Made by a program: the position numbers and the translations under genes. Below the pieces are notes generated by a model, which made no database searches, was not told the origin of the DNA, and saw nothing but the letters and a program-made list of their open reading frames with translations. Below, piece by piece: positions 1 to 42,318 of a stretch of DNA of 42,318 nucleotides; position 1 is the stretch's first letter, and each line of letters begins with the position of its first letter. This DNA comes from Clostridiales bacterium (GTDB lineage Bacteria; Bacillota; Clostridia; Christensenellales; JAISNN01), in NCBI GenBank assembly GCA_031273825.1, contig JAISRB010000041.1:1-42318 (forward strand), written 5' to 3'.

Positions 1-1314
1 GACGACCAGCCTCAAGCCCAAAACCGCCGACGGCGATTGCACAACGTCGGTGACGGTTCCGCTAAGGTCTGTCGTCGGCTCGACAAAGCCCGAATAATCC
101 AAAACTATTCCGGATAAGCCGATGAGAACAGCCGACAGAATTTTTTGCATAAAGGTCATAATTCCGTTGTACGCGCCGGCGTTTCTCGTGTGAAATTTTA
201 GTTCGCCGATATCGACGACGTCGGGAAAAATATAGCCCGGCATAAGCTGACAGCCCGACATGCCCACCCCTATCACGGCGGCGACGGCAAACAAAAAGTA
301 GTCGTTCCACCCGTCGGGATAAAAGCACAAAAGAGCCACCCCCGCGATATAAAAGGGTATGCCGGCGCGAAACAAAAACGGCTTGCTCCGCGTTTTCATG
401 AGCTTTCCGTGAATGGGTATCATGCAGGCAAAAAAGAACATCATGGCCGCCAAAATCATAAACGCGCTAAAGTCAAGCGACAAACCGTAATCGGCCATAA
501 AGATAATGTTTGCGGCGACAAGGTCGGCGCAAGCCAAGGTTAGGGCGTAAATCAGCGCGAGATACAAAAAAGACCTTTGTTTCAGAGGCTTGATAAATTC
601 TCTTATAGAAAATTTATTTCTCTCCTTAGGGACGGGCAGGCGTTCCTTGGCGTACACGGCGGAGAGTATTGTAGGCGCGGCGTACATCGCCCCGAAGGCA
701 AAAATCATGATAAGACTAAAGGTCGGAACGGTGATTTTTCCCGCGCTCAGCGACTCCGTCAATATGATGGGTATGCCGGCGGACAGCAGGCTCGACACAA
801 ACGATATTATCGTTCTGAGCGTGTTTACCTTGTTTCGCTCGTCGTGGTTGACGGTCATTTCCGTGGCAAGCGCGTTGGCGGGAACCGTCAGCATAGACCC
901 GACCGTCGAAAACATGAGGTATGCCGACAGATAGACGCCGAATTTGAACCACTCGTCCGGCATTTTGTACAGCGGCAAAAACAGCATGGCAAAGGAAAAG
1001 AAAATAAATACGCCGCCGGTAAAAATATACGGACGGCGGCGGCCGTATTTTGTGCGCGTGTTGTCGCTCAACGCCCCTATAATCGGGTCGGCAAACGCGC
1101 CCCAGATTCGTCCTATCATTATGATAATGCCGGCTAAGGCCGCACCGACGTTATTCATGACGAGATAAGCGGTGTATACCGCGATGACTAAGCCGAAGGC
1201 TCCCGCGTTAAAATCGCCGAGAGAAAACAAAAATCTCTCCTTTTTGGACAGCCTTACGTCATAAGCGGAGTCGGCCGCGCCGACGCCGAGCGTTGATAAA
1301 GGCGTTTGGCTCAT
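1..1314 (-). CDS. GPH-family (MFS_2) cation:sugar symporter, partial
   Basis: Read from an ATG at 1314, the frame stays open for 438 codons to the window edge, so the C-terminal end is missing. The N-terminal part carries the glycoside-pentoside-hexuronide symporter signature: a loop with DPIIGALSDNTRTKYGRRRP around residues 75-95, after the first two membrane segments, with many hydrophobic helices following. Known members import sugars or glycosides with Na+ or H+ at the cytoplasmic membrane. The start codon overlaps the stop of the upstream peptidase gene (ATGA), which implies translational coupling and membership of the nif-like operon. The substrate cannot be told from sequence. I infer that it moves a substrate or product of that operon. 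The family call is firm; the role is open. Confidence 0.85.
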   Translation of the reverse strand, partial: MSQTPLSTLGVGAADSAYDVRLSKKERFLFSLGDFNAGAFGLVIAVYTAYLVMNNVGAALAGIIIMIGRIWGAFADPIIGALSDNTRTKYGRRRPYIFTGGVFIFFSFAMLFLPLYKMPDEWFKFGVYLSAYLMFSTVGSMLTVPANALATEMTVNHDERNKVNTLRTIISFVSSLLSAGIPIILTESLSAGKITVPTFSLIMIFAFGAMYAAPTILSAVYAKERLPVPKERNKFSIREFIKPLKQRSFLYLALIYALTLACADLVAANIIFMADYGLSLDFSAFMILAAMMFFFACMIPIHGKLMKTRSKPFLFRAGIPFYIAGVALLCFYPDGWNDYFLFAVAAVIGVGMSGCQLMPGYIFPDVVDIGELKFHTRNAGAYNGIMTFMQKILSAVLIGLSGIVLDYSGFVEPTTDLSGTVTDVVQSPSAVLGLRLVV

Positions 1315-2309
1315 AAGTCCTTCCTCCCGTTTTTCACCGCCGTATCGCCCGTCAAATATTTACCTGTCAAATAGCGCAGGGTCAAGTCGCCGTATTCCCT
1401 GATTTGCGCGGTGTCGAGAAAATCGTCGCGGTTTGTGTGAATGTCCTTTGATTCCAGCAAAAACCTTAAGCCGTATCTCGGCGACGCGGAGCAAAAGCTG
1501 ACGGCGGGAATTTTGCCGAACTGAAAGGAATCCATATTGAGTATCGGCGACCTGTATACTCCGATATCCTTTGCGCCGTCTCTTATCTCCTCTGCGAGAA
1601 CCAATCCGTCGGAGCTGTTTGTCATTATGTATTTATCCTTGTCGCGGCCTCCGACGCAGTCAAAATTAAAGAGAATTTTCTTTTTGAAGCCCTCCTCGCC
1701 GAGGCGTTCTATCAGCTGTTTTTTTAGCTTTTTCGCGCCGACGGTTCCGGCCTCCTCCCTGTCGCTAAAGACAAAGCAGGAGCGGGCCTTCAGCTCGGGA
1801 TATTCGGCGGCAAAGCGTTCGGCAAGATATAACAGCGCGATACAGCCGCTCGTGTTGTCGTTAAAATTGAATTTGTTGTCAAACATATGATAGCTCGGAA
1901 AAACCCACACGCTCATCGCCGCAACCCACAAAACCGAAAAAGCCCAATGCAAATAAATTCCGAGGAGCGTCGCGCCGACGACGACCGCCGCAAGTACAAG
2001 CAGCATTCCTATACCCTGAGCGATAAAGCCGGGCAGATTAAAGAGAAACATAAAGGGTTTCAACCCCGTATTCGTCTTTGGCGTGTCGTAGTGCGCCATA
2101 AAAATCAGGTCGGCGGTGTTTTCGTCGCCGAATATGAGATTTGTCGTCTCCTTAAAATCTCCGTCGGCGCGGCCGGCGTACCCTTTCGCCGACAGCCGCT
2201 CGTTGACATAGGCAAAAAACTCGCGTTTTACCTCGGGTTTTCGTCTTATTCTGAATTTTTCGTTCAGACAAAGGTCTTGCTCTAATCTTTCAAACAAATT
2301 TTCGGACAT
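1311..2309 (-). CDS. membrane-embedded M28-family zinc peptidase
   Basis: A 332-residue protein with the M28 aminopeptidase-like zinc site intact: AHYDTP (His73), NDNTSG (Asp151), REEAG (Glu185/186), FDCVG (Asp217) and DIHTNRDD (His291). Between the first and second metal motifs, residues about 86-137 form a hydrophobic insertion of two probable membrane helices. This is unusual for M28 enzymes, which are mostly soluble. The gene starts 14 bases after the NifK-like gene behind a GGAGC-type ribosome-binding site, and its stop overlaps the transporter start. Its position suggests a role in handling the operon's substrate, for example trimming an amide or amino-acyl group, but this is inference. 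M28-like proteins also include glutaminyl cyclases and carboxypeptidases. Confidence 0.85.
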   Translation of the reverse strand: MSENLFERLEQDLCLNEKFRIRRKPEVKREFFAYVNERLSAKGYAGRADGDFKETTNLIFGDENTADLIFMAHYDTPKTNTGLKPFMFLFNLPGFIAQGIGMLLVLAAVVVGATLLGIYLHWAFSVLWVAAMSVWVFPSYHMFDNKFNFNDNTSGCIALLYLAERFAAEYPELKARSCFVFSDREEAGTVGAKKLKKQLIERLGEEGFKKKILFNFDCVGGRDKDKYIMTNSSDGLVLAEEIRDGAKDIGVYRSPILNMDSFQFGKIPAVSFCSASPRYGLRFLLESKDIHTNRDDFLDTAQIREYGDLTLRYLTGKYLTGDTAVKNGRKDL

Positions 2310-2323
2310 AATCGAAGCTCCTT

Positions 2324-3610
2324 TTATAAATTAGAATAAATATCCTCAAAGAAAGTAAGCGCGCCGCGATATCCCGCGCACGGGCGGTTATAAATCAGCC
2401 GCTCGGTGTTGGGATAAGACGCAATAAAAAACTGTAAGCCGAGTTTGATTGCTATCTCGTGCTCGTTGGTACTGCCGATCAAAAGCATGGTCTCGGGAAA
2501 TTTTTCTATTATACGGTTTATCTCCCACTGATCGCCCGTAAAAAATATCTCGGGCGGCTTGGCGTATTCAAGGCTGCGCAAGCTCTCCTCTATGCGCGCG
2601 CGGTCATCAGGTCTGAATACTACGTCGGTTATGACGGCCGCGTCGGGCGTAAAGCTATAATCGTTTGCCAAAAAGCGCGTTATGGCGACGACGTTCTGAC
2701 TTTCACCGACGACGGAAAACCTGCGCCAATTTTGCAGGCCTATGCCGGTCTCGAGATAGCGGTAGAGATATTTCTCCTCGCTCCTTATGACGCGCTCGGC
2801 TCTGTCTCCGATTCCGAAAAATTCGCCGACGCGCCTCAAAAATACGCCCGTGTCGGTCGCGCCGAGCGGCGCACCGGCAAAGCGCAGCGACGGTATGCCG
2901 AAACGTCTTTGATATTCCTCCGACGCGCTCTTTAACAGCCACGGCGAGAGAATTATATTGAGCGAGGCCGACGACGAGCTTTTTATTTCTTTCAAGCCCT
3001 GATCGTGTGAAAAAAACGTGTTGACCTTCAAGCCCAAAAGCCGCAAAAGCCGCGTAATTTCCTCGAGGTTGCCCTCCCAATAGGGATCGTGAAAGGGCAT
3101 AATTCCCAAAAGGTTGACTAACCTTTCGTCTCTTTTTTTGGGGTTCGGCTCTACTATATTGTCGAGAAAGGCCTTTATCGCGATTTCGTAGCCCCTGCAG
3201 CTTTCACCCAAAAAGCCCGCGGAGTTGACGGCGTAAACCTTATGACCCATGGCGCGGTATTTTTTTGCCACGCTCTCCGTATCGTCGCCTATTATGCCCG
3301 CCGTACAGCCCGTAAGTATAAAAAGCGCGTCCGCGTCGAGGATTTCGAGGGCGGCGGCGACGTGCTTGTCTAGCTTGCCGACTCCGCCCAAAACGACGTC
3401 GCGCTCGGTCATGTTGGTGCAAGGAATAGAGGTGTACTGAACGTAATAGGGCAGGCGTATGCTCCCCTGACTCGTCTCGCCCGCCGTCGTCTGCATACAG
3501 CAGCCCGGCCCGGAATGAAATATCGGGATAACTCTTTTTACCGCGGTAAACGCCGCGTTCGCGCCGCCGAGCGCGCAATTTCCGTGCGGATTTTCCAAAA
3601 TATTCGACAT
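2324..3610 (-). CDS. nitrogenase component 1-like protein, NifK-like (beta-type) subunit
   Basis: 428 residues, with the beta-type pattern of P-cluster cysteines: Cys12 in NPHGNCALGG, Cys37 in HSGPGCC, and Cys102 in LTGCTAGIIGDD. The 25-residue spacing between the first two equals that between Cys70 and Cys95 of Azotobacter NifK. The block NMTERDVVLGG matches the SDSMTEDAAVFGG region of NifK. It is about 100 residues shorter than NifK because the long N-terminal extension is missing. It should pair with the NifD-like subunit encoded 11 bases upstream to form an (alpha-beta)2 reductase that takes electrons from the NifH-like protein. A ribosome-binding site AAGGAG precedes the ATG. It is not NifN-like in the sense of a scaffold, because all three P-cluster ligands are present. 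The substrate is unknown. Confidence 0.9.
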   Translation of the reverse strand: MSNILENPHGNCALGGANAAFTAVKRVIPIFHSGPGCCMQTTAGETSQGSIRLPYYVQYTSIPCTNMTERDVVLGGVGKLDKHVAAALEILDADALFILTGCTAGIIGDDTESVAKKYRAMGHKVYAVNSAGFLGESCRGYEIAIKAFLDNIVEPNPKKRDERLVNLLGIMPFHDPYWEGNLEEITRLLRLLGLKVNTFFSHDQGLKEIKSSSSASLNIILSPWLLKSASEEYQRRFGIPSLRFAGAPLGATDTGVFLRRVGEFFGIGDRAERVIRSEEKYLYRYLETGIGLQNWRRFSVVGESQNVVAITRFLANDYSFTPDAAVITDVVFRPDDRARIEESLRSLEYAKPPEIFFTGDQWEINRIIEKFPETMLLIGSTNEHEIAIKLGLQFFIASYPNTERLIYNRPCAGYRGALTFFEDIYSNL

Positions 3611-3621
3611 TAACGGACTCC

Positions 3622-5070
3622 TTATTTTTGTATATATTTAAAGGCGTTTTCCTCATACCACGACTTTTTATAAGGCAGACGGGCATATTCGGCTATTTTT
3701 TTATTGTAGCCGGGGTTTTCTGTCTGACAAGCTATTTTGTTGCCCAGATATACGAGGTTTCTATAGCCCATAGTCGGACGCTTGATGTCCAAAACGTGCG
3801 TCGTCGGAATGCCGAGCTTTGCCGCCCAAACGGGAATGCCGATAAAAACGTCGGGCTTTAGCTTGCTCAAAAGGTTGACCTGCTCAAACGGCATCATGTT
3901 GGCCACGTCGACGACAAAATTTCCGTAGAGCGCGTTGAGATATTCGATATCGATTTGCGCGTCGTCGTCGTAGACGGGGGTTTGCATTCCGACGAGCCTC
4001 ATTCCGAAGTCGTCGATGAGCGCGGCGGCGGCAAACGAACGCCCCGTGCCGCCCGTAATAAAGACGCGCTTTCCCGACAGACGCTCTCTCAGCCCGTCCA
4101 TCAGCGGACGGATTTTTTCGCGTTCGGCGGCGATATACCCGCGAGCCTCCTCCGTCTTGTCAAACAACGCCGCGACGCCGAGCAGCCATTTGTCCGTGTT
4201 TCTCGTGCCGATAGGCATTATCGTATGCGAATAAGAAATTCCGTATTCGTCCTTCAATTCCTTCATAAATTCGTCGGCAAAAACCTTGCAAATTGCCGTC
4301 GACGCGCGCGCGGAGGGGATTTTGCGGATTTTTTCTAACGAGGAATAAAAGGGAATATAGTTGACCCTTATTCCTATGTCGCCGAGTATGCGCTCGATTT
4401 CGAGTCGGTCGTGATAGCTGACGGTCGGCGGCGCGAAAAGGTTCAACAAATCCGGCTCGGTCTCGCCTCTTTTCGCGCCGCGCAATATATATTTTGTCAT
4501 AGCCAAAAACGCCGCGTCATAGCCCGACGCGCATATCTTTGACTTAAAGCCCTCGCAATGCAAGGGAACTATGACCGAGTCGGTTTCCCTTTGCAGCTCG
4601 CTTACGGCCGCCTCTATATCGTCGCCTATAATCGCCGACGCACAGGAGGTAAAGATAAAAATAAGCTTAGGCGCATATCTCTCGCAAGCCGTTCTGACGG
4701 CCTTTTTCAGCTTTTCCTCACCGCCTAATATTACGTCCTTTTCGTCAAGATTGGTGACGATTATGCGCGCGTTGCGTAAGCCGTAATTGCCCCTATGAAG
4801 CTGCCCTACGCGAAACCAATCGTTTGCCATACTGCAGCAGCCGGCGCACCCTAAGGGCGAATGAACGACAAACGCCGCGTCGTCGACGGAAAGCAGAGCC
4901 ATAACCGAGTTAATCTGCTGACACTGCAATCCTTGCGAAAAAATGCGGTCGGCGCGGCCGAGACAATTTTTAGGATATTTTTCGCCCGCCTCGAGACTGC
5001 CCCCGCCCCAATCGGTGTAGGTGTCGGTATCGCGCCTTTGCTCCCTTATTCCCGAATAATTTTTTGACAT
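3622..5070 (-). CDS. nitrogenase component 1-like protein, NifD-like (alpha-type) subunit
   Basis: 482 residues. Three P-cluster cysteines align with NifD Cys62, Cys88 and Cys154: Cys50 (GLQCQQ), Cys75 (SPLGC) and Cys143 (TSCASAIIGDD). Cys261 lies 15 residues before YGISY, exactly as NifD Cys275, the FeMo-cofactor iron ligand, lies before YGIPW. The second cofactor ligand, His442, is not in register: after GIP the aligned residue is Leu, although His425 sits two residues earlier. In the HCEGFK block the residues equivalent to NifD Gln191 and His195 are Cys180 and Tyr184. I read this as a metallocluster-binding catalytic subunit that is not a standard N2-reducing enzyme. Relatives to compare are methylthio-alkane reductase and other group IV nitrogenase-like proteins. 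Start ATG is behind GGGAG. Confidence 0.9.
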   Translation of the reverse strand: MSKNYSGIREQRRDTDTYTDWGGGSLEAGEKYPKNCLGRADRIFSQGLQCQQINSVMALLSVDDAAFVVHSPLGCAGCCSMANDWFRVGQLHRGNYGLRNARIIVTNLDEKDVILGGEEKLKKAVRTACERYAPKLIFIFTSCASAIIGDDIEAAVSELQRETDSVIVPLHCEGFKSKICASGYDAAFLAMTKYILRGAKRGETEPDLLNLFAPPTVSYHDRLEIERILGDIGIRVNYIPFYSSLEKIRKIPSARASTAICKVFADEFMKELKDEYGISYSHTIMPIGTRNTDKWLLGVAALFDKTEEARGYIAAEREKIRPLMDGLRERLSGKRVFITGGTGRSFAAAALIDDFGMRLVGMQTPVYDDDAQIDIEYLNALYGNFVVDVANMMPFEQVNLLSKLKPDVFIGIPVWAAKLGIPTTHVLDIKRPTMGYRNLVYLGNKIACQTENPGYNKKIAEYARLPYKKSWYEENAFKYIQK

Positions 5071-5110
5071 TATTTCAGCTCCCGTTTTTTAAGGCTTTTA
5101 TATAACATTG

Positions 5111-5133
5111 ACGGCGGTACTATACCGCGCCGT
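5111..5133 (-). other. intercistronic hairpin upstream of the NifD-like gene
   Basis: In the 101-base gap between the lipocalin gene and the NifD-like gene, the transcript can form a stem of about 10 pairs (GCGGTA with TACCGC, then ACGG with CCGT around one bulged C) with a three-base loop. No U-tract follows, so it is not a simple terminator. It may act as a stability or processing element that sets NifH versus NifDK levels. That role is inference. Confidence 0.4.
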
Positions 5134-5171
5134 TCTATTAATTTAAAGGCCGGAAATTAAAGATTTTATTT

Positions 5172-6251
5172 TCAGTTTTTCGGCGTATGCCCAAAGTACA
5201 TAAGCTCCCAAAGCGCGGGCGCTTCGACTTTTTCTATCAAGCCTTCGCCGTCAAATTTTTCGACGCGGACGGTTCCCGAAAAGCGGTGATAAGCCCCGTC
5301 AAAGCCTATCAGCTTTGCCGCGAATTTCTTTATGCCCTTTAGCTGATCGACCATTCTATAGTTTATTACGCTCGATTTGCGCTCGTATGTAATTTTGTAG
5401 CGGACAGCGCCGTCCTTATAGTCGTAGGTCAGCTTGTTATGCACGGGCTTTCCCGTCTTAGGCTCGATAAATTCGTCCTCCGCCTCAAAGGTCAGCTTTG
5501 ACGCGTCGTCTCCCAAAACTGCGCCGTCCTTTGCTATCATAAACACGGGATATTCCTTATATCCGTATTTTTTTTCGCCGGTTATATAAGAGGATATAAT
5601 TTGATAGCCGCCCGCCTTAGCCCTCCCCCAATACCAATGGTTCATCAGCCTTGTCATAAGCTCGTTGCCCCAATTGTGGTCGTGATAACCGGTGCCCTTG
5701 TGCCGCGCCGTCACGCCGTTAAGCGTTATCTCGGCCTCCGCGTCGCCCTCGGGCACGGAGGGCAGCCACGCAAAATATTTTTCGTCGTCGTCGCCGAAAA
5801 ATATGTGTCCCGTCTCGGGCCGCCACGGCGGGGTGTTTGACTTTAGCCTTGCCTTGACCTCTATCACGGGGTTTTTAAAATAGATTTCATATTCGTCAAG
5901 ATTGCCGCATATATAGCAGTCGCCTACCTTGACGTCGCATTTTTCTTTAGACGCGGAAAAGGAAACGCCGTCGATTTCTACGCGTTCCTCATAATGTCCG
6001 CCGTCGGGCGTGTCGAGGTCGACGGTGACATAAGGCGCGGGCGGCTTTTCGGGCGACATCATGCGCTTGGTATAAAAAACTATGACAAGCGACGTTCCGT
6101 CGTCCATATGCGAATCGAAATACCACCACTCATAAAAGCCCTTATCGCCGCCCGTGCGGATTCCGTCCTCTCTTTGCGCGACGGTTTTTGTCAGCCCGAG
6201 CCGCCCGTACCTTTCAAGCGGGGCTAAGCCCGATTTTATAATGTGTTTCAT
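5172..6251 (-). CDS. CrtC/AttH-like lipocalin-domain protein
   Basis: 359 residues resembling the tandem lipocalin-like domains of the CrtC (carotenoid 1,2-hydratase)/AttH family. Seen motifs are YEWWYFD (residues 40-46) in the N-terminal domain, GTGYHDHNWG (187-195) at the domain junction, and WYWGRA nearby; the HDHNWG block is the family hallmark. No signal peptide is visible, so it is probably cytoplasmic. Characterised relatives bind hydrophobic small molecules and hydrate double bonds or guide cyclisations. The gene sits 17 bases after the NifH-like gene and before the NifDK-like pair, with a strong AAGGAG site. That places it inside the reductase operon, where it could bind or pre-process a lipophilic or unsaturated substrate. 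The family call is good; the chemistry is unknown. Confidence 0.8.
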   Translation of the reverse strand: MKHIIKSGLAPLERYGRLGLTKTVAQREDGIRTGGDKGFYEWWYFDSHMDDGTSLVIVFYTKRMMSPEKPPAPYVTVDLDTPDGGHYEERVEIDGVSFSASKEKCDVKVGDCYICGNLDEYEIYFKNPVIEVKARLKSNTPPWRPETGHIFFGDDDEKYFAWLPSVPEGDAEAEITLNGVTARHKGTGYHDHNWGNELMTRLMNHWYWGRAKAGGYQIISSYITGEKKYGYKEYPVFMIAKDGAVLGDDASKLTFEAEDEFIEPKTGKPVHNKLTYDYKDGAVRYKITYERKSSVINYRMVDQLKGIKKFAAKLIGFDGAYHRFSGTVRVEKFDGEGLIEKVEAPALWELMYFGHTPKN

Positions 6252-6268
6252 ATCGTTCTCCTTGTATT

Positions 6269-7123
6269 TTATACTATTCCTTGCTCTTCGTCAAGCAATC
6301 TATCCGCCCACCCGGACGCCCACGCCCTAAGCTCGCCCGTTTCGAGAGGCGACGGCACATAAGACAGCTCGTGCGCGGCGATTTTTTCGGCAAGGCGCGT
6401 ATATACCGCCGCCTGAGCCGACCCTTGCGCGTCCTCTATTACGGTTTTGCCGCGCAGCTCGCTTTGCGTGACCGTCACCGAGCGCGGCACGTAGTCTATG
6501 ACCTTGGTTTTTGTACGCCGCGCAAAGTCGTCGACTATGTCGCGCGAATACTGCTTGTTTATCGAGTTTGCGATTACGCCGCCCAAAAGCGCGCCGCCCG
6601 AGTCCGAATATTTCTGTATGCCCTTAAAGAGATTGTTGGCGGCGTAAACCGCCATAAAATCCGCCGAGGTCACTGTGAACACATGCTCGGCTATTCCCTC
6701 GCGTATAGGCATTGCGAAGCCGCCGCAAACGACGTCGCCCAAAACGTCGTATATGACAAAGTCTAAATCGAGACTCTCATATACCCTCTGCTGTCTAAAT
6801 AGCTCGACCGCCGTAATAATTCCGCGCCCCGCGCAGCCCACCCCGGGAGCCGGCCCGCCGGCCTCTACGCAATATATGCCGTTGAAGCCCTCAAAAATTA
6901 CGTCCGCCGCGTTGACGATCGATTTTTCGCGCATGGCGTCCAAAACCGTCGGAATATAATTGCCGCCCCTCAGCGTATTTGTCGAGTCGCTCTTAGGGTC
7001 GCAGCCAAATTGCATGACCCTATAGCCGAGCCTGCTCAACGCCGCGCTGATGTTTGACGTCGTTGTCGATTTGCCTATGCCGCCCTTTCCGTAGACGGCT
7101 ATTTGCTTGATTTTTTTTGCCAT
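6269..7123 (-). CDS. NifH-type Fe protein (dinitrogenase reductase-like ATPase)
   Basis: 284 residues, close to the usual NifH length. It has the Walker A loop [10 protein letters not shown] (residues 12-21), the GCDPKSDST switch segment, Cys97 in GVGCAGRG and Cys133 in [11 protein letters not shown]. These two cysteines bridge the 4Fe-4S cluster between the two subunits of the homodimer. Arg100, the ADP-ribosylation site of classical NifH, is kept. The protein hydrolyses ATP to pass single electrons to its component 1 partner, here the NifDK-like pair downstream. It also supplies electrons in cofactor maturation in true nitrogenases. Identity to canonical NifH is high around the cluster, while the 50-80 region diverges. 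Start ATG follows AAGGAAAAACAA. BchL, ChlL and CfbC are alternatives, but the adjacent nifB and nifX favour a NifB-dependent system. Confidence 0.92.
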
Positions 7124-7172
7124 TTGTTTTTCCTTTTTTGTCGAACCGCGTTTGATTTTTTCTTAACGCGCC

Positions 7173-7520
7173 CTATCCTTCCGTCATTTTGACGTGTTTT
7201 ATCAGCTTTATGAGCGCGTCCTCTATCGCCGCCGCGTCCTCCAAGACTACCGCGCCTCTCGTGTAGAAGTATTCTTTTACGGCAAGTCCCGCGCGCTCGG
7301 TCAGGACAAATTTGCAGTCCTTCAACACCTCGTATACGTTTTCTACCGCCCCGTCGCCGTGACCGTCGCAACCGCACAAAGGCTCCGCCCGCCGCTCCTC
7401 TATATAGCGCGTTTCGGCGGTTTGAGTGTCTATCTCGGCTATCAAAAACCTGTCGCAACGCCCGAAATGCCGATTGACAAGCCTTCCGTCGCCGCTTGCT
7501 ACCGCGACCCTGCAGCGCAT
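7173..7520 (-). CDS. nifX: NifX/NafY-family iron-molybdenum cofactor binding protein
   Basis: A single-domain protein of 115 residues from the start chosen here. It opens with RVAVASGDG and NRHFGRCDRF, the typical beginning of the dinitrogenase iron-molybdenum cofactor-binding domain, followed by a CGCDGHGD segment. I chose ATG 7520 rather than ATG 7538 because GGAGG lies eight bases before it, while the upstream ATG has no ribosome-binding site. Family members carry NifB-co or FeMo-co between maturation proteins. Lying between nifB and nifH, it probably receives the NifB cluster and passes it to the NifDK-like complex. The family also contains domains of uncertain role, so the symbol is by homology only. 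Confidence 0.8.
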   Translation of the reverse strand: MRCRVAVASGDGRLVNRHFGRCDRFLIAEIDTQTAETRYIEERRAEPLCGCDGHGDGAVENVYEVLKDCKFVLTERAGLAVKEYFYTRGAVVLEDAAAIEDALIKLIKHVKMTEG

Positions 7521-7568
7521 AAAATATTCCTCCCGCATTTTTAATATAAGTCAAAATAAAGGTTTCGG

Positions 7569-8438
7569 CTATCCGTGCGAAAACGTCTCCGTCGCGTTTT
7601 TATACAACGAGGGCGCGTATTCGCTGACCCCGGGAATTCCGCAAGCGTCGGCTCTGCACCGCTTGCAATGCTTAAACACCGGCAAATACTCTTCGGCGGT
7701 CTCTCTCGCTTCGGCCAGCATACGGCAATCGGGCGGAGGCGTATTTTGAAATTCGCCTTGCGGAATAAGCGGAATGATATTATACATATTTGCCCCGGCT
7801 AAGGCCGCGGCTTTTGCGATATCCCCTATATGGCTGTCGTTGACCCCGGGAATAAGCACGGTGTTTACCTTGACGACGGCAAATTTGCTTGCGAGGCGTA
7901 TGCCGTCAAGCTGATTGCGTATGAGAATTTCCGCGCCTCTTACGCCGCCGTAAACCGTACCGTCATAAGTGACCGCGGAAATAATATCTTTTAAGACGTT
8001 TGAATCGACGGCGTTGACCGTCACGGTGACGCTTGTCACGCCGACCCCCTTTAGCGCGTCCGCGTAACGCGGCAGCATGAGACCGTTTGTGCTAAGGCAC
8101 CTTATAAGCTTTGGATAAAGGCGGCCGACCCCGCCGAAAACCTCCACCGCGTCGTCCGTCGCAAGCGGGTCTCCCGGTCCCGCGATTCCGACTACCGTTA
8201 TGTCGGGGCAAAGCCAAAGGGCTTTTTTGACGGTCTCCAACGCGCCGGAACGCGTCAAAAGCTCCGCCGCGACCCCCGGGCGGTTGTCGGACAGACCTAA
8301 TCCGCGCGAACAAAACCGACAGCATATATTACAGCGCGGCGAAACCGGAAGGTGAAGCCTCCCGTAGCGCGCGCCCTCCTCTCCGCCGAAACACGGATGA
8401 AAAGCCTTTATTTGTCCCTCAAAAGCCCCGAATGCCAC
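7569..8438 (-). CDS. nifB: NifB radical SAM cofactor maturase
   Basis: A stand-alone NifB (no fused NifX domain) of about 289 residues. Seen motifs: HPCFGGEEGARYGRLH with Cys16, the radical SAM triad CNICCRFC (Cys36, Cys40, Cys43), AGPGDPLAT, KVNTVLIPGVND, YNIIPLIPQ, and the C-terminal HCKRCRADACGIPG with Cys258 and Cys261. The extra cysteines are those that hold the K1/K2 clusters in NifB. The enzyme fuses two 4Fe-4S clusters and inserts a SAM-derived carbide to make NifB-co, an 8Fe-9S-C cluster. GTG 8438 is preferred because GGAG lies seven bases upstream; TTG 8450, 12 bases earlier, lacks such a site. It is the first gene of the operon. Its presence means the complex needs more than a simple 4Fe-4S cluster. 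Confidence 0.93.
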   Translation of the reverse strand: MAFGAFEGQIKAFHPCFGGEEGARYGRLHLPVSPRCNICCRFCSRGLGLSDNRPGVAAELLTRSGALETVKKALWLCPDITVVGIAGPGDPLATDDAVEVFGGVGRLYPKLIRCLSTNGLMLPRYADALKGVGVTSVTVTVNAVDSNVLKDIISAVTYDGTVYGGVRGAEILIRNQLDGIRLASKFAVVKVNTVLIPGVNDSHIGDIAKAAALAGANMYNIIPLIPQGEFQNTPPPDCRMLAEARETAEEYLPVFKHCKRCRADACGIPGVSEYAPSLYKNATETFSHG

Positions 8439-8482
8439 TCGATTCTCCAACGCATACTATATATATATGTTTTAACAGTAAT

Positions 8483-8511
8483 ATTATATATCTAAAAACA
8501 AAATAAGTCAA
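8483..8511 (-). promoter_or_regulatory. sigma-A promoter of the nifB operon
   Basis: On the minus strand TTGACT (8511-8506) is followed by a 17-base spacer and a perfect TATAAT (8488-8483). Transcription should begin near 8476, about 38 bases before the nifB GTG. No sigma-54 (GG-N10-GC) promoter is seen, so control differs from proteobacterial nif genes. Confidence 0.85.
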
Positions 8512-8546
8512 CCGTTTTTTAGCGCAAATTAAAATCAACCGTTTTT
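8508..8546 (-). promoter_or_regulatory. duplicated AAAAACGGTTGA motif at the nif promoter, possible operator
   Basis: The minus-strand motif AAAAACGGTTGA occurs twice in the same direction, at 8519-8508 and 8546-8535, 27 bases apart. The proximal copy overlaps the -35 box. A repeat with near-integral helical spacing at a promoter suggests a regulator site or a tandem -35 element. The regulator is unknown. Confidence 0.4.
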
Positions 8547-8589
8547 ATTAAAAATTAAAGCCCCGCGGACAAAAGCGCGTTTTTCCGCT

Positions 8590-8621
8590 AAAAAAGGGCT
8601 TGCGCGTATCCGCGCAAGCCC
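8590..8621 (-). terminator. intrinsic terminator of the collagen-like gene
   Basis: An 11-bp perfect stem (GGGCTTGCGCG with CGCGCAAGCCC, tetraloop) at 8596-8621 is followed on the minus strand by six T residues. It ends the collagen-like gene and insulates the nif promoter downstream. Confidence 0.92.
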
Positions 8622-8676
8622 CTCGCCTTTTTATTTAGAGCCGCCGTCTTTGGCGACCCGATAAAATTCCGCAAAA

Positions 8677-9591
8677 TTAATCGGAGACTTTTTCAAATTG
8701 TATATAAGGACTAATATAGGTTAATACCGTTATAACGCCGTCGGCGCTTACGCAACCGACGGAAAGCACGTCGCCCGCGTTGAAATAGTAAATTACCTCG
8801 TCTTGTACGTTTTCGCTTGTAAGGTTGCGGTCAAAATATGCCCAAACTATGGTTTGAGATATCAATTGATTGTTGTTATATAGCGCGTATACGTTTGACT
8901 CGGGGGTGGTTGACGGCGTTGCGACCAGCATGACAAATTTGAAGTATACGCGGTAATATCCGCTTTCCGTCACCTCAAATCTATCGTTGCTTATCTGCCG
9001 CACCTTGGAGTTTACGTCCGCCGTAATCGTTGGAAACTCGACGTTAGTTGTACGAATGTCCGCCGACGCGACCGATTGACTGCTATAATTCGCGGCCGCT
9101 AACACATTATAAGGATAACCCGGCCCTTGGACGCCTTGCGGCCCTTGGACGCCTTGCGGTCCTTGCACGCCCTGCGGCCCTTGAATGTTGCCCACGTTGT
9201 CCCACGCGCCGCTGTTTGCGCTCCAAACATACAGATCGCCGTTGACAAGGTATGCGTCGCCGACGTTTCCCGTCGGGTGTGCGGCGATAAGGTCGGCAAG
9301 CGAGTTATAAGAGCCGAGGATTCTGACGCCCGTTCCGTCGGTTCCGTTTGCGCCCTGCGGTCCTTGAATACCCTGCGGCCCTTGCGCGCCCTGTATCCCC
9401 TGCGGGCCGGCGGGACCCGGCTCGCCCTGCGGCCCTTCCTTTCCGGCCGGTCCGCAAGCTCCCGGCCGCCCCCTCGCGCCCTTAGGTCCTGCCGGGCCTA
9501 CGCAACGGCAACAGCAATCGATTCGACCGCATCTTTTGCAGGAATCTCCGCCGCAACCGCCGCTATCAAAAAAATCACATGAATTATTCAA
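8677..9591 (-). CDS. collagen-like (Gly-X-Y) surface or spore-coat protein
   Basis: 304 residues. A cysteine-rich head (residues 5-30, eight Cys) leads into Gly-X-Y triplets of the GPQGIQG/GPQGVQG type in two blocks (about 32-87 and 138-158). The blocks are interrupted by a folded segment containing [14 protein letters not shown], which resembles a repeat seen in bacterial and phage collagen-like proteins. The C-terminal 140 residues look like a trimeric C1q/TNF-like beta domain ([11 protein letters not shown]). Such proteins form exosporium or surface filaments, with the tail driving trimer assembly. There is no signal peptide, as is usual for spore-coat versions. Start is TTG 9591, supported by AAGGAGG eight bases upstream. 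It is a single-gene unit ended by a strong terminator. Location on the spore is inferred. Confidence 0.85.
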
Positions 9592-9715
9592 CGTATTTGC
9601 CTCCTTAAAAAGTCTTCGCCTTATTACATTATATTCTCAACAAATTGTATTTGGTAACTATACGGGCGCAACCGCGTCCGCCGAGAAATTCATTTTATAA
9701 CGGCAGCAAATTAGC

Positions 9716-9744
9716 TTGACTATTTTTTCCGTCTGTGTTAGCAT
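9716..9744 (+). promoter_or_regulatory. sigma-A promoter of nrdG2, predicted leaderless
   Basis: TTGACT (9716-9721), 17-base spacer, TAGCAT (9739-9744). The ATG is at 9754, only nine bases beyond the -10 box, so the RNA would start within about 3 nt of the start codon. No ribosome-binding site precedes this ATG. Confidence 0.7.
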
Positions 9745-9753
9745 TTAAAAACT

Positions 9754-10443
9754 ATGAAAATTTGCGGACTTCAAAAGCTATCGTTACTCGACTTTCCCGG
9801 CAGACTCGGCTGTACGGTTTTTATCGGCGGCTGCAATTTTCGCTGTCCTTTTTGCCACAACGCCCCGCTCGTCGTCGGCGATTATGCGGAGCAAGAAATT
9901 TCTCAAGGACAATTTTTTGATTTTTTGGACGGCCGCGCCGGAATAATCGAGGGCGTATGCGTCACGGGCGGCGAGCCGCTGTCAAGCGACGGCATATTTG
10001 AATTTTTGCGCGGCATAAAAAACCGCGGCTTTGCCGTCAAAATCGATACTAACGGCTCCTTTCCGTCGCGCCTCGGCCGTATAATCGACGAACGGCTCGC
10101 CGATTACGCCGCTATGGACATAAAAAACTCGCCCGAAAAATACCGCCTTTCCGTCGGCGTAAACGCCGACGTCGAAGCGGTCAAGGACAGCGCGGCGCGG
10201 CTTATGAGCGGCGGCCTGCCCTTTGAGTTCCGCACGACGCTCGTCAAGGAATTTAACACTCTCGCCGACATGCAAAAAATCGGGACGTGGCTTAAAGGCC
10301 CCTCGCCCTATTTTCTGCAGACCTTTCGCCCGTCCGAAAACGTCATATCGCAAAACCTCTCGCCGTGGACGGAGGCCGACACGCTGAAGGCCGCGGAAAT
10401 TCTAAAAGAGTATATGCCCAACGCTCAAATCAGAAAGAGCTGA
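9754..10443 (+). CDS. nrdG: anaerobic ribonucleoside-triphosphate reductase activating protein (NrdG2-type radical SAM)
   Basis: 229 residues. The radical SAM cysteines are Cys27, Cys31 and Cys34 in CNFRCPFC, followed by the SAM-binding CVTGGEPL (about 68-75) and KIDTNGS. Opening with GLQKLSLLDFPGRLGCTVF is typical of the longer NrdG2 family. The enzyme uses SAM and a 4Fe-4S cluster to place a glycyl radical on the anaerobic ribonucleotide reductase, which is encoded just downstream. The nrdD gene has its own promoters after a 257-base gap. The promoter and ATG are so close that translation is probably leaderless. Other glycyl-radical enzymes could be the target, but nrdD is the obvious one here. 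Confidence 0.88.
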   Translation: MKICGLQKLSLLDFPGRLGCTVFIGGCNFRCPFCHNAPLVVGDYAEQEISQGQFFDFLDGRAGIIEGVCVTGGEPLSSDGIFEFLRGIKNRGFAVKIDTNGSFPSRLGRIIDERLADYAAMDIKNSPEKYRLSVGVNADVEAVKDSAARLMSGGLPFEFRTTLVKEFNTLADMQKIGTWLKGPSPYFLQTFRPSENVISQNLSPWTEADTLKAAEILKEYMPNAQIRKS

Positions 10444-10467
10444 GACCGTTTTTATAGAGCCGATAAA

Positions 10468-10515
10468 AGTCTATATATTGCGTGTCACAATAAATATTTA
10501 CACTACATGTTGGGT
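10468..10515 (+). promoter_or_regulatory. tandem NrdR boxes upstream of nrdD
   Basis: Two 16-bp sites, 10468-10483 (AGTCTATATATTGCGT) and 10500-10515 (ACACTACATGTTGGGT), each match 13 of 16 positions of the NrdR consensus ACACWATATATWGTGT. They are separated by 16 bp, the spacing typical of NrdR tandem boxes, which puts both on one DNA face. NrdR is an ATP/dATP-sensing repressor of ribonucleotide reductase genes. Its gene is not in this window. Confidence 0.8.
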
Positions 10516-10523
10516 GTTATAAT
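10515..10523 (+). promoter_or_regulatory. extended -10 promoter element abutting NrdR box 2
   Basis: TGTTATAAT is a perfect extended -10 (TG, one base, TATAAT at 10518-10523) that begins on the last base of the second NrdR box. The -35 region is poor. A bound NrdR would block it directly. Confidence 0.5.
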
Positions 10524-10554
10524 AATTCATTATATCGATTTAAGGGTATTTTCC

Positions 10555-10584
10555 TTGACTTTGCGGTCGGTTATGAAATATAAT
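10555..10584 (+). promoter_or_regulatory. second sigma-A promoter for nrdD
   Basis: TTGACT (10555-10560), 18-base spacer and TATAAT (10579-10584). It lies 40 bases downstream of the NrdR boxes, so it may escape direct repression. RNA from here would have a leader of about 110 bases to the ATG at 10701. Confidence 0.65.
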
Positions 10585-10700
10585 GATTGTGTTGCGGGTT
10601 TTGGAGCGCTAAAGACCTTGACTTTAAGCCGTTTGGGCGGCGGGTCATTTTTCCGAACGTCTCAAAAAATGCGGCGCAACATTCTAAGGAGGCTTATCAT

Positions 10701-13166
10701 ATGTTTCAAGTAATAAAAAGAGACGGCGCGATCGCCGATTTTGACATCTCAAAAATCAGCGCGGCCATCTCAAAAGCGTTCGACGCAAAGAACAAGGTTT
10801 CGCACCCGTCAATTATCGACATGCTATCGCTCAACGTCACCGCCGACTTCGGCCCGAAAATCAAGGACGGCAAAATTTCCGTCGAGGACATTCAGGACAG
10901 CGTCGAGACGGTTTTGATAAAGGGCGGCTACGACGACGTCGCAAAGGCCTATATCCTATACCGCAAGCAGCGCGAAAAAATCCGCAACATGCGCTCCACG
11001 TCTCTCGACTACAAAAAAATCGTCGACGCTTACGTCAAGGTCACCGACTGGCGCGTCAAAGAAAACTCTACCGTCACCTACTCCGTAGGCGGTCTTATTT
11101 TGAGCAACTCGGGAGCTATCACGTCGAGCTATTGGCTGTCGGAGATATATGACGAGGAAATCGCCGACGCGCACAGAAACGCCGACATCCATCTGCACGA
11201 CCTCTCTATGCTGACGGGATACTGCGCCGGCTGGTCGCTCAAGCAGCTGATAAAGGAGGGTCTCGGCGGCGTCGAAAGCAAAATCACCTCGGCTCCCGCA
11301 AGCCATTTGGCCACGCTGTGCAACCAGATGGTCAACTTCCTCGGCATTATGCAAAACGAATGGGCGGGCGCGCAGGCGTTCTCGTCCTTTGACACATATC
11401 TCGCGCCGTTTGTCAAGGTCGACAATCTTAGCTACCGCGAGGTCAAAAAATGTATCGAGTCGTTTATATTCGGCGTAAACACGCCGAGCCGCTGGGGTAC
11501 TCAAGCTCCGTTTTCAAACATAACCGTCGACTGGACGGTTCCCGACGATCTCGCCGAGGAATACGCCATCGTCGGCGGCAAGACCATGGACTTCAAATAT
11601 AAGGACTGCAAAAAAGAAATGGACATGGTAAACAAGGCCTTCATCGAGATAATGATTGAGGGCGACGCCAACGGCAGGGGCTTTCAATATCCTATACCGA
11701 CCTATTCTATAACCAAGGATTTTGACTGGTCGGACACCGAAAACAACCGTCTGCTCTTTGAAATGACGTCAAAATACGGAACGCCTTATTTTTCCAACTA
11801 TATCAACAGCGACATGCAGCCGAGCGACGTCCGCAGTATGTGCTGCCGTCTGCGCTTAGATTTGCGCGAGCTTCGCAAAAAATCCGGCGGATTTTTTGGC
11901 AGCGGCGAAAGCACCGGCTCTATCGGCGTCGTCACTATCAACATGCCGCGAATCGCCTACCTCTCCAAGAACGAGGACGAGTTCTTTAAGCGTCTCGACA
12001 AAATGATGAATATCGCCGCGCGTTCGCTCAAGACAAAGCGGACTATCATATCGCGTCTTTTAGACGAGGGTCTGTTCCCTTATACGCGCCGCTATCTCGG
12101 CACGCTTTCAAACCACTTCTCGACGATAGGGCTTGTCGGCATGAACGAGGCCGGGCTAAACGCCGGCTGGCTACGCGCCGACATGACTCACAAAAAAACT
12201 CAGGAGTTTTCAAAGCGCGTGCTGACTCATATGCGCGACCGCTTAAGCTCATATCAGGAAATGTACGGCGACCTCTACAACCTCGAGGCGACTCCCGCCG
12301 AATCGACCTCTTATCGGCTTGCAAAGCACGACGTTGACAGATATCCCGACATAATCACCGCCTCTAAGCCGGGCGAAACGCCTTATTATACCAACAGCTC
12401 GCATTTGCCGGTCAGCTTTACCGAGGATATCTTTGAAGCTCTCGACATTCAAGACGGCCTGCAGACGCTCTATACCTCGGGAACGGTGTTTCACGCCTTC
12501 CTCGGCGAAAAGCTGCCCGATTGGAAATCGGCGGCAAAGCTTGTGCGCAAAATCGCCGAAAGATATACCCTGCCTTACTATACGGTTTCGCCGACGTATT
12601 CTATATGCCGCGAACACGGCTATTTGAGCGGCGAGGCAAAGGAATGCCCGCATTGCGGCAACTCCACCGAGATATACAGCCGCATAACCGGCTATTACCG
12701 CCCGGTCGCAAACTGGAACGACGGAAAATCTAAGGAATTCAAAGACCGCAGGGTCTATGACATAGCCGCGTCGTTCGCCGAAAACAAGGACGCCAAGATA
12801 AACGAAACAAAACTAAACGAGGAAATCTCGGCGGCAATCTCGCCCGACGGCAAATTTATCAGACCCGAACGCGCGGGCGGCTGCGGTTGCGAGTCCGATT
12901 CCGCGGAGCCGCAAGCCGACAGAGCGTCGGTTCTGCTCTTTACGACAAAGACCTGCCCCAACTGCAAAATATCGGCGAGACAGTTAGGAGAAAGCGACAT
13001 TGAATTTGACGCGGTAGACGCCTCAGAAAACATTGAGCTTGCCTTAAAATACGGAGTCAAGCAGGCTCCTACCCTCGTCTTAATCAACGACGGCGGACAT
13101 ATCCAAAAATACGCGGGCGCGCCCGCCATAGACGACTTCATAAAAAAACACGCGGAATCCTTATGA
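10701..13166 (+). CDS. nrdD: anaerobic ribonucleoside-triphosphate reductase NrdD with fused C-terminal thioredoxin/glutaredoxin-like domain
   Basis: 821 residues from ATG 10701, chosen because AAGGAGG lies eight bases upstream; the frame is open further upstream without a site. An N-terminal ATP-cone (FQVIKRDG, about 1-95) gives allosteric control. The glycyl-radical core follows, with a zinc site (CREHGYL... CPHCG; Cys636, Cys649, Cys652) and the radical loop RITGYYRP with Gly664. After a Cys-rich linker (GGCGCES), residues about 745-821 form a small redox domain with CPNC (Cys752, Cys755) and a cis-Pro segment KQAPTLV. The enzyme makes dNTPs from NTPs without oxygen. Most NrdD proteins use formate as reductant. 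The fused redox domain and the adjacent trxB suggest NADPH-thioredoxin-type reduction instead, which is inferred. Confidence 0.93.
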   Translation: MFQVIKRDGAIADFDISKISAAISKAFDAKNKVSHPSIIDMLSLNVTADFGPKIKDGKISVEDIQDSVETVLIKGGYDDVAKAYILYRKQREKIRNMRSTSLDYKKIVDAYVKVTDWRVKENSTVTYSVGGLILSNSGAITSSYWLSEIYDEEIADAHRNADIHLHDLSMLTGYCAGWSLKQLIKEGLGGVESKITSAPASHLATLCNQMVNFLGIMQNEWAGAQAFSSFDTYLAPFVKVDNLSYREVKKCIESFIFGVNTPSRWGTQAPFSNITVDWTVPDDLAEEYAIVGGKTMDFKYKDCKKEMDMVNKAFIEIMIEGDANGRGFQYPIPTYSITKDFDWSDTENNRLLFEMTSKYGTPYFSNYINSDMQPSDVRSMCCRLRLDLRELRKKSGGFFGSGESTGSIGVVTINMPRIAYLSKNEDEFFKRLDKMMNIAARSLKTKRTIISRLLDEGLFPYTRRYLGTLSNHFSTIGLVGMNEAGLNAGWLRADMTHKKTQEFSKRVLTHMRDRLSSYQEMYGDLYNLEATPAESTSYRLAKHDVDRYPDIITASKPGETPYYTNSSHLPVSFTEDIFEALDIQDGLQTLYTSGTVFHAFLGEKLPDWKSAAKLVRKIAERYTLPYYTVSPTYSICREHGYLSGEAKECPHCGNSTEIYSRITGYYRPVANWNDGKSKEFKDRRVYDIAASFAENKDAKINETKLNEEISAAISPDGKFIRPERAGGCGCESDSAEPQADRASVLLFTTKTCPNCKISARQLGESDIEFDAVDASENIELALKYGVKQAPTLVLINDGGHIQKYAGAPAIDDFIKKHAESL

Positions 13167-13201
13167 CGCGAAACCTTTGACAGCCAAGCGAGGAAGTTTT
13201 A

Positions 13202-14182
13202 ATGGAAAAATACGGAAAAGAGCCTAAAGCCGAAACCGTAATATACGACTCTATCATAATAGGAGCGGGAACCGCGGGGATTACCTCCGCGGTTTATCTG
13301 CGCCGCGCGGGAAAGACGGTTTTGATATTTGAAAAACAGGCCGTAGGCGGCCAAATAGTCTTTTCGCACAAAATAGAAAACTATCCGGGCATAAAAAGCA
13401 TAAGCGGCGGCGATTACGCCGACGCGCTCTATGAGCAGGCCTCCGCCCTCGGTGCGGAGCTTGCGTTTAAAGCCGTAACCGATTTGAGCGTTTGCCCCTC
13501 AAAAAGCGGTATCGATAAGCCCGGAATCTTTAAGATCACGGCCGACGGCAAGGAATATTTTGCAAAAAGCGTCGTAATCGCGGCGGGTCTAAGGCACAAA
13601 AAGCTCGGCTTGCCGGAAGAGTCCGCGCTTGCGGGCTTAGGCGTGTCATATTGTGCGTTGTGCGACGGAGCTTTTTTTAAAAATCAAACGGCGGCGGTTG
13701 TCGGCGGCGGCAACACCGCGCTGTCCGACGCGCTCTTTCTCTCGTCGGTCTGCAAAAAGGTATATCTCATTCACAGACGCGGAACGTTTAGGGGCGAAGA
13801 ACGCCTCGTCAAAAGCCTTTCGCATAAGCCGAACGTCGAGTTTATTCTGCATTCCGAGGTCAAAGAGCTTTCGGGCGGACAATCGCTGACCGCGATAAGG
13901 ATATTCAACAACAATTCCGGCGAATATTCAGAGCTAAAAACCGACGCGCTCTTTGTCGCCATAGGACAAAAACCGTCAAATTCCTGCTTCGGCGGACTTG
14001 TCGGGCTTGACGACGACGGCTTTATAATTACGCAACAAGCTTGCAACACAAAAACCGACGGCCTATTCGCCGCGGGCGACTGCCGCCAAAAACAAATACG
14101 CCAGCTCGTCACGGCGGCGGCGGACGGCGCGATCGCCGCGGTCGGCGTCGTCGAATATTTAAACCGGCTTGACGGCGATTAA
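13202..14182 (+). CDS. trxB: thioredoxin reductase-like flavoprotein
   Basis: 326 residues with the two-domain TrxB layout: FAD motif IIGAGTAGITSA near residue 20, redox-active SYCALCDGAFF (CxxC about 149-152), NADPH motif VVGGGNTALSDA, HRRGTFRGEE which contacts the NADPH phosphate, and a C-terminal FAD motif GLFAAGDCRQKQIRQLVTAAADG. It transfers electrons from NADPH through FAD and the CxxC pair to a thioredoxin-like partner. It lies 35 bases after nrdD behind an AGGAAG site, in one operon. Its likely partner is the CPNC domain fused to NrdD. A ferredoxin-dependent variant is possible, but the NADPH-type motifs are present. Confidence 0.9.
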   Translation: MEKYGKEPKAETVIYDSIIIGAGTAGITSAVYLRRAGKTVLIFEKQAVGGQIVFSHKIENYPGIKSISGGDYADALYEQASALGAELAFKAVTDLSVCPSKSGIDKPGIFKITADGKEYFAKSVVIAAGLRHKKLGLPEESALAGLGVSYCALCDGAFFKNQTAAVVGGGNTALSDALFLSSVCKKVYLIHRRGTFRGEERLVKSLSHKPNVEFILHSEVKELSGGQSLTAIRIFNNNSGEYSELKTDALFVAIGQKPSNSCFGGLVGLDDDGFIITQQACNTKTDGLFAAGDCRQKQIRQLVTAAADGAIAAVGVVEYLNRLDGD

Positions 14183-14228
14183 GCCCTTCGGGATATCGCC
14201 GCGCGCTTTATATTTCTAAATAAAAAAT

Positions 14229-14327
14229 GCCTGTCGGCAGTTTTTTTTCTTCTCAAGAACGGGGGGAACTTAAAAAGAGTTTTTTCGGGTTTTAACAGGG
14301 GGCCCGATGAATCGCTTGCCGACAGGC
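14229..14327. other. convergent-gene inverted repeat with U-tracts on both strands; possible structured RNA
   Basis: Arms GCCTGTCGGCA (14229-14239) and TGCCGACAGGC (14317-14327) are perfect 11-bp complements enclosing 77 bases. Six T residues follow the outer arm on each strand, so it could end both trxB (+) and lexA (-) transcripts. The loop is far longer than in a normal terminator and holds GGGGGG, an AAAAA-GAG-TTTTT hairpin and CGGG...CCCG, suggesting an internally folded RNA of about 100 nt. I do not recognise the family. Confidence 0.45.
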
Positions 14328-14370
14328 TACTTTTTTGGCTGATAATAAATTGAATAGCTTGATAGTTTTT

Positions 14371-14973
14371 TTATAGGCTTTTTATCACCTTTACGGCTAT
14401 TCCGAGTATTTCGCAGTTTTCGACAAATATGTCCGGGTATTCGTCGTTTTCGGCTTTGAGCCTAAACCGACGGTTTTTGTCGTCGCGATAAAATCTCTTT
14501 AGCGTGGCCTCGTCCTCTATCAGGACGGCGGCGATTTGCCCGTCGTTTGCGACGGCCTGCCGCCTTATGACGACAAGGTCGCCCGAGTCTATGCCCGCGT
14601 CAATCATGCTGTCGCCCTTTGCTTTGAGCAAAAAAAGCTCGCCACGGCCAAAAAGCTCCTCAGGCAACGAATAGCTCTCCTCGATATTCTCCACCGCGAG
14701 TATAGGCGCGCCGCACGCGATAGTTCCGACAAGCGGCACCATTTTGTTGCGGCTTCTTATGAGATTGTCCGGCATTTCGATATTGCCGAATTTATCCTTT
14801 GACAACGCGCCGCCGTGACACAAGGAGTCGATATATCTGTGAACCGTAGACGGCGAATTAAAACGCAATGCGCGCAATATCTCTCTGACGCTCGGCGAGA
14901 CGCCGCGGTCGTATTGATATTCCTTGACGAATTCCTCAACCCTTTCCAAGATTTTCGCATCTAAGTTTCTCAT
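14371..14973 (-). CDS. lexA: LexA SOS repressor
   Basis: 200 residues, the usual LexA length. The N-terminal winged helix (residues 1-70, with SPSVREILRALRFNSPSTVHRYI) binds operators. The C-terminal S24 peptidase-like domain has the cleavage site ACGAP at Cys87-Gly88, Ser122 in KGDSMIDAG and Lys159 in EATLKRF. The scissile bond is Cys-Gly, as in UmuD, rather than the usual Ala-Gly. RecA-ssDNA triggers self-cleavage and SOS induction. The gene stands alone, with a strong promoter and a long leader that contains a duplicated segment with a GAAC-type element likely to be its own operator. No other SOS gene is visible in the window. Confidence 0.93.
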   Translation of the reverse strand: MRNLDAKILERVEEFVKEYQYDRGVSPSVREILRALRFNSPSTVHRYIDSLCHGGALSKDKFGNIEMPDNLIRSRNKMVPLVGTIACGAPILAVENIEESYSLPEELFGRGELFLLKAKGDSMIDAGIDSGDLVVIRRQAVANDGQIAAVLIEDEATLKRFYRDDKNRRFRLKAENDEYPDIFVENCEILGIAVKVIKSL

Positions 14974-14985
14974 AAAAACACTCCT

Positions 14986-15201
14986 CCTCCGCCCCTTTCA
15001 AGCTTTCCGCGTCTAAGCTTCTCAATAAAACGCGCGCGCTCCCACTCAAAGGATAACGGCACAACGTGTTCGGAACAAGCTATCATATCGACATTCTCCG
15101 ACAAGCCCCTCCGCCCCTTTCAAGCTTTCCGCGTCTGAGCTTCTCAATAAAACCGCGCTCTCTCCCTCTCAAAGGATAACGGCACAACGTGTTCGGAACA
15201 A
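14986..15201 (-). repeat. 93-bp segment duplicated in the lexA leader
   Basis: Copies at 14986-15078 and 15108-15201, offset 122-123 bp, are near-identical apart from a few changes in the middle. Each ends (plus strand) in CACAACGTGTTCGGAACAA; the reverse strand reads TTGTTCCGAACACGTTGTG, containing CGAAC-ACGT as in half a Gram-positive SOS box. The outer copy lies at the predicted lexA transcription start, so the repeat may be a duplicated LexA operator. This accounts for much of the 555-base gene-free stretch before the tRNA. Confidence 0.75.
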
Positions 15202-15212
15202 ACTGTATCGTT

Positions 15213-15241
15213 ATTTTAACACATTAAAATCTCATTGTCAA
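15213..15241 (-). promoter_or_regulatory. lexA promoter
   Basis: Minus strand TTGACA (15241-15236), 17-base spacer, TAAAAT (15218-15213). Transcription should start near 15206, directly at the repeated GTTCCGAAC element, and leave a leader of about 230 bases. Confidence 0.85.
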
Positions 15242-15314
15242 GAGATTTTAATAAGGTTTTTAAAAAAAAGTTGAAAAAGTTTTTTTAAAGCCCCCTACTT
15301 CACCCCTTTTTCAT

Positions 15315-15343
15315 TTGCATAACCTAAAAAAATATGCTATAAT
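15315..15343 (+). promoter_or_regulatory. distal promoter P1 of tRNA-Ala
   Basis: TTGCAT (15315-15320), 17-base spacer, TATAAT (15338-15343), followed by the tandem repeats that carry P2 and P3. Confidence 0.65.
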
Positions 15344-15352
15344 AACTACGCT

Positions 15353-15528
15353 AAAAAATCAAAGCTCGCGTCAAAACAGCGTTTGATACAGCCTCGCCTA
15401 AAAAATATATATTATAACCGTGTCAAAAAATCAAAGCCCGCGTTAAAACCGCGTTTGATATAGCCTCGCCTAAAAAATATATATTATAACCGTATCAAAA
15501 AATCAAAGCCCGCGTTAAAACCGCGCTT
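15353..15528 (+). repeat. 72-bp tandem repeats, each carrying a promoter, upstream of tRNA-Ala
   Basis: Units begin at 15353, 15425 and 15497 (period exactly 72); the third is cut off by the tRNA at 15529. Each full unit contains TTGATA-N17-TATATA (15383-15411 as P2; 15455-15483 as P3). Copies differ at only a few positions, so the duplication is recent. Extra promoter copies would raise tRNA-Ala output. Confidence 0.85.
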
Positions 15529-15769
<241 letters not shown>

Positions 15770-15861
15770 TCCGTCAACGTAAGTATCAAAGATATATTGT
15801 TACAGGAAAAAACAATAGCAATAATACAATAAATAATTTACAAAAAAATATATTAAATGTG

Positions 15862-15890
15862 TTGTTTTTGTGTTGATTTTGTGTTATAAT
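15862..15890 (+). promoter_or_regulatory. promoter of toxin-antitoxin module 1
   Basis: TTGTTT (15862-15867), 17-base spacer, TATAAT (15885-15890). The GTGTTGAT/TTGTGTT repeats around it could serve antitoxin binding. Confidence 0.65.
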
Positions 15891-15922
15891 ATACATATAC
15901 TAAATAAAGAGAGGTAAATATT

Positions 15923-16222
15923 ATGAATACAAATACAATAAAAAACGAAATCTTGCATATCAGAGTAAATCAAACAACAAGACAAGAGGCCGAACAAATA
16001 TTTGAACAAATCGGTTTGACCTCAGCTCAAGCGGTAAATATTTTTTTGACCAAAGTAGTAAACACGAACGGAATACCCTTTGATTTAAAGGCTCCTGAGT
16101 TTAACAAAGAAACGTTATCGGCGTTACAAGAAGCTAAAGATATCATCAGTGGAAAAATCAAACCTAACCACAAAAGCATTGACGAACTTTTCGACGAAGC
16201 AAAGAGAGAAACAAATGCTTAA
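15923..16222 (+). CDS. RelB/DinJ-family antitoxin
   Basis: 99 residues. The N-terminal ribbon-helix-helix (residues about 5-50: LHIRVNQTTRQEAEQIFEQIGLTSAQAVNIF) is the RelB/DinJ hallmark and binds the operon's own promoter. The acidic C-terminal half wraps the toxin. It overlaps the toxin start by eight bases. The RBS AGAGAGG lies before ATG 15923. It is paralogous to the antitoxins at 18240 and 18998, sharing the GL(T/S)(S/T)(A/S)xAVN(I/V/L)F block. The region is much more AT-rich than the flanking chromosome, which suggests transfer. Confidence 0.88.
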   Translation: MNTNTIKNEILHIRVNQTTRQEAEQIFEQIGLTSAQAVNIFLTKVVNTNGIPFDLKAPEFNKETLSALQEAKDIISGKIKPNHKSIDELFDEAKRETNA

Positions 16223-16484
16223 AATAGAATATACTAACCATTTTGAAAAAGACCTAAAAAAAATAGCAAAACAAGGAAAAGATATTGACTTGTTACAATT
16301 AATAACAAAAACAATAGCCGATGAAAAACCGCTCAATCAAAGACATAAAGAACATATATTAAAAGGCGAATACGAAGGGTGTACGGAATGCCATATCAAA
16401 CCCGACTGGCTATTAATATATTACTTTGATAAAGAAACAGTCGTACTACTAAGAACCGGGAGCCATTCCGAACTATTCAAATAA
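16215..16484 (+). CDS. YafQ-family (RelE superfamily) mRNA interferase toxin
   Basis: 89 residues from ATG 16215, chosen because it overlaps the antitoxin stop and gives the normal YafQ N-terminus (LKIEYTNHFEKDLKK). The block KPLNQRHKEHILKGEYEGCTECHIKPDW and the ending LLRTGSHSELF match YafQ, in which conserved His residues and the C-terminal His-Ser-Glu-Leu-Phe segment form the RNase site. YafQ cleaves mRNA on the ribosome when freed from its DinJ-type antitoxin. A terminator follows 38 bases after the stop. The module appears intact. Confidence 0.87.
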   Translation: MLKIEYTNHFEKDLKKIAKQGKDIDLLQLITKTIADEKPLNQRHKEHILKGEYEGCTECHIKPDWLLIYYFDKETVVLLRTGSHSELFK

Positions 16485-16522
16485 TAATTTAAGCCAAAAA
16501 AAAACAATCACCCAACCCTAAT

Positions 16523-16549
16523 AAAAGTATCAGAAATGATACTTTTTTT
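16523..16549 (+). terminator. terminator of toxin-antitoxin module 1
   Basis: Perfect 10-bp stem AAAAGTATCA/TGATACTTTT with GAAA tetraloop and a T run to 16549. Confidence 0.92.
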
Positions 16550-16713
16550 ATACTCTTTTGCCTCTCGGCTGTTTTCGCCGGGAGGGATAGCATATAGGAT
16601 TAAACTAGTCAAGAATAGTATTTTCTCGATTCCTCGAAAATCTCCAATCTTGACTAAACTAATCCTATATGCTTTTATTTATGGCATCAAACCGCCGAGA
16701 GGCAAAGGAGTAT
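16550..16713. repeat. 164-base nested inverted repeat covering the ribosome-binding site of the next gene
   Basis: The outer arms 16550-16569 and 16694-16713 pair over 20 bp with one G-U; the right arm includes the AAAGGAG ribosome-binding site for the gene at 16720. The inner arms 16590-16614 and 16648-16672 pair over 25 positions with three central mismatches. The tip holds ATTTTC/GAAAAT. An RNA that contains both outer arms would hide the ribosome-binding site. An RNA started inside the right half would not. The structure could also be a small terminal-inverted-repeat insertion. Confidence 0.8.
16650..16678 (+). promoter_or_regulatory. promoter inside the hairpin for the vapD gene set
   Basis: TTGACT (16650-16655), 17-base spacer, TTTTAT (16673-16678). 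RNA would start near 16685, past the left arms, leaving the ribosome-binding site free. The -10 is only a partial match. Confidence 0.5.
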
Positions 16714-16719
16714 TAAATT

Positions 16720-17082
16720 ATGAGCAACAAAATCAACAAACCCAAAATCATAAACTTAGTGAAAAAATTAAACTCACTAAAGGAACTTATGACCAATTGT
16801 CAAAATGATATCAATATCGATATCGAAAAACTAATTCAAAGCGACCCCGACAGACCTAAAAACTACTATTCAGGTCAAACAACATGGTACGGAATCTTAA
16901 AAAAATTAGGCAACGACTTAGAAAGCAACAAAGAAAACATAAACAAAAAAATATTATATGACTGGAACTACTACATCTTATTCTACTACAAAATCGAAAT
17001 AATAGAATGGCACGACACAAAACCATTCGGAACATTTGAAATCATAACCAAAGAACAAATAAAAACAGCTATCAAAGAATAA
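16720..17082 (+). CDS. hypothetical protein upstream of vapD
   Basis: 120 residues, start ATG with AAAGGAG nine bases before it. Highly charged and AT-rich, without signal peptide or membrane segment. It contains aromatic stretches (QTTWYGILKKLG; YDWNYYILFYYKIEIIEW) suggesting a compact alpha/beta fold. I recognise no family. It is first in a three-gene run with the 81-residue gene and vapD, on the segment between the two 213-bp repeats. A role as a regulator or accessory of the vapD module is possible, but only context supports this. Confidence 0.65.
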   Translation: MSNKINKPKIINLVKKLNSLKELMTNCQNDINIDIEKLIQSDPDRPKNYYSGQTTWYGILKKLGNDLESNKENINKKILYDWNYYILFYYKIEIIEWHDTKPFGTFEIITKEQIKTAIKE

Positions 17083-17115
17083 AAAAATTTTATATAAAGG
17101 AGACAAAAAAAAATA

Positions 17116-17361
17116 ATGAACACTACAACCTACAAATACGAAGCAAAAAACGTAAGAAAAACAATATTAAAAAGATTCAGCCCGTTTGACAATACGGGAA
17201 TCGACCTAAGAGAATGCAACTCATATGAGGAAGCAATTCAAAAAGCAGAATTAGACTTTGAAATCGAAAAAAACGAGATAATACATAAAGTAGATTTAAC
17301 GGATAAAAAATATCTTGAAATAATAGATTCAGAGATAAAGGAGTTGCAAAAATATGAATAA
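17116..17361 (+). CDS. small hypothetical protein, candidate VapD partner
   Basis: 81 residues, acidic and lysine-rich, with a likely helical C-terminal half (residues about 40-80, [14 protein letters not shown]...). The RBS AAAGGAG is 13 bases from the ATG, a long spacing. No known family is recognised; it does not look like VapX from memory. Its stop lies 34 bases before the vapD ATG. In type II modules the gene just ahead of a toxin is usually the antitoxin, so it is a fair candidate for the VapD antitoxin, by position only. Confidence 0.6.
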
Positions 17362-17395
17362 AGTGATACAATCTAATACAAGAGGTAATAAATTT

Positions 17396-17680
17396 ATGTA
17401 TGCAATAGCTTTTGACCTTAAAATAGAGGATTTAAAGAAACATTACGGAGAGCCGTACAACAACGCCTATAACGAAATTCAAACCGAATTAGAGGCCTTA
17501 GGCTTTTCATGGATACAAGGAAGCGTATACATAAACTTTAACGCAGAAAACAATTTAACGGCGGTATACAAAGCCATAAACGCCTTATCAAAAATAGAAT
17601 GGTTCAAAATGAGCGTAAGAGATATAAGAACCTTTAAAGTTGAGGACTGGTCGGACTTTACAGACATAGTCAAAAGCTAA
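17396..17680 (+). CDS. vapD: VapD-family endoribonuclease (Cas2-like fold)
   Basis: 94 residues from ATG 17396, chosen because VapD proteins begin MYAIAFDL and AGAGG lies upstream; an in-frame ATG at 17354 would add an unlikely tail. Seen family blocks are MYAIAFDL with Asp7 as the probable catalytic residue, [22 protein letters not shown], and [21 protein letters not shown] near the end. VapD proteins are RNases that resemble Cas2 in fold and act as toxins in some bacteria. A strong terminator follows. No cas genes or CRISPR arrays are present, so it is not Cas2. Confidence 0.88.
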
Positions 17681-17704
17681 AATTAAACAACAATAAAAAA
17701 GCTG

Positions 17705-17741
17705 ATAGCCTATCGAAACAAAACTCGGTAGGCTATTTTTT
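17705..17741 (+). terminator. terminator after vapD
   Basis: An 11-bp stem (ATAGCCTATCG with CGGTAGGCTAT, one G-U) followed by six T residues. From 17742 to 17901 I see no gene or clear signal. Confidence 0.88.
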
Positions 17742-17901
17742 ATATATTGAAATGGAAACAATCGATTTTCTCCATTTGCTTAAGCATATAGTATCAAGCG
17801 CAAGCAACTATTCGGACGTCTGAATCGTAACCGCACAAAGCAACAATAATACGGATAACGGTAATACGTAGTATTTTAAAGCCGCAAAAATTTCAATACG
17901 G

Positions 17902-18114
17902 TGAATGGCATTCAAGAGGTCAGGAGTTCGAGCCTCCTTATCTCCACCAAATCTCCGTTAAAAGACCGTTTTTTGGTCTTTTTTTGTTGCTTTCAACGCT
18001 AAATTTAACATTAAAAAGATAACAGCTATTAAAACCAACCCAAAACTACTTTTTAGCGTTAAACTTAGCTATTTCCGAATGCGTAAACCTACTAACGCCG
18101 ACAATCAACGCGCG
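17902..18114 (+). repeat. 213-bp direct repeat, copy 2 (candidate attR) with a tRNA-Ala 3' fragment
   Basis: Second copy of 15557-15769, offset 2345 bp. It carries only the 3' 48 bases of the tRNA, from the anticodon stem to CCA, plus the terminator, so it is not a working tRNA. It marks the far junction of an inserted or duplicated segment that contains TA module 1 and the vapD set. Confidence 0.85.
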
Positions 18115-18123
18115 GTCATTAAA

Positions 18124-18150
18124 TGTTTTATACCAAACTCAAAGCTTGCG
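18124..18150 (+). repeat. 27-bp direct repeat, left flank of TA module 2
   Basis: Matches 18864-18890 with one mismatch (core CAAACTCAAAGCTTGCG). The pair brackets TA module 2 at an offset of 740 bp. A weaker relative occurs in the 72-bp repeats before tRNA-Ala. Confidence 0.7.
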
Positions 18151-18186
18151 TCAAACGCATAAAACCGAAAAAATACGGACAACACC

Positions 18187-18215
18187 TTGCAAAGTAGTAA
18201 ATTTTATGGTATAAT
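18187..18215 (+). promoter_or_regulatory. promoter of toxin-antitoxin module 2
   Basis: TTGCAA (18187-18192), 17-base spacer, TATAAT (18210-18215), 24 bases before the antitoxin ATG. Confidence 0.7.
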
Positions 18216-18239
18216 GACAATACTATAGCGAGGTGAAAT

Positions 18240-18548
18240 ATGAACGATTCAAACGCAAAAAAATTGGATACCATAAAAGTAAACTCAAAACTAAAGGCGG
18301 AAGCGGAGGAAATTCTTAAACAAATGGGCTTAACGTCGGCGCAAGCAGTCAATGTTTTTTTTGCAAAAGTCATAAATACAAACAATCTCCCGTTTGACAT
18401 AAGAAACAAAGAGACAAAAAAAAATAACGACTATTTTGCCGCAATGCTAAAAGAAGCCGAAAATGCGGAAGCAAACGGAGCCGAGTGGTTTGAAGGTTTC
18501 GCTTTACTCGACGAATTTGACAAAGAGTTTCAAAACGACGGAGAATAA
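18240..18548 (+). CDS. RelB/DinJ-family antitoxin
   Basis: 102 residues. Ribbon-helix-helix block at about 8-50 (TIKVNSKLKAEAEEILKQMG, then LTSAQAVNVFFAKVI) as in RelB/DinJ. The acidic C-terminal tail (GFALLDEFDKEF) is expected to bind toxin. The RBS GCGAGG lies before the ATG. It is followed after two bases by the toxin gene. It is clearly paralogous to the antitoxins at 15923 and 18998, but paired with a different toxin type, so partner exchange has taken place within this region. Confidence 0.86.
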   Translation: MNDSNAKKLDTIKVNSKLKAEAEEILKQMGLTSAQAVNVFFAKVINTNNLPFDIRNKETKKNNDYFAAMLKEAENAEANGAEWFEGFALLDEFDKEFQNDGE

Positions 18549-18550
18549 TC

Positions 18551-18853
18551 ATGTATAAAATTGAAGTATTATCGGAAGCAAAACAGGACTTGAAAAACAT
18601 ATACTTCTATATCAAAAATACTCTCAAAAACAAAAAAGCCGCCGAGGACTTAAACGCAAATTTTAGAAAAGCATTCAAAACAACATGTTCCTTCCCGCTA
18701 AGAGGTTCTATTTTTAAGGAAAACAAAAAATATAGAAAACTATTCGTAGGCAACTATGTGATTTTTTATAAAGCAATCGTCGAAAGCGAAACTATCAAAA
18801 TATACCGTATACTATACGCTCCGAGCGACATAGACAACAAAGAATTAGAGTAA
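18551..18853 (+). CDS. RelE/ParE-family toxin
   Basis: 100 residues with the ParE-like pattern: YKIEVLSEAKQDLKNIYFYI at the start, PLRGS in the middle, then YRKLFVGNYVIFYKAIVESETIKIYRILYAPSDID. ParE relatives poison gyrase and RelE relatives cut mRNA; the VGNYVIFYK and RILY elements are closer to the ParE/YoeB-like group, so the target is uncertain. The two-base gap to the antitoxin shows one operon. The module is intact and bracketed by 27-bp direct repeats. Confidence 0.84.
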   Translation: MYKIEVLSEAKQDLKNIYFYIKNTLKNKKAAEDLNANFRKAFKTTCSFPLRGSIFKENKKYRKLFVGNYVIFYKAIVESETIKIYRILYAPSDIDNKELE

Positions 18854-18863
18854 AAAACAAAAG

Positions 18864-18890
18864 TGTTTTATATCAAACTCAAAGCTTGCG
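18864..18890 (+). repeat. 27-bp direct repeat, right flank of TA module 2
   Basis: Partner of 18124-18150 with a single C-to-T difference. It begins 11 bases after the toxin stop. Confidence 0.7.
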
Positions 18891-18937
18891 CCCAAAATAT
18901 AAAAAAATATAAATTTTAAAAAACTTATAACAAAAGC

Positions 18938-18966
18938 TTGATTTTGTATGTATTTTGTGATACAAT
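18938..18966 (+). promoter_or_regulatory. promoter of toxin-antitoxin module 3
   Basis: TTGATT (18938-18943), 17-base spacer, TACAAT (18961-18966). Confidence 0.65.
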
Positions 18967-18997
18967 TTGAATATAATATAGAAAGAGAGGTAATCAT

Positions 18998-19285
18998 ATG
19001 AACACAAACGCTACAAAAAATGAAACGTTACACATAAGAATCAACAAAAATTTAAAGCAAGAAGCCGAATATATCTTACAAAACATGGGATTATCGACTT
19101 CGGATGCCGTTAATCTATTTTTAAAACAAGTAATAAATACAAACACCATACCGTTTACCATAAAAGCAAAAATACCCAACAAAGAAACCTTAGAGGCAAT
19201 GCAAGAAGTTAAAGACATGATAAACGGAAAAATTTCCAAAAACACACAAACCCTTGAAGAATTCTTTGAGGAGATGGGTGTATAA
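18998..19285 (+). CDS. RelB/DinJ-family antitoxin
   Basis: 95 residues. Very like the antitoxin at 15923: same MNTN-TKNE-LHIR opening, a ribbon-helix-helix (about 8-50) with MGLSTSDAVNLFLKQVI, and a matching KETLEAMQEVKDMINGKI middle. The RBS AGAGAGG is also shared. Its stop overlaps the toxin ATG by one base (TAATG). It is intact although its toxin is broken, so it may still repress or neutralise related modules nearby. Confidence 0.87.
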   Translation: MNTNATKNETLHIRINKNLKQEAEYILQNMGLSTSDAVNLFLKQVINTNTIPFTIKAKIPNKETLEAMQEVKDMINGKISKNTQTLEEFFEEMGV

Positions 19286-19556
19286 TGCTAAAGGTGAATT
19301 TTACTTCAAAATTTAAAAAAGATTTTGAGCGCGTAAAAAAACAAAGAAAAGACATGAAACTAATAAAATCCGTAATGACGACATAAAAAACGAAAAGCCT
19401 TTAAACAAAAAATATAAAAACCATTTTTTAAAAGGTGAATATGACGGACAACAAGAAACTCATATCGAACCCGATTGGCTGATAATTTACGAAACGGATA
19501 CAACCGACGTATACTTCACAAGAACCGGCAGCCATTCCGAATTATTCAAAAAATAA
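19285..19556 (+). pseudogene. YafQ-family toxin broken by a frameshift
   Basis: From ATG 19285 the frame reads a YafQ-like start (LKVNFTSKFKKDFERVKKQR) and stops after 33 codons at 19384-19386. In the frame that resumes at about 19373 the rest follows intact: DIKNEKPLNKKYKNHFLKGE, then HIEPDWLIIY and RTGSHSELFKK, ending at 19556. One base is missing near 19370-19374. No slippery heptamer is seen, so this is probably a true lesion or an assembly error rather than programmed frameshifting. Confidence 0.82.
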
Positions 19557-19576
19557 TCTAAACGAAAATAAAAACT

Positions 19577-19765
19577 ATGAACGCGACAAAACAAGAAATC
19601 AACCGTTATATTGACATCATACCCGAGCATAAGCCCTCGGCCTTATTACTTTCCCATTATTCAAGACTATTCCATAAACGCCAACATGCGTATGCTTGTA
19701 CATTTATAATCCTCCCGGATATACTGTGTAATAATATTATATCACAACCGAAAGTAAATACCTAA
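19577..19765 (+). pseudogene. remnant resembling the start of a small antitoxin-type protein
   Basis: A 62-codon frame opening MNATKQEINRYIDIIPEHKPSAL, like the first helices of small antitoxins or DUF2281-type proteins. The rest (HYSRLFHKRQHAYACTF) looks out of frame or degenerate. No ribosome-binding site is evident. It is probably debris at the right edge of the TA region. Low certainty. Confidence 0.3.
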
Positions 19766-19865
19766 TTATCGTAGGCTTTATAATATATTTTCTCACGCAA
19801 AAAAACACAAAAAAGCATCAATAAAAATTTGCGATTTATCCGCTTCAAATATCGACCGTTTTTAT

Positions 19866-19894
19866 TTGTCTTTTTTTTTATATTGTGATAAAAT
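19866..19894 (+). promoter_or_regulatory. promoter of the acyl-CoA synthetase gene
   Basis: TTGTCT (19866-19871), 17-base spacer, TAAAAT (19889-19894) with an extended TGA just before the -10. Confidence 0.65.
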
Positions 19895-19937
19895 ATTCCT
19901 AAATTCTCAAACGACACTCTCTTAAGGAAACGCCTTT

Positions 19938-21581
19938 ATGAATTTGCTTGCCGATTTTTTGAACCGAACCGACTTTAAAGACTACGACGATTTTTATGAC
20001 AATCTCAAAATCACCGTCAAGGAGGGCTTTAATTTCGGTTACGACGTAATAGACAAATACGCCGCGCTTGCGCCCGACAAAACCGCGCTCGTGTGGCGCA
20101 ACGACAAGGGCGACGAAAGGATATTTACCTTTAAGGACATATCGGAGCTGTCAGACAAGGCGGCGCATGTCATGCAAAAATACGGAATAAAAAAGGGCGA
20201 TTTTATCATGACGATGCTAAACCGCCGCTATGAATATTGGATTATCGCGGTAGCCGCCCACAAGGTCGGCGCGGTAATTATTCCCGCGACGTGTATGCTG
20301 ACGCCTAAGGACATAACCTACCGCTGCAACAGCGCGGACGTAAAGATGATTTTTGCGGTTGCCGAGGACGATATCCTTTCTCATCTTAGCGAGGCCGCGC
20401 CGCGCTGCAATACGCTTGAGCGAATACTGACGACGGGCGAAAGCCGCTTTATCAATCTTGAGACGGAGCTTGAACAAGCGACTACGGACTACCTTAAAAT
20501 CAAAAACAAAAACGACGACATGATGCTCGTCTACTTCACTTCCGGGACTACCGGCTTTCCAAAAATGGTCGCCCACAACTATACCTACCCTCTCGGACAC
20601 ATAATCAACGCCAAATATTGGCACAACGTCATAGACGACGGCCTGCACTTCACAATGGCCGAAACGGGCTGGGCAAAGTTTTCGTGGGGCAAGATATACG
20701 GGCAGTGGATTGCGGGCACGGCCATATTCGGCTATGATTATTACGGACGCTTTACGCCGACCGACATACTCCCCTTGCTGTCAAAATATAAGGTGACGAC
20801 GTTTTGCGCGCCGCCGACAATCTATCGCTTTTTGGTCAAGGAGGATTTATCCGGACACGATCTGTCAAGCGTAAAGCATTGCTCGACCGCGGGCGAACCG
20901 CTCAACGCCGAGATATTCAATCAGTTTGCGCGTATAACCGGCCTTGAAATCCGCGAGGGCTTCGGCCAATCGGAAAGCGCGATAATAGCCGGAACCTTTT
21001 GTTATCTCAAGCCTAAGCAAGGCTCGATGGGGCGGCCGTCGCCCGTCTACCGCGTCGACCTAATCGACGACTTGGGCTGCGTCGTTCCGCAAGGCGCGAT
21101 CGGCGAAATCGCCGTCTTAAACAAGCACGGCAACTACAGCCTGCTCATGGGCTATCACAAAGACGAGGCGCGCACGGCGAACGCCCTCTCCGGCAAATAT
21201 TACGGAACGGGAGATCTCGCCTACGCCGACGACGAGGGCTATCTTTGGTTTGTCGGGCGCAAGGACGATATCATCAAAAGCTCCGGCTATCGTATAGGCC
21301 CGTTTGAGGTCGAGAGCGCGCTTCACGAGCACCCGTCGGTTTTGGAATGCGCTATAACCGCCGTTCCCGACGCTCTGCGCGGACAAATAGTCAAGGCGAC
21401 TATCGTTCTTGCAAAGGGATATCCCCCCTCGGACGAGCTAAAAAAACAGCTCCAGGAGCATGTAAAAAAGGCCACCGCGCCCTATAAATATCCGCGCATA
21501 ATCGAATTTGTCGACGAGCTGCCAAAAACCGTAAGCGGCAAGGTCATGAGAAAGGATATAAGAAAAAAAGACGGAAACTAA
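19938..21581 (+). CDS. AMP-forming acyl-CoA synthetase (medium-chain/ACSM-like)
   Basis: 547 residues of the ANL superfamily. Seen motifs: P-loop YFTSGTTGFPKMV (about 198-210), the GFGQSES core, YYGTGDLAYAD with the AMP-ribose-binding Asp, the hinge KDDIIKSSGYRIGP, and PKTVSGKVMRK with the catalytic lysine. TMAETGWAKFSWGKIYGQW is typical of medium-chain and aromatic acyl-CoA synthetases. It activates a carboxylic acid with ATP to an acyl-AMP, then to acyl-CoA, in the cytoplasm. The gene stands alone between its own promoter and a shared terminator. The acid used cannot be told from sequence. RBS AAGGAAA. It marks the return to normal chromosomal base composition after the AT-rich island. Confidence 0.9.
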   Translation: MNLLADFLNRTDFKDYDDFYDNLKITVKEGFNFGYDVIDKYAALAPDKTALVWRNDKGDERIFTFKDISELSDKAAHVMQKYGIKKGDFIMTMLNRRYEYWIIAVAAHKVGAVIIPATCMLTPKDITYRCNSADVKMIFAVAEDDILSHLSEAAPRCNTLERILTTGESRFINLETELEQATTDYLKIKNKNDDMMLVYFTSGTTGFPKMVAHNYTYPLGHIINAKYWHNVIDDGLHFTMAETGWAKFSWGKIYGQWIAGTAIFGYDYYGRFTPTDILPLLSKYKVTTFCAPPTIYRFLVKEDLSGHDLSSVKHCSTAGEPLNAEIFNQFARITGLEIREGFGQSESAIIAGTFCYLKPKQGSMGRPSPVYRVDLIDDLGCVVPQGAIGEIAVLNKHGNYSLLMGYHKDEARTANALSGKYYGTGDLAYADDEGYLWFVGRKDDIIKSSGYRIGPFEVESALHEHPSVLECAITAVPDALRGQIVKATIVLAKGYPPSDELKKQLQEHVKKATAPYKYPRIIEFVDELPKTVSGKVMRKDIRKKDGN

Positions 21582-21619
21582 AAAAATCATCAAGTTCATG
21601 TTCATTTAACAATATATTA

Positions 21620-21684
21620 TTACAATATAGGCGTAATCTAAATTGGCTTGTCCTTACAATATAGACGCAACCCGATTAGCTTGC
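21620..21684. repeat. two imperfect 31-bp direct repeats
   Basis: Copies at 21620-21650 and 21654-21684 share TTACAATATAG-CG-AA and GCTTG. Only two copies with a three-base gap; function unknown. Confidence 0.5.
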
Positions 21685-21747
21685 GCTTTAAACTTGCCCG
21701 TTTGATAAAACATCTTTTTTTATTGGTGTTTTCATAAATTCTCCTAC

Positions 21748-21791
21748 ACAAATAAAACGGCCGCCCCTAATAAGGCGGTCGTTTTATTTGT
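21748..21791. terminator. bidirectional terminator between convergent genes
   Basis: An 18-bp stem (21748-21765 with 21774-21791, one G-U), GC-rich in the middle and A/T-rich at the base, so each strand ends in a T-rich tract. Shared by the acyl-CoA synthetase (+) and the EF-G-like gene (-). Confidence 0.88.
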
Positions 21792-21816
21792 ATAAGTAAT
21801 TTTTAGCAAAAAAGCT

Positions 21817-23877
21817 CTACTCCTCGGTTTTGATTTTGTCCGATTCCTCTATGATTTTTTGAGCTATGGCAGGAGGGGCTTCCTCATATCTGTCGAATTC
21901 CGCAGAAAAGCGGCCTCTGCCTTGCGTGATAGAGCGCAGGTCGGTGGCGTATTTAAACATTTCGCGTTGCGGAACCTCGGCGGTGACGACCTGCTTGCCG
22001 CCGACGACGTCGGTGCCCTGAATGCGTCCGCGGCGTTTGTTGACGTCGCTTATGATGTCGCCCATATAATCGTCGGGAACGGTTACGTTTACCCTCATAA
22101 TCGGCTCGAGGAGGACGGGCGAGGCCTTTTGACAGCCCTCCTTAAAGGCTATGTGCGCGGCGATTTTGAAGGCCATTTCGGACGAATCTACGTCGTGATA
22201 GCTTCCGTCATAGAGCACGGCCTTTATGTTGACGACGGGATAGCCCGCGAGAACCCCGTTCGGCAGGCATTCTCTAAGCCCCTTTTCAACGGCGGGAAAA
22301 TACTGCTTCGGAACGGCTCCGCCCACAACCTCGTCGGCAAACAAAAATTCGCCGTCCGAATAAGGCTCAAAGCGAATACGGCAATCTCCGTACTGCCCGT
22401 GTCCGCCCGATTGTTTTTTGTGCTTGCCCTGAACCTGCACGGTTTTTTTGATGGTTTCTCTATAGGGAACCTTGGGATTTATCAGCTTTGCCTCGACTCC
22501 GAATTTGTTTTTTAGCTTTTTGCATATGATTTCAAGCTGCGTCTCGCCTATTCCGAATAGCTCCACGTCGCCGGTTTCGACGTTTTTGTTGAGTCTTATC
22601 GTCGAATCCTCCTCTAAAAATCTCATCAGGCCTTGTATGACCTTTTCCTCGTCGCCCTGCTTTGCGCTCGTTACGGCGAGAGATATCATCGGCGCGGGAA
22701 ATTCTATCGGATTAAATATGACTTTTTTGTCGGGCGCGCAAAGCGTATCGCCTATATTGGTGTAGACAAGCTTAGACACCGCCCCGATATCTCCGGCCTG
22801 CAATACGTCCGCGGCCTCCTGCTTTTTGCCCTTCAAAACATACAACGCGCCTATTTTTTCGATTTTATCCGAATTGGCGTTCAATACCGAATCTCCCGTA
22901 GAAATTTTGCCCGAAAGCACCTTGAAATAAAGCAGCTTACCGACAAAGGGGTCGACGACGGTCTTGAATACCTGCGCCGAAAACGGCTTGTTTACGTCGC
23001 ATTCGACGATTATCTCGTCTCCGTCGGCGTTTTTTGCTTTGGTTATCTTGCGCTCCGCGGGGTGAGGAAAAACGTCGACGATTTTGTCCATAAGGCTTTG
23101 TATCCCGATATTTTTGGCGGAACAGCCAAAAAATACGGGAATGAGCAAGCCGCTCTTGATCGCCTCCTTTGTTCCGCTCTTGATTTCCTCCTCGCCGAAC
23201 GGCTCGCCCGCAAAAAACTTTTCGATAAGCGCGTCGGAGGTTTCCGCGACGGTTTCGATAAACTTTGAATAAATTTCGTCTGTTTCGCCCCTAAACTCCT
23301 CGGGGAACGCTATCTCGTTTCCGTCGTTGTCATAGGCCTTTTTTGTCGGAATATCTATGTAGCCCGTCATCTTTCCGTCCTTCATTATGGGGAATTCCAT
23401 AATGCTGACGTGCGAAAATTTTTGTCTGATGGCGTTTACCGTATCTCTGAAATTGGAATTTTCCTTGTTTATATGGCTGACAAAAATAATGGCCGGCATT
23501 TTCTTTTCGGTGCAAAGCTCAAGCGCCAGCTCTGTTCCGACGGTCAACTGACCCGACGCCGACGTAACTATGACGGCGGAGCCGGCAACGTGCATAGCCG
23601 AAGCCCTTTCGCCCTCAAAATCAAAAAAACCGGGAACGTCCAAAATGTTGATTTTTACATTTTTATAGACGGCGTAAGCCGCCGCGAGGCTTATAGAGAT
23701 TTTTCGCGCCGTCTCCTCGGCGTCAAAATCCATTACGGTATTGCCGTCCTCGACTCTGCCCTGTCTGTCAATCGCCTTGACGTTAAACAAAACGGCTTCG
23801 GCGAGAGTGGTTTTTCCCTCTCCGCTGTGCCCTATGAGAGCGATATTTCTAATGTCCTTAGTCTGAAAATTCGTCAT
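21817..23877 (-). CDS. elongation factor G-like GTPase (EF-G paralogue)
   Basis: 686 residues from ATG 23877; the frame extends 23 codons upstream but only this ATG has a GGCGGTG-type site and a normal N-terminus. Five-domain EF-G layout, with domain IV HGQYGDCRIRFEP and a complete C-terminal domain V. The GTPase motifs differ from canonical EF-G: P-loop GHSGEGKT (canonical AHIDAGKT), G3 DVPGF instead of DTPGH, so the catalytic His is Phe, and G4 NKEN. These changes are typical of the EF-G-like paralogues found in many anaerobes, whose role in translation or stress is not settled. It is transcribed alone from a clear promoter. The main fusA is not in this window. Confidence 0.88.
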   Translation of the reverse strand: MTNFQTKDIRNIALIGHSGEGKTTLAEAVLFNVKAIDRQGRVEDGNTVMDFDAEETARKISISLAAAYAVYKNVKINILDVPGFFDFEGERASAMHVAGSAVIVTSASGQLTVGTELALELCTEKKMPAIIFVSHINKENSNFRDTVNAIRQKFSHVSIMEFPIMKDGKMTGYIDIPTKKAYDNDGNEIAFPEEFRGETDEIYSKFIETVAETSDALIEKFFAGEPFGEEEIKSGTKEAIKSGLLIPVFFGCSAKNIGIQSLMDKIVDVFPHPAERKITKAKNADGDEIIVECDVNKPFSAQVFKTVVDPFVGKLLYFKVLSGKISTGDSVLNANSDKIEKIGALYVLKGKKQEAADVLQAGDIGAVSKLVYTNIGDTLCAPDKKVIFNPIEFPAPMISLAVTSAKQGDEEKVIQGLMRFLEEDSTIRLNKNVETGDVELFGIGETQLEIICKKLKNKFGVEAKLINPKVPYRETIKKTVQVQGKHKKQSGGHGQYGDCRIRFEPYSDGEFLFADEVVGGAVPKQYFPAVEKGLRECLPNGVLAGYPVVNIKAVLYDGSYHDVDSSEMAFKIAAHIAFKEGCQKASPVLLEPIMRVNVTVPDDYMGDIISDVNKRRGRIQGTDVVGGKQVVTAEVPQREMFKYATDLRSITQGRGRFSAEFDRYEEAPPAIAQKIIEESDKIKTEE

Positions 23878-23917
23878 ACTACACCGCCTTTTAAAAAAAT
23901 AAGCAAATTTCCTTTCT

Positions 23918-23946
23918 ACTATAACACATTTTTTCCGTTTTTTCAA
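23918..23946 (-). promoter_or_regulatory. promoter of the EF-G-like gene
   Basis: Minus strand TTGAAA (23946-23941), 17-base spacer, TATAGT (23923-23918). Confidence 0.7.
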
Positions 23947-23973
23947 TAGGGTTTTAAAAATTAGTTAAAAAAT

Positions 23974-24639
23974 TTACGCAATATTTAGCCTATAAGCCCT
24001 CAAAGAAAGGTTTATCAGGCAAATAAGCGCGGCAAAGCCGCCCGCGCAATAAAACACGGCTTGATATCCGAGTCCGTCCGCAATAAGCTTCAATAGAAAA
24101 TAAGAGCAAAATGAAAGAGCGGCGGCGGCGCACAAGGCGGCTCCCGCAAAAACCGGCTTGCTTATGACGGTTATATAACGCTTTACGCAACGGATAACGA
24201 CGCCGCCCGACACGCCTATAGCCAATCCGTTAAATACGACGCTCAAAATAGCGGCAAAATTTTGAACGGTTCTCTGTGAGGTCGCGTCGAGCATAGACGA
24301 TTTTTGAAACTCCTCCGCTAACGACTGAAAAACGGGATTGTAGAGCGCGTTACGCACGTTAAAGGGCGTTACCGAGGCGTAAATCAAAACCAGCAGCGTC
24401 AAAACAAACAGCCAAAAGCCCTCGCCTCCGACCTTGTTGCGCGGCATGAGCGCGGCGGCGGCAAATACGGCCATAATCGGAATATAGATAAAAAAGCCCT
24501 TGATACTCCCGACCATTTCCTGCGGCTTAGAAATTTCGTTCAAGAATGGCTTTCCAAAAAATATTAAGGCCGCCAGACACACGCAAGCCGCGCATACTCC
24601 GAGAATAACCGTCAACAGGTTTCTAACTTCCGTTCTCAT
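23974..24639 (-). CDS. hypothetical multi-pass membrane protein
   Basis: 221 residues with about six hydrophobic membrane segments (roughly 8-30, 47-66, 75-92, 127-147, 159-180, 188-212) and short charged loops. I recognise no family. It starts 24 bases after the GH18-like gene and likely shares its transcript. A long extracellular or cytoplasmic loop lies at about 93-126. It could be a transport or anchoring subunit for the secreted neighbour, from context only. Confidence 0.6.
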   Translation of the reverse strand: MRTEVRNLLTVILGVCAACVCLAALIFFGKPFLNEISKPQEMVGSIKGFFIYIPIMAVFAAAALMPRNKVGGEGFWLFVLTLLVLIYASVTPFNVRNALYNPVFQSLAEEFQKSSMLDATSQRTVQNFAAILSVVFNGLAIGVSGGVVIRCVKRYITVISKPVFAGAALCAAAALSFCSYFLLKLIADGLGYQAVFYCAGGFAALICLINLSLRAYRLNIA

Positions 24640-24663
24640 AGATTAGTTCCTCTCCGTTTTTTT

Positions 24664-26094
24664 TTAAGACAATCTGTCTTTTTTTGCCCGCGCTATAGCC
24701 CCGAGCAGCGAATACCCGTTCGCGCTGTCTACGTCCGAGCCTATCTCCCAGCAAAAAATCCCCGCAAGTCCGCTGTGAACGGCGTAAGCCGTCTTGTCAT
24801 AAATCAGCTGCGGACTGTTAAAGGCGCAAAGCTCGCCCGTTTCTTTGTTAATCAAAAAGTTGTCAAAATAATTTTCGCGCAAAAAAACCGGATTGCCGCA
24901 GCCTATCTGTCTGCCGACGTTATCTACGGGCGTTCCGTAAAACGGAGCGCCGAGCATGATTTTTTTACGCGGCAAGCCGAGGGCGCAAAAATAATTGATG
25001 GGCTGAAGAACGCCCGAGAGAAACGAGCCGCCGCTTCCGTCCTGATCGTATTGGTCGTAGCCCATGACGTTGACATAGTCGACCGCCTCCCAGACCTCCG
25101 CCGGAAACATTTGCTGTCCCCACCCGTAAAGAGCCATCGACAGCTTGAGGTTTTGCGCCGACAACGCCGCCTTTACGTCTATGATATAGCGGCTAAAAAG
25201 CGCGAATTCCTCCTCGCCAACGGGAAATTCCCAATTAAAATCTATGCCGTCCGCGTCATTGGCCTTTGCCGTTTCGACAATGCTTTTTATCGACGCGTCG
25301 CGGTAGGGCGACTTCAAAAGCCGCGCGTCTATTCCCTGAATCGTTATATAAATGTCGCACCGCCGGCCTATAGCGGCCGTCCGCGCCCTTATCTCTCTCG
25401 CCGTAACCGCCAAATCGCCGTCTTGACCGCCGTAGCTTTTTTTCTCGTCTATGCCGCCGTTTTCAAGGCTTACGTTTATGCCGGCGATGATTGTCACGCG
25501 GTCATAAACGCCAAAAATGCCGTCGTCAAAATACGAGTTTTCGGCTATGGAGCGCGGAATTCTATTTGACAGCAAATATCCCGCCGCGATAAATTCGCCT
25601 GACGCCTTTTCGACGTTAAAGACCTCGCACTCGACAAGCTTCGGCAAGGCTATCGCCTTGGCGATTTCAATTTTCAGCCTCGACGAGGTAACGGGCGAAA
25701 ACGCGAGATAGCGATAATCCTCTATCTTGTCCTGACGCAAAAGCAGGCGGTATTCGCCGTTTTCGTCGAGATAAAAAATAGAAAACTCCTTGACGTTAAA
25801 GCCCTTTTCGCGCAAAATAACCGTGTTAAACGTCACGCGTTCGCCAAAATCGACGGTTATAGAGCCTGTCTTGGACTTCATCGTCATATAACCCGACAGC
25901 CGTCCGTCGGTCAGCCGCCCGGCGTTGACGGCCTTCGCCGCGACGGCCTTGGAGCGGGCAAGATTTTCCGCGTCGGTATACGCGCTCTCGTCGGTATAGC
26001 CGGCGTTTTCGCCGAAGCCCGTCATAAAAAACACGGCGGCAAAGCACAGCGCGGCGACTAAAATTCCGCATAAAAAATATCGAATTTTTCTCAT
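24664..26094 (-). CDS. GH18-like glycoside hydrolase with N-terminal discoidin-type domain, membrane-anchored or secreted
   Basis: 476 residues. Residues 4-26 form a signal peptide or anchor. About 40-162 resemble an F5/8-type C (discoidin) carbohydrate-binding domain (GRLTDGRLSGYM, ITVDFGERVTFNTVILRE). The rest is a GH18 barrel with the motif DGIDFNWEF, where the catalytic Glu is Glu289. The usual DxxDxDxE pattern has Asn287 in place of the last Asp, and the later YVNVMGYDQYD and AGIFCWEIGSD fit GH18. Members cut chitin or peptidoglycan-type glycans. The Asp-to-Asn change could lower activity or shift specificity. The start ATG is seven bases from a perfect -10 box. Confidence 0.85.
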   Translation of the reverse strand: MRKIRYFLCGILVAALCFAAVFFMTGFGENAGYTDESAYTDAENLARSKAVAAKAVNAGRLTDGRLSGYMTMKSKTGSITVDFGERVTFNTVILREKGFNVKEFSIFYLDENGEYRLLLRQDKIEDYRYLAFSPVTSSRLKIEIAKAIALPKLVECEVFNVEKASGEFIAAGYLLSNRIPRSIAENSYFDDGIFGVYDRVTIIAGINVSLENGGIDEKKSYGGQDGDLAVTAREIRARTAAIGRRCDIYITIQGIDARLLKSPYRDASIKSIVETAKANDADGIDFNWEFPVGEEEFALFSRYIIDVKAALSAQNLKLSMALYGWGQQMFPAEVWEAVDYVNVMGYDQYDQDGSGGSFLSGVLQPINYFCALGLPRKKIMLGAPFYGTPVDNVGRQIGCGNPVFLRENYFDNFLINKETGELCAFNSPQLIYDKTAYAVHSGLAGIFCWEIGSDVDSANGYSLLGAIARAKKDRLS

Positions 26095-26101
26095 AAGCTA
26101 T

Positions 26102-26130
26102 ATTATAACCCTTTAAAGCGTTTTTGTCAA
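26102..26130 (-). promoter_or_regulatory. consensus promoter of the GH18-like gene, predicted leaderless
   Basis: Minus strand TTGACA (26130-26125), 17-base spacer, TATAAT (26107-26102): both boxes are perfect. The ATG at 26094 follows seven bases after the -10, so transcription should start at the start codon itself. No ribosome-binding site can fit. Confidence 0.85.
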
Positions 26131-26134
26131 CTCC

Positions 26135-26173
26135 CAAAAAAATAAAATAGGGCTTACGCGAATGCGCAAGCCC
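26135..26173 (-). terminator. terminator of the fumarase operon
   Basis: Stem GGGCTT/AAGCCC plus CGC/GCG (26150-26173) followed on the minus strand by a long T-rich tract to 26135. It abuts the -35 box of the next gene. Confidence 0.88.
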
Positions 26174-26187
26174 CTAAAAAAAATCTA

Positions 26188-26799
26188 TTATTCGTGCGAA
26201 AAGCCGACGTGCTTGCAAACCTCCTCGACGGCTTTTTGCTTTCTTTCCTCAAAAATCGCTTTGTTTTGTTCAAACAAATTGTTCCCCTCGGTATCTATCG
26301 ACACTATCAGAGGACCGAAATCCTTTACACGCAATATCCAAAAGGCCTCGGGCATTCCCAAATCCTCCCACTCTACGCCTATCACCCTTTCGACTGCGGC
26401 GGCGGCGGATACGGCGCACCCCCCGGGATAGACGCAGTGCAACGCCTTATATTGCTTGCACGCTTCGGCGGTTTTTTTGCCCATTCCCCCCTTGCCGATT
26501 ATCAGCTTCACGCCGGTTTTTTCTATAAATTCCTTTTCGTATAAGTCCATTCTGCGGCTTGTAGTCGGGCCTGCGGCGATTATCTCATATCCGCTATCCT
26601 TATCGCCCTTGACAATCGGGCCTACGTGCATAACCGCGCCGCCCCTTAAGTCAAATTCGGGCAGTATTCCTCCGGCTACTACGCGCCTGTGTCCGTCGTC
26701 GCGCGCCGTTCCGACCGTTCCCGACAGATATATCACGTCGCCGATTTTTAAGGTCTCTATATCGCCGTCCTTTATCGGCGTATTCAAAACAATTTTCAT
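26188..26799 (-). CDS. class I fumarate hydratase / tartrate dehydratase beta subunit
   Basis: 203 residues matching the C-terminal (beta) part of iron-sulfur fumarases: IKDGDIETLKIGDVIYLSGT near the start, GPTTSRRMD (about 77-85), IGKGGMG, and YPGGCAV. Two-subunit forms catalyse fumarate-malate or L-tartrate-oxaloacetate hydration through an oxygen-sensitive 4Fe-4S cluster held by the alpha subunit. It lies 94 bases after the alpha gene on the same strand and before the operon terminator. Fumarase is the likelier role, since no tartrate transporter is nearby. Confidence 0.9.
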   Translation of the reverse strand: MKIVLNTPIKDGDIETLKIGDVIYLSGTVGTARDDGHRRVVAGGILPEFDLRGGAVMHVGPIVKGDKDSGYEIIAAGPTTSRRMDLYEKEFIEKTGVKLIIGKGGMGKKTAEACKQYKALHCVYPGGCAVSAAAAVERVIGVEWEDLGMPEAFWILRVKDFGPLIVSIDTEGNNLFEQNKAIFEERKQKAVEEVCKHVGFSHE

Positions 26800-26893
26800 A
26801 AAACTCCTCCGCGGGGGCGGCGTAGCCGCGCCTCGTCAACCCGAATAAAATACGTTTTCTTAGAGCTTAACCTTCATTCATGCACGGCGGCTT

Positions 26894-27754
26894 TTATAGC
26901 CGGCCGCCGTCGGCTTTGATGACAACCGTCTTTCGCCTCGTCGCCCAGCAACCGACGCTGACCCCTACCGCGAGCGTCGCCGGGTGGTGCGCGGCGTACT
27001 CTATGTTGACGCATTGCACGCTCTCCTTGCCCGACATTCCGAGCGGGCCTATGCCGACGGAATTAAGTCCGCGTTTCATATGCTCCTCCATTTCGCGCGC
27101 TCTCCGGTTGGCGTTTTTTGAACCTACGGGGCGCAAGACGGCTTTTTTTGAAAGCATCGCGGCGGTCGGCGCGCACGCGCCTATTCCCACGCCGACAATC
27201 AGCGGCGGACAGGCGTTTACGCCCCATTCGACGACGGCGTCAAAGACAAATTTGACTATTCCCTCATAGCCCTCGAGCGGCATCAATACCTTTGACCGTC
27301 CGACAAGCGAACAACCGCCTCCCGCCATGTATACCGTAACCTCGAGGTCGTCGCGACCCGGTATGATTTCCCATTCGATAAAGGGCGCGCCCTCGCCGAC
27401 GTTGTTTCCGGTATTTCTCTCTGCAAAGCTGTCGACGGCGTTGGGTCTAAGCGGAATGCCGCGCGTCGCGGCTATAACGGCGTGCTTTATCGAATCCTCC
27501 GCGTCGCCGAGCAGAGGACATTTTGAGCCGGCCTTCAAAAAAAACTGAAGCGAGCCGGTGTCCTGACAAATCGGGCGGTCTAACAAGGCGGCTTTTTTTA
27601 CGTTGTCAAAGATACAGCCGTAAAGCTCCCTTGCAAGCGGCTTGTCCTCGCGCGCGCTCATGCCGGCAAGCGCGTCATAGACGTCGTCAGGAAGCGCGAC
27701 CGAGGCCTCGTAAATCAGCTTATAAATTTCATCTGCAAGCTTAATATCGATCAA
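26894..27754 (-). CDS. class I fumarate hydratase / tartrate dehydratase alpha subunit
   Basis: 286 residues, normal for the split alpha subunit. ICQDTGSLQFF (Cys63), VNACPPLIVGVGIG and VGCWATRRK supply the three cysteines for the 4Fe-4S cluster, whose free iron binds substrate. NNVGEGAPFIEWEIIPGRDDLEV is another family block. It works with the beta subunit downstream. The start is TTG, backed by AAGGAG seven bases before it. The 131-base gap upstream holds GC-rich hairpins. Oxygen-sensitive fumarase fits an anaerobe. Confidence 0.9.
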   Translation of the reverse strand: MIDIKLADEIYKLIYEASVALPDDVYDALAGMSAREDKPLARELYGCIFDNVKKAALLDRPICQDTGSLQFFLKAGSKCPLLGDAEDSIKHAVIAATRGIPLRPNAVDSFAERNTGNNVGEGAPFIEWEIIPGRDDLEVTVYMAGGGCSLVGRSKVLMPLEGYEGIVKFVFDAVVEWGVNACPPLIVGVGIGACAPTAAMLSKKAVLRPVGSKNANRRAREMEEHMKRGLNSVGIGPLGMSGKESVQCVNIEYAAHHPATLAVGVSVGCWATRRKTVVIKADGGRL

Positions 27755-27885
27755 TTTTTATCTCCTTAAAGCTTATTTTCTATCTTGCGTCGGCCCCATT
27801 GCAGGCCGGGCTTATCAAGGACGGCGCGCGGCGAAAGCCTCTCCGCCGCCCGCAAATTAAACGCGGCGGCAAGCCGTAATTTATA

Positions 27886-29247
27886 TTATACCGCCTTTAG
27901 CGTCAGATAAGCAAGCGTTTCTATGTGCTTAGTCGACGGAAACATATCGTAAGGCTCGACGGAGACGGTATTATATTCCTTAGACAGCAGGCTCAAATCG
28001 CGGGCAAGCGTAGCCGGATTGCATGAAATATAGACGATATTTTGACAACGCGCCGCCGTCAGCGCGTCGATTACGCTTTTTTCGCAGCCCTTTCTGGGCG
28101 GGTCCAAGACGACGGTCACGCCGCCCTTTAGCCGCGCTATGAGCGACGGGAGCGCGTCGGCCGCGTCGCCGCATATGTTTTTGACGTTTTGTATGCCGTT
28201 GCTTTTGACAAGCCCGTCCGCATCCGCGACGGCCTCCGCGGCTATTTCTATGCCGTATACCGTTCGGGCCTTTTTTGAAAGCAACGCTGTCAAAGCTCCG
28301 CCGCCCGAATAAGCGTCTATAACCGTGTCCGCGCCCTCGGCAAGCGACGCGACCGATTGATATATCATATCTCTTACGCCGTCGTTTATTTGCATGAACG
28401 ACAGCGGCGACACGCGCGTTTTTATGCCCAAAATCTCATACGGCGCGAGCGGATAGCCACAAACCGTCGTGATATTATCGCCTAATATTACGTTTGTATT
28501 TTTCATATTTACCGAATAATGCAGTGAAAAGCCCTTTATTCCGTCTATATTTCTTATGGAATACTCTATAATATCGGCTAATTTAGAATACTTCGGCAAT
28601 TTTGCGTCGTTTATGACAAGGGTGACGGACAGATAATCCCCGAGCTTTCTCGCGACTATGTGCCTCAAAACTCCGCGGCGCGACCTTTCGTCGTAAGGCG
28701 CGACGCCGCACTCCGACATATACCGCCTTACGCCTTTTATGACGGCGGCGGCCCATTCGCCGTGCAAAACGCATGAATTCATGTCTACCGGTTTATGCGA
28801 ATCCTTCTCAAAAAAGCCGATAACGGCTTTTCCCCCGCCGCCCGCCGACACGGGAATTTGCAGCTTGTTGCGATAGCCGTACCGCTTGTCTCCGTATCTT
28901 ATCGGCAAAAAATTTATGTTAGAAACGTCCAAAAATTTTGAAAGCGTGTCCCTTAAAATCTTTTCCTTGTGGGCGAGCTGACGTTCATAAGACAAATGCT
29001 GACAGTCGCAGCCGCCGCATTTTTCAAAATAGACGCAGGGCGGCTCTACCCGGCAGGGCGACGCTTTTATGAGCTTGGTTTTTTGGGCAAAGATATAATT
29101 TTTGTTTATATGAGTTATTTCGGCCTCGATTTCCTCGCCTAAATCGACAAACGGCACAAAGGTTATTATATCTCCGCACCTTGCCACGCCCTCGGTATTG
29201 CAACCGATATCGGCTATATCGAGCTTGATTATATCGCCGGCTTTCAT
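27886..29247 (-). CDS. rlmD: 23S rRNA (uracil-5-)-methyltransferase, RlmD/RlmCD (TrmA family)
   Basis: 453 residues. An N-terminal TRAM domain (1-58) for RNA binding is followed by the iron-sulfur cysteines CVYFEKCGGCDC, the SAM motif DAYSGGGALTALL, DPPRKGCEKSV, and the catalytic SCNPATLARDL. The family makes 5-methyluridine in 23S rRNA (U747/U1939 type). Its ATG overlaps the aspartate kinase stop by four bases (ATGA). Which uridine is targeted cannot be decided; Gram-positive RlmCD modifies both. Confidence 0.9.
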   Translation of the reverse strand: MKAGDIIKLDIADIGCNTEGVARCGDIITFVPFVDLGEEIEAEITHINKNYIFAQKTKLIKASPCRVEPPCVYFEKCGGCDCQHLSYERQLAHKEKILRDTLSKFLDVSNINFLPIRYGDKRYGYRNKLQIPVSAGGGGKAVIGFFEKDSHKPVDMNSCVLHGEWAAAVIKGVRRYMSECGVAPYDERSRRGVLRHIVARKLGDYLSVTLVINDAKLPKYSKLADIIEYSIRNIDGIKGFSLHYSVNMKNTNVILGDNITTVCGYPLAPYEILGIKTRVSPLSFMQINDGVRDMIYQSVASLAEGADTVIDAYSGGGALTALLSKKARTVYGIEIAAEAVADADGLVKSNGIQNVKNICGDAADALPSLIARLKGGVTVVLDPPRKGCEKSVIDALTAARCQNIVYISCNPATLARDLSLLSKEYNTVSVEPYDMFPSTKHIETLAYLTLKAV

Positions 29248-30581
29248 GCGCTTTCACGGCTTGCGCCGCGTCTAAAAAACGAATCGTAAACGGCGTTTAC
29301 GGCTCTTTCGTAGTCGTCGGTTCCGACGGCGACTATTATGTTGATTTCACTGCTGCCCTGATCAATCATTCTTATGTTTATGTCCGCGTCAAACAACGCG
29401 CCGCAAATTTGCGCCGCCGTTCCCTTTTTGTTTTCCATGCCGTGACCGACGACGGCGATCAGCGACAGTCCGCTATAAACGGCGATAGAATCGGGCGACA
29501 GCGTCGTTTTTATCTCCTCGACAAGCCTGTCCGGCGGAATTTTAAATTCCGAATCGGCCAAAATTATGCTCATCGTGTCTATTCCCGTCGGCATATGCTC
29601 GAATGAAATGCCGTATTTCTCCAAAATAGAGAGAACCTTTCTGACAAAGCCGATTTCGTTGTTCAAAAGCGACTTTTCGATGTTGATGACCGAATAATTT
29701 TTTTTGCCGGCTATGCCCGTGACTATGCGGCGCGGCTTAGGAAGCTTTGCCGCCGGCAAAATCATCGTGCCGGCCTTTGTCTTGTCAAAGGTGTTTTTTA
29801 CGTTTATCGGAATGCCTTCCTTTCTGACGGGAAAAATCGCCTCGTGATGAAGCACGCTCGCGCCCATATAAGAAAGCTCGCGCAGCTCCTTATAAGACAG
29901 CGTCTCTATAAGCTCGGGCTTGTCGACTATGCGCGGATCCGCCGTCAAAAAGCCGTCTACGTCCGTCCAATTTTCGTAGACGAGCGCCTTTGCCGCCCTC
30001 GCCGCAATCGAACCCGTCACGTCGGAGCCGCCGCGCGAAAAGGTGACTATTTCGCCGCGCGCGTCCGCGCCGTAAAAGCCGGGAAGCACGGCGTACCGCC
30101 CACCCGAGAGCGCGGAGCCGAGAAGCCCGTTTGTCGTCTCCGGGTCAAAAACGCGCGACGAATCAAATCTGATGCAGTCCTTCGCGTCGATAAAATCAAA
30201 GCCGAGGTATTTTGCGGTAATAAGCGCGCTCAAATATTCGCCTCTCGACGCGGCGTAATCGGGCGTTTTTGACGCTCTTATTTTTTGACTTATAGCTTCG
30301 TATTCCGCGCTCAAATCGCAGTCGAGCTTTAAGTCCTTTATTATGCCGTCATAACGCGCGGTTATTTTGCCGAATACGCCGCAAAATCCCGTCGGATCGT
30401 CCTTTAAGCTAAAGGCGCGGTACAAAAGGTCGGTTACCTTTTCGTCGTCCTTAAATCTCTTGCCGGGCGCGGATACGACGACGACGCGCCGGCTATCGTC
30501 GCTCCTTATGATATCCTCTACGTTTCTTATCGCGTCGGCGTCGGCCATCGACGTGCCGCCGAATTTGCATACCTTACACAT
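29244..30581 (-). CDS. aspartate kinase
   Basis: 445 residues from ATG 30581, where GAGGAG precedes the ATG; a TTG eight codons upstream has no site. Opening CKVCKFGGTSMADADAIRNV is the aspartokinase ATP-binding signature. TFSRGGSDVTGS, YENWTDVDGFLTADPRIVD and LSYMGASVLHHEAIFPV form the active site, and two ACT domains from about residue 310 give feedback control. It phosphorylates aspartate, entering lysine, threonine and methionine synthesis. It is co-transcribed with rlmD, an unrelated partner. Confidence 0.92.
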   Translation of the reverse strand: MCKVCKFGGTSMADADAIRNVEDIIRSDDSRRVVVVSAPGKRFKDDEKVTDLLYRAFSLKDDPTGFCGVFGKITARYDGIIKDLKLDCDLSAEYEAISQKIRASKTPDYAASRGEYLSALITAKYLGFDFIDAKDCIRFDSSRVFDPETTNGLLGSALSGGRYAVLPGFYGADARGEIVTFSRGGSDVTGSIAARAAKALVYENWTDVDGFLTADPRIVDKPELIETLSYKELRELSYMGASVLHHEAIFPVRKEGIPINVKNTFDKTKAGTMILPAAKLPKPRRIVTGIAGKKNYSVINIEKSLLNNEIGFVRKVLSILEKYGISFEHMPTGIDTMSIILADSEFKIPPDRLVEEIKTTLSPDSIAVYSGLSLIAVVGHGMENKKGTAAQICGALFDADINIRMIDQGSSEINIIVAVGTDDYERAVNAVYDSFFRRGASRESA

Positions 30582-30613
30582 AAACTCCTCTCTCCCTATT
30601 GTCAATTTTTCAC

Positions 30614-30652
30614 AAAAAACGCCTCGGGGGCTTTAACCCCTCAAAAAAAGCG
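30614..30652 (-). terminator. probable terminator after the DUF1015 gene
   Basis: Minus-strand GGGG/CCCC stem with an outer CGC/GCG pairing and six T residues at 30619-30614. The stem is imperfect, so it may be weak. Confidence 0.55.
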
Positions 30653-30668
30653 TCGAACCGATAAAAAA

Positions 30669-31937
30669 TTATTTTATTCTTTTTGCCTCAAGATAATATC
30701 TTTTTTCCTCGGCTTCGCCCATCGAAAAAGCCTTTTTAGGCAAAACGCCGCGCTCGACCACATAAGGGAAAAGCTGTCGTTTTTTTATCGACGGCATGAC
30801 TATGCCTATCCCTCCGCCCGAGGCCGCGACCTCTCTTAAATGCTCCTCGCCGTGAATATAATCGACGGTAACCTCCTTATGCGCTTTTGCGTAGGCCTCG
30901 ATATATTCCTGTATTTGGCGTATAGCATCCGCCGCGTTTTCAGATACGCTTATGTTATAGCTTCCGCCGCCGTCGAACGCCGTTATAGTACCGCCGCCCT
31001 TCAAGGCTTTCAGCCCGTCTAAAAACTCCTCTCCGGCGTCAAAGACGACGCGGTGTATAGGCTCAAATTTGAGAGCGTCGTCATAGATGTTGACAAGCTC
31101 GACGAGCGCGTAGCGCGCGGGGTGATTTTTTGCGGTCTCGCCGCCGTCAAGCGTCGGCTTTAGCCGTTCCCAGCACGCCTTTGCGGTTGCCAGCGAATGG
31201 TTTCCGTCGCCGACCGCAAACAAAAAATTGCAGTCCGCGCGGCCGTATTTTTTTGCCAAAGCTTCGCCGTCGGCAAGCGCGTAAATCGCCGTCAAAACCG
31301 ACGCGGTATCGTCTGCCTTATAGCCTCTGATATGCCCGCCGCCTTGATTCAGCTCAAAGTCGTAGAGTAACTTGAGCGCGTTTTTGTTTGCGGCGAGCGG
31401 CTCTATGACCGTCCTTTTGTCGTCGTCGGCCAGTAGCATTATATGCGGAAACTCAAGCGGCGCGTGTTCGCGGATTTTGATTCTGACGGGCAGGCGTTCC
31501 AAAATCGTGCCCTCCGTCGCCTTTATATAAGCCTTGTTAAAGGGCTTAAAGTCATACGCCTCCAAATCGACGGCTATCATAAGGCCGTAGCGCGGAGCGT
31601 CAGAATATTTTGTCGTTCTCTCGACGAGTATAAACGCGTCCTTTACGGTCTTAAATACCCCTTCGTCGAGATACCTTTGCATTTCGGCGTTTATTTTTTC
31701 TATTCTGCAATCCTCGTCCTTTCCCAAAAAAATCTCGGGATAGGTTATGTGATACGTACTGCATACGCCTCTTGTCAGTTCGTCAAGCTCCTTCCAATAT
31801 CCGGCCTCGGAGGTAAACTGATCGCAAGCTATGCACGCCCACTTAGAATAGTCCGCGCCGTCCTTAGGCAGCAGTATTTCCGGTACTTTTACTACGAACG
31901 GGTCGCAGCCCGCTCCGCCGTCTATGACCTTTGTCAT
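30669..31937 (-). CDS. DUF1015-family protein
   Basis: 422 residues. It has the DUF1015 hallmarks: VPEILLPKDGADYSKWACIACDQFTSE near the start, an FLFAVGDGNHSLATAKACWE block near residues 235-255, and a C-terminal VDYIHGEEHL followed by a Gly-rich turn. The family is widespread in anaerobes. Its biochemical role is unsettled; the GDGNHS motif suggests nucleotide or phosphate handling, which is inference. It follows cdaA by 34 bases, probably as the last gene of the holA-to-DUF1015 run. RBS AGAGGA. Confidence 0.82.
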   Translation of the reverse strand: MTKVIDGGAGCDPFVVKVPEILLPKDGADYSKWACIACDQFTSEAGYWKELDELTRGVCSTYHITYPEIFLGKDEDCRIEKINAEMQRYLDEGVFKTVKDAFILVERTTKYSDAPRYGLMIAVDLEAYDFKPFNKAYIKATEGTILERLPVRIKIREHAPLEFPHIMLLADDDKRTVIEPLAANKNALKLLYDFELNQGGGHIRGYKADDTASVLTAIYALADGEALAKKYGRADCNFLFAVGDGNHSLATAKACWERLKPTLDGGETAKNHPARYALVELVNIYDDALKFEPIHRVVFDAGEEFLDGLKALKGGGTITAFDGGGSYNISVSENAADAIRQIQEYIEAYAKAHKEVTVDYIHGEEHLREVAASGGGIGIVMPSIKKRQLFPYVVERGVLPKKAFSMGEAEEKRYYLEAKRIK

Positions 31938-31971
31938 CGATTAAAATCCTCTTTTTTTTAGTTTCGTCGGT

Positions 31972-32808
31972 TTAATGCTTTCTTTGCGCCCTTTCTATCG
32001 GCGCGGTTATTCTGACTATCCCATAAAAGGCTTCAAGCTCCTGCTGAAGAACCTCGGTGGTGATATATCTTTTTATCTGTCCTTTTTTTGCGATGGATAT
32101 TATCCCCGTCTCCTCGCTGACGACTACCGAAAGCACGTCGGGGCATATTTCGGTAATTCCGATGGCGGCTCTGTGCCGCGTGCCAAGCTCCTTATCGAGC
32201 TTGACCTCCTGTGAAATCTGCAAAAAGCAACCGGCCGCGACAAGGCGCGTCCCCTTGACGACAAGCGCGCCGTCGTGAAGCGGACAATGCTTGTTGAATA
32301 TACTCTCTATGAGCGGAGCGGAAACCACCGCATAAAGCAATACGCCGCTGTTTGTGATTATCTCGGGCAAGGCCGATTTAGTCAAAACTATCAACGCTCC
32401 TATGTCGTTCTTTGAACACTTTTGCGCCGCCTTGACTATCTCTCCTACGACCTTTAGCAGCTCGTCGTCCGTCGAACGGTAGCCCTGCTCGCCGTGATCA
32501 AACGGCTTGCCTATTTTTGACAGAGCGGATTTAAATTCCGACTGATAGACGACCGCCACAATCAGCGACATAAAGAATATGACAAACCGCAAAATCACCT
32601 TTGAGACGTATAGCTCGTTGTGCGGCGCATAGGCGTTAAGCACGGCCGCCGCGAGATAGAGCACAAACAGGCCGCCTATTATCAGAGCCAGACGCAGACT
32701 GTTTTTGCGGTAAAAGAAAACGACGATGACAACCCCGACGGCCGCCGCCAAAAGCAGATCGACGATCGCCGCGGCGTTTATGCCCTCTAAATATTCGCGA
32801 AATCCCAT
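31972..32808 (-). CDS. cdaA: diadenylate cyclase CdaA (c-di-AMP synthase)
   Basis: 278 residues. Three N-terminal membrane helices (about 12-32, 38-58, 64-86) precede a DAC domain with CPLHDGALVVKG (DGA motif) and GTRHRAAIGITE (RHR motif). VVVSEETGIIS follows, as usual in CdaA. It joins two ATP into c-di-AMP, which controls potassium and osmotic balance and cell-wall state in Gram-positive bacteria. The usual partners cdaR and glmM are not adjacent. Here it sits between a secreted M28 peptidase gene and DUF1015. RBS TAGGAG. Confidence 0.93.
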   Translation of the reverse strand: MGFREYLEGINAAAIVDLLLAAAVGVVIVVFFYRKNSLRLALIIGGLFVLYLAAAVLNAYAPHNELYVSKVILRFVIFFMSLIVAVVYQSEFKSALSKIGKPFDHGEQGYRSTDDELLKVVGEIVKAAQKCSKNDIGALIVLTKSALPEIITNSGVLLYAVVSAPLIESIFNKHCPLHDGALVVKGTRLVAAGCFLQISQEVKLDKELGTRHRAAIGITEICPDVLSVVVSEETGIISIAKKGQIKRYITTEVLQQELEAFYGIVRITAPIERAQRKH

Positions 32809-32864
32809 AATTTTTTTCTCCTAAAGACAAGCTTTTATTTTTTTTAACAACAACGGTTGTTTTG

Positions 32865-34190
32865 CTAAATTCCGAATTCCTCAAAGACGACTATATCCTT
32901 GCGCGTCTCTCCCGCGTCCGTATTGCCGCCGGCGTATTTTACGTCGAGCTTTTTGTAAGCGATATACGCGAGACCGATAAGCGCGGCGGTCAAAACGACG
33001 TATACGGAAATATAAAACGCGTTATTATAGAGCAGAGAATACGTCCGTTTAGTCGCCGCGCTCTTTAGCATAGCCGCGGCAAAGTCGTCTCTCATAAGCG
33101 CGTTTGCAATAAGCTCTACGGCCGCGTCGCCCTTAATATAACCCGTATCGCCGTAATATTCGGCGTATTTTTCCCATGTGTCGTCCTTTGTGTTGATTAT
33201 GTCGGGGTATGTCTTAGATTCGCGCGCGGTAAAGCCGCCGGTCAGAGAAAAATTCGCGCCGGTAAAGTAGGCCGTGTTGATTCCCGCCTTATAAAAAGGC
33301 GCGTGGTCGCTCATCATGGTATAGCGCAGATAGCCAAGCCCCGAATAAGGGTCCTCATAGAGCGCGAGCCTTCCGACCGGAACGCGTCTTATATCAAGCT
33401 CCAAATCCTCCGCCAAATCAAAAAGATATTGCCCGTGCAGGCGTTTTAACTCGTCGACATACAGATAGAGATAGTCGCCGCCCGTCAGACAATCGAGATT
33501 TATCATCAAAAGCGTGTCGGCTATCTCCCTTTCCGACATGCTTTCGACAAAATATGAGCTGCCCAAAAGCCCGTATTCCTCGGCGGAAAACGCCGCGAAA
33601 ACCACGTCAAAATCAAGCTCTATGCCGTCTATCGCCGCGGCTATCGCCAGCATAACGCCGACGCCGCCCGCGTTGTCTACGACGCCCTCGCCGCCGACCG
33701 CCGCGCCGTTGATTTCGAGGCTATAAGAATTGTCGTAATGCGCCCCGATTATCACCCGCTTGTTTAGGCTATAAGGCTTGGAGGCCTTTTTGACATAGAC
33801 GATATTACTCGTCTCAAGCGTGTTTTTGCCGTAGTCCTCAAAGGCAAATTTCATCGCGCCGTCCGACGCGTCGACAAGCCCGTCCCTCTCGAACGTGTAA
33901 GGCTCAAAATCGTCAAGCCCGTCAAAAAAGCCCGACAAATAACCTGCCGCCGCCTCGCAGCCCGCCGTTCCCGCCGTTCTGTCGCGGTAATTAGACGCGA
34001 AAAAGCTCATATATTTATAGGTCATACTCGCGCGCTGTCCGTCGGAAAGTCCCGTCTCCGCGGCAAAAGCCGCGCCGCCGCCCAAAAAGCCGGAAAACGC
34101 CGAGAAAACCGCTAACGCCGCCGTCAAAAACGCCGCCGCGCGCATCACCGCGCCGCCAAAACCAAAGGCCCTTGCCGCGATTTTTTTCAT
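32865..34190 (-). CDS. extracellular, C-terminally anchored M28-family peptidase
   Basis: 441 residues with a signal peptide (about 1-43, AFAAE-type end) and a C-terminal membrane helix (about 390-412). Zinc motifs IGAHYD, VDNAGGVG, SAEEYG and NLDCL are present. The last ligand, normally a His in an HTxxDT motif, is Asn in IINTKDDTW, so the metal site may be altered or the ligand lies elsewhere. It would trim peptides outside the cell. Its start overlaps the stop of the upstream membrane protein gene. Confidence 0.83.
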   Translation of the reverse strand: MKKIAARAFGFGGAVMRAAAFLTAALAVFSAFSGFLGGGAAFAAETGLSDGQRASMTYKYMSFFASNYRDRTAGTAGCEAAAGYLSGFFDGLDDFEPYTFERDGLVDASDGAMKFAFEDYGKNTLETSNIVYVKKASKPYSLNKRVIIGAHYDNSYSLEINGAAVGGEGVVDNAGGVGVMLAIAAAIDGIELDFDVVFAAFSAEEYGLLGSSYFVESMSEREIADTLLMINLDCLTGGDYLYLYVDELKRLHGQYLFDLAEDLELDIRRVPVGRLALYEDPYSGLGYLRYTMMSDHAPFYKAGINTAYFTGANFSLTGGFTARESKTYPDIINTKDDTWEKYAEYYGDTGYIKGDAAVELIANALMRDDFAAAMLKSAATKRTYSLLYNNAFYISVYVVLTAALIGLAYIAYKKLDVKYAGGNTDAGETRKDIVVFEEFGI

Positions 34191-34768
34191 AGCAAAAAAC
34201 CTCCCGTTATAAATGCAAAAACCGTATAGGTTATGTTTATGCCGAAATACATAGAGGCAAGCCCGAAAAAGAACCGCTTTGCGCGTTTGCCCGGCACAAA
34301 CTCACGCGTAAAGAAATAAGCGAGAAATATATAGCCTACCGTCACTATAAAAAACTTTATTATCGTAATGTAGTTGATAAAAATATAAGGGTACGCCAAA
34401 AAGAGCAAGCCGAAAAGTCCCGCTACGATATTAGCGGCTGTTATAAAAAACTCGAGGTATAGACCCGCCGTTTTTTTGTCTGCGACTACGCCGAACACAA
34501 GAGCCTGTCTCGTCAAAATCAGTCTGAATATGAAGTATATAAAGACGGCGTTTATCAGCGCCTGAACCGCCATATAGGCGTATACGCCGAGAGTCTCAAA
34601 GGACGGCAAAAGCTCCGCCGCCGCCGCGTCGAACGGCAGGCTGTACGCGCTAACCCTCAGCACAAAAAAATCGGCAAAAAAACACGACAAGGCAAACGCC
34701 GCGAAGGACAGCCAAGGCGGAATTTTTTTCATGATATTTATAATGCTTTTTATGTCGATTTTTATCAT
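34187..34768 (-). CDS. hypothetical multi-pass membrane protein
   Basis: 193 residues with about five hydrophobic segments (roughly 17-35, 57-85, 107-130, 135-152, 168-190) and few charges. No family is recognised. Both ends overlap neighbours by four bases: its ATG with the holA stop, its stop with the M28 peptidase ATG. Translation of all three is thus likely coupled. It may help placement of the membrane-bound peptidase; this rests on context alone. Confidence 0.68.
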   Translation of the reverse strand: MIKIDIKSIINIMKKIPPWLSFAAFALSCFFADFFVLRVSAYSLPFDAAAAELLPSFETLGVYAYMAVQALINAVFIYFIFRLILTRQALVFGVVADKKTAGLYLEFFITAANIVAGLFGLLFLAYPYIFINYITIIKFFIVTVGYIFLAYFFTREFVPGKRAKRFFFGLASMYFGINITYTVFAFITGGFLL

Positions 34769-35721
34769 ATCGTTAATAGATAAGCAAAGGACAGCTCCAA
34801 GGCCGCCCTGTCGCTTATGACCCCGCTTTTGAATAGATATTCGGAAAGAGTTAGGTTGTCTAATATCCTTTTTAGCTTTAGCTTAGAAAAATTTGCCGAC
34901 ATCCGTCTTGCGACGACTATCGAATATTCCTTGACCTTAAAGAGCGCGGCAAGCTCGGAGTCACCGAGCGGCGACAACAGCGCGTACATAATGCGTCTGA
35001 ATTGCGACGTCATCATCGACAAAAGCATCGCGGGCGACTCGCCTCTCCCGACAAGAATATTATATATCTCTACCGATTTTTTATTATCGCGCTTAGATAA
35101 GCAGTTTGTAAGCTCATAGACCTGAAGCTCCGCGTCGGGCGCGACGCAAGCCGAAACGTCGGCTGCCGTCACGTTTTTTTGCGCGGCGGCGTAGGCCGTC
35201 AGCTTTTTGACCTCCGTGTCAAGGCGCATCATGTCACAGTTGCAAAACCTCACGAGGGTTTCGACCGCCGAGTTATCTATGCTAAAGCCCGATTTTGCCA
35301 GAGAATTTTTTAGCCACCGCGATATAAACGCGTTGTCGGGAGGCGAGCAGTCGAGCTTTTCGGCGTATTTGTCCAAAAACTTGACAAAGCCGCCGTCGTC
35401 GTCTATGACGAGAACCGTCGTTTCGCAAGGGTTTTTGCAATATTCGGCAAGGACGCTTTTGTCGGACTCCGACATTTTGGCGTTTTGCGGAGCGGCGTAC
35501 AAAATAATTTTCTTTTCCTCAAAAAAAGAAAACGTGCCGGCCGCCGCCGTTATGTCCGAAACCTTCGCGTCCTCCTCGAACCTCAAATAGTTGACGGCGA
35601 GAGATTCGTCGGGAACGAGGCTTTTTAGCTTGCTTATAACGCCGTCCTTCAAATAAGCGTCGCCGCCGCGCATAATATACACCGGACAAGGTTGTTTTTC
35701 ATCAAATTCTATAGCGTTCAC
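34765..35721 (-). CDS. holA: DNA polymerase III delta subunit
   Basis: 318 residues. The opening (CPVYIMRGGDAYLKDGVISKLKS) and the layout match HolA: a divergent AAA+ domain without a working Walker A, followed by a collar domain with KSVEIYNILVGRGESPAMLLSM and the C-terminal region RAALELSFAYL. Delta opens the sliding clamp in the clamp-loader complex. GTG 35721 begins eight bases after a TATAAT box with no ribosome-binding site, so a leaderless mRNA is predicted. Confidence 0.88.
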   Translation of the reverse strand: MNAIEFDEKQPCPVYIMRGGDAYLKDGVISKLKSLVPDESLAVNYLRFEEDAKVSDITAAAGTFSFFEEKKIILYAAPQNAKMSESDKSVLAEYCKNPCETTVLVIDDDGGFVKFLDKYAEKLDCSPPDNAFISRWLKNSLAKSGFSIDNSAVETLVRFCNCDMMRLDTEVKKLTAYAAAQKNVTAADVSACVAPDAELQVYELTNCLSKRDNKKSVEIYNILVGRGESPAMLLSMMTSQFRRIMYALLSPLGDSELAALFKVKEYSIVVARRMSANFSKLKLKRILDNLTLSEYLFKSGVISDRAALELSFAYLLTI

Positions 35722-35729
35722 AATGTATA

Positions 35730-35758
35730 ATTATATCATTTTAGTATGTTTAAGTAAA
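35730..35758 (-). promoter_or_regulatory. promoter of holA, predicted leaderless
   Basis: Minus strand TTTACT (35758-35753), 17-base spacer, TGA-TATAAT with a perfect -10 at 35735-35730. Expected start is near 35723, two bases before the GTG. Confidence 0.7.
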
Positions 35759-35781
35759 GAATTTATCAAGGGGTTTTGCAT

Positions 35782-37329
35782 TTATTTTTTATTTTTGAAC
35801 GCCGTCTTTATTTTTTCTATGATATTCAATCTTTTTCCTATGTAGATTTTTGACAAATATATCAAAACGACATAATACAAAACTCCCGAAACCGCGCTAA
35901 ACCCGACCGACACGCTCAACGCCGAAAACGGCGACAGCATACGCGCGACGGCGTTGAGAAAGACTACCGCCTTGTCGGCAAGCACAAAAAACGCGTTGAC
36001 GGGCGGCGCGGCCGCGCCGCCGAAGGCGACCGTCAAAAGATAAGGAAACAACGCCGACACCGCCGGCACGATTATTATGTTGGCGGCAAACGATATCAAA
36101 GGAATTCCGCCAAAAAACAAGCTCAAAAAGACGAACGCGCCGACATTGGCCGAAAAGGTCATCGAAACCGAATTGACGACCAGCCGTCTAAGCCCGAATA
36201 TCGGCCTCAATATCGGAGATAGCGGTCTTTGCCTTTCGTCAAAAAACCGCCCGAAAGGACGCGAGAGAAACGCCGCCGTCTTTTTGTAGTATAAGGTTAT
36301 GCCGAATACGGCAAAAAAGCTCAACAAAAACCCGAAGGAAAGCAAAAACAGCGGATTAATCAAGAGAATTATCACCGCCGCAAAGCACAGTATATTGAGC
36401 CCGTCATATCTCCGCCCGGAGGCCCGCGCCGCCATGTGAACCGTCAGCATAATGACGGCGCGCATTACCGACGGCGAAAAGTCGCACAAATAGGCGTAGG
36501 CCAAAAAAATCACGAATATCAGCGTCTCGCGCAAATATTTCCTTTTAAATTTAATTTTAAAGAAAATAAAGCTCAAAGCCCCGAACAAAAAGCCGAAATG
36601 CAGACCCGAAACGGCAAAGACGTGCATGACCCCGACGGACTCGTAATAGCCCTCCGTCTCCCCGTCCATCGCGCCGCCGTCGCCAAAAAGCAGGGCGTAA
36701 GCCACCCCGACCGTAGCGTCGGACATATAGGCGTCCGCGCCGTCATAGATTTTTTGCCTAAGCGACGGCGCAAGCTTGCCGCCCTCCGACAGGACGACTT
36801 CGCCGTTTATGTAGGCTCTGTAATATTTTTTTGCGTTATAAAACGAAACCGACGATATGTTTTGGGGATTGAGATAATATTTTTCTATGTCGCCGACAAA
36901 GGCTATCGCCGCGCCCTGCTTTAAATCGGGAGAGGAGGCTATATAATTTTCGTCGTACAAAACCGAAACATAGGCGGCCCCCGGACGCTTTTTGCCGTCC
37001 ACCCTCAAATCGCCTATATAAAAATTGACCGAATCCACGTCCTTGACGACAAGCTCCGATATAATCCCCTCTATATAAGCGTTCTTGACCGTTAGGCCGT
37101 CGTCACGGCCATAAATTGCCGCCGCCGACACGGTATGAACCGCGCCTATGACAAAGAAAATTATAAAGGCTTTTTTCTTAGCGCGCGACAAAAGAGCAAA
37201 GAGAGCTATTCCCGAAACGACGCTCAGCGCGGCGTCCAAATAAACCGCGCACAAAATTCCCGCGGAAAGACTCAAAGCCGCGACGGCATAAAATCTGAAA
37301 TTGAAAGCTTTCGCTTGACTTTTTATCAT
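35782..37329 (-). CDS. comEC: short ComEC/Rec2-type competence channel protein
   Basis: 515 residues. An N-terminal DUF4131-like part (about 1-175) precedes the competence membrane domain, recognisable from YALLFGDGGAMDGE, GVMHVFAVSGLHFGFLFG and SPSVMRAVIMLTVHMAAR, with about ten membrane segments. The protein ends after the last helix with IEKIKTAFKNKK. The metallo-beta-lactamase domain found in full ComEC (about 750 residues) is absent. ComEC forms the channel that passes single-stranded DNA across the membrane in transformation. RBS AAGGG. Whether a separate nuclease domain is encoded elsewhere is not visible. Confidence 0.87.
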   Translation of the reverse strand: MIKSQAKAFNFRFYAVAALSLSAGILCAVYLDAALSVVSGIALFALLSRAKKKAFIIFFVIGAVHTVSAAAIYGRDDGLTVKNAYIEGIISELVVKDVDSVNFYIGDLRVDGKKRPGAAYVSVLYDENYIASSPDLKQGAAIAFVGDIEKYYLNPQNISSVSFYNAKKYYRAYINGEVVLSEGGKLAPSLRQKIYDGADAYMSDATVGVAYALLFGDGGAMDGETEGYYESVGVMHVFAVSGLHFGFLFGALSFIFFKIKFKRKYLRETLIFVIFLAYAYLCDFSPSVMRAVIMLTVHMAARASGRRYDGLNILCFAAVIILLINPLFLLSFGFLLSFFAVFGITLYYKKTAAFLSRPFGRFFDERQRPLSPILRPIFGLRRLVVNSVSMTFSANVGAFVFLSLFFGGIPLISFAANIIIVPAVSALFPYLLTVAFGGAAAPPVNAFFVLADKAVVFLNAVARMLSPFSALSVSVGFSAVSGVLYYVVLIYLSKIYIGKRLNIIEKIKTAFKNKK

Positions 37330-37343
37330 GCGTCCCTTATTAT
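37315..37343 (+). promoter_or_regulatory. promoter of the PflX-type gene, predicted leaderless
   Basis: TTGACT (37315-37320), 17-base spacer, TATTAT (37338-37343). The ATG at 37350 is six bases past the -10, exactly where transcription should start. The -35 box lies inside the divergent comEC coding start. Confidence 0.78.
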
Positions 37344-37349
37344 ATTACT

Positions 37350-38267
37350 ATGAACGAAGATTTTTGCCGAACGGCCGACGACATGTCGTCCTGTCGGCTA
37401 TGCCCCAACGATTGCAAGGTAAACAGACGTTCGTCCTTAGGCAAATGCTTGTCAAACGACAAGCCCGCGTTAGCCCGCGCCGCTCTGCATTTTTTTGAGG
37501 AGCCTTGCGTCAGCGGACGGCGCGGCTCGGGCGCGGTTTTCTTTTGCGGCTGCGGTATGCGCTGCGTCTTTTGCCAAAACTACGGGCTGTCGCGCAACCA
37601 AAAGGGCAAAGAGCTTTCGACCGCAAAATTGGCGGACGTATTTAAAGCCTTAGAGGCAAAGGGCGCGCACAATATCAACCTTGTCAGCCCCTCTCATTTT
37701 GCGCCGCAAATAATGGAAAGCTTAGATATCTACCGCCCGAAAATCCCCGTAATTTATAACACAAGCGGATATGAACGGCGCGATACTATAGCGCGTCTTT
37801 CGGGCTATATAGACGTCTACCTGACCGACTTAAAATACGTCGATTCAAATGCGGCAAAAGAGCTGTCGGGCAGACCCGACTATCCCCTTTTTGCAATAGA
37901 CGCTATCGGCGAAATGATAGCCCGCGCGGGCCGTCCGGTTTTTGACGGCGACGGCATGATAACAAGCGGAGTCATAATACGCCATTTGGTAATTCCGTCT
38001 TATATACAAAACAGCATAGACACCATAGAGACGATAGCCCGCCTCTTTAAGGACGACGCGCTGATAAGCATTATGAGTCAATATACTCCGCTTAGCGCGT
38101 TGAAGCTGCCCGACAAAATCAACCGCCGCCTAAAGCCCATAGAATACAAAATCGTCCTCAAAAAAGCCGCCGACCTCGGCATAGACAACGCCTACGTTCA
38201 AAGGCTAAGCTCGGCTAAGGAGGATTACATTCCCGAATTCGACTTTGAAGGGTTAGACGGCGGCTAA
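37350..38267 (+). CDS. PflX-type radical SAM protein (pyruvate-formate-lyase-activase-like)
   Basis: 305 residues. An N-terminal cysteine set (Cys15, Cys18, Cys22, Cys33) precedes the radical SAM motif CGMRCVFC (Cys68, Cys72, Cys75). NLVSPSHFAPQI, YNTSGYER and YLTDLKYVD continue the barrel. This is the COG1313 family, annotated as PflA-like, but its true target is unknown. No glycyl-radical enzyme lies next to it. It is divergent from comEC with only 20 bases between the start codons and has no ribosome-binding site, consistent with a leaderless mRNA. Confidence 0.86.
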   Translation: MNEDFCRTADDMSSCRLCPNDCKVNRRSSLGKCLSNDKPALARAALHFFEEPCVSGRRGSGAVFFCGCGMRCVFCQNYGLSRNQKGKELSTAKLADVFKALEAKGAHNINLVSPSHFAPQIMESLDIYRPKIPVIYNTSGYERRDTIARLSGYIDVYLTDLKYVDSNAAKELSGRPDYPLFAIDAIGEMIARAGRPVFDGDGMITSGVIIRHLVIPSYIQNSIDTIETIARLFKDDALISIMSQYTPLSALKLPDKINRRLKPIEYKIVLKKAADLGIDNAYVQRLSSAKEDYIPEFDFEGLDGG

Positions 38268-38275
38268 CAAGCTGC

Positions 38276-38292
38276 GGCCTTTTGAGAAGGCC
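38276..38292. other. hairpin between convergent genes
   Basis: GGCCTT/AAGGCC stem with a five-base loop, overlapping the end of the permease gene. No good T tract follows on either strand, so a terminator role is uncertain. Confidence 0.4.
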
Positions 38293-39143
38293 TAAAACAG
38301 CTGAAATATGACGCCCGACAGCACGGCGACAAAATAGAGTATGCCGACGACCCTAAAGGCCTTTGCCTTGCTTTTGCCGCTCTTAAACAGGGCTATTATT
38401 CCGACGCCCGAGTTTGTGATAAGCCCCGCCAAAACCGACGCGAAGGACAGCGTTCCCTCCATATAGAGGTCGGTCAAAATGACCGACGAGGCGCAGCTCG
38501 GAATAAAGCCGAAAAGCGCGGTGACAAACGGCTGAAAGAAGCTGCCCTTTAGCAAAAAGTCAGAAACCCTCTCCTCGCCTATAAAAAATATTATAAGCTC
38601 GAACAGCAAAAAAAAGGCGACTATATAGGCAAATATGACCGCCGTATGCTTGAGCGCGGCATAAAATATATTTTGAGTGCGGCAACAGCCGCAGGGCTGC
38701 GCGTCCGCGCCGTCTATACCGTCCGCGCCGTCCGCGACGGCCTTTATATCGGGCTTTTTTAGACCGCCCTTTGCAAAGAGGTCGATGACAAGCCCCGCCG
38801 CGACGGCTATAATCAGCTTTGCGCCCATGAGATACGCAACGTCGCCTATCATGCCCGGGCGGCTCAAAAGTATGATGAGAGCCTCGTCCGAGGTGGCGGC
38901 AAACACGGCGACGAGGGTTCCCAAGGTGATAAAGCCCGACGAATACAGGCTCGCCGCCGCAGGCGTAAAGCCGCATTGCGGAATCATGCCGATAAACGCC
39001 CCCGGAATACTCCCGAACCGTCCGGAAATAAACCTTATGACGTTTGTCCTTCTTTCTATAAACTCAACCAAAAGATACGCCGCGTACAAAAACGGAAGTA
39101 TCTTGAGCGAATCGATAAGAACGTCTAATAATACCTCGCCCAT
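38292..39143 (-). CDS. putative heavy-metal exporter / permease (ArsP_2, DUF2899-like)
   Basis: 283 residues with about eight to ten membrane segments in two related halves. The first half carries MIPQCGFTPAAASLYSSGFI, the second FIPSCASSVILTDLYMEGTL; such Cys-containing paired motifs mark the ArsP_2 group. The linker (about 135-160) is Gly/Asp-rich and ends in QPCGCC, a possible metal-binding patch. Members are proposed metal or arsenical exporters. It follows the hydrolase gene by 21 bases. The substrate is unknown and the ribosome-binding site is weak. Confidence 0.75.
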   Translation of the reverse strand: MGEVLLDVLIDSLKILPFLYAAYLLVEFIERRTNVIRFISGRFGSIPGAFIGMIPQCGFTPAAASLYSSGFITLGTLVAVFAATSDEALIILLSRPGMIGDVAYLMGAKLIIAVAAGLVIDLFAKGGLKKPDIKAVADGADGIDGADAQPCGCCRTQNIFYAALKHTAVIFAYIVAFFLLFELIIFFIGEERVSDFLLKGSFFQPFVTALFGFIPSCASSVILTDLYMEGTLSFASVLAGLITNSGVGIIALFKSGKSKAKAFRVVGILYFVAVLSGVIFQLF

Positions 39144-39164
39144 AGTCTTTTTTTACTAAGCGGC

Positions 39165-40067
39165 TTATTTTGAATTTTCTATAAATTCCAAAATGTCGCC
39201 GTATACCTCGTCCTTATTTATTTCGTTTATTATTTCGTGACGCGCGTCCCGATATAGCTTATATTTGATTTTTCTCAAACCGTTTTTGAGATACAAGCCG
39301 TATAACGCCTCGACAAACCTTCCGTTGCCGCCGACGGGGTCGGCCGAGCCGCTTACTATCATGACGGGCAAGTCCTTGTCTATCTTTGAGACGTTTTCGT
39401 CCTTTATCAGACGCTGCATAGCCGACAAAAACGAAACCTGAAAGCCGATTGACATGTCGTAGCCGCAAAGCTCGTCGCCGGTATAACGCTTGACGGCGGC
39501 GGCGTCGCGGCTAAGCCACGCGTTCTTTTGATTTTCGCTCTTAAACGGCTTGTCAAAAGCCCCGAAGGTCAGCTTTCCGATGAGCTTGGCGGGTTTTTTC
39601 GCGCTCAAAAAGGTCTTTTGCGCGCGGGCGATATAGCAGCCGATCTTCGCCAATAAATCGGCGCGCGCGGCCGAGCCGCTCAATATCGCGCATTTTATCG
39701 ACGGGCTGTTTTGGAGGTAGCCCTGAAGTATCATCGAGCCGTAGCTGTGCCCCAAAACCGATATCGGCAGGTCGTAGCGCGACGAAAGATAGGTCGTAAG
39801 CGAGAGATTGTCCTTTACGGTGTCCTCAAATACGTCGCCCTTTTCGTAGCCCCTTATCTCCGCGCCCTTGTGCGCCCTCTGCTCTAAGCCGGCGGCTATA
39901 TAGCCGTTTTGATTGAGAAATTTTGCGAAATCGTCATAACGTTCGACGTACTCCGCCATGCCGTGAATTATCTGCACGACTCCCTTTTGTTTTGCGCTTG
40001 CAACGTCGTCCCATATGACAAGCTCGCGTTCCGAGCCGTCAAAGGACGTCCATTTCTCGGTTTTCAT
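39165..40067 (-). CDS. alpha/beta hydrolase, monoacylglycerol-lipase/lysophospholipase-like
   Basis: 300 residues of the Hydrolase_4 group. The oxyanion region is IHGMAEYVERY, the nucleophile elbow GHSYGS (Ser108), the acid is Asp in SGSADPVGGNG, and the base His is in DARHEIINE. No signal peptide, so it is cytoplasmic. It likely cleaves lipid or short-chain esters. RBS GGAGGGAG. Likely co-transcribed with the permease downstream. Confidence 0.87.
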   Translation of the reverse strand: MKTEKWTSFDGSERELVIWDDVASAKQKGVVQIIHGMAEYVERYDDFAKFLNQNGYIAAGLEQRAHKGAEIRGYEKGDVFEDTVKDNLSLTTYLSSRYDLPISVLGHSYGSMILQGYLQNSPSIKCAILSGSAARADLLAKIGCYIARAQKTFLSAKKPAKLIGKLTFGAFDKPFKSENQKNAWLSRDAAAVKRYTGDELCGYDMSIGFQVSFLSAMQRLIKDENVSKIDKDLPVMIVSGSADPVGGNGRFVEALYGLYLKNGLRKIKYKLYRDARHEIINEINKDEVYGDILEFIENSK

Positions 40068-40167
40068 AATAATCTCCCTCCGCTTTTATTTGCCTACTAC
40101 GCTCTTTTTAGCCGGCGTCTTTATAGTTTATTATATATAAACGGCGCGGTTCTATTCCGCGTTTAAT

Positions 40168-42318
40168 TCACCTCAGCACGCCGCCGGTTTCGTTTTTTAC
40201 GCCGTTCAAAATAGCGTCGGTCGCGGCCTTTGCCTCGGCGTCGCTAAGCGTCCTGTCGCAAGACCTGAATACGAGAGACAGAGCCAGACTTTTTTTGCCC
40301 GGGGCTATCTGCTCGCCCTTAAACACGTCAAATATTTTGACGTCCTCGAGAAGGTCTTTGTCGGCGTATTTTTTTATGACCTCTACGACGTGCCCCGCCT
40401 CTACGCCGTCGTCTATTATTATTGCCACGTCGCGCTCTATCGACGGATATTTAGGCGCGGCGCGGAATTTTCTGATCGTCACGGCGTTTGTCAATATAAA
40501 ACCGGAGTCAAGCTCGGCGACGTATACCCTTTTGTCCTTTATGTTATAGTTTTTTAAAACGTCGGGGTGAACCTCGCCGAAGCTTCCTATTATTTCCGCT
40601 CCGTAATATACGTCCGCGCTCCTGCCGGGGTGCAAATAAGGTCTGCCGCTTCTTTTATATTCGACGGCTATGCCGAATATGTCGAAAATCGTCTCGATAA
40701 CTCCCTTTATCGAAAAGAAATCCTCGCCCTCGCCCGTCACGGCAAGGCCAAGCCTCGCTCTCTCGTCGGGCAATTCGGTGAGAGGAAGGCTTTTAGGCAG
40801 ATATACCGCCGAATTTTCAAACAGCCTGAGCGCGCCCGCGCCCTTGTTTATGTTATAAGCCGCCGCGTTGATGACGCTGTGAACCAGCGTCGTTCTCATG
40901 ACGGATAAATCCTCGCTAAGCGGATTGAGTATTTTTATGGCGGTTCTCAGCTTGTCGTCTAAGGCAAGTCCGAGATTGTCAAAGGCTTTTGCCGTCGTGA
41001 ACGAAAAGGAAATTATTTCGTTAAAGCCAAGCCCCGTAAGCGCGGTCTTTAGCTTTTCGGCGGTTTTTTGGGCTTGGCTCTTGCCGCCCCTCGTCTGACG
41101 CGCGTCGTCGAGCAGCGTCGGAACGATTTTGTCGTAGCCGTAAAGCCTTATGACCTCCTCGCTCAAATCGTTGACGTTTTGTATGTCCTCTCTGTATAGC
41201 GGAGCTTTGGCCGTCAATACGCCGTTTTTGTCTATGACCGTCTCTATCTCCAAAGAATTGAGTATAGCCGATATGTCCTTGTCGGGCACGGTTATTCCCA
41301 AAATGCCGTTTATTTTTTTTGTCGTCGTCGTTATGACGGTTTTTTGGGGCGGCTTGCCGAGCGAGTCTATAACGCCGCTCACCACCGTTCCGATTTTTAG
41401 TTGACAGACGAGAGACAACGCTCTTTTTAGCGCAAGCTCCTGACTCAAAAAGTCTATTCCCTTTTCGTAACGCGCCTGCGAGTCGCTCTTTAGGTTGAGA
41501 GCCTTTGACGTGACGCGTATGCTGTCGCGCTTAAAACGCGCCGACTCAAAGACTATTTGCGTAGTATCGCGGCTGATTCCGCTGTGCAGACCGCCCATTA
41601 TTCCGGCGACCGCGACGGGTTTTTTTGTGTCGGCAATGACGAGCATATCGTCCCTTAGGACGTTTAGCTTGCCGTCGAGAGATACTATCTCCTCGTCCTT
41701 CTCGGCGCGCCTGACGATAATTTTTGCGCCCTCTATGAGCCTCAAATCAAAGGCGTGCATGGGCTGTCCTATCTCGAACAAAATATAATTTGTTATGTCG
41801 ACTATGTTGTTTATGCTCTTTATTCCGACGCTTCTCAAGCGTTTTTTGATAAACGCGGGGCTTTCGGCGATTTTTACGTCCTTGACGAACGCCGCGCTGT
41901 AGCGCGGACACAAAACCCCGTCTTTGACCTCGACGCCGATATAGTCTCTTATGTCGCCGCCCTTTGCGCAGTCAAAGTCAAACAGCCTCCCGTCGAGCTT
42001 GAATTGCCGCCCGAGAGCCGCCGCCGTCTCGCGCGCAAGCCCTATTATGCTGTTGCAATCGGGTCTGTTCGGCGTCACCGCCACGTCTAACACTATATCG
42101 TCAAAGCCCAAAACGTCGTTTATATCGACGCCGACGGGCGTACCCTTAGGGAATATCAGCACGCCGTCGACCGACGCGCCGACGCAATCCGACTCGGTCA
42201 GAGCAAGCTCCGCGCCGCCGCAAAACATGCCCTTTGACGGCACGCCGCGAAAGACCGCGTCGCCGATTTCCTTGCCGTCCGGCAAAATCGCGCCGCAAAC
42301 GGCAAGCGGAACTATATC
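40168..42318 (-). CDS. pheT: phenylalanyl-tRNA synthetase beta subunit, partial
   Basis: The frame is open to the right window edge, so the first part (about 90 residues) is missing; 716 codons are visible. Seen parts: the end of the tRNA-binding OB domain (ILPDGKEIGDAVFRGVPSKGMFCGG), the B3/4 editing domain (NSIIGLARETAAALGR; NNIVDITNYILFEIGQPMHAFD), the B5 domain, the catalytic-like core (NPLSEDLSVMRTTLVHS), and the C-terminal FDX-ACB anticodon-binding domain (FRAAPKYPSIERDVAIIID). With PheS it charges tRNA-Phe. pheS should lie just outside the window. Confidence 0.95.
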   Translation of the reverse strand, partial: DIVPLAVCGAILPDGKEIGDAVFRGVPSKGMFCGGAELALTESDCVGASVDGVLIFPKGTPVGVDINDVLGFDDIVLDVAVTPNRPDCNSIIGLARETAAALGRQFKLDGRLFDFDCAKGGDIRDYIGVEVKDGVLCPRYSAAFVKDVKIAESPAFIKKRLRSVGIKSINNIVDITNYILFEIGQPMHAFDLRLIEGAKIIVRRAEKDEEIVSLDGKLNVLRDDMLVIADTKKPVAVAGIMGGLHSGISRDTTQIVFESARFKRDSIRVTSKALNLKSDSQARYEKGIDFLSQELALKRALSLVCQLKIGTVVSGVIDSLGKPPQKTVITTTTKKINGILGITVPDKDISAILNSLEIETVIDKNGVLTAKAPLYREDIQNVNDLSEEVIRLYGYDKIVPTLLDDARQTRGGKSQAQKTAEKLKTALTGLGFNEIISFSFTTAKAFDNLGLALDDKLRTAIKILNPLSEDLSVMRTTLVHSVINAAAYNINKGAGALRLFENSAVYLPKSLPLTELPDERARLGLAVTGEGEDFFSIKGVIETIFDIFGIAVEYKRSGRPYLHPGRSADVYYGAEIIGSFGEVHPDVLKNYNIKDKRVYVAELDSGFILTNAVTIRKFRAAPKYPSIERDVAIIIDDGVEAGHVVEVIKKYADKDLLEDVKIFDVFKGEQIAPGKKSLALSLVFRSCDRTLSDAEAKAATDAILNGVKNETGGVLR

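Follow-up and report, generated by a model that had tools for sequence, protein, structure and literature searches.

The window analysed here is a stretch of 42,318 nucleotides of DNA from a Clostridiales bacterium. On its minus strand are six closely spaced genes in the order nifB-nifX-nifH-lipocalin-D-K, running from position 8450 down to 2324 with intergenic gaps of 11 to 101 bases. The features of this operon are as follows.

8483..8511, minus strand: sigma-70-like promoter (TTGACT-17-TATAAT, 11/12) directly upstream of nifB, a consensus match only
7569..8450, minus strand: NifB-type radical SAM enzyme, 293 aa, with the motifs HPCF, CNICCRFC, NRPGV, AGPGD, CLSTNG and CKRCRADACG
7173..7538, minus strand: NifX/NafY-type cluster-binding domain protein (PF02579)
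6269..7123, minus strand: NifH-type reductase, 284 aa, with P-loop (12-19) and [4Fe-4S] cysteines Cys97 and Cys133
5172..6251, minus strand: lipocalin-type protein (AttH/CrtC/Diels-Alderase fold), 359 aa
3622..5070, minus strand: D subunit (NifD/MarD-like, D1 clade), 482 aa
4921-4923, 4846-4848 and 4642-4644, minus strand: codons of the D P-cluster cysteines Cys50, Cys75 and Cys143
4531-4533 and 4519-4521, minus strand: codons of D Cys180 and Tyr184, at the Gln191 and His195 positions of NifD
4288-4290, minus strand: codon of the D cofactor cysteine, Cys261
4039-4041, minus strand: codon of D Arg344
3796-3798, minus strand: codon of D His425, candidate second ligand
2324..3610, minus strand: K subunit (NifK/MarK-like), 428 aa, with P-cluster Cys12, Cys37 and Cys102

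The span of the D reading frame is exactly that given by an earlier, sequence-only reading of this DNA. The nifB and nifX reading frames are in the same frame and were considered as a broken fusion or a case of recoding; this was rejected, as two stop codons lie between them and relatives have two genes. No Rfam elements were found near the operon, the single Rfam match in the whole window being a tRNA. Directly upstream of the operon, positions 8677-9591 encode a protein with collagen repeats and a weak C-terminal match to BclA, of the spore-surface or adhesin type, while at 37350-39143 a radical SAM protein adjoins a putative heavy-metal exporter (ArsP_2) in the opposite orientation. The host genome is a 1.74 Mb draft, 89% complete, and the gene absences given for it are therefore provisional. 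The named relatives nearest to it are metagenome-assembled genomes of Clostridiales/Oscillospiraceae, which, judged by their isolate codes, appear to be derived from termite guts.

The D reading frame encodes a full-length PF00148 protein (256.7 bits). Against NCBIfam the best score was for nifE (173 bits, cut-off 505), with nifD at 131 bits (cut-off 654). Among solved proteins, D is closest to MarD (239 bits, next 125 bits) and K to MarK (244 bits, next best 93), the subunits of the methylthio-alkane reductase (MAR) of Rhodospirillum rubrum. The AlphaFold2 model of D, built from an input alignment that left out plasmid-derived rows, has a mean pLDDT of 88.5 (residues 421-430 average 88) and its best structural match is also MarD (9fmg_A, Z 40.5), with nitrogenases at about 33-34. 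In phylogenetic trees D falls in its own clade of group-IV nitrogenase-like D subunits, here D1 (support 100/100), which lies outside MAR and D2, the latter being a second, MAR-type pair (D2/K2) described below. D1 was strongly supported in both of the two trees constructed, and in both was outside the clade of MarD and every protein with an Arg-His Loop I; in the tree with larger sampling, it is sister to the MAR clade (SH-aLRT 85).

More than 80 D1 orthologues were identified, in gut and other anaerobes. A scan of genome contigs yielded 174 stretches with genes for relatives of the query, the best 80 of which were read, and D1 proper was found in 3 of the 391 genomes of a class-wide sample, the window's included. 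No relatives were found in viral contigs. A plasmid search with MarD as the query returned one MAR-like relative (Chlorohelix), and among the matches listed nearly all others were Nif or Bch. A distant sister of D1 (L174:1292-3088, 44% identity) keeps His425, Arg344 and Lys430 and has His in place of Cys180.

In many relatives D1/K1 shares its cluster with D2/K2, which has all the MAR hallmarks (Trp195, Phe199 and Arg428-His429). The two pairs occur together in L028, L030, L031, L036, L039, L086 and others, with many Lachnospiraceae and other anaerobes among them. This proximity, and the fact that nifE gave the best NCBIfam score, would fit a NifEN-like scaffold that matures a cluster for another enzyme and has no substrate of its own. 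The nifE score is, however, far below its cut-off, and D1/K1 is the only pair found in the window genome, in two genomes of the same genus (93% completeness) and in that of Eubacterium ruminantium (G406, the genome of L072), where such a scaffold would have no other D/K pair to serve. D1/K1 thus appears to be independent of D2/K2 and not obviously its scaffold, and we consider a scaffold role very unlikely.

The sequence-only reading proposed that D retains the P-cluster cysteines and the cofactor cysteine of nitrogenase, and this holds across the family. Cys50, Cys75 and Cys143 of D align with the P-cluster residues Cys66, Cys91 and Cys158 of R. rubrum MarD (PDB 9fmg), and Cys261 aligns with the MarD cofactor ligand Cys270, the equivalent of NifD Cys275; the proposed spacing of 15 residues from Cys261 to the YGI motif (Tyr276) is also correct. 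Cys50, Cys75, Cys78, Cys143, Cys172, Cys261, His282, Arg344 and His425 are invariant in 82/82 D1 orthologues, and Cys12, Cys37 and Cys102 of K in 78/78 sequences. The three D cysteines together with those of K support a P-cluster, while Cys261 and an operonic NifB with all its cysteine motifs support an interstitial cofactor, both of which had been predicted as likely.

The NifB-type protein scores 270 bits against the archaeal NifB structures 7bi7/7jma and has all the cluster motifs, and the NifH-type protein scores 397 bits against TIGR01287 (cut-off 394) and is the only full-length reductase of this type in the host genome. Neither NifEN nor a second D/K pair was found in the 89% complete genome, nor was any NifV above the curated cut-off (best match 328 bits versus 463). 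The order B-X-H-D-K matches that of a MAR-type locus of Chlorohelix, which has MetY and an ABC transporter next to it. The MAR cluster is [Fe8S9C] without homocitrate (PMC12552129). By analogy with this MAR-like setting (NifB, a single NifH, no NifEN and no NifV above cut-off), [Fe8S9C] is the likeliest cofactor of D.

The sequence-only reading had described the residue equivalent to NifD His442 as out of register and predicted a different second ligand, neither of which is borne out. After the GIP motif, NifD reads FRQMHSWDYSGPYHGY and D1 reads TTHVLDIKRPTMGY, such that D1 is two residues shorter. Counted from this upstream motif, His425 is two residues early with respect to His442; counted back from the downstream Asp and Gly-Tyr motif, it is exactly in register, with H-x-x-D-x3-P-x2-G-[YF] in both proteins, and the Asp three residues after His425 is nearly invariant in a wide alignment. 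Both MAFFT L-INS-i and the profile-profile alignment of D to NifD (HHalign), a check named in that reading, set His425 on NifD His442, while a larger MAFFT run placed the gap after the Asp, leaving His425 two residues away. Of the two Mo-nitrogenase cofactor ligands, Cys275 is matched, and His425 falls on His442 in two of the three alignments. His425 is most likely at the His442 position and is the obvious candidate for the second cofactor ligand.

In a census of the loops, 60 of 146 classifiable D-like proteins carry the His in Loop I alone (its position in MAR), 85 in Loop II alone as HxxD, and one in both loops; a further D1 protein has HxxE in Loop II. This exchange of His between the loops, exclusive in 145/146, supports His425 as the second ligand, with the qualification that few evolutionary events lie behind it. 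In addition, HHalign sets Arg344 on the first Arg of the GGLRPRH motif, which we take to be NifD Arg359, and D therefore appears to retain this second cofactor-contact residue.

The substrate pocket, by contrast with the probable His442 and Arg359 equivalents, the P-cluster cysteines and Cys275 that are common to D1 and Mo-nitrogenase, differs from that of NifDK. Cys180 and Tyr184 align with MarD Trp195 and Phe199, which have been equated with NifD Gln191 and His195 (PMC12552129). Position 180 is Cys in 79/82 D1 orthologues and Trp in none, and position 184 is Phe in 64/82 and Tyr in 18/82, confirming the two replacements and the changed active site originally proposed. The proposal that the substrate is something other than N2 is also likely, mainly because of the phylogeny and the sulfur neighbourhood; on their own, the altered residues are no proof of it. 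In Endomicrobium proavitum, a termite-gut bacterium, a group-IV enzyme said to lack the His has been reported to support 15N2 fixation (PMC4995403), whereas another paper predicts all the ligands in the same enzyme. The genome of E. proavitum also has no NifEN and there are relatives from termite-gut-type assemblies, both of which, together with the nitrogenase-like His425 and Arg344, would suit a D/K pair that reduces N2 despite its changed pocket. Against such an activity are the residues at the Gln191 and His195 positions (Cys in 79/82, Tyr or Phe in 82/82); the minimal set of nifHDKENB plus nifV, which is incomplete here; the sister relationship of D1 to MAR, an enzyme that does not reduce N2; the sulfur genes that adjoin the relatives' loci; and the canonical nif cluster that several relatives carry as well. 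N2 reduction by this operon is accordingly regarded as improbable.

Gene neighbourhoods were compared between 37 orthologous loci, each 15 kb or longer, and 20 control windows from six family-carrying genomes. A cysteine synthase, PatB C-S lyase or Cys/Met PLP enzyme was present at 24/37 loci and in 2/20 controls (P = 6e-5, which overstates the case as the loci are related; the control windows are also few). Cystine/amino-acid-type ABC permeases (23/37), CymR/Rrf2 regulators (9/37) and taurine/sulfonate-type permeases (8/37) were present in 0/20 controls. No sulfur genes are present in the window or at the loci of the nearest relatives, and the link of the operon to sulfur is thus by orthology. 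A sulfite reductase (NIR_SIR family) was not found in the host draft genome, which suggests that the host may need reduced or organic sulfur. The associations at the orthologous loci, together with this absence, favour reductive C-S cleavage with moderate confidence.

Within the family, the lipocalin-type gene was found only in the termite-gut branch. Its product was assigned to the AttH/CrtC/Diels-Alderase fold by fold comparison only, a phmmer search of the PDB giving no match. In two of the loci (L020 and L024) the lipocalin-type protein and a membrane domain are encoded by a single, longer reading frame. One could speculate that this protein processes an organic product. A related possibility is that the operon encodes a P-cluster/[Fe8S9C] reductase of a non-sulfur substrate (a C-N, C-O or C-C bond, or a small inorganic compound), with the lipocalin-type partner acting on the product. 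The window's branch, which is without sulfur genes and has this protein, whose fold is also that of some hydratases and pericyclases, inserted in the operon, is consistent with such a substrate, as is a pocket unlike that of MAR. In Treponema and Oscillospiraceae loci, however, an amino-acid/cystine-type ABC set is found beside D1/K1 and the lipocalin gene, and the wider family is tied to sulfur enzymes. A non-sulfur substrate is therefore considered unlikely.

The gene content, the cysteines, the clade and the lack of both a second D/K pair and a sulfite reductase in the draft genome are best explained by a P-cluster/[Fe8S9C] reductase with nitrogenase-like cofactor ligation that acquires sulfur by cleaving C-S bonds. 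We hold this to be somewhat better than an even chance; the identity of the cluster, ligation by His425, the C-S chemistry and the substrate are those parts which we infer. The product of the operon would be a two-component, ATP-dependent, nitrogenase-like reductase. NifB would make [Fe8S9C], the NifX-domain protein would probably carry it, and D would receive it directly, with no NifEN scaffold in between. Cys261 would ligate one end of the cluster and, most likely, His425 the other, with Arg344 nearby and no homocitrate, in a pocket lined by Cys180 and Tyr/Phe184 in place of Gln191 and His195. Electrons would pass from NifH through a P-cluster shared between D (Cys50/75/143) and K (Cys12/37/102), and an imported organosulfur compound, either amino-acid-like or sulfonate-like, would most likely undergo reductive C-S cleavage to give thiol or sulfide for cysteine and methionine synthesis. 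Besides the sulfur link by orthology, the few control windows, the one divergent alignment and the incomplete draft genome, two further points count against this explanation: the sulfur genes could belong to the MAR-type D2/K2 in the shared clusters, and D1 lacks the MAR hallmarks Trp195, His375 and Arg428-His429.

MAR, which converts methylthio-alkanes to methanethiol and a hydrocarbon, breaks C-S bonds and contains a P-cluster and an [Fe8S9C] cluster, its use of nitrogenase clusters having been shown in 2025 (PMC12552129). The R. rubrum MarBHDK system (PDB 9fmg, 9d9u) is the nearest system with a solved structure, for D as well as for K, and shares with the operon the subunit set, the NifB and NifH partners, the P-cluster cysteines, the cofactor Cys270 and the sulfur-assimilation setting without NifEN or homocitrate. 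D1 differs from MarD in its clade, in having no Trp195, His194 or His375, and in lacking the Loop I insertion with Arg428-His429, a proposed hallmark of MarD (PMC12552129), all aligned D1 representatives having a four-residue deletion here (FI----G(I/V)P); in D1 the NifD 442-like and 359-like positions are instead occupied by His and Arg, respectively. The general kind of protein has been known since 2012, when group-IV clades with Cys275, all said to lack His442 and often near O-acetylhomoserine sulfhydrylase or cysteine synthase, were described (Dos Santos et al. 2012, PMC3464626). D1 is in the same category but probably has His442 after a two-residue shift, and the novelty lies in recognising D1 as a clade of its own that probably has its His in Loop II. 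In a 2026 study, group-IV nifDK genes adjoining a cysteine synthase were found in a termite-gut spirochete. The isethionate reductase IsrBHDK of Rhodobacter capsulatus is also encoded by a group-IV B-H-D-K operon and obtains sulfur from an organic compound (PMC11423573). IsrD has one of the three P-cluster cysteines and neither Cys275 nor His442, and IsrB is a BciD-like, not a NifB-like, radical SAM partner, whereas the window operon has a NifB-type partner and a D subunit with all three P-cluster cysteines.

There is a nearly even chance that D1 is a separate [Fe8S9C] enzyme in which the cofactor is ligated as in nitrogenase (Cys, Loop II His and Arg) but the pocket is not that of nitrogenase, and which catalyses a new reductive reaction in the sulfur metabolism of gut anaerobes. 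If so, both published ligand arrangements would occur among close relatives, which would help to place the ancestral His ligand. The family is common among anaerobes of the rumen and the termite gut and among free-living ones, and an ATP-driven organosulfur reductase in these organisms would affect sulfur cycling and the release of volatile sulfur compounds and hydrocarbons. According to the 2025 MAR structure paper, the second-ligand site in the ancestor shared by MAR and nitrogenase could not be inferred, as the His is in different loops (PMC12552129). D1 is the sister of MAR yet apparently uses the nitrogenase loop, and a third clade has the Loop I His without the Arg, making the question of the ancestral ligand directly testable. 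The D proteins of this third group-IV clade have a Loop I His of the G-HxG type, no Arg428 and an Arg at the Arg359-like position. Its members are listed below.

L175:7753-9273, L176:6970-8481, L177:6086-7651, L178:6855-8366, L181:6298-7824,
L187:3259-4806, L190:1298-2884, L139:3788-5326 and L141:4488-6005

The member from L141 carries both histidines, one in Loop I and the other in Loop II.
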